From: Erysipelotrichaceae bacterium
GTDB lineage: Bacteria; Bacillota_I; Bacilli_A; Erysipelotrichales; Coprobacillaceae
DNA: 42,950 nt
Direction of reading: 5' to 3'
Assembly (NCBI GenBank): GCA_021201315.1
Contig: JAJQFG010000091.1
Span: 1-42,950, forward strand
The notes beneath the pieces are model-generated. The model did no database searches and was not told where the DNA came from. It worked only from the letters and a program-made list of their open reading frames with translations. Below, in pieces: positions 1 to 42,950 of this stretch. Made by a program: the position numbers and the translations under genes. Every line of letters begins with the position of its first letter. The first letter of the stretch is position 1.

Positions 1-84
1 GATATTTTATTGGTTGATTTTTGAAATTTTTAAAGGATAGCTTCGAAATTCAGGATAATAGTGTGTGTTAAAAGGTGGGATGTT

Positions 85-645
85 ATGTTTACGAAAAAGG
101 AAATATTTTCTATTCCAAATATATTAAGCTATTTTAGAATTGTACTGGTACCAGTTTTTATATATGTTTATTTTCATGCAGAATCGCAACAGGATCATCT
201 TTTATCTGCAGGTATTTTAATATTATCAAGTTTGAGTGATCTTTTTGATGGTATGATTGCTAGAAGGTTTGATATGATTACTGAACTTGGAAAACTTATT
301 GACCCAATAGCTGATAAATTAACCCAATTAGTAGTTGCAATTGCATTAATGTCTACATATCATTTATATACATTATTAGTATTTATTATTTTAATTAAAG
401 ACGGTATGTTATTATTTATAGGTTATTACATATATAAAAAAACAGGTAGACATATTAATCAAGCTCAAATGCCTGGTAAAATAGCGACTGCATTATTCTT
501 TGTGGTATCTATTATTTTGATAGCTTTTTATTTACCTAGCAGTGCTATATCAAATATTATGATTACTATTACCTCTATATTTATGTTTATCGCTTTGGTT
601 TATTATGCAATAGAACTCTATCATGTATATAATGGCATAGTTTAA
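85..645 (+). CDS. pgsA: CDP-alcohol phosphotransferase, PgsA-like (phosphatidylglycerophosphate synthase)
   Basis: Integral membrane enzyme expected to transfer a phosphatidyl group from CDP-diacylglycerol to glycerol 3-phosphate, the first committed step to phosphatidylglycerol. The family signature D-x2-D-G-x2-A-R-x8-G-x3-D-x3-D is complete (D52, D55, G56, A59, R60, G69, D73, D77 counted from the ATG at 85). About five hydrophobic segments and a length of 186 residues fit PgsA. A GTG at 61 opens the frame, but the ATG at 85 is preceded by AAGGTGGG at suitable spacing and begins the typical FTKKEIFSIPN N-terminus, so I prefer it. Another CDP-alcohol phosphotransferase (for example a cardiolipin synthase of this fold) is possible, because substrate choice cannot be read from the motif. 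Confidence 0.85.
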   Translation: MFTKKEIFSIPNILSYFRIVLVPVFIYVYFHAESQQDHLLSAGILILSSLSDLFDGMIARRFDMITELGKLIDPIADKLTQLVVAIALMSTYHLYTLLVFIILIKDGMLLFIGYYIYKKTGRHINQAQMPGKIATALFFVVSIILIAFYLPSSAISNIMITITSIFMFIALVYYAIELYHVYNGIV

Positions 646-690
646 CAAATTTCTTCATTGATAATAGCTATAATAAATATGGTGATAGCT

Positions 691-870
691 ATGAATATAA
701 GAAGAAATATGGGAATAATTCTCATGATGTTTGGTGTGTTACTTACAATTGATCAAAATCGTAGTCAAAATGAACTATTTAATGAAATAGAAATTTTAGT
801 TCAAACTTATTGGCCACTTATTATAAGCTTTATTGGTATATATATGATATCTATACCTAGGAAAAGATAA
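691..870 (+). CDS. small two-helix membrane protein, unknown
   Basis: A 59-residue protein with two hydrophobic stretches (about residues 7-18 and 39-54) and a basic C-terminal end, so a small inner-membrane protein. Upstream in-frame TTG codons from 658 are less likely starts, because the ATG at 691 has GGTGAT six bases upstream. It follows the PgsA-like gene by 45 bases and precedes a strong terminator, so the two are probably co-transcribed. I do not recognise a family. Confidence 0.55.
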   Translation: MNIRRNMGIILMMFGVLLTIDQNRSQNELFNEIEILVQTYWPLIISFIGIYMISIPRKR

Positions 871-897
871 CGATTAGCATAATGCTAATCGTTTTTT
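869..897. terminator. intrinsic terminator, 12-bp perfect stem
   Basis: AACGATTAGCAT (869-880) pairs perfectly with ATGCTAATCGTT (882-893), followed by a T-run to 897. It ends the pgsA transcript. On the other strand it overlaps the end of the restored reading frame of the LRR gene, whose TAG would lie at 885-887. Confidence 0.85.
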
Positions 898-1846
898 AAA
901 TGAATTGTAGGTATGTCTATATCATCCATCAATATCCATTGAATACCTGTATTCTCCCATTGTTGTTTCGTACCATTAAAATAAATATGTTTAAGATTTT
1001 GACAATAAAAAGCACACACACACCAATATGCTTGATACTACTAGGTATATATATTTGTTTTATATATGGATTTTGATAGAATGTGCGATCACCAATACTC
1101 AATGTTCCCTCTAATATCGTATAACTTTTATCTTGTTTTTGTGAAGGATATAGTAATATGCTTTGTGGGATATTTTTACTATAAACAACATGATCAATGG
1201 ACTCGTAATATGGGTTATCTTTGTCTACAATTATTTCTCTTAAATGATTATTTGAAAATATCATACCAGTTAAACCATATTCTAAACTTTTACCAACAAC
1301 AAGACGCTTTAAACTTGTACAATTGTAAAAAGCCATGGAACCAATCTTTTTGACATTATCACTAATAATGATTTCCTGCAAACTTTCACAATTCTTAAAA
1401 ACATTATTCTCAATTTCTTTAATATTATTTGGAATATTGATTGTTTCAAGACTCTTACAAGCTAAGAAAGTTGATTCATGAATAATATTGATATTTAAAG
1501 GTATATTGATATTTTGAAGGCTTTCACAATAACCAAAAGCATGGTGTCCCATATAATAGACATGATTAGGAATATGAATCGTTTTAAGATTTTTGCATCC
1601 AAAAAACAAATTATCACTAATGATTTTAAGACTATTAGGTAATGTGACTTCTTTTAAATTCTTACATGCTAAAAAAGCACCTTGATAAATACATTCTATA
1701 CCTTCCTCGATAATAACTTTCACAATATAATCTTTATAGTCATTCCAATCAATACTATGATTATTCATATTATTTGCAGGTGTTAATGTTAAAGTATCAT
1801 GATCATCTAATATCCATGATATATGTTCTAGTTGTCCGTGTTTCAT
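885..1846 (-). pseudogene. BspA-type leucine-rich repeat protein, frameshifted at a CA repeat
   Basis: The intact frame from 1846 contains about eight LRR_5/BspA-type repeats (pattern AFxxCxSLxxIxIPxxIxxI). No signal peptide is visible, so a cytoplasmic location or an unusual export route is possible. At 1013-1023 lies CACACACACAC; the frame as read runs into unrelated sequence and stops at 929. Removing one CA unit restores the repeat with GVCAFYCQNLKHIYFNGT and continues to a TAG at 885-887, giving 319 residues. The start has AGGAGAG upstream, formed across the stop of the preceding lipoprotein gene, so translation is probably coupled. The lesion may be phase variation by slippage, decay or a sequencing error. 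Confidence 0.75.
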
Positions 1847-1855
1847 CTTTCTCTC

Positions 1856-2466
1856 CTATATTTCTTCTAATTCCAATTGTACATAAGTATAACTATTGAT
1901 TATTTCTGATGCTTCTTCTTCACTTATATTTTGGCTCCAATCATTTAAATCTGTAGTCGTATAAAACCAAGGAGACTCTGCATTTGCTTCACTATTATAT
2001 ATAATCGCTTCATTTAATGTTAATGAATTATCACTATAAGAATAATAGGCATAAGTAGTATATGATGCACTATTAGAACATTCATTGGCTATTATATTAT
2101 TCTCACATAAATAATAACGGTTTCTTTCTCCACCTTCTGCTATATGGATGATTTCATTGTTATTAATTGTATAAAGTCATATATGACTTCATTCCAGCTA
2201 CTATTTTCTTGAGGATACTCTCCAATAATCAGTTCATCAATACCATTATAATCAATATCTTTTAAAAGATAGCCTAGATTATAGGAACTATCTTTAGCTT
2301 CTTCAATAAGACTATCATAAGCTTCAGCTGTTTGTGTATTGGTTATTTCGATAGTTGTATTAGTTGTATCGTTTTGTATGGTTGTTTCATTGTTTTCAGT
2401 TTCATTATTGGATTGACATCCAATAAGAGAAATACTTAATAATAAACATAGAATTATTTTTTTCAT
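1856..2466 (-). pseudogene. lipoprotein, frameshifted near residue 95
   Basis: The N-terminus MKKIILCLLLSISLIGCQSN is a lipoprotein signal with lipobox LIGC (Cys17), followed by an Asn/Thr-rich linker. The globular part starts YDSLIEEAKDSSYNLGYLLKDIDYNGIDELII. After VIYD (about 2178) the frame as read stops at 2140, but one missing base restores YTINNNEIIHIAEGG and continues to ENNIIANECSNSASY, then SPWFYTTTDLNDWSQNISEEE, ending at a TAG at 1856-1858. With one base added the gene is exactly 204 codons. This matches a family of Bacillota lipoproteins of unknown function that carry an N-terminal calcium-loop-like DIDxNGIDELIIG. The start overlaps the previous gene's ribosome site and is 1 base from its stop. 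Part of the 6037-885 operon. Confidence 0.7.
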
Positions 2467-2467
2467 G

Positions 2468-3175
2468 TTAATCTCCTGTTTTCATTATTGTAAGATTTTT
2501 AAATTCTATAGCTGATTGATTGATATCAGATGGATTAGAAATAAGTGGATCTTTATGATATTTTATCATTAGGTTGTTCATATCTTGTAGTATTTTTATG
2601 ACATCATTGTTCCATTCAATGTTTTGATCATTTTGTAAGCCTAAGAATCTTAATGGTGGATAATCTTTAAGGTCTTGTTCATAGGTATTGAGTCCTAGAG
2701 GATTGATATCATGCATCAATTGAAAGAATTCTTTAATAGCAATTCCTGGTAATCCTTCTAAATAGTTATCTAAAGGACATTTGAGTAAGACATAACTTTT
2801 AGGTACATAATCAGCATATTTACATCCAAATTCATTAATTAAGTTTTCTATAGGTTGCATATCTAGCAGTTCATGGTATTCAAGAGAACTATGATAGGTA
2901 TCATCAGGATTACTAAATACAGGATATCGATTATTAACCGTCATAAAATCATTCACGATTTTAAAATCATTGGCTTTTCTACTAAGGTAACTTTTAATAT
3001 CTTTATCTGTATAATTCATACTTCTTAATTTTTTATAATTGTTTGGTTTATCTAATAGATATTCAACTGAAACAGGATTAATATCATCCATTAACTTAAA
3101 GAATCTTCTTCTGCTTTTTACAGGTAATCCTTTTATTAGAAAATCAACCTTACGCATATGATCTAATTCAATCAT
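2468..3175 (-). CDS. unknown protein built of two tandem repeats
   Basis: This 235-residue soluble protein matches no family I recognise. It consists of two related halves with an exact 125-residue period: GLP at 16-18 and 141-143, FFKLMDDINP at 25-34 and FFQLMHDINP at 150-159, and SNPDD at 88-92 versus SNPSD at 213-217, each followed by xxSxxE. It overlaps the upstream membrane-protein gene by 8 bases and is followed 1 base later by the lipoprotein ATG, so these genes are translationally coupled. No signal peptide or membrane helix is present, so it is probably cytoplasmic. An AAGGAAA lies 8 bases before the ATG. Confidence 0.7.
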   Translation of the reverse strand: MIELDHMRKVDFLIKGLPVKSRRRFFKLMDDINPVSVEYLLDKPNNYKKLRSMNYTDKDIKSYLSRKANDFKIVNDFMTVNNRYPVFSNPDDTYHSSLEYHELLDMQPIENLINEFGCKYADYVPKSYVLLKCPLDNYLEGLPGIAIKEFFQLMHDINPLGLNTYEQDLKDYPPLRFLGLQNDQNIEWNNDVIKILQDMNNLMIKYHKDPLISNPSDINQSAIEFKNLTIMKTGD

Positions 3176-3719
3176 TTTTATGTTTCCTTTCCTGCCAATG
3201 GTTAAATTCTTCTTCTGTCATAATATCTTTATATGATTCATATACATCTAATTTACCTTGCTTTTTTAATTGATAATACCAAAATAATATCCCACCACCA
3301 AAACATGTAATAATTACAAATACAATAGCTACCAATACAGCTAAAATACTACTTCCGTTAAAATAAGATGTTAACATAAATGATATACATGTAAGTAAAA
3401 ACAAGATACCTATACCAATAAAAGCAGCACGATTGAGTTTTGGACCATCTAAATCTGTTTCCCATATAATAAATAATGTTAGAAAAAATGAAACAAATAT
3501 CCAAAGATATATGGACCATGACATAGCTAACAAAGTAATAGGCGAATCTAACAAAAATACTAACCATCTTAATGGTGTTTGAGAAACCGAAGCAGGATCA
3601 CCAATATTGCATAAAATACATAAATAAAGATAAGCAAAGATATATACTATAACATATAAAGTGATTTTAAGTTTGCTTTTTGATTTATTCTTTTTCTTTG
3701 TTTTAGTTGTTTTCTTCAT
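3168..3719 (-). CDS. four-helix membrane protein, unknown
   Basis: A 183-residue protein with a very basic N-terminal tail (KKTTKTKKKNKSKSK), then about four hydrophobic helices (roughly residues 19-40, 60-83, 97-115, 124-150) and a C-terminal acidic cytoplasmic tail ending in EEEFNHWQERKHKND. AGGGAGAA precedes the ATG. It lies 27 bases after the YdcF-like gene and overlaps the next gene by 8 bases, so it is part of the operon. I do not recognise the family. Confidence 0.65.
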   Translation of the reverse strand: MKKTTKTKKKNKSKSKLKITLYVIVYIFAYLYLCILCNIGDPASVSQTPLRWLVFLLDSPITLLAMSWSIYLWIFVSFFLTLFIIWETDLDGPKLNRAAFIGIGILFLLTCISFMLTSYFNGSSILAVLVAIVFVIITCFGGGILFWYYQLKKQGKLDVYESYKDIMTEEEFNHWQERKHKND

Positions 3720-3745
3720 AGTATTTCTCCCTTGATATTATTATA

Positions 3746-4339
3746 TCAAATCTGTGAAAATAAGTGATACCATTTATAACCGATATAATAAATTGTTTCT
3801 TTTGCTAGAAAGGGTAATTTGGTATTCATTGTTTGATATCTTGTAGTAGGGGTAGGTGATGTATAGGCAATGATGCCTTCGTCTTTAGCCATAGTCATAG
3901 CTCTTTTCATATGTAATGGATCACTCACGATGATGGCTGTTGTATAGTTATATTCATCCATGATTTCTTTGGCATATTTTAGGTTCTCCTGAGTAATGGT
4001 TGATGTTTCTTCAAGAAGTATATCATTTTCATCAATATTGCAAGACAAAGCATATTGTTTAGCTTGATAAGCATCAGATAGTTCATTTCCTTCAGCCACA
4101 CCACCTGTCATCATAATTTTATCAACATAGCCTTCATTGTATAAATCAATGGCATGATTAATTCTTTCTTGATAAACAAGTGAAATAGAATGAGGATAAG
4201 CTGCTGCACCTAGCACAATCGCAATATCCGCATGGCAAGTTTCATCTTTATAACTATATATATAAATACTAAAAGCATTCCCTAATATATAAACAATAAT
4301 TAATAATAACATCATAAAAATATATTTTAATTTCTTCAT
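3746..4339 (-). CDS. YdcF/SanA-family DUF218 protein
   Basis: DUF218 (ElyC/SanA/YdcF) proteins are membrane-anchored or periplasmic-facing proteins implicated in envelope integrity; the biochemical activity is poorly known. Here one N-terminal helix (residues about 5-25) precedes the conserved core: IAIVLGAAAYP, INHAIDLYNEGYVDKIMMTGG, a D-A-x2-A-x2-Y segment, LEETSTITQEN and TAIIVSDPLHMKRAM. These match the family's glycine loop, TGG, S-x-T-x-E-N and S/H-x-H-R-A motifs. An in-frame ATG at 4345 overlaps the preceding stop (ATGA), but AAGGA spaces better to the ATG at 4339, so I use that one. It follows the broken MATE gene. Confidence 0.8.
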   Translation of the reverse strand: MKKLKYIFMMLLLIIVYILGNAFSIYIYSYKDETCHADIAIVLGAAAYPHSISLVYQERINHAIDLYNEGYVDKIMMTGGVAEGNELSDAYQAKQYALSCNIDENDILLEETSTITQENLKYAKEIMDEYNYTTAIIVSDPLHMKRAMTMAKDEGIIAYTSPTPTTRYQTMNTKLPFLAKETIYYIGYKWYHLFSQI

Positions 4340-4341
4340 AA

Positions 4342-5612
4342 TCATTCCTTCATCGTGATAAGTAACGTAAATAATTCAGCAACTGGAAAAGCCAACCAAA
4401 CACCAGTAATACCAAATAACTTTGATAAAATAAATGCTAAAACAATAATAGCTATAATCCCTCTGCTTATTGATATGATAAATGATTTTCTAGGTTGATT
4501 AACAGCACTAAAATAGCTAGCTCTAATCATATTAACTGATGCAAATATATAACCTATAAAATTGATAATCAAACTACTATAAGCATAAACTTCTAACACT
4601 TGTGAACCTTCACTATTAAAAAAGGCAATCAATGGATTGGTAAATAAGATAACTATTAAAATAAGAATCACTGCTATAACAAAACCAATCAGCAAGGCAT
4701 GCTTTAATACTTTCTTTGTGCCATCAATATTACTTTGACCATACAATTCGCTAAGTAATGGCTGTTGGCCTTGAGAAATCCCATTAAACAACGAATTACC
4801 AACCAATGCATAATTAGCAATCACGCCATAAGCTGCTACTGCAATATTACCATCTAAACTTAATAAAATATAATTAAAAGCTGTTGTTGTAATACCACTT
4901 GCGATTTGATTGATAAAATAAGAAATACCAAGTTGACAAGCATGAATAAGATGCTTGAACGAAGGTAAAATCAATTGAAATTGAATTGTATTATTCTTAG
5001 ATAAAAAATGTATCATACAAACAAGCATACTAATAATAGGTGCAGTACCAGTAGCTAAAGCAGCTCCTTTCATACCCATATGCATAGGAAAAAAATATAA
5101 TCAAAAACAATATTATAAAAACTACTTGATAATGTGGCTATCATAGCCAATTTTGGTGCATAATCATTTCTAACAAAAGGTACTATCGTATTATTCAACA
5201 TAAAAAAGGGTGCACACAAAAGTACAATTTGTAGATAAGATGTACCAGTTTCAAGAATCTCATCATTACCACCCATGATTGTTAAAATCGTATCTGAATG
5301 AAACATACTTAATATAATAAAGAATATACTTAATAATAATTCCTATATAACAGCATGAGAAAACATTGTTTTAGACATATTTTCTTTAGTCTCTTTATTA
5401 ATAGAATAAATGGTCGCAAACCCCATACCAATCATAGCTCCAATCGCAAAAATCAAACTATAGAGTGGTAAAGCTAAATTTAAAGCAGTAATGCCATTAG
5501 TCCCTGCAGCAATTGATATAAAAAATGTATCAATGATGATATAACAGGACATACCAATAGTTGCGAATATATTTGGGATAATATATTGATGTAAGCGTTT
5601 CTCTAATGTCAT
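4342..5612 (-). pseudogene. MATE-family exporter, broken by an amber stop and a frameshift
   Basis: Remnant of a Na+ or H+ coupled multidrug/organic cation exporter with 12 predicted helices. The first piece (5612-5343, starting MTLEKRLHQYIIPNIFATIG) ends at an in-frame TAG at 5343-5345, and the same frame continues with ELLLSIFFIILSMFHS. A second lesion is at the T7 run (A7 on the plus strand, 5089-5095), where one missing base would join DYIFF to PMHMGMKGAALATG. With one base restored the whole is 424 codons, the normal MATE length. CAG to TAG is the simplest origin of the stop. Its ATG overlaps the preceding gene (ATGA). A second, intact MATE gene lies at 18566-19873. Confidence 0.8.
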
Positions 5613-6037
5613 AGAGTATTTTTCCAGCTTTCTTCTACTTTCTTATCAACATGATAAGCTAAATATTCATGTATATAACCATTATATTGCATAAGCATTT
5701 TATTACCTTTATATTTTTTAAAGAGATATTCTGCTCTCTTAAGTGGGGAAGAATAGTATTTAAAATGAATTTCTTTTACATTCATAAAATATTGAATATT
5801 TAAAAGATATGCTTCACTCTGTACGCCACCATTAAGAGGCATACAAGATAACATTTGATTATCTTCAGTATTCCATGAAACAATATCTGTATTATCACAT
5901 GTAAGTGTCCATATACCATGATTTGTAAAATAGTTTTGTTCTATTAAATCTGAAAATATATCAGAGAATCTTGTATCTTCATCAATTAAATAAGTCATAG
6001 TGTGATTTTGACTATCACGATTAATTTTTATAAACAT
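5609..6037 (-). CDS. unknown 142-residue protein, first gene of the operon
   Basis: A soluble protein with no recognised family. It begins MFIKINRDSQNHTMTYLIDE and has a central hydrophilic alpha/beta-like segment and a C-terminal basic helix (SPLKRAEYLFKKYKGNK). The ATG is preceded by GGAGGAGGAGAT, an unusually extended ribosome site that suggests strong translation. Its stop overlaps the ATG of the MATE remnant by four bases. It heads the minus-strand run that ends at 885. Confidence 0.6.
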   Translation of the reverse strand: MFIKINRDSQNHTMTYLIDEDTRFSDIFSDLIEQNYFTNHGIWTLTCDNTDIVSWNTEDNQMLSCMPLNGGVQSEAYLLNIQYFMNVKEIHFKYYSSPLKRAEYLFKKYKGNKMLMQYNGYIHEYLAYHVDKKVEESWKNTL

Positions 6038-6060
6038 TATATCTCCTCCTCCTCTCTAAA

Positions 6061-6069
6061 ATTATACCA
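6061..6069 (-). promoter_or_regulatory. extended -10 promoter of the 6037-885 operon
   Basis: On the minus strand TGGTATAAT reads as an extended -10 (TG-n-TATAAT, hexamer at 6061-6066). No good -35 is seen. It lies about 24 bases before the ATG at 6037. Confidence 0.5.
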
Positions 6070-6120
6070 AATGCCAATATATTTATAAAGATGATACTTC
6101 AATTTTAATTTTAGTTTCGA

Positions 6121-6126
6121 TATAAT
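6121..6126 (+). promoter_or_regulatory. -10 element upstream of the oxidoreductase gene
   Basis: TATAAT at 6121-6126, with only a weak -35 (TTCAAT, 6098-6103) at 17 bases. It lies 24 bases before the ATG at 6150, and GAAAGGAA serves as ribosome site. Confidence 0.45.
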
Positions 6127-6149
6127 AAAGATAAGAAAGGAATGGAAAT

Positions 6150-7163
6150 ATGAATAAATTAACTATTGGATATATTGGTAATGGTAAAAGCACAAATCGT
6201 TATCATATTCCTTATGTATTAACGAGGCAGAACAAAATAAAAATTAAATCTATCTATGCTAGACATCAAAACTGGAAACCTATTGAAGGTGTTATTTATA
6301 CCGATAATTTAGATGATTTATTAAATGACGATGAAATACAAGTCATTGTTGTCACAACACCTTCACAGTTTCATTATGAATATGCTAAAAAGATTATTTT
6401 AGCTCATAAGCATTGTGTTGTAGAAAAAACATTTTGTGAAACTTATGAAGAAGCTAAGGAATTGTTTGATTTAGCTTCAAAAAATCATGTTATAGTACAA
6501 TGTTATCAAAATAGAAGATTTGATAGTGATTTTTTAACAGTTCAAAAGGTTATTGAATCAGGAAAATTAGGGGATTTATTAGAGTTAGAAATGCATTTTG
6601 ATTATTATCGACCAGAAATACCTGAAAATATTCATGAGTTTTCTAAGGTAAATTCTTATTTATATGGACATGGTTGTCATACGTTGGATCAAGTGATTTC
6701 TTATTTTGGTAAACCTGATTCTATTCATTATGATGTTAGACAGTTATTAGGTGAAGGCAGATTTAATGATTATTTTGATTTGGATTTGTATTATGGGACT
6801 TTAAAAGTATCAGTGAAGTCAAGTTATTTTAGAGTTAAGGATAGACCAAGTTTTATTGTTTATGGTAAGCAGGGCATGTTTGAAAAAGCTAAAAAAGATA
6901 AACAGGAAGAACATTTAAAATTATTCTATATGCCTGGATCTGCTGGCTTTGGAGTTGATTTAGTGAGTGATTATGGAACTTTAATTTATTATGATGATAA
7001 GGGTTATCATGAAGAAAAGGTGGTTTCTGAAGTAGGAGATTATGCAAGATATTATGATGCGTTATATGAAACCATTATGAATGGTAAAGAACCATTAGTA
7101 ACACGTGAGCAAACTTTATTACAACTTGAAATATTAGAAAAAGGAATATCAACATTAAGGTAA
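6150..7163 (+). CDS. Gfo/Idh/MocA-family NAD(P)-dependent oxidoreductase
   Basis: A 337-residue protein with an N-terminal Rossmann fold (IGYIGNGKSTNRYH) and the family's V-V-E-K-T-F segment (the usual EKP is EKT here), followed by the C-terminal alpha/beta domain with HGCHTLDQVISYFG, which contains the usual catalytic H-x2-D. Such enzymes oxidise or reduce sugars and related alcohols. Overall similarity in pattern is to the YdgJ/YhhX group. The substrate cannot be read from sequence. It is followed after 4 bases by a frameshifted formate/nitrite-type channel gene, probably in one transcript. Confidence 0.8.
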   Translation: MNKLTIGYIGNGKSTNRYHIPYVLTRQNKIKIKSIYARHQNWKPIEGVIYTDNLDDLLNDDEIQVIVVTTPSQFHYEYAKKIILAHKHCVVEKTFCETYEEAKELFDLASKNHVIVQCYQNRRFDSDFLTVQKVIESGKLGDLLELEMHFDYYRPEIPENIHEFSKVNSYLYGHGCHTLDQVISYFGKPDSIHYDVRQLLGEGRFNDYFDLDLYYGTLKVSVKSSYFRVKDRPSFIVYGKQGMFEKAKKDKQEEHLKLFYMPGSAGFGVDLVSDYGTLIYYDDKGYHEEKVVSEVGDYARYYDALYETIMNGKEPLVTREQTLLQLEILEKGISTLR

Positions 7164-7167
7164 GTAT

Positions 7168-7913
7168 ATGAATGATGTAGAAGTATTGAGTCAAATAGGA
7201 AAATCAAAATGTCAAATGATGAAAGATGATCCGTTACGTTTTTTACAAGGGCGATTTTAGCAGGATTATATTTAGGTATAGCTGCGATTATATCTTATAC
7301 ATTGGGTGCATTGTTTAGTGATAATACAGCGGTTTCTAAAGTTGTTGTTGCAGGTTCGTTTGGGATTGGTTTAGTTGCAATTATTTTTCTAGGAGCTGAA
7401 TTGTTTACAGGAAATTGTTATGTGACAATGATGCCAGTATTAAATGGTGAATTAAAAATTAGAAATATTGTACCAGCTTGGGTAGCTTGTTATGTTGGAA
7501 ATTGTTTAGGTATAGGATTGATATGTTGGTTGTTTATTTTGGGTGGTTCACAAACTAGTATTTTAAAGCCTTATCTGCAAAGTTTAATAGATGCCAAACT
7601 TAATTTTGATATGGTTCAATTAATTGTTAGAGGTATCTTATGTAATTTTATTGTATGTATTGCTGCTTATGCAGGCGTTAAAATAAAGGGAGATACAGCT
7701 AAATTAATTGTTATAATGGTGATGGTGATGGCTTTTGTTTTACCTGGCTTTGAACACTGTATTGCGAATGCAGGCATATTTACTATGGGTGTTAGTTTAT
7801 TAGGTAACTCTATAAATATAGCGATGATTCCTTTGCATATGTTATTATCTACAATTGGCAATATTATTGGTGGTACTTCTTTAGCGGTGTTACTTTATAT
7901 TGTGTTTAGATAA
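7168..7913 (+). pseudogene. formate/nitrite transporter family channel, frameshifted at T6
   Basis: FNT-family channels are pentameric and pass formate, nitrite or related anions. The frame from the ATG at 7168 (MNDVEVLSQIGKSKCQMMKD) runs to DPLRF and then goes out of frame at the six-T run 7239-7244. One extra T gives RFFTRAILAGLYLGIAAIISY and continues in the frame ending at 7913, total 249 codons. FNT hallmarks in the downstream part include GAELFTGNCYVTM, the cytosolic-to-membrane N-x3-C loop, and VLPGFEHCIANAGIFTMG. As written, initiation could only occur at internal TTG or ATG codons such as TTG 7302, giving a protein lacking the first helix. The lesion may be real or a homopolymer error. 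Confidence 0.8.
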
Positions 7914-7964
7914 TTTTTTGTTAAGAATTTCGGAAAAATAATCATTAATAAATATATTCGAATT

Positions 7965-8004
7965 AAAATAATGTTGATATAATCAACATTATTTTAATTT
8001 TTTT
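7965..8004 (+). terminator. intrinsic terminator after the FNT remnant
   Basis: AAAATAATGTTGA (7965-7977) pairs with TCAACATTATTTT (7983-7995) around TATAA, followed by a T-rich tail to 8004. The loop and flank also read TGATATAAT, an extended -10, so this palindrome might double as a promoter element; no -35 is seen. Confidence 0.65.
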
Positions 8005-8031
8005 AAGGAGCGAAATAACTAATAAGGTTAG

Positions 8032-8060
8032 TTGAATTGTGGCTTAAATAAGAGTATATT
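8032..8060 (+). promoter_or_regulatory. promoter of the V-type ATPase operon
   Basis: TTGAAT (8032-8037), a 17-base spacer and TATATT (8055-8060). Transcription would start near 8067, about 26 bases before the first gene, with AAGGAGGG as ribosome site at 8079-8085. Confidence 0.55.
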
Positions 8061-8092
8061 GATGGCGAAAAAAAGAGAAGGAGGGATATGGT

Positions 8093-8404
8093 TTGGATAA
8101 AGTTATTCATGATATTGTTCATGTAGATTTAGAATGTTCTAAACGTGTTGAAGAAGCACGTAAGAAGAAATTAGATGTTCAAAGTAATATGAATGCTAAG
8201 AAAAAAGAAATCTATGATTCTTTTATTGATGAATATCAATCAAAAATTGATGCTCAAAAAAAAGAATTAGAAACGCAAATTCAAGATACTAAAGCCAAAA
8301 ATGAAGAAGAATATAAAGAATCATTGAGTCAACTCTCTAGTCTTTACGAAACAAAAAAAGATGAGTGGGTTTCAATCATTGTTTCTCACTGTAAGGAAAT
8401 ATAG
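8093..8404 (+). CDS. ntpF: V-type ATPase subunit G/H-like peripheral stalk protein
   Basis: A 103-residue, highly charged protein that is almost entirely predicted coiled coil (KKLDVQSNMNAKKKEIYDSF, then repeated K/E/Q heptads). It matches in size, composition and position the small stalk subunit that pairs with subunit E in bacterial V/A-type ATPases. It starts at a TTG (8093) with an excellent AAGGAGGG seven bases upstream; an out-of-frame ATG at 8088 gives nothing. First gene of the operon. Confidence 0.75.
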   Translation: MDKVIHDIVHVDLECSKRVEEARKKKLDVQSNMNAKKKEIYDSFIDEYQSKIDAQKKELETQIQDTKAKNEEEYKESLSQLSSLYETKKDEWVSIIVSHCKEI

Positions 8405-8418
8405 AAAGAGGTGATTAT

Positions 8419-9456
8419 ATGGGCTCTTTTTCATCAAATGCTATTCTTGCTAAAGCACGCGCTATGTATAATCAAAGATTAACTTCGCAAGATTATGAAG
8501 AATTATTGAAGCGAAGAAATATCAATGATTTAGTGAACTATTTAAAAAGTGATAGTGCTTATAGCGATGTTTTATCACAATTAAAAGATGCTAATGTTCA
8601 TCGTGAACAATTGGAATCTTTATTAGATAAAGAAATATTTAATCGTTTGGTACGCTTATTAAGATATGCCAATAAAAAAGATTTACCTTTCTATACGTTA
8701 CAAATTAATGAAATAGAAGTACAGCTTATTCTAGCTAAAGCTAGATTAATTGAATCTGATTATTATAGTGGTTATGAATTAGATATTCCAGGTTATATTA
8801 ATCAATATGCTTCTTTTAACTTATATGGATTATTAACAGTTAATGATTATGATGGTTTATTACAATTATTAAAATCAACTTCTTATTATTCTGTTTTGAA
8901 AAAATTTGAGAAAAAGGATAATCAAAAAATTGATTTTAACATGATGGAAGTAGAATTGAAACGATTATATTATCAAAAATATTTTGCTTTAGTTAATGAA
9001 TTATTTAAGGGTAAAAAAAGAGATGATTTAATTACTATAATGAATACTTCTATAGAATTACAAAATATTACTAAAATATATCGTTTAAAGAAATACTTTA
9101 ATGCATCTGCTTCTCAAATTAAAGAAGTGTTATTTATGGAATACAGTCGCATTCCTAAGAAAACAATGAACGAACTCATTGAGGCTAAAGATGCTAGTGA
9201 ATTCTTGCAAAAACTAGCTACTTCTCCTTATAAGCTTTATGTAGATGATAATGAATTTGTATATATTGAATATTTTACAGGTAAAATTCAATATAATCTG
9301 GCAAAACGTTATATGCGTTTTTCTACGGATAGTGCATTAGTATTTATGACTTATAAACTAGTATTTCAAGTAGAAATTGATAACCTTAAACATATTATAG
9401 AAGGCTTAAGATACAATGAACCAGCAAATCAAATTGCTTCGATGTTGATATATTAG
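8419..9456 (+). CDS. ntpC: V-type ATPase subunit C (central-stalk cap, subunit d)
   Basis: Subunit C/d caps the membrane rotor ring and docks the central axle. The 345 residues show the all-helical three-fold repeated architecture and the family N-terminus (FSSNAILAKARAMYNQRL, typical of NtpC), and the C-terminal end ALVFMTYKLVFQVEIDNLKHIIEGLRYN. Length is normal. AAAGAGGTGATTAT precedes the ATG. It lies between the G-like subunit and two subunit I genes, whereas in the Enterococcus hirae operon C follows E, so the order is rearranged here. Confidence 0.88.
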   Translation: MGSFSSNAILAKARAMYNQRLTSQDYEELLKRRNINDLVNYLKSDSAYSDVLSQLKDANVHREQLESLLDKEIFNRLVRLLRYANKKDLPFYTLQINEIEVQLILAKARLIESDYYSGYELDIPGYINQYASFNLYGLLTVNDYDGLLQLLKSTSYYSVLKKFEKKDNQKIDFNMMEVELKRLYYQKYFALVNELFKGKKRDDLITIMNTSIELQNITKIYRLKKYFNASASQIKEVLFMEYSRIPKKTMNELIEAKDASEFLQKLATSPYKLYVDDNEFVYIEYFTGKIQYNLAKRYMRFSTDSALVFMTYKLVFQVEIDNLKHIIEGLRYNEPANQIASMLIY

Positions 9457-9466
9457 GAGGGGTGTT

Positions 9467-10978
9467 ATGGCAAAAGATGAGATGATATTAATGAATATGT
9501 CTTTTGATAGCCATCATTTAGATAAAGTATTAATGAAATTAATGGATGCAAAAAATTTTTATCCTCAAAAAGCTTCAAGTATTGTCTTTAATGAAGAAGT
9601 TGGTTTTTTGCAAGAGGATAGAAGTTATACTGATTTGTTAGTACGTATAAAACATATTGCTGATGATTTAAAGCTAGAATTAAATGAAGGCGAGCATGAC
9701 ATTAAGTTAGATATAAAAAAAGTAGAAGTTTCATTAAATGGATTAGAAAGAGAAATAAAGAAAATTATGGATATTTCTAGTCAACTCCAAAAAGAAAAAC
9801 ATGAGAATGAATTAACTTTAGGAATGCTTAAGCATTTGAATTCAAATGATATTAATTTTGATCAATTAAATCACTGTCAATATGTTACGATGAGATTAGG
9901 GTGTATTGATAAAAAGAATAAAGATCAATTTTCATATCTAGATAAATATCCAGTTGTCTTTTATGAATTAGGAAAAGATAATAATCTTATTTGGGGTTGT
10001 TATGTGGTTGTTAATAGTTATTTATTAGAGGTTGATAATTTCTTTAAATCTATAGGATTTGAAGAAATAGATATGCCTGATTTTGTTCATGGTGAAATCA
10101 GTGACGCTAAAAAAGAACTACAAAATGAAGTTGAAGCTATGCAATCATATATCTTAAACATGGATTTAAAGATGGATCAATTAAGAATAGCACATCAAGA
10201 TGAACTAATGAAAATATATGCTACTGCTTCTTATATAGCTAAAAAAGAAACATATAAAGATTATGTAGTTGATTTAAAGAATAAGTATAGTATTTATGGA
10301 TTTATATCTAAAGATAATATTAAGGATTTAAAAAATCATTTTAAAGGTATTGATTCTTTAGAATATCAAATATTACCTTCGGATACATTTGAACAACAAC
10401 AAATCTTTGCTCCTAATGTTGTAAACAATTCTAAATTTATAGAACCTTTTGAATTATTAAGTCATAAAAAACAAAAAATTGTTTATGCATATGCTTATCT
10501 TTATTATGGTGTATTTGCATTGTTTTTCGGAGATTTAGGAGTTGGATCTATATTAGCATTAATAGGATTTTTAAATAAAGGTAAGAAAAGCGGAAGGTTA
10601 CTTTTTGCTTTAGGAGTTGCTACAATATTAGGTGGATTTGTTTATGGTAGTGTATTTTATGTTATAAATTTATATCCAGCGATTATTGGTTTTAATATAT
10701 TGTTTAGAGTTATTGATGGTTTGGTTTTAATTGTAAGTGGAACAGTGGGTATTCGATTGTTGAAGGATAAATGGACAATGAATCAGTTATCTAAAAAAGG
10801 TATATTCACTATGATAATTATATATATTGTTTTAGTTTATTTATTAAGCTTGTTAGAGAATAGCATACAGTTACCATTTGTACCATTTGCTATTGTAATA
10901 GGAGCAATCCTAGGATTAATAGTTCAATTAATTCGAAATAAAAAAAGAAATAAGGAAGGAAAAAATGTATGGCAATAG
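9467..10978 (+). CDS. short V-type ATPase subunit I paralogue lacking the ion-channel half
   Basis: A 503-residue relative of subunit I (a), which forms the stator arm and the ion half-channels. The N-terminal cytoplasmic arm (about residues 1-340) aligns in pattern with the next gene: DFVHGEISDAKKELQNE versus DFVHGTPDDALQVLKEE. In the membrane part it keeps FFGDLGVGSILALIGFL and GGFVYGSVF, the counterparts of the first two helices, then has only about three further helices. It lacks the later segment that carries the essential arginines in normal subunit I (FLRVGGFILSHAG in the neighbour). The normal length is near 640. It therefore cannot replace the channel subunit on its own. AGGAGGGGTGTT precedes the ATG; its end overlaps the next gene by 10 bases. 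Confidence 0.75.
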   Translation: MAKDEMILMNMSFDSHHLDKVLMKLMDAKNFYPQKASSIVFNEEVGFLQEDRSYTDLLVRIKHIADDLKLELNEGEHDIKLDIKKVEVSLNGLEREIKKIMDISSQLQKEKHENELTLGMLKHLNSNDINFDQLNHCQYVTMRLGCIDKKNKDQFSYLDKYPVVFYELGKDNNLIWGCYVVVNSYLLEVDNFFKSIGFEEIDMPDFVHGEISDAKKELQNEVEAMQSYILNMDLKMDQLRIAHQDELMKIYATASYIAKKETYKDYVVDLKNKYSIYGFISKDNIKDLKNHFKGIDSLEYQILPSDTFEQQQIFAPNVVNNSKFIEPFELLSHKKQKIVYAYAYLYYGVFALFFGDLGVGSILALIGFLNKGKKSGRLLFALGVATILGGFVYGSVFYVINLYPAIIGFNILFRVIDGLVLIVSGTVGIRLLKDKWTMNQLSKKGIFTMIIIYIVLVYLLSLLENSIQLPFVPFAIVIGAILGLIVQLIRNKKRNKEGKNVWQ

Positions 10979-12887
10979 CAAAATTAAAGCTTTTGGAAAT
11001 AGAATTTCCAAGTACGCAATATGATGCTCTTTTATTAAAGCTCATTAATTTAGATGATTTTCATCCAGAATTGGCTTCTAAGTTTGCTGATTCTGTACAA
11101 GGTTTATCAGTTTTAAATAGAGAAAATCCTTATGCAGGATTGATCGATCATATTGAAGAAATAAGAGATAAATACCATTTAGATATCAAAAATAGTGATG
11201 TTGATAATGTTAGAATTAATATTATTCAAGCAGATACAGATTTTTGTAATATGGTAGAAGCAGTTAAGAAAAATGAAAATGTAAAAAAAGAGTTAGAAAA
11301 GATGATAGTAGAAAACGAAGCTGCTATTACTCAATTAGAGCATATGATTAATTCTGATATAGATTTCGATAGTATGCTTAATTGTAAATATTTAAAAGTT
11401 AGATTTGGACGTATTCCTACATCTAATCTAGAAAAAGTAGATTATTATAGTCAATATCCATTCTTATTTAAGATACTTCATAAAGGTAAAAAAGAGACTT
11501 ATTGTGGATATATAGTTACTTTAGATAAAGCTCCAGAAATCGATAATATCTTTTCTTCATTGTACTTCGAACAAATTGAAATACCTGATTTTGTTCATGG
11601 AACACCTGATGATGCACTTCAAGTATTAAAGGAAGAAAATGATACGGCCAGAAACTATATGAAGGTTTTAGACGAACGTACACAAGCTTTGTTTAATGAT
11701 AATTTACCAAGATTAAATGAAATTTATAGTATTTCTAAGAAACTAACTAAAACATATGATGCTCAAAAATATGTCGTTGTTTTTGGAGATACAGCTGCAG
11801 TTTACGGCTTTTGTGAAGAAAAGAAAGCAAATGAAATTAAAGCAGATTTTGAAAAAATGGATCATGTTCATGTAGAAATCAAGCCAGCTAATGGTGATTC
11901 ACGTTTAACACCACCTACAAAACTTACAAGTAATTGGTTTTCTGAACCATTTAGTATGTTTGTAGAAATGTATGGCGTACCAAGTTATACGGATTTTGAT
12001 CCAACAACATTAGTCGCTATTACATATACGTTCCTATTTGGAATGATGTATGGTGATATTGGACAAGGAATTGTATTAGCTATTGTTGGTTATATTGCTT
12101 ATAAGTGGAAGGGTATGCAACTTGGAGCAGTAGGTGTGAGATTATCAATAGCCTGTGTTATTTTTGGATGTGTATTTGGTTCAATATTTGGTAGCGAAGA
12201 CTTGTTTCAATTATTTGCGACGCCATTATTACTACCATTAGAATCAAGTAATACGATGACTTTGTTGATGATTGCAGTAGGTACTGGTGTTGCATTGATA
12301 TTAATCGCAATGATATTCAATATATATATCAATATTAAGAAAAAAATATGGGTGAAGCATTGTTTTCACAAAATGGTGTAGCAGGTATTGTTTTCTATGT
12401 ATCAGTATTATTGGTAGTTCTTGATATGATGATGGGCGTTAATATACCTTTTGTTGGATTACCATTCTATATTATTGGTATTGCTTTACCAGTTGTATTG
12501 ATGTTTTTAAAGGAAGCATTGGAACATAAAATGGAAGGTGATCCTATGTTTCCTGAAGGTTTTGGAGGTTATTTTGCAACATCATTCTTTGAATTATTTG
12601 ATATTGTTTTAACATTTATATCAAATACGATGTCATTTTTACGTGTGGGTGGTTTTATATTATCCCATGCTGGTATGATGCTTGTTGTTTATACACTGGC
12701 TGAAATGGTTGGTGGAGGCAGTATTAATATTGGCTATTTATTAGTTGTCATATTAGGAAATGTCTTTGTAATGGTACTAGAAGGTTTGGTTGTTGGAATT
12801 CAAGTTTTACGTCTTGAATTTTATGAAATGTTTTCACGTTATTATGAAGGAAAAGGTATTCCTTTTGTGTCAATAAAAGATAGATAA
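10969..12887 (+). pseudogene. ntpI: V-type ATPase subunit I (a), frame interrupted at an A7 run
   Basis: Full-length stator and ion-channel subunit. The first frame (10969-12381) holds the cytoplasmic arm and first helices (FGMMYGDIGQGIVLAIVGYI, FGCVFGSIFG). At seven A bases (12340-12346) reading must shift -1 to continue as MGEALFSQNGVAGIVFYVS, then FLRVGGFILSHAGM with the essential arginine and LRLEFYEMFSRYYEGKGIPF. With one base added the gene is 640 codons, the expected size. Without it the protein ends at 12381 and lacks the channel. Since the other operon genes are intact, slippage decoding or a sequencing error is at least as plausible as true loss. Overlaps the short paralogue. Confidence 0.8.
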
Positions 12888-12907
12888 AAAATTAGGAGGA
12901 TAAAAAG

Positions 12908-13333
12908 ATGAATTTATTAATGTTATTTATTTTACCTGCAGTTGCTGTTGTATTATTATCATTACCTTTAGTCAAAGTATTTACTTCAAAAGTTTCTAAA
13001 AAGTCTGCTAAGATTCGTCTTACAACTCATATTTGTGGTTTCTTTGGAGCAGTTATATTAACATGTTGTTTTGCCATGAGTAGTGCTTATGCAGCTGATT
13101 CAGCTATTACTGGTACACTTGCTCAAGGGTTAGGTTTCTTGGCTGCGGCTTTGGTTACAAGTTGTTCTTGCTTAGGTGCTGGTTATGCTGTCGCATCTGC
13201 TGCTCCAGCAGCTATTGGTGCTTTCTCTGAAAATGACAATAACTTTGGTAAAGCATTGATTTTCGTAGCTTTAGGTGAAGGTGTTGCTATTTATGGTTTG
13301 TTGATTTCAATTTTGATTATCAACGCATTATAA
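12908..13333 (+). CDS. ntpK: V-type ATPase subunit K (rotor ring c subunit)
   Basis: Proteolipid that forms the ion-carrying rotor ring. The 141 residues contain four hydrophobic segments; the last carries the ion-binding glutamate in IFVALGEGVAIYGLL (E124). The GLGFLAAALVTSCSCLGAGYAV helix with its repeated small residues fits ring packing. Length is that of the single-hairpin type with an extra N-terminal pair, common in Bacillota. Whether it binds Na+ or H+ cannot be settled by eye. AGGAGG lies ahead of the ATG. Confidence 0.88.
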   Translation: MNLLMLFILPAVAVVLLSLPLVKVFTSKVSKKSAKIRLTTHICGFFGAVILTCCFAMSSAYAADSAITGTLAQGLGFLAAALVTSCSCLGAGYAVASAAPAAIGAFSENDNNFGKALIFVALGEGVAIYGLLISILIINAL

Positions 13334-13339
13334 TTTATT

Positions 13340-13648
13340 ATGAAATTCTTTTTAATCAGTGATAATGTCGATACATTAGTTGGCTTAAGATTGGTTGGTA
13401 TTGAGGGTGTTGTTGCACATGATCGTCAAACGTTTCTTGAAACACTTCAGGAAAAGATGCAAGATCCTTCCATTGCGATTATTCTTGTTACAACTCAACT
13501 TGTGAATATGTGTCCTGATATTATATCTGAAATTAAATTAAAACAACAAAAACCATTAATTACAGAAATACCTGATCGTCATGGAAACTCTAAGATTGGA
13601 GAAACGATTGATGGTTATGTATCTGAAGCTATTGGTGTGAAGTTATAG
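13340..13648 (+). CDS. ntpG: V-type ATPase subunit F
   Basis: A 102-residue protein with the CheY-like alpha/beta fold of subunit F, which sits on the central axle and helps regulate coupling. The pattern KFFLISDNVDTLVGLRLVGI, IAIILVTTQLVNM and KPLITEIPDRHG matches the family's D-x2-T-x2-F/L-R-L-x-G, ILITE and P-x-I-P motifs. Only six bases separate it from the K gene and there is no good ribosome site of its own, which suggests translational coupling. Confidence 0.85.
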   Translation: MKFFLISDNVDTLVGLRLVGIEGVVAHDRQTFLETLQEKMQDPSIAIILVTTQLVNMCPDIISEIKLKQQKPLITEIPDRHGNSKIGETIDGYVSEAIGVKL

Positions 13649-13658
13649 GAGAGATAGT

Positions 13659-14255
13659 ATGCAGAATATTGATCAAATATATCTCTATATGAAAGAAGAA
13701 ATTGAAAGACAAGCAGCAAATGAAGAAAATGCTATTTTAGAAGAAGTAAAAGCTCTAGAAGAAGAAGCATACAGTTCTATGAAAAAAGAAGCTGAAAGAG
13801 ATGCTGATTTAAAATTAAAACAAGAAGTAGAAGAAATGAGTTCTCAAGCTGCATCTGAAATTTCTGAAATTCATACAGATCGAACAAAGAAACTAATTAA
13901 AAAAAGAGACGAATATGTTAATAAAGTATTTAATGAAGCAAAAGAAGAACTTATAGAATTTAGTAAAAGTAATGAATATATGCCTTTTATGAAAGCAAAA
14001 ATTGAAAAGGTAGCTGATACTTTTAAAGATACGGATGCTATTTTATATATTAAAGAAGATGATTTATCTTTAAAAGATGAATTATTAAAAGCTTTAGGAT
14101 ATGATATAGAAGTAAAAGCATCTGATGATATAGAAATAGGTGGAATCATGATTGAAGATTTAAAGAATGCTTTGATTGTTGATGAAACTTTAGATTTTGC
14201 TTTAAAGAATCAAAAAGAATGGTTTAATAAGAATTCGGGATTAATTATTAGATAG
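13659..14255 (+). CDS. ntpE: V-type ATPase subunit E (peripheral stalk)
   Basis: A 198-residue stalk subunit with a long N-terminal charged helix (EEIERQAANEENAILEEV and on to about residue 110) and a compact C-terminal domain ending in GGIMIEDLKNALIVDETLDF, a conserved element of subunit E. It pairs with the small G-like subunit to form the peripheral stalk that holds the catalytic head. AGGAGAGATAGT precedes the ATG. Confidence 0.87.
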   Translation: MQNIDQIYLYMKEEIERQAANEENAILEEVKALEEEAYSSMKKEAERDADLKLKQEVEEMSSQAASEISEIHTDRTKKLIKKRDEYVNKVFNEAKEELIEFSKSNEYMPFMKAKIEKVADTFKDTDAILYIKEDDLSLKDELLKALGYDIEVKASDDIEIGGIMIEDLKNALIVDETLDFALKNQKEWFNKNSGLIIR

Positions 14256-14263
14256 GCGGTGAA

Positions 14264-16018
14264 ATGATGAATGAAAATTTAATTTATTCAGTTAATGGTC
14301 CCGTTGTTACTGTTAGAAATACACATGCTTTTTCAATGCTAGAAATGGTTTATGTAGGTAATGCTAAACTTATTGGTGAAGTTATATCCATGAATAAAGA
14401 TGAAACAACAATTCAGGTTTATGAAACAACAACTGGATTAAAACCAGGTGAACCAGTAGAAGGTACAGGACAGCCTATTTGTGTAACATTAGGTCCAGGT
14501 ATTTTAAGAAATATCTTTGATGGAATTGAAAGACCACTTGAAGATATAGTGAAACAATCAGGAGCTTTTATTCCTACTGGAAGTCATGTTGATCCATTGG
14601 ATAAAGAAAAATTGTGGGATGTGACAATTACTGTTAAAGTGGGTGATGAACTCAAAGGTGGCGATATTTATGCTACTTGTCCTGAAACAGATTTGATTGT
14701 TCATAAATGTATGGTTTCGCCAAATGTTTCTGGTAAAGTTGTAGAAGTTGCAGAAAATGGAAAATATACAATTGATGATGTTATTATCAAATTAGAAGAT
14801 GAAAAAGGAAATATCATTGATTGTACATTAACTCAAAAATGGCCAATTAAAACAGCTAGACCTGTTAAAAATAGATTACCAATTTCAATGCCTTTAGTTA
14901 CTGGACAAAGAGTTATTGATACATTGTTTCCGATTGCGAAAGGTGGGACAGCTGCGATTCCAGGAGGATTCGGTACAGGTAAAACAATGACTCAACATCA
15001 GTTAGCAAAATGGTGTGATGCTGATATTATTGTTTATGTTGGTTGTGGTGAACGTGGTAATGAAATGACACAGGTTTTGGAAGAGTTTAGAGAGTTGATT
15101 GACCCTAAGTCTAATAAACCTTTAACGGATAGAACGGTTTTGATAGCAAATACATCTAATATGCCTGTGGCTGCCAGAGAAGCCTCAATTTACACTGGTG
15201 TAACTTTAGCAGAATATTATCGTGACATGGGTTATCATGTGGCTATTATGGCTGATTCAACTTCTCGTTGGGCAGAAGCATTACGTGAAATTTCTGGACG
15301 TTTGGAAGAAATGCCAGCTGAGGAAGGATTCCCAGCTTATTTGCCATCTCGTTTGTCTCAATTCTATGAACGTGCTGGCTATATGAATAATTTGAATGAT
15401 ACTCAAGGTTCTGTCACTATTATTGGAGCAGTCTCTCCACAAGGTTCTGATTTTTCTGAACCTGTTACCCAAAATACGAAACGATTTGTTAGAACATTTT
15501 GGGCATTGGATAAATCCTTAGCATATGCCAGACATTACTTCGCAATTAACTGGAATGAAAGTTATAGTGAATATGTACCAGATTTAACGCGTTGGTACAA
15601 CAAGAATGTTGATCCAAAATTTATGCGTGATCGTCAACAATTACAAAGTATTTTAGCAGAAGAAAATAAATTGAATGAAATTGTTAAATTAATGGGATCT
15701 GATGTTTTACCAGATGATCAGAAGTTAACATTGGAAATCGCAAAGCTTATTAGAGTTGGTTATCTCCAACAAAATGCTTTCCATAAAGATGATACTTTTG
15801 TCCCATTAGAAAAACAATTAAAGATGATGGAAGTTATCTTATATATGAATAAACGTGGTCAAGAATATGTGAATGCTAATAAACCTATTCGTTTATTAGT
15901 AGAAACAGGTATTTTTGATAGTATTGTAAAGATGAAATATGATGTACCAAATAATCAATTAGAATTATTTGATCATTATTATACAGATATAGATGAAGCT
16001 ATTGCATCAATCGCTTAA
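14264..16018 (+). CDS. ntpA: V-type ATPase catalytic subunit A
   Basis: Catalytic subunit that couples ATP hydrolysis or synthesis to rotation. The 584 residues include the P-loop GGFGTGKT at 234-241, the family-specific non-homologous region near residues 110-190, and later motifs [37 protein letters not shown] and the [12 protein letters not shown] segment. Length is normal. ATGATG at the start follows GGCGGTGAA; either methionine could be used. All catalytic residues seem intact. Confidence 0.95.
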
Positions 16019-16030
16019 GGAGGAAAAACT

Positions 16031-17473
16031 ATGAGTCTTCAATATAAAGGATTGAATGAAATTAACGGATCATTAGTCGTATTAGATCATGTTAAGGATG
16101 CTTCATACGATGAAATGGTAGAAATACAAGTTAATGATGGTACAACACGTTTAGGACGTGTTGTCCAGCTTGAAGGTGAAAAAGTTGTTGTACAGGTTTT
16201 TGAAGGAACGAATGGTTTATCATTAGCCAATACAAAGACAAGATTATTAGGTCGTCCTATGGAATTACCAGTTTCTAAGGAAATGTTAGGAAGAGTATTT
16301 TCAGGAGCTGGAAAACCTATTGATGGATTAGGTGATATTTATGCTGAAAAATCTATGGATATTAATGGTCAACCATTAAATCCTGTGTCTCGTGTTTATC
16401 CACGTAACTATATTAACACAGGTATTTCATCTATAGATTGTTTGACAACACTTATTCGTGGACAAAAGTTACCAATCTTCTCAGGATCAGGTTTACCTCA
16501 TAATCAATTAGCAGTACAAATTGTTAAGCAAGCTAAGGTTAATGATGGTAGTCCATTTGCAGTTGTGTTTGCAGCAATGGGTGTTACGAATGATGTTGCT
16601 GAGTATTTTAGAAGATCTTTTGAAGAAGCAGGTGTTATGGAACGTGTTGTAATGTTCTTGAATTTATCTAATGATCCAATCATTGAAAGAACATTAACAC
16701 CAAGATGTGCTTTAACAGCTGCAGAATATTTGGCATTTGAATGTGATATGCATGTATTGGTTGTATATACTGATGTCACAAGTTATTGTGAAGCTTTACG
16801 TGAATATTCATCAAGTAAAGGTGAAATTCCAGGACGTAAAGGTTATCCAGGATATTTGTATTCTGATTTGGCATCACTTTATGAACGTGCAGGTATCTCT
16901 AAATATGCTAAAGGTTCAGTAACACAAATACCAATTTTAACCATGCCAAATAATGATATTACCCATCCGGTACCTGACTTAACAGGTTATATTACGGAAG
17001 GTCAAATCACTTTAGATGCAGAATTAAATAGTATGGGTATTCAACCACCAGTATCAGTTTTACCTTCACTTTCACGTTTAATGAAAGATGGTATTGGTGA
17101 AGGTTTTACTAGAGCGGATCATCAAGATGTGGCTAACCAATTATTTGCATGTTATGCACATGTTCAAGATGTTAAATCTTTAACTTCAGTTATTGGTGAA
17201 GACGAATTATCACAAACAGATAAGAAATATATGGAATTTGGACGTTTATTTGAGGAACATTTCTTAAATCAAGGCTTTGATACTAACCGATCTATTGAAG
17301 AAACATTAGATTTAGGATGGGCACTACTTTCAGTATTGCCAAAGAATGAATTAGATCGTGTTGATAATGCTGTACTTGATAAGTTCTATGATCATAACAA
17401 AGCTGTAGAACAGTTTAACTTGAACGAAGATACAATTATTAAAGAACTACAACAGGCGGTCAACAATGGCTAA
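16031..17473 (+). CDS. ntpB: V-type ATPase subunit B (non-catalytic nucleotide subunit)
   Basis: Alternates with subunit A in the hexameric head. The 480-residue sequence has the expected degenerate nucleotide loop [12 protein letters not shown] rather than a P-loop, and conserved segments [41 protein letters not shown] and [40 protein letters not shown] precedes the ATG. Its end overlaps the D gene by 8 bases, suggesting coupled translation. Confidence 0.95.
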
Positions 17474-18098
17474 TCAAGTATTCCCAACCAAAGGAAACCT
17501 CATGGCTCAAAAGAAATCTTTGGAACTTGCTTATTTGGGCTATGATTTAATGGATAAAAAAAGAAATGTTCTTATCAAAGAAATGATGGATCTACTTGAT
17601 GATGTAAAAGAAATCAGAGATGAAATTACAGTTTCTTATGAAAGAGCCTATTATGCGCTTCAAGAAGCTAATGTCTCTATGGGTATTATCAATGATATTG
17701 CTGATGCAATACCTATTGATGAAGGTATTAGTGTCACTTATCGTACTGTTATGGGTGTAGAAATACCAAAGGTTACTTATGAAAAAACACCTATACGCTA
17801 TGGCTATGGCTTTGAACATGCCAATTCAAAAGTCGATTATGCTTATCAATGTTTTTATCGTGTTAAGGAATTAACAGTTAAACTAGCAGAAATCGAAAAC
17901 GCAGTCTATCGTTTAGCAAACGCTATACGTAAAACCCAAAAACGTGCTAATGCTCTAGAAAATGTTTCAATTCCTGAATTTGAAAAAAACATCAAATTCA
18001 TCAATGAAACATTAGAAGAAAGAGAACGTGAAGAATTCACACGTCAAAAAGTCATCAAAGCACAAAAAGAAAAACAAAAGCAAAAAGAGAATCAGTGA
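17466..18098 (+). CDS. ntpD: V-type ATPase subunit D (central axle)
   Basis: The rotating axle that joins head and ring. The 210 residues are mainly two long helices with the family N-terminus [30 protein letters not shown] and the C-terminal [20 protein letters not shown]. The tail ends in a Lys/Gln/Glu run. Its stop codon lies in the loop of the operon terminator. Last gene of the operon. Confidence 0.92.
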
Positions 18099-18110
18099 TG
18101 ATTCTCTTTT
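18083..18110 (+). terminator. V-type ATPase operon terminator
   Basis: AAAAGAGAATCA (18083-18094) and TGATTCTCTTTT (18099-18110) form a perfect 12-bp stem with a GTGA loop that contains the subunit D stop. Confidence 0.85.
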
Positions 18111-18155
18111 GTGTTATTTATAATTATTATATTTGCAAATAATTATTAAATAAAA

Positions 18156-18184
18156 TTGCAATAAACGAATATTAATGCTATAAT
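18156..18184 (+). promoter_or_regulatory. strong promoter of the mini-ORF leader
   Basis: TTGCAA (18156-18161), exactly 17 bases, then TATAAT (18179-18184) with a TGC in front, making an extended -10. The transcript would start near 18191, about 50 bases before the first mini-ORF. Confidence 0.75.
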
Positions 18185-18241
18185 ACTTGTGGAAGTTATC
18201 CTAAATAGTGTGTTTCCTCCAATGTGTTTTAGGAGGATTTT

Positions 18242-18316
18242 ATGGAAGAGTTTAATGTACATCTTGAAGTTCATATATTTGGACATATATTAGAAGTTAA
18301 CGTTGTTTTCGCATAA
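18242..18316 (+). CDS. mini-ORF 1, 24-residue peptide with H-x-F-G-H-x-L core
   Basis: The peptide begins MEEFNVHLEVHIFGH and continues ILEVNVVFA. AGGAGG stands six bases before the ATG. A strong promoter lies upstream and a hairpin follows directly. The sequence alternates hydrophobic and polar residues around a Gly-His, as in a two-stranded beta hairpin. Its core EVHIFGHILEV resembles EFHFFGHSLSI of mini-ORF 2 (18474-18557), with identities E, H, F, G, H and L, although the codons differ. That protein-level similarity is the main reason to believe both are translated. Function unknown: leader peptide, metal-binding peptide, signal or toxin are all open. Confidence 0.5.
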   Translation: MEEFNVHLEVHIFGHILEVNVVFA

Positions 18317-18319
18317 AAA

Positions 18320-18351
18320 AGAACACACTATTGTGACGAATAGTGTGTTCT
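18320..18351 (+). other. 13-bp perfect hairpin after mini-ORF 1
   Basis: AGAACACACTATT (18320-18332) and AATAGTGTGTTCT (18339-18351) with a GTGACG loop. No T-run follows, so it is not a classical terminator. Its left arm is complementary to the 5' leader at 18204-18214. Confidence 0.75.
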
Positions 18352-18377
18352 AATGTATTTAAGAATTTTTTAATTAC

Positions 18378-18410
18378 GAGGAAACACCTTCAAGGATTTC
18401 TTCCTCTTTA
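18378..18410 (+). terminator. possible weak hairpin terminator between the mini-ORFs
   Basis: GAGGAA (18378-18383) pairs with TTCCTC (18401-18406), with an inner CCT/AGG pairing, followed by TTTATT. The short T-tract makes termination uncertain. Confidence 0.35.
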
Positions 18411-18473
18411 TTATAAACTATATTTTATATTTATGCAATACTTATTTGCAATTTGATAAATGGAGGTGAAATC

Positions 18474-18557
18474 GTGAAAGAATATCATAAAGAATTTCAT
18501 TTCTTTGGACACTCATTAAGTATTCATATTAGTATTTCAGATGCACATCAAGATTGA
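18474..18557 (+). CDS. mini-ORF 2, 27-residue peptide related to mini-ORF 1
   Basis: A GTG start with GGAGGTGA five bases upstream, reading MKEYHKEFHFFGHSLSIHI and then SISDAHQD. The core E-F-H-F-F-G-H-S-L-S-I aligns with the mini-ORF 1 core. It carries six histidines in 27 residues, so metal binding is conceivable, but no known motif is matched. Its last codons form the left arm of a hairpin at 18543-18562 that separates it from the convergent MATE gene. Confidence 0.5.
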   Translation: MKEYHKEFHFFGHSLSIHISISDAHQD

Positions 18558-18568
18558 TGTGCTCTTTA
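18543..18568. terminator. bidirectional hairpin between mini-ORF 2 and the MATE gene
   Basis: GCACATCA (18543-18550) and TGATGTGC (18555-18562) with loop AGAT, then TCTTTAATT on the plus strand. It includes the stop codon of mini-ORF 2 and lies four bases from the MATE stop. Confidence 0.6.
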
Positions 18569-19873
18569 ATTGGTATAATGTTTAATCATCATAACAACAT
18601 ATATAGCAACTATAAGTTCAGTAATAGGCATAGCAAGCCATATAGCATTCACATTAATGATTGGTAATAGTATAATAAGTATACCACTTATAATAATACC
18701 TCTGGTAATAGAAACAATAAATGATATATTTGGCTTCATAATGGATTGGAAGTAATATGTAGAAAATATATTAAGTGGTAGTAATATAAATGATAAAGCA
18801 TAAATTCTCATAATGGCTGGTGCCATTTGTAATATTTCATTTGTTGGGGCCATATAAATGTATATAAATAAATTTGGAAATACTTCTATTAATATTGTCC
18901 ATATAATTGAAACAACAGCGACACTACTTATAGCATATTTTAATACTTTTTTGATACGTTGATTCTTGTCGGCACCATAATTCATAGAAATAATAGGTTG
19001 ACTGGCTTGACCAACCGCATAAGCACAACATTGGACGAATGTCGAAATATTTATTACAACACTATAAACAGATAAGGCATTGGTATTTAGATATAAAACT
19101 ATTTGGCGATTAAAGAGAATTGTTAAAAATCCCATAGCAACATCAATAAAGAATGAAGAAAAACCATTAATTGTAATACGATATATTTTTTTAGATAACT
19201 GTTTTGGAATCTTGAAAGATAATGTGTTTGTGCGTTTTACAAAATGTGTTAACATCACAATAAAAGATATCAATGCACCAAGTCCTGTTGCGATACCAGC
19301 TCCTTGAATACCTTTGTCACATACAAATACAAAGAAATAATCTCCAATCATATTAAAGATACCACCAGCGATAATAGCTATTGTTGCAAGAGTTGGATCA
19401 TTATCATTTCTTAAAAAAGCTGCAAGCATTTGATTGAATAAGAAACATGGAAATACAAACTTAATAGGAAATATATAAGCTCTAGCAAGTTCTAAGGTAT
19501 CTACAGTTGCACCAAACGCATTCAATATAGTTTCATCAAATAATATAATCAATATCCAGCAAATGAATCCTAAAATAATAGAACCAATTACTGCTGCACT
19601 AAAATAATCATTAGGATTATCTTTTTTATTATCCTGTCCTTTAATCATACTATAAAGTACAGAACCACCAATCCCCATCAGTAATCCCAAACTATATATA
19701 ACATTCCAAATTGGAGCCACAATAGCTAATGCAGCTGTACCATTAGGACCTTGATATTGACCAACCATAGCCATATCAACAACACCATATATACAAGATA
19801 TAAGAGAACTACCAAAAGCAGCGGCTAAATACTTATAATAAATTGGTTTAATTTCATCATTTAAAAAATCCAT
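18566..19873 (-). CDS. MATE-family exporter (MepA-type)
   Basis: A 435-residue multidrug and toxic compound extrusion transporter with 12 predicted helices in two six-helix halves. Recognisable elements include AAAFGSSLISCIYGVVDMAMVGQYQGPNGTAAL near the N-terminus and AVGQASQPIISMNYGADKN in the second half. An upstream in-frame ATG at 19942 would add residues encoded by the terminator hairpin; the ATG at 19873, with AGGGGG eight bases before it, is the clear start. Expression is probably controlled by the structured leader at 19885-19972, which resembles those of MATE exporters that respond to guanidinium. Intact, unlike the paralogue at 4342-5612. Confidence 0.88.
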   Translation of the reverse strand: MDFLNDEIKPIYYKYLAAAFGSSLISCIYGVVDMAMVGQYQGPNGTAALAIVAPIWNVIYSLGLLMGIGGSVLYSMIKGQDNKKDNPNDYFSAAVIGSIILGFICWILIILFDETILNAFGATVDTLELARAYIFPIKFVFPCFLFNQMLAAFLRNDNDPTLATIAIIAGGIFNMIGDYFFVFVCDKGIQGAGIATGLGALISFIVMLTHFVKRTNTLSFKIPKQLSKKIYRITINGFSSFFIDVAMGFLTILFNRQIVLYLNTNALSVYSVVINISTFVQCCAYAVGQASQPIISMNYGADKNQRIKKVLKYAISSVAVVSIIWTILIEVFPNLFIYIYMAPTNEILQMAPAIMRIYALSFILLPLNIFSTYYFQSIMKPNISFIVSITRGIIISGILIILLPIINVNAIWLAMPITELIVAIYVVMMIKHYTN

Positions 19874-19884
19874 AAATCCCCCTA

Positions 19885-19972
19885 ATAAAAAGAGCTGTAT
19901 AAGGACAGATATCTCAATCTGCAGCCTTATCCAGCTCACCATTTCTTTTGAATGGCTTACCCTCCAGCAAGT
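19885..19972 (-). ncRNA. leader RNA with terminator, candidate guanidine-IV (mepA) riboswitch
   Basis: On the minus strand the leader reads CTGGAGGGTAAGCC, then a hairpin GCCATT/AATGGT with a CAAAAGA-type loop, then GAGCTGGATAAGGCTGCAG. The last part is the left half of an intrinsic terminator: GAGCTG-G-ATAAGG pairs with CCTTAT-A-CAGCTC (hairpin 19892-19937), followed by TTTTTATTA just before the MATE ribosome site. A promoter places the start near 19972, at the upstream end of the aptamer-like part. The guanidine-IV or mepA motif is known upstream of MATE genes in Bacillota and acts through a terminator; I match it by context and general architecture, not by a computed alignment. Another ligand class is possible. 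Confidence 0.55.
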
Positions 19973-19978
19973 ATCAAT

Positions 19979-20006
19979 ATTGTAACATACACAAATTGAA
20001 AGTCAA
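19979..20006 (-). promoter_or_regulatory. promoter of the MATE leader
   Basis: Minus-strand TTGACT (20001-20006), a 16-base spacer and TACAAT (19979-19984) preceded by TGT, an extended -10. It points at the riboswitch-like leader. Confidence 0.65.
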
Positions 20007-20327
20007 TGACTAAAAAACAAGTTATAAATGAAAAATATAAGATGAACAATACCATTGAATTCTTCATTAGCAGGTCAAATATATTTATGTATGATTATCG
20101 CCTCGTCATCATTATAACAAATATATTCTTTCAATAAAATATTCGATCCTTTTAATCATAATAATTAAACGAATATAATTGCAATGATACAAAAGTGCAT
20201 AAAAATGCGTTTGTATACATTAATCTGCTTTTTATATATAATATTGCTTAAATTAAAAATGCTTTTTATATATTATTTTTGTATTATTAATATTGCTTTT
20301 TATTGTATTTAAGTTTAAGATAAATAT
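20007..20327. other. A+T-rich intergenic region with TGCTTTTTAT repeats
   Basis: No ORF, RNA gene or terminator was found. The part 20226-20300 holds TGCTTTTTATATAT at about 20227 and again near 20259, and a related TTGCTTTTTATTGTATT near 20292, spaced about 32-33 bases. They may serve as binding sites or curved DNA upstream of the ATPase gene, or be chance in such A+T-rich DNA. No good promoter was identified. Confidence 0.4.
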
Positions 20328-20341
20328 AGGTGGTGATATTA

Positions 20342-21703
20342 ATGATATTTAAAAGAAAGATATATCAAAAACTTTTAGATTGGAAAAATAATGAATCTAA
20401 TGAGACTGCCTTACTTATTGAAGGAGCACGACGCATAGGAAAATCAACTATTGTAGAAGAATTTGCGAAAAATGAATATAAAAGTTATATATTAATAGAT
20501 TTTAGTGATGTTAGAGATATTATTCTTGATGCATTTAATAATTATTTAATTAATTTAGATACTTTTTTTATGATTTTAAGTGTTCAATATGATGTTGGAT
20601 TATATCCACATGAATCGTTAATAATTTTTGATGAAGTACAGTTCTTTCCTAAAGCTAGACAATCTATAAAAAAACTAGTCAAAGATGGTAGATATAATTA
20701 TATTGAAACTGGTTCGCTTATTTCTATTAAAGAAAATGTAAAAGATATTATTCTACCTTCTGAAGAACAAATGATTAAAATGTATCCTATGGATTTTGAG
20801 GAGTTTGCCTGGGCTTTAAATCAAAATATGATGGTAAAGTATATAAAGAAATGTTTTGATGATTGTGTGCCATTAGATGATAATTTGCATCATAAAGCAA
20901 TGATGTTATTTAAGCAGTATATGATGGTTGGAGGTATGCCAAAGTGTGTATCAACATATATTGAGAAAAATAGAAGTTTTCGTGAAGTTGATGCTGAAAA
21001 ACGAAGAATCCTATCATTGTATAAGAATGATATAAGCAAAATTGATAATTATTACAAATCACGAGTATCGTCCATTTTTGATCAAATACCTGCTTTCTTA
21101 TCAAAACATGAGAAAAGGGTAAGGTTGTCCAATATTCAAATGAATTCGACTTTTCCTATGTATAAGGAAACATTCTATTGGTTAGGTGATTCAATGGTAT
21201 GTAATGAGTGTTTTAGTTGTAATGATCCTAATGTTGGCTTATCTATCAATGAAGATAGAACAAGTGTTAAATGTTATATGGGGGATACAGGATTACTTAT
21301 TAGTCATGCTTTTACAGAGAAAGAAATAGCTGATAAACAGCTATATAAACAAATATTAAATGATAATCTATCCATTAATGAGGGGATGTTATTTGAAAAT
21401 ATTGTGGCTCAAGCTTTAACTTGTAATGGTTATCCGTTATATTTTTATACTGAATATAATAAGGAAAAAGGACATAATGATATTGAAATAGATTTTATAA
21501 TCTCTAATAAAAGTAAAACTAGATTAAAAATCTATCCTATTGAAGTAAAATCGTCTAAGAAGTATTCAACAAAATCATTAGAAAGATTTATAGATAAATA
21601 TTCATCACGTATTGATAAAGCATATGTTATTCATACTAAGAATTTATCCATAAAAAGTAATAAGATTATATGTTTACCAGTGTATATGACTATGTGCTTA
21701 TAG
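20342..21703 (+). CDS. AAA ATPase with DUF4143 C-terminal domain
   Basis: A 453-residue member of the common AAA_14/DUF4143 family. The Walker A motif is GARRIGKST at 28-36, Walker B is LIIFDEVQ at 93-100, and ETGSL around residue 126 is the family's sensor-like loop. The C-terminal part contains EIDFII and YPIEVKSSKKY (E401, K403), the D...E-x-K layout of a PD-(D/E)XK nuclease-like fold. Precise role is unknown; these are often accessory genes and present in many copies. An in-frame GTG at 20330 lies inside the ribosome site AGGTGGTG, so ATG 20342 is used. It is followed by its own terminator. Confidence 0.85.
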   Translation: MIFKRKIYQKLLDWKNNESNETALLIEGARRIGKSTIVEEFAKNEYKSYILIDFSDVRDIILDAFNNYLINLDTFFMILSVQYDVGLYPHESLIIFDEVQFFPKARQSIKKLVKDGRYNYIETGSLISIKENVKDIILPSEEQMIKMYPMDFEEFAWALNQNMMVKYIKKCFDDCVPLDDNLHHKAMMLFKQYMMVGGMPKCVSTYIEKNRSFREVDAEKRRILSLYKNDISKIDNYYKSRVSSIFDQIPAFLSKHEKRVRLSNIQMNSTFPMYKETFYWLGDSMVCNECFSCNDPNVGLSINEDRTSVKCYMGDTGLLISHAFTEKEIADKQLYKQILNDNLSINEGMLFENIVAQALTCNGYPLYFYTEYNKEKGHNDIEIDFIISNKSKTRLKIYPIEVKSSKKYSTKSLERFIDKYSSRIDKAYVIHTKNLSIKSNKIICLPVYMTMCL

Positions 21704-21750
21704 ATTAAATCAACCTTGCTTTTAGCAATGCTGATTTAATCTTCTTTTTT
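21703..21750 (+). terminator. intrinsic terminator after the AAA ATPase
   Basis: GATTAAATCA (21703-21712) pairs with TGATTTAATC (21732-21741), with an inner TTGC/GCAA pairing, then TTCTTTTTT. The convergent small gene ends inside the right arm. Confidence 0.85.
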
Positions 21751-21904
21751 CAACGAAAAGCCAACAATCACTAATATAACACCAATCATTTGTGAAATAA
21801 AGCTAATCCAAAATATAACAACATCTTCATCACTAGCAAGTATAAATATATATAGCAAAAGCTATAAATCCTATCCCTAATAACATTAATTTTATGTCTT
21901 TCAT
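21736..21904 (-). pseudogene. small two-helix membrane protein, frameshifted
   Basis: From the ATG at 21904 the frame reads MKDIKLMLLGIGFIAFAIYI and stops soon after at a TAG near 21834. In the next frame it continues ILASDEDVVIFWISFISQ and then MIGVILVIVGFSLKKED to a TAA at 21736. The lesion sits around the TA-rich tract 21841-21856. Removing one base gives 56 codons and two helices. AAGGTAAC precedes the ATG. It is the third of three small membrane-protein genes on this strand. Family not recognised. Confidence 0.55.
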
Positions 21905-21919
21905 AGTTACCTTCTAAAA

Positions 21920-22081
21920 TCAATTTTTCTTCTTGCTAAAGTTTAATGCAGCAATAAGTAGAAATGACATAGTTTCATGAAAATAAAGGTAACCATGAAA
22001 GAAAATACATCTGATAGTAGCTATTATTGCTATAATATAGCATATATATTTGAGTATTTTTAATGAATCTATGGTTTTCAT
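21920..22081 (-). CDS. small two-helix membrane protein, unknown
   Basis: Fifty-three residues with two hydrophobic helices (about 8-25 and 33-46) and a basic KKKN end. The ATG at 22081 overlaps the preceding stop as ATGA and so is the natural start; an earlier in-frame ATG at 22126 lies within the upstream gene. Co-transcribed with the 115-120 residue membrane protein before it. Confidence 0.55.
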   Translation of the reverse strand: MKTIDSLKILKYICYIIAIIATIRCIFFHGYLYFHETMSFLLIAALNFSKKKN

Positions 22082-22428
22082 ATTTTTCGGAAGAATCCTT
22101 TCTTCTTGCCGTAATGAATAATGCAAAGTATATATAAATGTTCTGCAAATATACTAAAGAGAGCTATATATACAAATGCATTATCACTATAATCAACAAG
22201 AACAACAAGTAATATACACATAATGATAATCATAGGCTGTTTGATATACCATGTTTTTTCTAAAACATTGTTAAAACGTTGATCAATGATTTCATGTTTT
22301 TTAGTGATATCCATTGCAATATAACGTTTAAAAAATTTTATACGCCATTTTGGTATCAAGATAATACATATATAATGAATGATTAAAATAAGTACTAAAA
22401 TATTCATCAAGACTTTATATCCAATCAT
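22078..22428 (-). CDS. membrane protein, unknown
   Basis: A 116-residue protein with about three hydrophobic helices (roughly 7-25, 66-81 and 86-104), a basic cytoplasmic segment KWRIKFFKRYIAM and a basic end GKKKGFFRKI. CTAGGAGGT precedes the ATG. It heads a run of three small membrane-protein genes and diverges from the MerR gene across 184 bases, so the MerR protein may regulate it. Family not recognised. Confidence 0.55.
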   Translation of the reverse strand: MIGYKVLMNILVLILIIHYICIILIPKWRIKFFKRYIAMDITKKHEIIDQRFNNVLEKTWYIKQPMIIIMCILLVVLVDYSDNAFVYIALFSIFAEHLYILCIIHYGKKKGFFRKI

Positions 22429-22561
22429 AAATACCTCCTAGTCAATTAATATTTTTTATGTAATATTTAAAGGATATTTTTATTGATATTCCTTCTCGAA
22501 TACAATCCTATCATATTGATTTGTACATTATGTGAAAATGTATAATAATTTAATTTTTAAC

Positions 22562-22592
22562 TTGACCTGACCCTTAGGGTTAGGTCTATTAT
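22562..22592 (+). promoter_or_regulatory. MerR-type promoter with 19-bp spacer and dyad operator
   Basis: TTGACC (22562-22567) and TATTAT (22587-22592) are separated by 19 bases, the over-long spacing typical of MerR-regulated promoters. The spacer and flanks contain the dyad GACCTGACCCT (22564-22574) and AGGGTTAGGTC (22576-22586), with one mismatch. The regulator gene starts at 22613, so autoregulation is likely. Confidence 0.8.
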
Positions 22593-22612
22593 ATAGTTGG
22601 GAAGGTGATATT

Positions 22613-23476
22613 ATGTTTATCAAGGAAGTGACAAATCAATATCCAATCACTAGAAAAGCTTTGCTTACTTATGAAGAAAAGGGACTTATACATCCTAAAC
22701 GTAATTTATCTGGTTATCGAGATTATAGTGATGAGGATATTATTACAATAAAGAAAATTATAATACTTAGGAAAATGAATTTTTCTTTAAATGAAATTGA
22801 AGAAGTATTACAAGGAAATATCGAATGGCGAGGAGATAAAATGAAACAGTTTGATGATCAAATTCAAAGACTACAGATACAAAAAAGTTATATTCCTAAT
22901 CTTTCTTTAGCAATGATGGATTTATATGATATTGATCAATTAACAGAAGAATTGGAAGATACTTTTGATAAAGATAAAGAAATAAATATGAAAATGCCAT
23001 ATTCAATGTTTGTCATATGTATGTTATTATGTCTTATATTAATGTGTGTTTCTTATTATTTTGCTTCCATATATTTAGTATTTATGACATTGTTTATGAT
23101 GGTTTGTATTTATTTATATCGTTGTTTATATGATTCATCTGTTTATCTTGAAACTCATACACGCAGTTATATTCCTTATTGTTTGTGTTTTATAGGTATT
23201 ATAGGAATGGTTTTGAGTAGTTGTTATTATAATTTAGAAGTTGACTTACAATCGGTTATATCAATTTATATCATTGTTTTTGCTTTTTTTATTCAAATGG
23301 GATTATTTCAATTTGTTAAGCGCAAGCAATTTGCTATTAAATATAATAATAAATTATTTTGGATATGTATCATATTAATGTTTATATTATATGGTTTTCA
23401 TTTTTATGCTTTTGGTTCAACACTTATACTTTGGGCTAATCAATTTTATCAAATCAAGTCATCAGGAGTTGATTAA
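22613..23476 (+). CDS. membrane-anchored MerR-family regulator
   Basis: Residues 1-70 form a MerR winged helix (TRKALLTYEEKGLIHPKRN, then SGYRDYSDEDI, a variant of the usual ALRYYE...G-R-Y-S-D). Residues about 75-115 are the dimerisation coiled coil. Instead of a small ligand domain, residues about 130-280 hold five predicted membrane helices. The protein therefore probably reports a membrane-borne signal while bound to its own promoter. GAAGGTGAT precedes the ATG. No structural gene lies downstream, so the targets may be itself and the divergent small membrane genes. Confidence 0.8.
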   Translation: MFIKEVTNQYPITRKALLTYEEKGLIHPKRNLSGYRDYSDEDIITIKKIIILRKMNFSLNEIEEVLQGNIEWRGDKMKQFDDQIQRLQIQKSYIPNLSLAMMDLYDIDQLTEELEDTFDKDKEINMKMPYSMFVICMLLCLILMCVSYYFASIYLVFMTLFMMVCIYLYRCLYDSSVYLETHTRSYIPYCLCFIGIIGMVLSSCYYNLEVDLQSVISIYIIVFAFFIQMGLFQFVKRKQFAIKYNNKLFWICIILMFILYGFHFYAFGSTLILWANQFYQIKSSGVD

Positions 23477-23516
23477 TTGAATGTGTTTTAACTTGTAGTG
23501 TCTAATATTATAGAAT

Positions 23517-23541
23517 AAAAAAGCTGTTATAAAAACAGCTT
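23517..23541 (-). terminator. terminator of the flavodoxin/DUF3793 transcript
   Basis: On the minus strand AAGCTGTT (23534-23541) pairs with AACAGCTT (23521-23528), followed by TTTT ATTC. On the plus strand there is only an A-run ahead of the stem, so it serves mainly the minus strand. Confidence 0.65.
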
Positions 23542-23545
23542 CTAG

Positions 23546-24109
23546 TTACAACCTAGTAACAATATCTTTAATACATTGTCCACAATGTACACAACCTAAA
23601 ACTTCCTGTTGACATAAATCATAAATATAAAACAAATGTTTTGCATTTTCTTCATTATGATAAACCTTCCAATAGCCACAATATTGGCACTTATCATGAT
23701 TTATAAATCCTATAACATCTTCCAAAGGATAGCCTAAAAATAGTCCTATTTCATGAGGATAGTGTTTATAGTATGTTAAACGATAATTAAGATAAGATAA
23801 TGTTTTGTTTAAGTTTTCAATAGGATAGTTGTAGTTTGTAAGAAATTTTTGAATGTCATATTGATGAAGAATGGATTTTAATAATTTTTTACAGTAAACA
23901 AATATAGTTACTCTAGTTTGACTTTCTTGTAATATTTGGATGAATAAACCTTCGGGGTTAAGAGTTTCATTATATTTGTTTACGATGTATTCAAGATTAT
24001 CAATATAGCTCTTTTCAATATGAAACATGTTTGCGACTTTTTTCTTTTTGAGTACAGGAGCACAATGAATAGCTAATAATTTCTCAAATTGTAACTCTGT
24101 AGATGACAT
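23546..24109 (-). CDS. DUF3793 family protein
   Basis: A 187-residue protein. The C-terminal half has the family features FPHEIG-like YPHEIGLFLGYPLEDVIGFI, GYWKVYHNEENAKHLFYIYDLC, and extra cysteines (CQYCG, CVHCGQC) that could bind a metal or iron-sulfur cluster. The ATG at 24109 follows the flavodoxin TAA by one base; an earlier in-frame ATG at 24136 lies inside the flavodoxin gene. DUF3793 genes often neighbour small flavodoxins in gut Bacillota, so a shared redox role, probably under iron limitation, is an inference. Function unknown. Confidence 0.8.
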   Translation of the reverse strand: MSSTELQFEKLLAIHCAPVLKKKKVANMFHIEKSYIDNLEYIVNKYNETLNPEGLFIQILQESQTRVTIFVYCKKLLKSILHQYDIQKFLTNYNYPIENLNKTLSYLNYRLTYYKHYPHEIGLFLGYPLEDVIGFINHDKCQYCGYWKVYHNEENAKHLFYIYDLCQQEVLGCVHCGQCIKDIVTRL

Positions 24110-24110
24110 C

Positions 24111-24467
24111 TTATAGTTCAGCCAACTTTGCTTCAATAGCTGCTAAATCATCATCTGTACCATCATTTTCTACTCTATAAAGAACATCAACGTTGTACAT
24201 TTCAGCTATCTTATCACCAGCTTGACAATAGGCTTCGCCATATCCTTTATCACCAGATACAACAACACCTTGTAAGAAATCAGCATTACCTTCTAAGAAA
24301 GATTCTACTTCCATAGGAATATCACCAAATCCATCAGTATAAGTAAATAAAACATACTCTTCTTCAATTGTTTCAGATCCATCGTCAATACGTAAAGCAT
24401 CATCGTAACCTAAATTATTAACGATTGATTCAACATTTCCAGTTCTAGATGCATAAGCAATTTTCAT
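24111..24467 (-). CDS. NrdI-like flavodoxin
   Basis: A 118-residue flavodoxin of the NrdI type. The FMN phosphate loop is ASRTGNVES, and the later segments VVSGDKGYGEAYCQAGDKI and LYRVENDGT match NrdI's G-N-x2-F-G-E-A-Y/F-C-x-A-G-D and Y-x-F/V-E-x2-G-T motifs. NrdI activates the manganese cofactor of class Ib ribonucleotide reductase, but no nrdE or nrdF gene is nearby. It is paired with DUF3793 and sits behind two palindromes that overlap its promoter, so a low-iron electron carrier is an alternative role. Confidence 0.8.
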   Translation of the reverse strand: MKIAYASRTGNVESIVNNLGYDDALRIDDGSETIEEEYVLFTYTDGFGDIPMEVESFLEGNADFLQGVVVSGDKGYGEAYCQAGDKIAEMYNVDVLYRVENDGTDDDLAAIEAKLAEL

Positions 24468-24485
24468 AAATTATTTTCCTCCTTT

Positions 24486-24528
24486 AGTTAGCGATAACTA
24501 ACTATTAATAAGTTAGCATCAACTAACT
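24486..24528 (-). promoter_or_regulatory. paired palindromic operators, DtxR/IdeR-like
   Basis: Two 18-bp inverted repeats with identical arms: AGTTAGCGATAACTAACT (24486-24503) and AGTTAGCATCAACTAACT (24511-24528), their starts 25 bases apart. They resemble iron-box sequences of the DtxR/IdeR class (TTAGGTTAGnCTAACCTAA). The second covers the -10 region of the flavodoxin promoter, so binding should repress. Confidence 0.65.
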
Positions 24529-24538
24529 AAAATGTCAA
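24510..24538 (-). promoter_or_regulatory. promoter of the flavodoxin/DUF3793 operon
   Basis: Minus-strand TTGACA (24533-24538), a 17-base spacer and TAACTT (24510-24515) preceded by TGC. Confidence 0.6.
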
Positions 24539-24545
24539 GTACATC

Positions 24546-24587
24546 TTGATATTAATATCGTCTTATGATAAAATAACATTGTTATGT
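24546..24587 (+). promoter_or_regulatory. tetR promoter with overlapping operator
   Basis: TTGATA (24546-24551), 17 bases, TAAAAT (24569-24574) with TGA in front. The operator AAATAACATTGTTATGT (24571-24587) overlaps the -10 and start site, and its exact reverse complement recurs at 25233-25249. Confidence 0.7.
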
Positions 24588-24600
24588 AAGAGGTGATTTC

Positions 24601-25200
24601 ATGACAAGAAAGCTAGGAACATTGTCAGAAGACACATATGCGAAATTATTGGAAAGTGCTAAAGAAGAGTTTTATGAGAAAGGTTATCAAAAAGCTTCTT
24701 TAAGACAAATTTGCAATAATGCTGATGTAACAACAGGAGCTTTATATTTCTTTTTTAAAAACAAAGATGATTTGTTTATTCATGTGATAAGTGAAGCTTG
24801 TGAATTCTTTTTAGAAGCAATAAAGGTTCATTACCAAAATGAATTAGCAGTTCAGTCACAAAATGTGAGCGGTGATGAGGAAGAAGATATAAGAGCCATC
24901 TATCAGTTATTGGATTATTATTATAGTCATAAAGAAGTGTGTCAAATTGTATTAAAGCATCGTGATTATCCTTATGTCATTGAATTCTTTGATAAGTTAA
25001 CAGAATTATTAGATAAACAAACTATACTTATTTTTCAAGAATATAGAGAATTAGATTCTTTTACTATTCATTGGTTATCGCATCTACAAATTGATGCTTT
25101 TATGCAGATCATATCTCATGATTTGGATATAAACGAAGCCAAACAACAATTAAATATAATGATTCATTTTCTTAGATCAGGATTTGAATCATTGGTTTAA
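24601..25200 (+). CDS. TetR-family transcriptional regulator
   Basis: A 199-residue regulator. The DNA-binding domain is residues about 10-60 (AKEEFYEKGYQKASLRQICN, then ADVTTGALYFFFKNKDDLF), followed by an all-helical ligand domain. GAGGTGATTTC precedes the ATG. It sits just before an ABC exporter and shares a 17-bp operator with it, so it most likely represses itself and the exporter until a ligand, perhaps an exported compound, binds. Confidence 0.87.
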   Translation: MTRKLGTLSEDTYAKLLESAKEEFYEKGYQKASLRQICNNADVTTGALYFFFKNKDDLFIHVISEACEFFLEAIKVHYQNELAVQSQNVSGDEEEDIRAIYQLLDYYYSHKEVCQIVLKHRDYPYVIEFFDKLTELLDKQTILIFQEYRELDSFTIHWLSHLQIDAFMQIISHDLDINEAKQQLNIMIHFLRSGFESLV

Positions 25201-25221
25201 TAAGGACTAAAGTCCTTATTA
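25198..25221 (+). other. 11-bp perfect hairpin at the tetR stop codon
   Basis: TAATAAGGACT (25198-25208) and AGTCCTTATTA (25211-25221) with loop AA, starting at the tetR stop. An A-run, not a T-run, follows, so it may stabilise or process mRNA rather than terminate. Confidence 0.6.
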
Positions 25222-25232
25222 AAATAACATTT

Positions 25233-25249
25233 ACATAACAATGTTATTT
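25233..25249 (+). promoter_or_regulatory. second TetR operator, upstream of the ABC genes
   Basis: ACATAACAATGTTATTT is the exact reverse complement of the 17 bases over the tetR promoter. Nearby AAATAACATT at about 25222 extends it to a larger inverted repeat. It lies 19 bases before the ABC ATPase ATG. Confidence 0.7.
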
Positions 25250-25267
25250 AGTTAGAAGGGAGTAACT

Positions 25268-25951
25268 ATGTATATTGAAATTCAAAACATTTATAAAAGT
25301 TATAATCATGCACAAGTATTAAATGATGTATCATTGTCATTAGATAAAGGGGAAATATGTTGTATTATTGGTCCGTCAGGATCAGGAAAAAGTACATTGC
25401 TTAATATGATTGGTGCATTAGATGAAGTGGATAGTGGAAGTATAATGATTAGTAATTTGGATATTACTAAATTAAAGTCAAAAGAATTATTGAAGTATCG
25501 TAAAAGAGAATTGGGCTTTATTTTTCAGATGTATAATCTTATCGGTAATTTAACTGTTAAAGAGAATATTGAAGTCTGTCAGTATCTATCTGATAATCCT
25601 TTACCTATCAATGACTTGTTAGAAACATTAGGCTTACAAGAACATCAATACAAATTTCCTCATCAATTATCTGGTGGCCAACAACAACGTACAGCCATTG
25701 CCAGAGCTATTATTAAAAATCCCCAACTCTTACTTTGCGATGAACCAACAGGAGCATTGGATAGCCAAAATGCTAAAGATATTCTTATGTTATTAGAAAC
25801 AATCAATCAAAAATACCATACAACAATTATTATGGTCACTCATAACAATGAAATCACTAAAATGGCAGATTGTATTATTAATATTAAAGATGGTCAAATA
25901 GTAAGTAATCTTCAACAGAGTAAAATAAGTGCTAAGGACATAGAGTTATAA
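25268..25951 (+). CDS. ABC transporter ATP-binding protein (MacB/LolD type)
   Basis: A 227-residue nucleotide-binding subunit: Walker A GPSGSGKST (35-43), Q-loop near Q87, signature LSGGQQQR (134-141), Walker B LLLCDEP (154-160) and the switch histidine in VTHNNE. Such ATPases pair with FtsX-like permeases that move lipids or peptides or sense antimicrobials. AGAAGGGAGT precedes the ATG. The permease follows after one base. Confidence 0.93.
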   Translation: MYIEIQNIYKSYNHAQVLNDVSLSLDKGEICCIIGPSGSGKSTLLNMIGALDEVDSGSIMISNLDITKLKSKELLKYRKRELGFIFQMYNLIGNLTVKENIEVCQYLSDNPLPINDLLETLGLQEHQYKFPHQLSGGQQQRTAIARAIIKNPQLLLCDEPTGALDSQNAKDILMLLETINQKYHTTIIMVTHNNEITKMADCIINIKDGQIVSNLQQSKISAKDIEL

Positions 25952-25952
25952 T

Positions 25953-28900
25953 ATGCAAAAACTATTATTCAAACGTACTTTGCGTGATTTAAAAAAGAAT
26001 TTTGTACGTTATTTGTTATTATTATTTTTGATTGTATTATGTATATTTATGGTTGTAGGTATTATGGCGTCATCTTCTAGTGTGATTCATAAGGTAAATG
26101 AAATTAACGAGAAGAATCATGTAGAAAATGGTCAATTCAGTGTGTTTGTGCCTTTAAGTGATAGTGTTATTGATGAAATCAGTGACATGGGTGTAACGAT
26201 TGAAGAACATTTCTATTTGGATGTAAGTATGAATGATGATTCGACGTTACGTTTGATGAAAAATAGAAAATTAGTAGATTTGATTGAATTATCACAAGGG
26301 AATATGATTTCTAGTGATAATGATATTATTCTTGATAAAGTTTATGCATCAAATCATGATTATTCTATTGGTGATAGTATTATGATAGGTAATCAAACAT
26401 ATATGATTAGTGGTTTTGGTTCTGTAAGTGATTATGATAATGTATTAGAGAATATGGGTGATATGAGTAGTGATATGTATTTTGGTATTGCTTTTATTAG
26501 TGATGATGCTTATGAAGGTGTTAAAGATGCTAATATTGCGATTCATAGTGAAGAATATGTTTATAGCTATTTATTGAATGATTATGATAGTGATGATTTT
26601 AAAGATTATTTGTATGAATTAACAGTGAATGTGGATGATATTGATGACAGTTATTTTCAGGATATGATTAAAGATGAATTAGCTGATCGTGATGAAATTG
26701 TTGATGGTATACAGGAACTAGTTGATGGTTCAAATGATTTAAGTGATGCGATGTGTGAACTTAATAATGGTATTGATGATTTAAGTGAAGGTATTGAAAC
26801 AATTCAAGAAGCTATAAATGAATTATCTAGTAACTCTGTGGCTCTTTCTAATGCTTCAACTTCAATATCTCAAGCACTAACAACCATGAATGAACAACTG
26901 TCTCTATTTGAAACATCTTATGCATCATTAACTCAACTATCAACGTATTCATCAACATTTCTAGAAAACCTAGAAACACTCAATGCTTATACTCAACAGT
27001 TAGCAAATGCTACTTCATATGATTTGTTTATCAATACTTATTCTATTGATAGCTCTAACTTATCTGAAGAAAGTCAAACATTACTTACTTATTTTGAAAA
27101 CTATTTGAACAACATCAATCAATATACAAATCAAATTAATGATGGAACATCTCAACTGGTATCATCATATACCTCTATGGATACAGTTATTCAAGATATC
27201 CCTTTACAAATATCAACACTTACTACCTCTCTTACAACATTCCAACAAGCTTTTAATACAATAGTTGAAGAATATGATACATTTGATGAAGGGTTGCATT
27301 CGTATACATCTTCATTAGATACAATATCTATTGCTTATAATCAAATCAGTGATGGTGTGGATGCATTATCATCAGGTAGTGATGAACTATCAACGTATAC
27401 TAATGAATTAAGTGATGCCATGGTTACATTACAAGATGAATCTAATGATTTATTAGATGAATATTTCTCATTAGAGATGAGCAATTTAACATCTTATGTT
27501 GAAGCAGATGATAATCCTAGAATCAATGCATCTATTAATGATTTAAATCAAAACTTTAGTATTTGTATTTTAGCAGGTATATTAGTTATTATTTTATTAA
27601 CATATGTGATATCCGTATTCTTGGTTCATTCTATTGATCAGGAAAGTTCGATGATTGGTGCTTTATATGCTTTAGGCTTATCACATCAACAACTGATATT
27701 ATCTTATACAATGCTTCCGGTTTTATTATGTTTTATTGGTGGGTTGATTGGTACAGCAATTAGTTTTTCAGATTTATCAATGAATATGTTTGCACAAGAT
27801 ACTTTCATTTATTTTTGTGTTCCTGATTGTAGTATGCAGCTTAATATATGGCTGATTATTTATGGTGTTGTTGTACCACCATTAATATCATTTGTAGTAT
27901 CAGTGATAGTGTTAAGAAAACGTTTGAATCAAACAGCTTTATCATTATTAAGAAAACAAGAAAACATTCAACATAGTCGCTTTACACTTAAGAATCTATC
28001 TTTTATATCAGCCTTTCAAATAAGACAAATATTAAGAGAAAAACGTAGTATTGTTGCTTTGATAGCAGGTATGTTTATATCATTATTGGTATTGTTTATA
28101 GCGGTGGATTGTTATGTATATTGTGATAATATCAATACCAATACGATTAATGATACAACATATAATTATATGTATGTTTATAAATATGTACCTGATACAA
28201 TCCCTGATAATGGTAATATTGCTTATATTGAAAGTTTATATGGAGAAAATTTAGGCTATGAAATTGAATTAAGTATTACTGGTATTAATGATGATAATCC
28301 TTATTTTCCTACTATTACAAGTACGAGAAAGAATGAATTAAGCATTTCAAGTGCAGTCAGTCAAAAGTTTGGATGGGAAGAAGGAGATGCCGTTATCTTA
28401 AGTGATACAGTTAATGATATAGTTTATCAGTTTACTGTTAAAGAGGTTGTTGAATATAATGTAGGTATGTTATGTTTTATGGATATTGATGCTATGCGTT
28501 CATTATATGATCAAGATGATGATTATTATAATGTTATTTACAGTGATGAAGCATTAGATATTGATAGTAATATGTTATATAGTACAACAACAAGAGAAGA
28601 TATTGAAAAGAGTTCAGCCATATTTTTAGATCTTATGAGTGGTATGATTTATATGCTAGCTATATGTTCGGTTCTTATTTTTGCGATAGTGATGTATCAA
28701 ATGTTGAAAGTATGCATTGATAGATCAGCAAATAGCTTATCTTTAATGAAGATATTTGGTTATAGTGATAAGGAGATTAGAAAGCTTTATTTGGATGGAC
28801 AGTTTATCATTGTAGCAATTAGTGCAGTATTGCTTATACCGTTATCTAAATTTATTATGGATGCATGTTGGCCATTTTTGATAGCTAATATCAGTTGTGG

Positions 28901-29039
28901 TATTGATCTTCATTTTGATTTCTATTTATATATCCTTATCTATGTGGGTATACTATTATGTTATATCATTGTTAGACAAGTATTGATATTACATATAAGA
29001 AAAGCTGATGTTATAGCTATATTAAAGAATAGGGAATAA
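25953..29039 (+). CDS. large FtsX-type ABC permease with long extracellular coiled coil
   Basis: A 1028-residue permease. It has an N-terminal helix (about 18-42), an extracellular module, then about residues 245-520 of Ser/Thr/Asn-rich helical repeats (DLSDAMCELNNGIDDLSEGI style), followed by three FtsX helices (about 530-660), a linker, another helix near 700, a second extracellular domain and three more helices at the C-terminus. The two FtsX halves fit the MacB-like permease fold. The long coil is typical of large Gram-positive exporters or sensors and may reach the cell wall. Its partner is the ATPase before it. The substrate is not evident. Confidence 0.88.
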   Translation: MQKLLFKRTLRDLKKNFVRYLLLLFLIVLCIFMVVGIMASSSSVIHKVNEINEKNHVENGQFSVFVPLSDSVIDEISDMGVTIEEHFYLDVSMNDDSTLRLMKNRKLVDLIELSQGNMISSDNDIILDKVYASNHDYSIGDSIMIGNQTYMISGFGSVSDYDNVLENMGDMSSDMYFGIAFISDDAYEGVKDANIAIHSEEYVYSYLLNDYDSDDFKDYLYELTVNVDDIDDSYFQDMIKDELADRDEIVDGIQELVDGSNDLSDAMCELNNGIDDLSEGIETIQEAINELSSNSVALSNASTSISQALTTMNEQLSLFETSYASLTQLSTYSSTFLENLETLNAYTQQLANATSYDLFINTYSIDSSNLSEESQTLLTYFENYLNNINQYTNQINDGTSQLVSSYTSMDTVIQDIPLQISTLTTSLTTFQQAFNTIVEEYDTFDEGLHSYTSSLDTISIAYNQISDGVDALSSGSDELSTYTNELSDAMVTLQDESNDLLDEYFSLEMSNLTSYVEADDNPRINASINDLNQNFSICILAGILVIILLTYVISVFLVHSIDQESSMIGALYALGLSHQQLILSYTMLPVLLCFIGGLIGTAISFSDLSMNMFAQDTFIYFCVPDCSMQLNIWLIIYGVVVPPLISFVVSVIVLRKRLNQTALSLLRKQENIQHSRFTLKNLSFISAFQIRQILREKRSIVALIAGMFISLLVLFIAVDCYVYCDNINTNTINDTTYNYMYVYKYVPDTIPDNGNIAYIESLYGENLGYEIELSITGINDDNPYFPTITSTRKNELSISSAVSQKFGWEEGDAVILSDTVNDIVYQFTVKEVVEYNVGMLCFMDIDAMRSLYDQDDDYYNVIYSDEALDIDSNMLYSTTTREDIEKSSAIFLDLMSGMIYMLAICSVLIFAIVMYQMLKVCIDRSANSLSLMKIFGYSDKEIRKLYLDGQFIIVAISAVLLIPLSKFIMDACWPFLIANISCGIDLHFDFYLYILIYVGILLCYIIVRQVLILHIRKADVIAILKNRE

Positions 29040-29072
29040 TTATTAGAATTCCTATAATAATTAAAAGTTGTT

Positions 29073-29105
29073 AAAAATCTGGATTGATTTGATCCAGATT
29101 TTTCT
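29073..29105 (+). terminator. terminator after the ABC permease
   Basis: AAAATCTGGAT (29074-29084) pairs with ATCCAGATTTT (29092-29102), followed by TTCTT. Confidence 0.8.
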
Positions 29106-29196
29106 TGCATAGAATTATTTGCTAAAAGTATTGAATGAATTATTCGGCTATGATATAATGTTTGTAATCAGCAACATATAAAGTGGGTGTAATTAT

Positions 29197-29679
29197 ATGG
29201 AAGTTATATGTTTTCATAATCTGATGAAGAAAATGCTATTTAAGTGATTTTATGGTTGATGGAATATAGTATAATTCAATGGAACAATATATAATGTATC
29301 AAAAAGCTATCTGTTTTGGTGATGATACTATAGCAAATCAGATACTTGCTACAAAGAATGTAGCTTATATTAAATCATTAGGACATAATGTATCAAATTA
29401 TGATGATCATTATTGGAATGGTATAAGACAAATAGTTGTATATAAAGGTCTATTAGAAAAATTCAAACAAATGATAATTTAAAGAAGAAATTATTAAATA
29501 TTGGTGATTCTTACTAGCTGAATGTGCAGTTAAAGATATAATATGGGGGTATTGGTTTATCAATGATTGATCCTAATCGTTATGATAAAACTAAATGGAA
29601 AGGTCAGAACTTATTAGGATATAGTTTGATGTTAGTGAGAAGTGAATTAAAAAAGCTATCCTTTAAGGATAGTTTTTAA
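29197..29679 (+). pseudogene. NADAR (YbiA-like) domain protein, heavily decayed
   Basis: NADAR proteins hydrolyse N-glycosidic bonds in ADP-ribose-linked or riboflavin-pathway compounds. Pieces in three frames reconstruct the domain: MEVICFHN, DEENA, YLSDFMVDGI, then SMEQYIMYQKAICFGDDTIA with IKSLGHNVSNYDDHYWNGIR, then DNLKKKLLNIGDSY, AECAVKDIIWG, and GLSMIDPNRYDKTKWKGQNL. Lesions include two frame changes near 29224-29240, an in-frame TAG at 29267-29269, a one-base loss near 29469, a one-base loss near 29514 and an extra G in the run near 29545. A TATAAT at 29153-29158 (with TGA before it) and GTGGGTG remain upstream. Several independent lesions show real decay. Confidence 0.8.
29654..29677. 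terminator. bidirectional terminator
   Basis: CTATCCTT (29656-29663) and AAGGATAG (29665-29672), flanked by A-run and TTTTT, so it works both ways. It lies at the ends of the NADAR remnant and the convergent regulator gene. Confidence 0.75.
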
Positions 29680-30278
29680 TATACATTCTTAGAAAATAAA
29701 ACCTTACCAATCACTGCTACATGTTCTTTTTTAGCTCTTGCATTGGTATAAATCATATCATCAATATCAGAATTTGCTGCACTAAGAACAATATAACCAC
29801 TTTCTTTTTTATAATATCTTAGATACGCAATATCATCTGCTACAACAACCGCAATTTCATCAGGACCAATACTGCTTACTTTCTTAACATAAACCAGAGA
29901 ATTCTCTACAATACCAGCCTCTTTCATATCATCATTATCTACTTTAATAAAATAGTCACCATTCTTATACTCATCATATGATACAATGGCATCTCCTAAA
30001 TAATCCTGCATAATAAATAAATCATATCCTGCTCTTTTCATACCAATAATAGGCTTCTTTAAATCCACAACCTGACCATGTAATACAGCCAAAATATCAT
30101 ATCCTAGAATAACGCTGATTTTATCAGCAGTATCACCTTGTACTGATAAAATCTCTCCTCTTAACCATCTGTTTACAGTATTCACTGATACTTGAAAAAC
30201 GTTTGCTAAATCCTTATTTGTATATTGATATCTTGCTTTGTATTCTTTCATAATATCACATAAATTAACTGCTGCCAT
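29676..30278 (-). CDS. XRE/S24-type regulator without the protease dyad
   Basis: A 200-residue protein with an N-terminal helix-turn-helix (NKDLANVFQVSVNTVNRWLR, residues 21-40) and a C-terminal LexA/CI-like S24 domain. In active family members the motif GDSM supplies the catalytic serine and a V-K-R-F-like strand the lysine. Here the first is N-D-D-M (position 117 is Asp) and the second is A-Y-L-R-Y (position 153 is Leu), so self-cleavage should not occur. It may sense a ligand instead or be induced by other means. GAGGTG precedes the ATG at 30278. No phage genes surround it. Confidence 0.8.
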   Translation of the reverse strand: MAAVNLCDIMKEYKARYQYTNKDLANVFQVSVNTVNRWLRGEILSVQGDTADKISVILGYDILAVLHGQVVDLKKPIIGMKRAGYDLFIMQDYLGDAIVSYDEYKNGDYFIKVDNDDMKEAGIVENSLVYVKKVSSIGPDEIAVVVADDIAYLRYYKKESGYIVLSAANSDIDDMIYTNARAKKEHVAVIGKVLFSKNVY

Positions 30279-30346
30279 GTTTTACACCTCACTTAGTATC
30301 ACAATCACATCAAATCAATAATAAATGTATATAAGCCTATGCATAA

Positions 30347-30384
30347 GACAACAAATCACTTGTCCTTATTGCTTCTATATTATA
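30347..30384 (-). promoter_or_regulatory. promoter and possible operator of the S24-like regulator
   Basis: Minus-strand TGATATAAT is an extended -10 (hexamer 30379-30384). Just downstream lies the inverted repeat GACAA/TTGTC (30347-30351 and 30360-30364), a possible self-regulatory site. The leader is about 90 bases long. Confidence 0.45.
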
Positions 30385-30620
30385 TCATATATATGCTAGC
30401 TGCAAAAGAACTTTTGGGAAAAAATAAATTATTTTTTAAATATTAAAATAATACATTAAAATCATAAATATGTTATATTTGTATATATTCTATTAACAAT
30501 AAACAAATATATAATTGCTAAAAACAATCGATTTTAATACATAATATACATCATTAAATATTACATATGTATTATTTATGTTTGCAATTAATTATTTATT
30601 TATACTGAATTTTAGCGGTA
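30385..30620. other. A+T-rich intergenic region without recognised genes
   Basis: Between the divergent regulator and Rpn-type genes. I see no ORF with a ribosome site and no RNA gene; only scattered TATA-like hexamers in very A+T-rich DNA. Confidence 0.5.
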
Positions 30621-30648
30621 TTGACATAATATATGAATCTGTTAAAAT
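30621..30648 (+). promoter_or_regulatory. promoter of the Rpn-type nuclease gene
   Basis: TTGACA (30621-30626), 16 bases, TAAAAT (30643-30648) preceded by TGT. Confidence 0.65.
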
Positions 30649-30659
30649 GAAATTGTAAT

Positions 30660-30712
30660 AATTTTTACCTCAAATTTAATATATTCAAGTTCTTGTCAAT
30701 GGAGGTAAAATT
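30660..30712 (+). promoter_or_regulatory. leader hairpin that hides the ribosome site
   Basis: AATTTTTACCTC (30660-30671) is complementary to GAGGTAAAATT (30702-30712) with one extra T. The right arm contains the GGAGG ribosome site and reaches the ATG at 30713. The whole leader would fold shut, so translation should need melting, a factor or co-transcriptional capture. Confidence 0.65.
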
Positions 30713-31687
30713 ATGCGACAAAAGGTTAAATATCGAAAAAGAAAAACTCATCTTGAATCAATGATTCTTGTTGGCCAAGATGCTTTGTGGAAAGAATATT
30801 TTCGAGATGAAGGACATCTTTCTGATTTTGTGAATGGTACATTATTTCATGGCGAACAGAAATTATCATCTACAAATGTTTCGTTGAATCAAAATACTGA
30901 TATGTCAACAACTATCCCAAATGGTGATTTATATTTATCTTTAAATCGTTATCGTGATGTATTAGCTACATGTTCTATCAACAATAATTCTTTTTTATTA
31001 GGTATTGAAAATGAGAGCAGTATCAAGGGTGATGAAGTTTTTAAAATTTGGTTGTATGATTGGTGTAAGTATTTCATTGATTATCAAAACAAGAAAATTT
31101 TGTTGCCAATTATCACTATTGTTCTTTCTACTTCTACTAGTCGTTGGACAAAACCTAAATCGCTTTTTGAATTGATTGATATTCCTGATGATTTTAAAGA
31201 TATTGCTAATAATTTTAAAGTCAAGGTTTATAATTTGTATGATCAAGATAAGAATCTTTTTCATAATAACGATAATCAAGATTTGATTAGATTAGTGCAA
31301 TTACTAAAAAATAAAGGAACTAATATTTCTGATGATTCATTTGATGGAGTTAGTGAAGATGTTGCTATTTTGGCTGGTACTATTACTGGTATGAAAGAAA
31401 TTGTTGCATTGTGTTTGCAAAAAATGAAAAATGGAGGTAAGTGTGATATGTTAGAATCAATTAAACAATCAAATTTAAAGTTTAAAAACGAAGGTAGAAT
31501 TGAAGGTAAAGCTGAAACTATCATTAAATTATTACCAACCTATATTAAATGCGAACCTTCAGCTTCCATTATTGAAATCATTGGTCAGTCAACCGGAGAC
31601 AAGCTGGATAAACTGATAAATGAACTGGTAGTATGCAAAATCAAAAGTGAGACAGATGTCCTAAGATCTTTCAACAAGATTAACTAA
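30713..31687 (+). CDS. Rpn-family PD-(D/E)XK nuclease (putative transposase-like)
   Basis: A 324-residue protein of the Rpn/YhgA-like family, whose members have a PD-(D/E)XK nuclease fold and promote RecA-independent recombination or act in accessory defence. The likely catalytic elements are R81-D82 (RDVLATC) and I98-E99-N100-E101 (LLGIENES), followed by the usual EVFKIWLYDWCKYF helix. The C-terminal KFKNEGRIEGKAETIIKLL with E-G-K repeats is also typical. It has its own promoter, leader hairpin and terminator, so it is a free-standing cassette. The catalytic Lys is not obvious by eye. Confidence 0.78.
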   Translation: MRQKVKYRKRKTHLESMILVGQDALWKEYFRDEGHLSDFVNGTLFHGEQKLSSTNVSLNQNTDMSTTIPNGDLYLSLNRYRDVLATCSINNNSFLLGIENESSIKGDEVFKIWLYDWCKYFIDYQNKKILLPIITIVLSTSTSRWTKPKSLFELIDIPDDFKDIANNFKVKVYNLYDQDKNLFHNNDNQDLIRLVQLLKNKGTNISDDSFDGVSEDVAILAGTITGMKEIVALCLQKMKNGGKCDMLESIKQSNLKFKNEGRIEGKAETIIKLLPTYIKCEPSASIIEIIGQSTGDKLDKLINELVVCKIKSETDVLRSFNKIN

Positions 31688-31695
31688 TTTTAATT

Positions 31696-31723
31696 AACAG
31701 GAATTTGATATTCCTGTTTTTTT
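31696..31723 (+). terminator. terminator after the Rpn-type gene
   Basis: AACAGGAAT (31696-31704) and ATTCCTGTT (31710-31718), then a T-run to 31723. Its core recurs in the terminators at 40431 and 42318. Confidence 0.85.
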
Positions 31724-31772
31724 GAAATTTGGAGGTCGCTATAGATAAGTAAAAGAGATGTTGATGTTTAAG

Positions 31773-31809
31773 ATAAAATAAAGGAAGATATTAACTCAAC
31801 ATCTTCCTT
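31773..31809 (-). terminator. terminator of the AI-2E-type permease gene
   Basis: On the minus strand AAGGAAGAT (31801-31809) pairs with ATCTTCCTT (31781-31789), followed by TATTTT. The right end covers the stop codon. Confidence 0.75.
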
Positions 31810-32980
31810 ATTCTTCATCTTTGAATTTCTTAATGACTTTATCAGTGACTTCAATATGGTTTCGATAAAGTGATATATTGATAACACGACTAGCTACTGC
31901 ATAAATAAGTGCCATTAGTGGTACGGCAATCAATAAGCCAAAGAAACCAAATAGATTGCCAAATATAATTAATGATAATAAAACATATAAACCTGATAAT
32001 CCAACAGCATCACCAACAACTTTTGGGTAAATAATATTGCTTTCAATTTGTTGGATAACAAAGAATACAACTGCAAAGGCAAAAGCTTTCATAGGATCAA
32101 TAGCTAATACCAAAATAAAACCAATCCCAAATGAGGCATAACAACCAAACATAGGTACCAAAGCTGCTATAGCAATAATACTTGCTAATAATTCAGGATA
32201 AGGTATGCCCATTATTCTAAAACCTATATACATCATTATCCCTAATATCAAACATTCTAATAGTTGTCCAGAAATAAATCCATTAAAATAATGGTTGGCT
32301 TCAGCTCCTATTTCAAAAAATCTTTGAGAACGTTTATAGCCAATAAAGAAAGTAACAACTTTTTTCAATTGTCGAATATGAGATTCTTTATTATATAATA
32401 AATAAATAGACATGATAAACGCAGTAATACCATTAATAAATAAGCTAAAGAAACCAAATGTTTGAACGATTAAATCCAATGTACCAATGTTTTCGTTACT
32501 TGCTGGAATAAAACTTGTTAAATCTAAATTATTAATAGTTTCTTGAATGGATTCATAATTAATAGCATAGTTAATATTTAAGTTTACTAATGTTTCATTG
32601 ATCAAAGTAACTAGACGATTAGAATAATTATAAATATTACCTATGATTAAAGATACACTCTCAACAACTCTTGGAATAAGAAATGATATAAATAGAATAA
32701 CAACTAAAAAAGCTATGATAAGAGTTGTAGCTAAAGCTAAACCTCTTCTTAGATTTCTCTTTTTAATATATTTTTCATAAAATTCCTCAATATATTTCAT
32801 AGGTATATTTAAAAGATAAGCAATGGCTATAGCAATATAAAGAGGTGTAGCTAAAGAAAAAATATATGATAAAGCATTCCAAACTGTTTGATAATTAAAT
32901 ATAATAAATGCTAAAATAACAGTATATGTAATATATGCAAATATTTTATTGTTTTTATCAATTTGTGGTTTACTAAACAT
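31808..32980 (-). CDS. AI-2E transporter family membrane protein (PerM/YdiK-like)
   Basis: A 390-residue permease with about eight helices. The family core is visible: a pair of N-terminal helices, an extracellular domain (about residues 130-190), then AEANHYFNGFISGQLLECLILGIM, the PYPELLASIIAIAALVPMFG loop and QQIESNIIYPKVVGDAVGLS. Despite the family name these proteins have varied or unknown substrates, and some are Na+/H+ antiporters. In-frame ATG at 33013 is possible, but AAGGTGATGCG spaces best to the ATG at 32980. Its gene diverges from 33090. Confidence 0.85.
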   Translation of the reverse strand: MFSKPQIDKNNKIFAYITYTVILAFIIFNYQTVWNALSYIFSLATPLYIAIAIAYLLNIPMKYIEEFYEKYIKKRNLRRGLALATTLIIAFLVVILFISFLIPRVVESVSLIIGNIYNYSNRLVTLINETLVNLNINYAINYESIQETINNLDLTSFIPASNENIGTLDLIVQTFGFFSLFINGITAFIMSIYLLYNKESHIRQLKKVVTFFIGYKRSQRFFEIGAEANHYFNGFISGQLLECLILGIMMYIGFRIMGIPYPELLASIIAIAALVPMFGCYASFGIGFILVLAIDPMKAFAFAVVFFVIQQIESNIIYPKVVGDAVGLSGLYVLLSLIIFGNLFGFFGLLIAVPLMALIYAVASRVINISLYRNHIEVTDKVIKKFKDEE

Positions 32981-33089
32981 CGCATCACCTTCTTTGTGAG
33001 AATATTTTATCATATTTCATAAAAAAAGGGTAGTCGATTGTTAAAAGTATAAAAACATGTTAAAATAGTAGAAAGAGAGTGGTGATGAT

Positions 33090-33698
33090 ATGAGATTAAC
33101 AAGACGAGCAAAAATTTTATTTACAGGTATTTTTATTATTGTTTTTTTAGTGGTTGCATTTTTGATTATTAGACCATTTGATAAAGAAGAAGCAATTAGT
33201 GATGAAGAAGATGTTACTTATACGGTAAGTGTTGTGGAAGAAGATATTGATATTGCTGCTTCATATGAAGATTCTATTTCTACAGATAAATCATCTACAA
33301 CTTACAGTGAATGTAAAGTCAAAGTAACCGCTGGAACTACTATAGGTGATTATACTTTAACGAATGATCAAACTTTTTCAAAGTATATTCAATTAGTTGG
33401 ACCTAGTGCAGATGAAACAATTTATAGCGCTTCTTCTAATGCTGCAACTCATTATGCTTATGGTTTGTTATTGACGGGGGATTTGATTGAAAAGAAGAAT
33501 GATGAGACTGATGAGGTGACATATGAGATTGTCAATGCTCATATAACTTATAATGTAGTACATATGTCACTTATGGACAACGAAAACAGTGCTATGATTG
33601 CAAATCAAGAAGAATCTGATGAGAAATTAGTGAGTGTTCAGGAACTTATAAATGCATTAAATAGCGTAGAACAAAGGGATACAATGTTAGAATGGTAA
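33090..33698 (+). CDS. signal-anchored extracellular protein, unknown
   Basis: A 202-residue protein with a basic N-terminus and one helix at about 9-28, followed by an acidic, Ser/Thr-rich extracytoplasmic domain. No lipobox cysteine follows the helix, so it is either anchored or cleaved by signal peptidase I. No family recognised. The ribosome site is GTGGTGATG. It ends 11 bases before the DJ-1/PfpI ATG, so the two are probably in one operon. Confidence 0.65.
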   Translation: MRLTRRAKILFTGIFIIVFLVVAFLIIRPFDKEEAISDEEDVTYTVSVVEEDIDIAASYEDSISTDKSSTTYSECKVKVTAGTTIGDYTLTNDQTFSKYIQLVGPSADETIYSASSNAATHYAYGLLLTGDLIEKKNDETDEVTYEIVNAHITYNVVHMSLMDNENSAMIANQEESDEKLVSVQELINALNSVEQRDTMLEW

Positions 33699-33709
33699 GG
33701 AGGATTAAA

Positions 33710-34255
33710 ATGAAAGCAGTAGTATTATTTAAGGATGGTTTTGAAGAAGTTGAAGCATTGACACCGGTTGATGTGTTAAGACGTGCACAAGTACCTGTTG
33801 AAATGGTGGGAATGGATAACATCACTGTTACAGGTTCACATGGTATTGAGATTAAGATGGATAAGGTTTTTGATGATGATGTTTATAGTGCAGATGTTGT
33901 GATATTACCTGGCGGTCTTCCAGGAGCTACATCATTAAGAGATGATAAACGTGTTATTGATATTTTAAAGAATTTCGATGACAACAATAAGTTGATTGCT
34001 GCTATTTGTGCTGCTCCAATTTGTTTAGAAAGAGCAGGAGTTATTAAAGATAAGTTGTTTACTTGTTCACCTGGATTTGAATTACAAATTCCTTCAGGAA
34101 AGTATCGTGATACACTTATCTGTGTAGGAGAAAATATTATTACTGGTCGTGGACCAGCTGCAGCTTTGAAATTCAGTTATCGTATTTTGGATAAATTAGG
34201 TGTACCTTCTGAAGAAGTAAGTAATGCCATGCAATATCAATATATCAATAAATAA
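33710..34255 (+). CDS. DJ-1/PfpI family protein (YajL-like)
   Basis: A 181-residue member of the DJ-1/YajL group, implicated in protein and glyoxal-adduct repair and oxidative stress. The nucleophile Cys100 lies in AAICAAPICLERAG and the partner glutamate is E15 in DGFEEVEAL, the usual pair. VVILPGGLPGATSL and GENIITGRGPAAALKF are further hallmarks. The in-frame ATG at 33692 lies inside the previous gene; AAGGAGG positions the ATG at 33710. Converges with the YaaA gene. Confidence 0.92.
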   Translation: MKAVVLFKDGFEEVEALTPVDVLRRAQVPVEMVGMDNITVTGSHGIEIKMDKVFDDDVYSADVVILPGGLPGATSLRDDKRVIDILKNFDDNNKLIAAICAAPICLERAGVIKDKLFTCSPGFELQIPSGKYRDTLICVGENIITGRGPAAALKFSYRILDKLGVPSEEVSNAMQYQYINK

Positions 34256-34961
34256 AGATCACTTTGTGATCTTTTTTTCTTGCATATATTAATTGATTAT
34301 CTTTGGTCTGCTGATAAGTAAAACCATCAACACTTAATTTTTTTAATTCTTCTAAAGTTACTGTTTCATTGGCTATCATTGTATTAAGCATCATACCACG
34401 CGCTTTTTTAATTACAGTGGCATTACGTTTAATCTTATCATTTTGATATTCAATGAAATCAATAAAATAATAAGGACGACGAATCATACGATTAAACTCT
34501 TGTGAAGCTAAAGATATAATAACATCTTCATTTTCAAAATATTGATATATAGATGTATACCAATAATCATATAAATTAATACTATTAGGTTTCATTGTCA
34601 TATCTAAACGATAAAGTGTTATTAAAGTATTATATTCTAAAACACCATATAATGCTGATAAAATATTAATATAATTAAGATAATCCTGATGTTTGACAAG
34701 ATTATCAATATCTAATTGTTTAAAAACTGTACCTGAGTACAAACTTATTGCGGGCGCTTCTTTGTATTCATCATGATAATAACTATAAACTTTAGATACT
34801 TGCCTGCTATTAATCTTCATCAATTGACATAACTGTTCATCATTATATTGTTGTAATATATTTTTTAAATAATATGATTGTTGAGGAAACAACAAAGCAG
34901 AACCTTTAAAAGTTGTTTTCTGATATTTCATAGTCTTACTAGGAGCAATAATAATTTTCAT
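34245..34961 (-). CDS. yaaA: YaaA family peroxide-stress protein (DUF328)
   Basis: A 238-residue member of the YaaA family, which limits hydrogen peroxide damage by lowering free intracellular iron; the fold binds DNA in the Escherichia coli protein. Hallmarks include MKIIIAPSKTM, then ALYSGTVFKQLD, LSALYGVLEYNTLITLYRLDM, and IISLASQEFNRMI near the middle. ATG 34961 follows GGTGAAG; an earlier ATG at 34973 lacks such spacing. Its 3' end overlaps the DJ-1/PfpI gene by 11 bases. The promoter is one half of the symmetric pair at 34979-35019. Confidence 0.9.
   Translation of the reverse strand: MKIIIAPSKTMKYQKTTFKGSALLFPQQSYYLKNILQQYNDEQLCQLMKINSRQVSKVYSYYHDEYKEAPAISLYSGTVFKQLDIDNLVKHQDYLNYINILSALYGVLEYNTLITLYRLDMTMKPNSINLYDYWYTSIYQYFENEDVIISLASQEFNRMIRRPYYFIDFIEYQNDKIKRNATVIKKARGMMLNTMIANETVTLEELKKLSVDGFTYQQTKDNQLIYARKKDHKVIFIY
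34254..34277. terminator. bidirectional terminator inside the convergent gene ends
   Basis: AAAGATCA (34254-34261) and TGATCTTT (34267-34274) with a CTTTG loop, then a T-run. The stem forms part of the last codons of YaaA. Confidence 0.75.
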
Positions 34962-34978
34962 AAACTTCACCATAAAAA

Positions 34979-35019
34979 ATTATAACATGATTTCATTTTA
35001 AAATAAATCATGTTATAAT
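34979..35019. promoter_or_regulatory. symmetric divergent promoters of yaaA and the nucleoid-protein gene
   Basis: ATTATAACATGATTT (34979-34993) and AAATCATGTTATAAT (35005-35019) are perfect 15-bp inverted repeats with an 11-base spacer. Each outer end is an extended -10 (TGTTATAAT on its own strand). Transcripts would start about 10 bases before each start codon, so both leaders are extremely short. The dyad could also bind one shared regulator. Confidence 0.7.
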
Positions 35020-35036
35020 CGCTAAGGGTGAAAAAT

Positions 35037-36023
35037 ATGAATACAATAATTATAAATAAGATACTTATGCATATGATGGACTTTGAACATCGTAAGATAT
35101 ATCATTCTAAAGAGTTTGTTGATATGAATGAAACAAATATAGACTATTATCGTAAAAAAGTCGAAAAAGCTTTAACATCTTCAACTATGAAAGAATTAAC
35201 TGTTGGTAGTTTACATGAATTAATGCTTAGATGTGATAAAATGTGTGAAAGTGATGAAGAATTTATTAAACAAGCGAGTGATATTACTGATAAGTTATAT
35301 ACTTTAGGTTCAGTCATTGAAGAAATGCCAAACTGTAATGTTCTTTTTGTTGATTGTTACAAAGATGGTGAAAGAGTTATGGCTGTTTTAAAACTTAATT
35401 ATCGTACGATTGATATGAGTGTTGTAGAAGATGGAATTGTACGTATTACTAAACAACAAGTTTTACCAGCTCAAGGAGCCAATGTAGATGAAGCTATTAT
35501 TATGAATTGTGATCATAAAAAGCTTTATCTTATAGAAAAGAAGTATACCATTGACGGTAAAAAAGATTTCTATTTGAATAGTCAATGGATAAAGGGTGAA
35601 GAAGCACTTACAGATAAACAAAAGATTTCGACAATGACTAAGGTTATTAAAAAATTAGATGATCTTTATAATGTTAATGATGGCAAAGCAATGCCCATGA
35701 TGAAAAGCGAAATACAAGAAAAAGTCGATACCAATCAACCTGTTAAACCATTAGAAATTGTTCGTAAAGTATTAGAAAAAGATTATCAAGCACAAGAAGA
35801 AAGTGAAACAATGATGAAAGATTTAGGTATTGATGAGGAATCAGAGGTTGAAAACGTTTCAATTCCTTCTATTGATACATGTAAATTGGTATTGGATGAT
35901 GAGATAGAAGTAAAATTACCAGTTGATGAGTATTTACATGGACAGAAGGTTCAAAAGATTAGACAGGATGATGGTAGTTATCAAATTGTATTAAAAGATG
36001 TTAATGAAATAGTAGTGAAGTAG
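35037..36023 (+). CDS. nucleoid-associated protein (NdpA/YejK family)
   Basis: A 328-residue protein of the 37-kDa nucleoid-associated protein family (NdpA/YejK). The N-terminal region with short alpha/beta pieces (INKILMHMMDFEHRKIYHS), the VLFVDCYKDGERVMAVLKLNYR segment and the QQVLPAQGANVDEAIIMNC core fit the family. Expected to bind the chromosome and affect topology; direct function in Bacillota is little known. The start at 35037 follows AAGGGTG; a GTG at 35028 is less suited. Terminates at a hairpin at 36022. Confidence 0.75.
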   Translation: MNTIIINKILMHMMDFEHRKIYHSKEFVDMNETNIDYYRKKVEKALTSSTMKELTVGSLHELMLRCDKMCESDEEFIKQASDITDKLYTLGSVIEEMPNCNVLFVDCYKDGERVMAVLKLNYRTIDMSVVEDGIVRITKQQVLPAQGANVDEAIIMNCDHKKLYLIEKKYTIDGKKDFYLNSQWIKGEEALTDKQKISTMTKVIKKLDDLYNVNDGKAMPMMKSEIQEKVDTNQPVKPLEIVRKVLEKDYQAQEESETMMKDLGIDEESEVENVSIPSIDTCKLVLDDEIEVKLPVDEYLHGQKVQKIRQDDGSYQIVLKDVNEIVVK

Positions 36024-36048
36024 ATGTGATATTACATCTGCTTTTTTT
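36022..36048 (+). terminator. terminator after the nucleoid-protein gene
   Basis: AGATGT (36022-36027) and ACATCT (36034-36039) around GATATT, then GC and seven T. The stem starts at the stop codon. Confidence 0.75.
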
Positions 36049-36092
36049 AATGGTAAAAATGAATTGTTAATGATTTTTAATATGAATTCATG

Positions 36093-36098
36093 TATAAT
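36093..36098 (+). promoter_or_regulatory. -10 element of the glycogen genes
   Basis: TATAAT at 36093-36098 with no clear -35. It lies 24 bases before the ATG, with GGAGGAGG as a very strong ribosome site at 36107-36114. Confidence 0.45.
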
Positions 36099-36121
36099 GA
36101 AAATATGGAGGAGGTTTTATT

Positions 36122-38002
36122 ATGGCCAAATTAGATGATTTTTTGATTCAACTTTTTCATGAAGGAAATTGCCTTGAAGCATACCGTGTTTTTGGTGCAC
36201 ACATTGGTGAAGAAGATGGTGTTAAGGGTGTAAGATTTACCGTTTATGCACCAAATGCTAAGAGTGTTCAAGTTATTGGTGATTTCAATAAATGGAATGG
36301 CGAAGAGCATGTGATGGAAAAATATAATGATGGTGGTATTTATACTTTATTTATTCCAAAATTAAGACAATATGCTGTGTATAAATACCGTATTGAAACA
36401 CAGTCTGGTGATTATGTTGAACGTGCGGATCCATATGCTTTCTTTAGTGAACTTCGCCCTGGTACAGCTTCTAAAGTTTATAGAATGGATGGTTATCGCT
36501 GGAATGATAAACGTTGGATGAATAAACGTACTAAGAATTTTGATAAGGTTTTAAATATTTATGAAGCTAATATTGGTTCTTGGAAACTTAAGAAGGAATT
36601 TACAGAGGAAGAAGATGGAGAATTTTATAGTTATGAGGAAATGATTGATGAAATTATTCCTTATGTTGTAGAACAGGGTTTTTCACATATTGAATTAATG
36701 CCTTTGAATGAATTCCCATTTGATGGATCTTGGGGCTATCAACCTACTGGTTATTTTAGTGCAACAAGTCGTTATGGACATCCTAAACAATTGATGCATT
36801 TTATTGCAGCATGTCATAAGAATAATATTGGTGTCATTATGGACTTTGTTCCTGCTCATTTTGTCAATGATGCTCATGGTTTAAGAGAATTTGATGGTGG
36901 TTTTGTTTATGAATATCCTGATATCAATTTGAGATATACAGAATGGGGAAGTAGTTATTTTGATTTGGGTAGAGCAGAGGTTAGAAGCTTTATTATGTCT
37001 GCTGTTCATTTTTGGTGTAATTATTTCCATGTTGATGGTATTCGTTTTGATGCTATTAGTAATTTGATTTACTGGGGTGGAAATAAAGAACGTGGTGTTA
37101 ATGATGGTGCTGTTGAACTTATGAAACGTATGAATAATCATATGAAAGGTTATTTCCCTGGCGTTATGATGATTGCTGAAGATTCTTCTGATTATCCAGG
37201 TGTTACAAGATCGCCTGATTATGGAGGATTAGGTTTTGATTATAAGTGGGATTTAGGTTGGATGAATGATACTTTGGCTTATTTCAAAAAAGATCCAGTA
37301 TTCCGTCAATATGATGATACACATAATAAACTTACATTCTCTATGATGTATTTCTATGGTGAAAATTATATCTTGCCTTTCTCACATGATGAAGTAGTTC
37401 ATAGTAAAGGAACTATCCTAGATAAAATGTGGGGCGATAATGATCAAAAATTTGCTCAAGTTAAAGCTTTATATTTGTATATGATGACTCACCCTGGTAA
37501 GAAATTAAACTTTATGGGTAATGAATTAGCAGAATACAAAGAATGGGATGAAAAGAAAGTTTTAGGATGGAATATTCTTACATATCCACAACATGATTCA
37601 TTCCATCGTTATTTTAGAGATTTAAATCATATTTTATTAGATCATCCTGCTTTATATGAAAGAGATTATGGGCCAGAAGGTTTTGAATGGCTTGTTGTAG
37701 ATGATAAGAAACAAAGTGTTTTTGCATATGCTAGATATGATGCTATGGGTGAAGATGTATTAGTGTGTGTTATGAACTTTATTGGTAATGAACATCATGG
37801 TTATCAATTACCAGTTCCGATGGCTGGAACATATAAAGAAATTATTAATTCTGATACTGATTACTATACAGGTAAAAATATTGTTAATAAACGTGCAATA
37901 AAGTCTAAAAAATTGTCAGTGAATGGTAAAGAAAATTCAATTTCTATTGACATTGCGCCATTTTCAGGTATGATATTCTCGTTAAAAACTAAAACAAAGT
38001 AA
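36122..38002 (+). CDS. glgB: 1,4-alpha-glucan branching enzyme
   Basis: A GH13 enzyme that introduces alpha-1,6 branches into glycogen. Residues about 20-115 form a carbohydrate-binding CBM48 domain (RVFGAHIGEEDGVKGVRFTV, GDFNKWNG); residues about 130-520 hold the catalytic barrel with the nucleophile D310 (VDGIRFDAI), acid/base E353 (MMIAEDSS) and D423 (PFSHDEVV), and a beta-rich domain follows. The 626 residues are a normal length. It is followed 10 bases later by glycogen phosphorylase, so branching and breakdown of the polymer are co-expressed. ADP-glucose synthesis and glycogen synthase genes are not in the window. Confidence 0.95.
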   Translation: MAKLDDFLIQLFHEGNCLEAYRVFGAHIGEEDGVKGVRFTVYAPNAKSVQVIGDFNKWNGEEHVMEKYNDGGIYTLFIPKLRQYAVYKYRIETQSGDYVERADPYAFFSELRPGTASKVYRMDGYRWNDKRWMNKRTKNFDKVLNIYEANIGSWKLKKEFTEEEDGEFYSYEEMIDEIIPYVVEQGFSHIELMPLNEFPFDGSWGYQPTGYFSATSRYGHPKQLMHFIAACHKNNIGVIMDFVPAHFVNDAHGLREFDGGFVYEYPDINLRYTEWGSSYFDLGRAEVRSFIMSAVHFWCNYFHVDGIRFDAISNLIYWGGNKERGVNDGAVELMKRMNNHMKGYFPGVMMIAEDSSDYPGVTRSPDYGGLGFDYKWDLGWMNDTLAYFKKDPVFRQYDDTHNKLTFSMMYFYGENYILPFSHDEVVHSKGTILDKMWGDNDQKFAQVKALYLYMMTHPGKKLNFMGNELAEYKEWDEKKVLGWNILTYPQHDSFHRYFRDLNHILLDHPALYERDYGPEGFEWLVVDDKKQSVFAYARYDAMGEDVLVCVMNFIGNEHHGYQLPVPMAGTYKEIINSDTDYYTGKNIVNKRAIKSKKLSVNGKENSISIDIAPFSGMIFSLKTKTK

Positions 38003-38012
38003 GGAGAATATT

Positions 38013-40409
38013 ATGTTTAAAACAAAAGAAGAATTTAAATATGAGTTTTCAAAAAGAATTATAGAATCATACGGTCGTGCTGTAGAAGAATCACATATAA
38101 CAGAAAAATTTATGGTATTGGAATCTATGGTAAGAGACTATGCTTCAGTTAATTGGGCTATGACAAAAATGGCCACTCGTACAAATTATCAAAAACAAGT
38201 TCATTATTTTTCAATGGAATTCTTAATTGGTCGTTTATTAGTAAATAATATGATGAATTTAGGTATATATGATATTGCTAAAGAAGGTTTAGCTGATTAT
38301 GGTATTAATATTCATGATTTGGAAGAATTAGAAACTGATGCTGGTTTAGGTAATGGTGGTTTAGGTAGATTAGCTGCTTGTTTTATGGATTCATTAGCAT
38401 CTTTATCTTATCCTGCTTTTGGTAATACTATTCGTTATGAATATGGTTTATTTAAACAAAAGATTGAAAATGGTTATCAAGTAGAAGTACCAGATCAATG
38501 GTTAAAACTTGGTAATATGTGGGAAGTTAGAAAACCTAAACATGCTGTAGATGTTAAATTCTATGGACATACTGTTTGGAATCCACAAACTGGTAAATGG
38601 GACCATGTTGATGCTGAATGTGTGAGAGCAGTTCCTTATGATATACCTGTTGTAGGTAATGATACAACTGTTACAAATACACTTCGTTTATGGCATGCAG
38701 AACCAAGTGAAAATATTCCATCTAATAAAGATTTTAGACAATATTCAACAGAAGTTAGGGATATATGCCAGACTCTTTATCCAGATGATTCAACATTAGC
38801 TGGTAGAACATTACGTTTAAAACAACAATACTTCTTTGTATCCGCTGGTTTAACTGCTATTGTAAAAGCACACTTACGTGTTTATCCTTCATTAGAAAAC
38901 TTCCATGAAAAGAATGTTATTCAATTAAATGATACACATCCAGTATTAGTTATTCCTGAATTAATGAGAATATTAATTGATGATTATGATATGGAATGGG
39001 ATGATGCTTGGCATATTACAACACATACATGTGCATATACAAACCATACTATCTTAGCAGAAGCTTTAGAAAAATGGCCTGTAGATACTATGCGTACTTT
39101 ACTTCCTAGAATCTATCAGATTATTGAAGAAATCAATCGTCGTTTCATTGGATTTGTTAAACAATATAGTGACAACAACAATGATTTGTTAAATCGTGTC
39201 ATGATTATTAAAGATGGTCAAGTACATATGGCGCATTTAGCTATTGTCGGAAGTTTTTCAGTTAATGGTGTTGCTCAATTGCATACTAATATTTTAATTA
39301 ATCAGGAAATGAAAGATTTCTATTACTTATATCCAGATAAATTCAACAATAAGACAAATGGTATTACACATCGTCGTTGGTTGGCTTATTCAAATCCTGA
39401 ATTAACAGAATTATTGAATGAAACAATTGGCAGTGATTGGATTAAACATCCTGAAAAATTAGAAGATTTAATGCCTTATGTAGATGATTCTATTGTTCAA
39501 GGAAAATTCCATAACGTTAAACGTCAAAGAAAACAGGTTTTAGCTGATTATATCTTAGAACATAATGGTGTTGAAGTTGATGTCGACAGTATCTTTGATA
39601 TTCAAGTAAAGAGATTACATGCATATAAACGTCAATTATTAAATGTAATGCATATTATTTACTTATATCAGGAAATGAAAGCTAATCCAAACTTTAGAAT
39701 CTATCCAAGAACATTCATCTTTGGTGCTAAAGCCGCTCCAGCTTACTATTTTGCTAAGAAAGTTATCAAACTTATCAATAGTGTAGCTGATGTTGTTAAT
39801 AACGATCCTGATACTAAGGATTACTTAAAAGTTGTATTCATTGAAAACTATGGTGTTACTATTGCTGAAAAGATTATGCCTGCTGCAGATGTATCAGAAC
39901 AAATCTCTACAGCTGGTAAAGAAGCTAGTGGTACTGGTTGCATGAAGTTTATGATGAATGGTGCTATTACAATTGGTACATTGGATGGTGCTAATGTTGA
40001 AATTGATGAACGTGTTGGACGTGACAATATTGTAATCTTTGGATTAAAAGATAATGAGATTAACGATTTAAGAAATAGTGGACGTTATAATGCTTGGGAT
40101 TATTATAACAATGATCCAAGAATTAAACGTGTTGTTGATTCATTAGTTGATGGTACTTTCCATTCTTCAAGAGAAGAATTTAGAATGATTTTTGATGAAT
40201 TAATGAATCGTAATGATGAATATTTCTTATTTGCTGATTTTCAATCTTATATTGATGCTCATGCGAAAATTGAAACATTATATAAAGATCAAGCTAAATG
40301 GGCACATATTTGCTTAGTTAATATTGCTCAATCTGGATATTTCTCTAGTGATAGAACAATAGAAGACTATGTTAGAGATATTTGGAAAATTGATCGTGTA
40401 AGAAGATAA
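38013..40409 (+). CDS. glgP: glycogen phosphorylase
   Basis: Pyridoxal-phosphate enzyme that releases glucose 1-phosphate from the non-reducing ends of glycogen. The PLP lysine is K645 in EASGTGCMKFMMNGAITIGTLD. Other hallmarks are DAGLGNGGLGRLAACFMDSL near the N-terminus and RLHAYKRQLLN near residue 530. The 798 residues are a usual length. AAGGAGAATATT precedes the ATG. Forms an operon with glgB. Confidence 0.97.
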   Translation: MFKTKEEFKYEFSKRIIESYGRAVEESHITEKFMVLESMVRDYASVNWAMTKMATRTNYQKQVHYFSMEFLIGRLLVNNMMNLGIYDIAKEGLADYGINIHDLEELETDAGLGNGGLGRLAACFMDSLASLSYPAFGNTIRYEYGLFKQKIENGYQVEVPDQWLKLGNMWEVRKPKHAVDVKFYGHTVWNPQTGKWDHVDAECVRAVPYDIPVVGNDTTVTNTLRLWHAEPSENIPSNKDFRQYSTEVRDICQTLYPDDSTLAGRTLRLKQQYFFVSAGLTAIVKAHLRVYPSLENFHEKNVIQLNDTHPVLVIPELMRILIDDYDMEWDDAWHITTHTCAYTNHTILAEALEKWPVDTMRTLLPRIYQIIEEINRRFIGFVKQYSDNNNDLLNRVMIIKDGQVHMAHLAIVGSFSVNGVAQLHTNILINQEMKDFYYLYPDKFNNKTNGITHRRWLAYSNPELTELLNETIGSDWIKHPEKLEDLMPYVDDSIVQGKFHNVKRQRKQVLADYILEHNGVEVDVDSIFDIQVKRLHAYKRQLLNVMHIIYLYQEMKANPNFRIYPRTFIFGAKAAPAYYFAKKVIKLINSVADVVNNDPDTKDYLKVVFIENYGVTIAEKIMPAADVSEQISTAGKEASGTGCMKFMMNGAITIGTLDGANVEIDERVGRDNIVIFGLKDNEINDLRNSGRYNAWDYYNNDPRIKRVVDSLVDGTFHSSREEFRMIFDELMNRNDEYFLFADFQSYIDAHAKIETLYKDQAKWAHICLVNIAQSGYFSSDRTIEDYVRDIWKIDRVRR

Positions 40410-40430
40410 AACTTAATTTAAATGATTCTA

Positions 40431-40460
40431 AAACAGGAATTCTTATGAATTCCTGTTTTA
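40431..40460 (+). terminator. terminator of the glycogen operon
   Basis: AAACAGGAATTC (40431-40442) pairs with GAATTCCTGTTT (40447-40458) around TTAT, followed by TT ATG. Its core resembles the terminators at 31696 and 42318. Confidence 0.85.
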
Positions 40461-40544
40461 TGCTTTTAAAGCATAGTTCAATATGAATTATAGGTATTTT
40501 ACATTTTTATTATTGTTACATATAATATATATGAGGTGATAAAA

Positions 40545-41504
40545 GTGAAAGAATTAGTAAAAACTTGGGATAAAACATTCCCTAAAAGTGAAAGAGTAGA
40601 TCATGAAAAAATAATATTTCATAATCGATTTGGTATTACATTAGTAGGTGATTTATATAAACCAAAAAATATGAAAGGAAAATTACCCGGTATTGCAGTA
40701 TGTGGACCTTTTGGAGCTGTTAAGGAACAAGCATCTGGTTTATATGCACAAACAATGGCTGAAAGAGGATTTGTTACATTGGCATTTGATCCATCTTTTA
40801 CAGGTGAAAGTGATGGAACACCTAGATACGTAGCATCTCCTGATATCAATACCGAGGATTTTCAGGCAGCTGTTGATTATTTATCAGTGAATGATGATGT
40901 AGATGAAAATAAGATTAGTATTATTGGTATTTGTGGCTGGGGTGGACTTTCTTTAAATACAGCAGCTATTGATACAAGAATTAAAGTGACTGTGGCTTGT
41001 ACAATGTATGATATGAGTAGAGTGAATGCTTATGGTTATTTTGATGCGGTAGACGAAGAAGGAAGATATGCGATGAAAGGACAACTTAACGCTCAAAGAA
41101 TTGAAGATTATAAAAATAATTCATATAAATTAGGTGGCGGAGTTGTTGATCCATTACCAGAAGATGCGCCATTCTATGTTAAGGATTATTATGATTATTA
41201 TAAGACAGATAGAGGATATCATGAAAGATCATTGAATTCTAATGGTGGATGGAATATGACATCATCATTATCATTTATCAATACAAAACAATTATCATAT
41301 CTTAGTGAAATCAAAAATGCAGTATTATTAGTTCATGGTGAAAAAGCTCATTCATATTATTTTAGTAAAACAGCATTTGAACAATTGAAAGGTGATAATA
41401 AGAAGTTTATTTCTATTCCTAATGCTGTTCATACTGATTTATATGATCAAGTTGATATTATTCCATTTGATGATATAGAGACATTTATTAGAGAAAACAT
41501 TTAA
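40545..41504 (+). CDS. alpha/beta hydrolase (YcjY-like), with cysteine at the nucleophile elbow
   Basis: A 319-residue alpha/beta hydrolase. The oxyanion region is GIAVCGPFGAVK and the elbow is ISIIGICGWGG, where C130 replaces the usual serine, as in dienelactone-hydrolase-like enzymes. AVHTDLYDQ near the C-terminus supplies the likely histidine, and the acid may be D in ALLVHGEKAHS-type segment or nearby. Substrate unknown. A GTG at 40545 follows GAGGTGAT and is preferred over the GTG at 40536 inside that site. Its stop overlaps the aldo/keto reductase ATG (TAATG), so the pair is coupled and probably regulated by the convergent MarR protein. Confidence 0.8.
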   Translation: MKELVKTWDKTFPKSERVDHEKIIFHNRFGITLVGDLYKPKNMKGKLPGIAVCGPFGAVKEQASGLYAQTMAERGFVTLAFDPSFTGESDGTPRYVASPDINTEDFQAAVDYLSVNDDVDENKISIIGICGWGGLSLNTAAIDTRIKVTVACTMYDMSRVNAYGYFDAVDEEGRYAMKGQLNAQRIEDYKNNSYKLGGGVVDPLPEDAPFYVKDYYDYYKTDRGYHERSLNSNGGWNMTSSLSFINTKQLSYLSEIKNAVLLVHGEKAHSYYFSKTAFEQLKGDNKKFISIPNAVHTDLYDQVDIIPFDDIETFIRENI

Positions 41505-42313
41505 TGGAATATATAACACTCAATAATGGCATGAAAATGCCATTATTAGGTTTGGGAACATGGGATTTAAGAGGACAGCAGTGTATTGATACAGTAGTTG
41601 AGGCTATTGATATAGGCTATCGTTTAATTGATACAGCCCAAATGTATGGTAATAAAAAAGAAATAGGTGTAGCAATTAAACAAAGTGGGATATCACGTAA
41701 TGAACTTTTTCTAACAACTAAAATATACGGAAACTGTCAGAGCTATCAAAAGACAAAGAATGCTATTGTAGAATCATTAAACAATCTACAAACAGATTAT
41801 TTAGATTTAGTTTTATTACACGAACCTTATAGTAAAGAAGTAGAAATGTATCAAGCATTAGAAGAAGCTTATCAACAAGGTATCGTTAAAGCTATAGGGA
41901 TTTCTAATTATGATAAAAGAAGATATGACAAATTCATTAAACACTGTCATATAACACCTATGGTTAATCAAATAGAGAATCATGTGTATTATCAAAAATG
42001 GGAATATCAAAACTATCTAGAACAAGGCAACATTAGAATCCAAGCATGGGCACCATTAGCTTCTTCTTTAAAAGATATATCACATGAATCATTACTATTA
42101 GAAATTGGAAACAAATATCATAAAAAACCCCAACAAATAGCCTTACGTTTTCTAACTCAAAGGAATATATCCGTTATTCCTAAATCTAAAAGAAAAATAA
42201 GATTAAAAGAAAACATTAATATTTTTGACTTTGTATTAAATGATGAAGATATCAATAAAATTAAACAATTAGATAAGAATGATACATTATTTCCATGGAC
42301 AAAAATGTTCTAA
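41504..42313 (+). CDS. aldo/keto reductase
   Basis: An NAD(P)H-dependent reductase of the (beta/alpha)8 aldo/keto reductase family. The tetrad D43, Y48, K73 and H106 is complete (GYRLIDTAQMYGN, FLTTKIYG, LVLLHEPYS). AIGISNYD and the C-terminal IPKSKRKIRLKENI phosphate-binding segment also fit; 269 residues is normal. Such enzymes reduce aldehydes such as methylglyoxal or 2,5-diketo-D-gluconate; the natural substrate is not readable. Confidence 0.93.
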   Translation: MEYITLNNGMKMPLLGLGTWDLRGQQCIDTVVEAIDIGYRLIDTAQMYGNKKEIGVAIKQSGISRNELFLTTKIYGNCQSYQKTKNAIVESLNNLQTDYLDLVLLHEPYSKEVEMYQALEEAYQQGIVKAIGISNYDKRRYDKFIKHCHITPMVNQIENHVYYQKWEYQNYLEQGNIRIQAWAPLASSLKDISHESLLLEIGNKYHKKPQQIALRFLTQRNISVIPKSKRKIRLKENINIFDFVLNDEDINKIKQLDKNDTLFPWTKMF

Positions 42314-42317
42314 ATAA

Positions 42318-42344
42318 AAACAGGAATCACATTGATTCCTGTTT
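42318..42344. terminator. bidirectional terminator between reductase and MarR genes
   Basis: AAACAGGAATC (42318-42328) and GATTCCTGTTT (42334-42344) with ACATT between. On the minus strand it is followed by TTATTT and includes the stop of the MarR gene. Confidence 0.75.
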
Positions 42345-42779
42345 ATAACTTTCTTCGTATTTATTAATAAGTTTCTCTAGAGCATTTAATGCTGAAAGAA
42401 TTTTATCTTTATCACTTTCATCTAATTGTTGCCAAATTGGATAATGATTTTTCATATCATCTTCAATATTATGAAATATTTTATTTCCTTTTTCAGTTAA
42501 TTTGATATAAACATAACGTTGATCTAGGTTGCTACGCTCTTTAGTAACAATATTGTTGTTTCGTAATCTTTTAATAATAGCTGATAAATTAGCTTTAGAT
42601 AAATTTAATTTTTCTGATAAATCATGCATTGTTATATTGGTATTTAGTCCTACTTCACTGACAATCATCCATTGAACGCCAGTTAATCCGTGCTTTTTAG
42701 CATTTTCATCTAATTCATGAATAAAATAGGCATAGGCATTTCTAAATCTCAACATAACTTCTTCGTCTTGTCTATCCAT
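42327..42779 (-). CDS. MarR-family transcriptional regulator
   Basis: A 150-residue regulator of the MarR winged-helix family: TMHDLSEKLNLSKANLSAII as recognition helix region, RNNNIVTKERSNLDQRYVYI as the wing, and long helices at each end for dimerisation. GGAGGTGAACC precedes the ATG. It probably controls itself and the convergent hydrolase and reductase genes, in the manner of regulators of detoxification genes; the ligand is unknown. Confidence 0.88.
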   Translation of the reverse strand: MDRQDEEVMLRFRNAYAYFIHELDENAKKHGLTGVQWMIVSEVGLNTNITMHDLSEKLNLSKANLSAIIKRLRNNNIVTKERSNLDQRYVYIKLTEKGNKIFHNIEDDMKNHYPIWQQLDESDKDKILSALNALEKLINKYEESYKQESM

Positions 42780-42812
42780 GGTTCACCTCCGATAATTTAA
42801 TAAGCCCGAAAT

Positions 42813-42818
42813 ATTATA
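42813..42818 (-). promoter_or_regulatory. extended -10 promoter of the MarR gene
   Basis: Minus-strand TGATATAAT; no convincing -35. The leader would be about 27 bases. From 42819 to the window end no gene is seen. Confidence 0.5.
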
Positions 42819-42950
42819 TCATACTTTTTATTAAGTTCCTATAAGTTATTGAGAAAGTTGTAAAACATTATACGCAGCATTTATCCTATATAACCTATGT
42901 CAAGCAATTTTGAAAATGTCCTAAAAAATATCAAACATTAGCACCAGTCT

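Follow-up and report, generated by a model that had tools for sequence, protein, structure and literature searches.

Tandem subunit I genes in the V-type ATPase operon of Coprobacillaceae-like bacteria: a channel-free paralog as a possible second stator arm

The V-type ATPase operon of a Coprobacillaceae-like bacterium encodes, immediately ahead of subunit I, a short protein that we class as a derived stator-arm paralog without a channel, since it shares homology with subunit I but not the features by which a functional subunit I is recognized. That the short gene is used and that its product is unable to be an ion channel are both well supported, by the history of its duplication, its distribution, its dN/dS values and the absence of the channel helices. 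We tentatively propose, at a probability of about 0.45, that the short protein serves the V-type ATPase as a second stator arm that does not conduct ions, and that it perhaps holds a third E/G stalk in place.

Results

The sequence analysed (hereafter the window) comprises 42,950 nucleotides of contig JAJQFG010000091.1 from assembly GCA_021201315.1. Its open reading frames and profile matches give a V-type ATPase operon with the gene order G-C-short I-I-K-F-E-A-B-D (Table 1), in which the short gene sits between subunits C and I. An earlier note on this DNA, made from the sequence alone, had regarded this gene as intact and lying in the middle of the operon, and it is indeed a single open frame of 503 codons. 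The overlap of its end with the start of subunit I suggests coupled translation of the two. An a subunit of an F-type ATP synthase is also encoded in this genome. In subunit K the Pfam c-subunit match is confined to the second half of the protein (residues 78-137), and the first half resembles an additional hairpin that is not recognized by the profile.

Table 1. Features of the V-type ATPase operon in the window
Feature	Coordinates	Strand	Basis
V-ATPase subunit G/H-like stalk gene	8093..8404	+	weak NCBIfam matches; operon position; orthologs of 100-125 aa
V-ATPase subunit C (d-type, AC39)	8419..9456	+	profile match
Purine-rich ribosome-binding-like stretch ttaggaggggtgtt, with GGAGG-like bases, before the ATG of the short gene	9451..9466	+	by eye
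Short subunit I paralog, 503 aa	9467..10978	+	intact ORF; ortholog pairs; dN/dS; structure model matching subunit I/a
Distal lobe of the arm, residues 131-210 of the short protein	9857..10096	+	model; most alike region between short and long copies
Membrane part, residues 336-498, five hydrophobic segments	10472..10960	+	hydropathy; helices in model
Overlap of short gene stop and subunit I start, 10 bases	10969..10978	+	ORF coordinates
Subunit I, first fragment, 470 aa: arm and membrane helices 1-3	10969..12381	+	ORF; profile matches
Run of seven A where the subunit I frame breaks (one-base frameshift)	12340..12346	+	comparison with relatives
Subunit I, second fragment, 179 aa: rest of channel, arginines at 12642-12644 and 12810-12812	12348..12887	+	ORF; profile match; alignment
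V-ATPase subunit K (c ring)	12908..13333	+	profile match
V-ATPase subunit F	13340..13648	+	profile match
V-ATPase subunit E	13659..14255	+	profile match; sole E gene found in genome
V-ATPase subunit A	14264..16018	+	profile match
V-ATPase subunit B	16031..17473	+	position, length, orthologs
V-ATPase subunit D	17466..18098	+	position, length, orthologs

Structure of the short protein

The AlphaFold model of the short protein (mean pLDDT 79.9, 17 sequences; low confidence beyond about residue 437) contains a two-lobed arm with a coiled coil. The best Foldseek match was Thermus subunit I (E 2.4e-17), the subunits I/a of yeast and mammals were matched as well, and VIA-align of the model against subunit I/a gave a Z of 17.6 over 452 residues with an rmsd of 11.7. 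The proximal lobe is formed by residues of about 1-52 and 267-320 and the coiled coil by 83-126 and 211-266, with helices from residue 336 onward.

The predicted fold, matching subunit I/a of solved V-ATPases, bears out the earlier description of a 503-residue relative with the stator arm, but the two membrane helices allotted to it there were too few. By hydropathy the window copy has five predicted segments and most of its orthologs have five or three, as against eight in long I; the arm-only paralogs of other lineages, considered below, have none. When compared with the eight-helix membrane domain of subunit I/a, the short protein is missing helices 6-8, and in two ortholog groups helices 4-5 are missing too. 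The conserved arginines of subunit I have a role in ion transport. Both arginines listed in Table 1 align with those of E. hirae subunit I, and both columns are gaps in the short proteins; the note was right that the arginine-bearing helices are lacking, as the short protein does not extend to the region of subunit I in which they lie.

Identity between the short protein and its own long copy is unevenly distributed: 42% in the distal lobe, 26% in the proximal lobe, 22% in the coiled coil, 31% in helices 1-2 and only 16% in helices 3-5, the least alike region. Most of the arm residues that the two copies have in common lie in the distal lobe (R143, G145, D190, N191, F193, F198, P204, H208 and G209), and other shared residues are found in the proximal lobe and in the helix 1 motif GDxGxG; the loop EMYG-x-P-x-Y ahead of that helix is lost in the short protein. 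The Pfam family PF01496 did not match the window's short copy even at E 1, and matched 3 of 17 short orthologs at E up to 1.

Frameshift in the downstream subunit I

The downstream partner had been taken to be full-length, but in the window subunit I is split by a one-base frameshift, and this genome has no further copy of it. In three relatives of the same genus the frame is open through the site of the A run and encodes 639 aa. Two neighbouring genes are also broken, which makes three within about 8 kb: a MATE-like transporter gene (4342-5612, minus strand) has an in-frame stop and a frameshift, and a formate/nitrite-transporter (FNT)-like gene (about 7190-7913, plus strand) has its start in another frame, near a T run. 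Homopolymer sequencing errors are suggested as a plausible origin of all three breaks alike. With the relatives unbroken at this site and two nearby genes damaged as well, a sequencing error in subunit I is probable, and either such an error or a private lesion is probably a better explanation than programmed frameshifting. Programmed -1 frameshifting was considered and judged less likely: GAAAAAAA does not have the X XXY YYZ form of a standard slippery site, the relatives are open without any frameshift and the two nearby genes are broken too. Transcriptional slippage at the A run is a conceivable alternative. Private frameshifts like that of the window are also present in the long I of another genome (G042, L068, 7989-9880) and in the short I of a third (G034, L039, 8215-9740).

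Origin, distribution and selection

In a tree of 85 cytoplasmic domains, which included 22 short and 26 long proteins of the Coprobacillaceae-like family, the 22 short proteins fell together in a single clade (100/100). Its sister group comprised the family's 26 long proteins (98/94), among which the main subdivisions of the short clade could be seen again. A single ancestral duplication at the base of the family, followed by losses, explains this pattern.

Our sample of the family was 43 genomes, the window's own included, 42 of which carry a full-length I. The short gene was found in 37 of the 42 genomes having a V-type ATPase, in at least 14 genera. Contig matches gave the names Ca. Stoquefichus, Longibaculum, Massilimicrobiota, Thomasclavelia, Kandleria, Sharpea, Eggerthia and Faecalibacillus, on which our family label Coprobacillaceae is based. 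In 34 of these 37 genomes, operons and match coordinates show it next to full-length I on the upstream side. In the other three, which belong to two genera of Sharpea and Eggerthia type (L059, L044 and L046), it is unlinked from the operon and occupies a shared site beside genes that by eye are aroB-like, RsmF-like and NlpC/P60-like, and it is still conserved. No genome was seen with the short gene and without the ATPase. The gene is absent from four family genomes of 92-100% completeness (G009, G012, G014 and G016), and therefore the pump can work without it. Within the same family, CHKCI006 (G011; L113/L058, 1777-2724) has a 315-aa arm-only paralog on a very long branch, which we describe as replacing or remodelling the membrane-bound short form. 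In the other family of the order, Erysipelotrichaceae-like bacteria (272 genomes), no short form was among the matches listed, which were ORFs of about 600 residues or more, and the viral contigs searched held no relative of the short protein.

Selection was estimated by the Nei-Gojobori method in eight comparisons of the short gene, all of which gave dN/dS values of 0.08-0.18; synonymous divergence is high in some pairs, so that the values are approximate. Against two relatives of the same genus the window's gene gave 0.18 and 0.18, those two gave 0.14 between them, and five pairs of other genera gave 0.08-0.15, with 0.08 for the unlinked Sharpea-type pair. For comparison, the values were 0.03-0.09 for long I, 0.09-0.28 for E and 0.03-0.04 for A. 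Constraint on the short protein is therefore similar to that on E and about half as tight as that on long I, and the short protein evolves about twice as fast as long I.

These results cover both of the observations that the earlier note had named as evidence against its reading, absence of the short gene from related genomes and loss of constraint: close relatives carry the gene, and it is under purifying selection. The expectation that it is probably used has gained accordingly from an ancient single duplication, retention in most family genomes and low dN/dS. Readings of the gene as a pseudogene or an artefact are ruled out by dN/dS and distribution. A decaying, functionless duplicate, to which faster evolution than long I, the four genomes without the gene and one frameshifted copy (in G034, maybe a sequencing error) might have pointed, is already contradicted by the selection data and scarcely credible for a gene kept since the origin of the family and persisting after it left the operon.

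Arm-only paralogs in other lineages

A gene-neighbourhood scan detected arm-only subunit I paralogs of 315-335 aa, with no membrane segment, in V-ATPase operons elsewhere. They lie between G and C in Acholeplasmatales-like bacteria (L125, L143 and L160), between C and I in four Izemoplasma-like ones (L137, L138, L145 and L154) and upstream of I in a further one (L152). The CHKCI006 paralog (L113) came from the same scan; the eight of the other lineages measure 320-335 aa. A further six genomes, including one assembled as a single contig (G472), came from whole-genome searches. In the tree the arm-only paralogs group with the long proteins of their own lineages, apart from the short clade of the Coprobacillaceae. 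Their positions require at least four label changes and fit at least three separate origins. The arm-only forms are 60% identical to each other in the distal lobe. The channel half has thus been discarded repeatedly and the arm, the distal lobe above all, retained. The arm is what selection keeps, because short orthologs shrink to five or three helices and arm-only paralogs recur.

Discussion

Of the three roles that the earlier note had offered for the short protein, second stalk anchor, assembly factor and competitor for the peripheral stalk, the first fits best because the arm survives, the distal lobe above all, and because arm-only versions recur elsewhere; the other two are a serious rival. 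In the Thermus enzyme the lobes of the subunit I arm hold the E/G peripheral stalks, as published. A-type and bacterial V/A-type enzymes have two such stalks; eukaryotic V-ATPases possess a third as well, and it is subunit C that holds it (PMC6131620). The fold of subunit C is reported to resemble the arm of subunit a remarkably closely (PMC3899036). Subunit I was duplicated once in the family ancestor, and the copy shed its channel half and retained the two-lobed arm. In the mechanism that we favour, the short protein would lie beside Vo, tethered by its own helices, with its lobes binding an E/G stalk, and would form an additional part of the collar that braces the motor; like eukaryotic subunit C, it might be the anchor of a third E/G stalk.

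Our observations bear on this proposal in both directions. The wide retention of the gene, its single clade and its low dN/dS favour it; the four family genomes without the gene and the faster evolution of the short protein than of long I count against it. Foldseek matched eukaryotic subunit C to the short model at E 1.3e-7, with low TM-scores (0.16-0.25). That the likeness to subunit C might be peculiar to the short form was considered and rejected: the long-I control matched subunit C too (E 1.6e-6), and therefore the likeness belongs to the arm in general. The genome has only one E gene, which counts against the anchoring of a third stalk. We also examined rate covariation, as residual divergence after regressing out A and B, in seven tests on 20 taxa. 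The residual divergence of the short protein tracked that of long I (r 0.35, 4/2000 permutations) and of F (r 0.31, 10/2000 permutations), and in these 20 taxa it did not track E (r 0.03), nor clearly G (r 0.15). The covariation with long I favours the proposal, and the absent covariation with E counts against a direct stalk partner.

The strongest rival, which we consider possible at odds of about one in three, is an assembly or regulatory factor. The short protein would bind EG stalks or the ring-borne d-type subunit C only while V1 and Vo were separated; it would keep parts in readiness or prevent pumping that is premature or leaky, and would leave the finished enzyme. The arm of isolated Thermus Vo halts the rotor by locking onto subunit d (PMC7367684), and a loose arm could act in trans. 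A gene that can be lost, can sit outside the operon and evolves faster would suit such a factor, which explains the dispensability and the unlinked copies as well as a second stator arm does. However, in most genomes the short gene overlaps or lies close to long I, which suggests matched amounts of the two products, and a soluble competitor would not need several membrane helices next to I.

The covariation with long I could also be read as a sign that the short protein associates through its helices with the channel subunit in Vo, which might help the enzyme to dimerise or to take up its position, the arm being secondary. Helices 1-2, which retain the GDxGxG and GxxxG-type residues common to long I, agree with such a membrane partner. 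Helices 4-5 are dispensed with in two ortholog groups, though, helices 3-5 are the region least alike between the copies and the arm-only paralogs elsewhere have no helices, and we regard the explanation as improbable. Still less likely is a bifunctional or moonlighting protein acting outside the ATPase, such as a membrane-linked scaffold; the gene does stand alone in the Sharpea- and Eggerthia-type genomes, but its usual place in the operon, its homology to subunit I and its occurrence together with the ATPase in every genome in which it was seen all speak against such a role.

Implications

The proposal of a second stator arm has a wider form, which we think unlikely at present: that in some bacterial V-type ATPases a second stator arm anchoring a third peripheral stalk evolved several times through channel-less duplicates of subunit I, repeating, in recent steps that can be traced, a possible route to eukaryotic subunit C. 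Rotary ATPases are classed by stalk number, with one in F-, two in A- and three in eukaryotic V-type enzymes (PMC6131620), and subunit C has been described as without homologs in A- and F-type enzymes. If a bacterial enzyme does have a second arm that lacks the channel, it would blur this division and provide a testable model for the building of the eukaryotic collar. It may also bear on the position of the rotor: in E. hirae, with two asymmetric stalks and a large ring, the rotor is off axis, and three stalks are proposed to keep the yeast rotor on axis (PMC6199243). Pfam does not recognize most copies of the short protein, which makes genes of this kind easy to miss, and our literature search among open-licence papers found no relevant description of truncated or tandem subunit I.

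Comparison with known systems

The closest known relative of the short protein is subunit I/a of the bacterial and archaeal V/A-type ATPases (NtpI; PF01496; PDB 6r0z_N, 8wci_P and 3rrk), to which it is homologous in sequence and predicted fold, sharing the two-lobed arm, the long coiled coil and the first membrane helices and, in 34 of 37 genomes, encoded like it in the ATPase operon. In contrast to subunit I/a, it has no helices 6-8, no channel and neither arginine, its pre-membrane loop has diverged and the window copy is below Pfam recognition. The arm-only paralogs of Acholeplasmatales- and Izemoplasma-like bacteria likewise represent an extra truncated subunit I gene in a V-ATPase operon with the distal lobe kept; they differ in having no membrane helices, in their independent origins and, in one group, in gene order. 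Eukaryotic subunit C (Vma5), the anchor of the third EG stalk, is likewise a separate polypeptide; its two lobes are joined by a coiled coil, with a fold like the arm of subunit a (PMC3899036), and the Foldseek matches of low TM-score suggest a possible likeness of the short protein to it. However, subunit C is soluble and unique to eukaryotes, whereas the short protein has five hydrophobic segments, a clear and recent origin from subunit I and a putative ability to bind stalks. The solubility of Vma5, with no membrane helix, is matched only by the arm-only paralogs of the other lineages.
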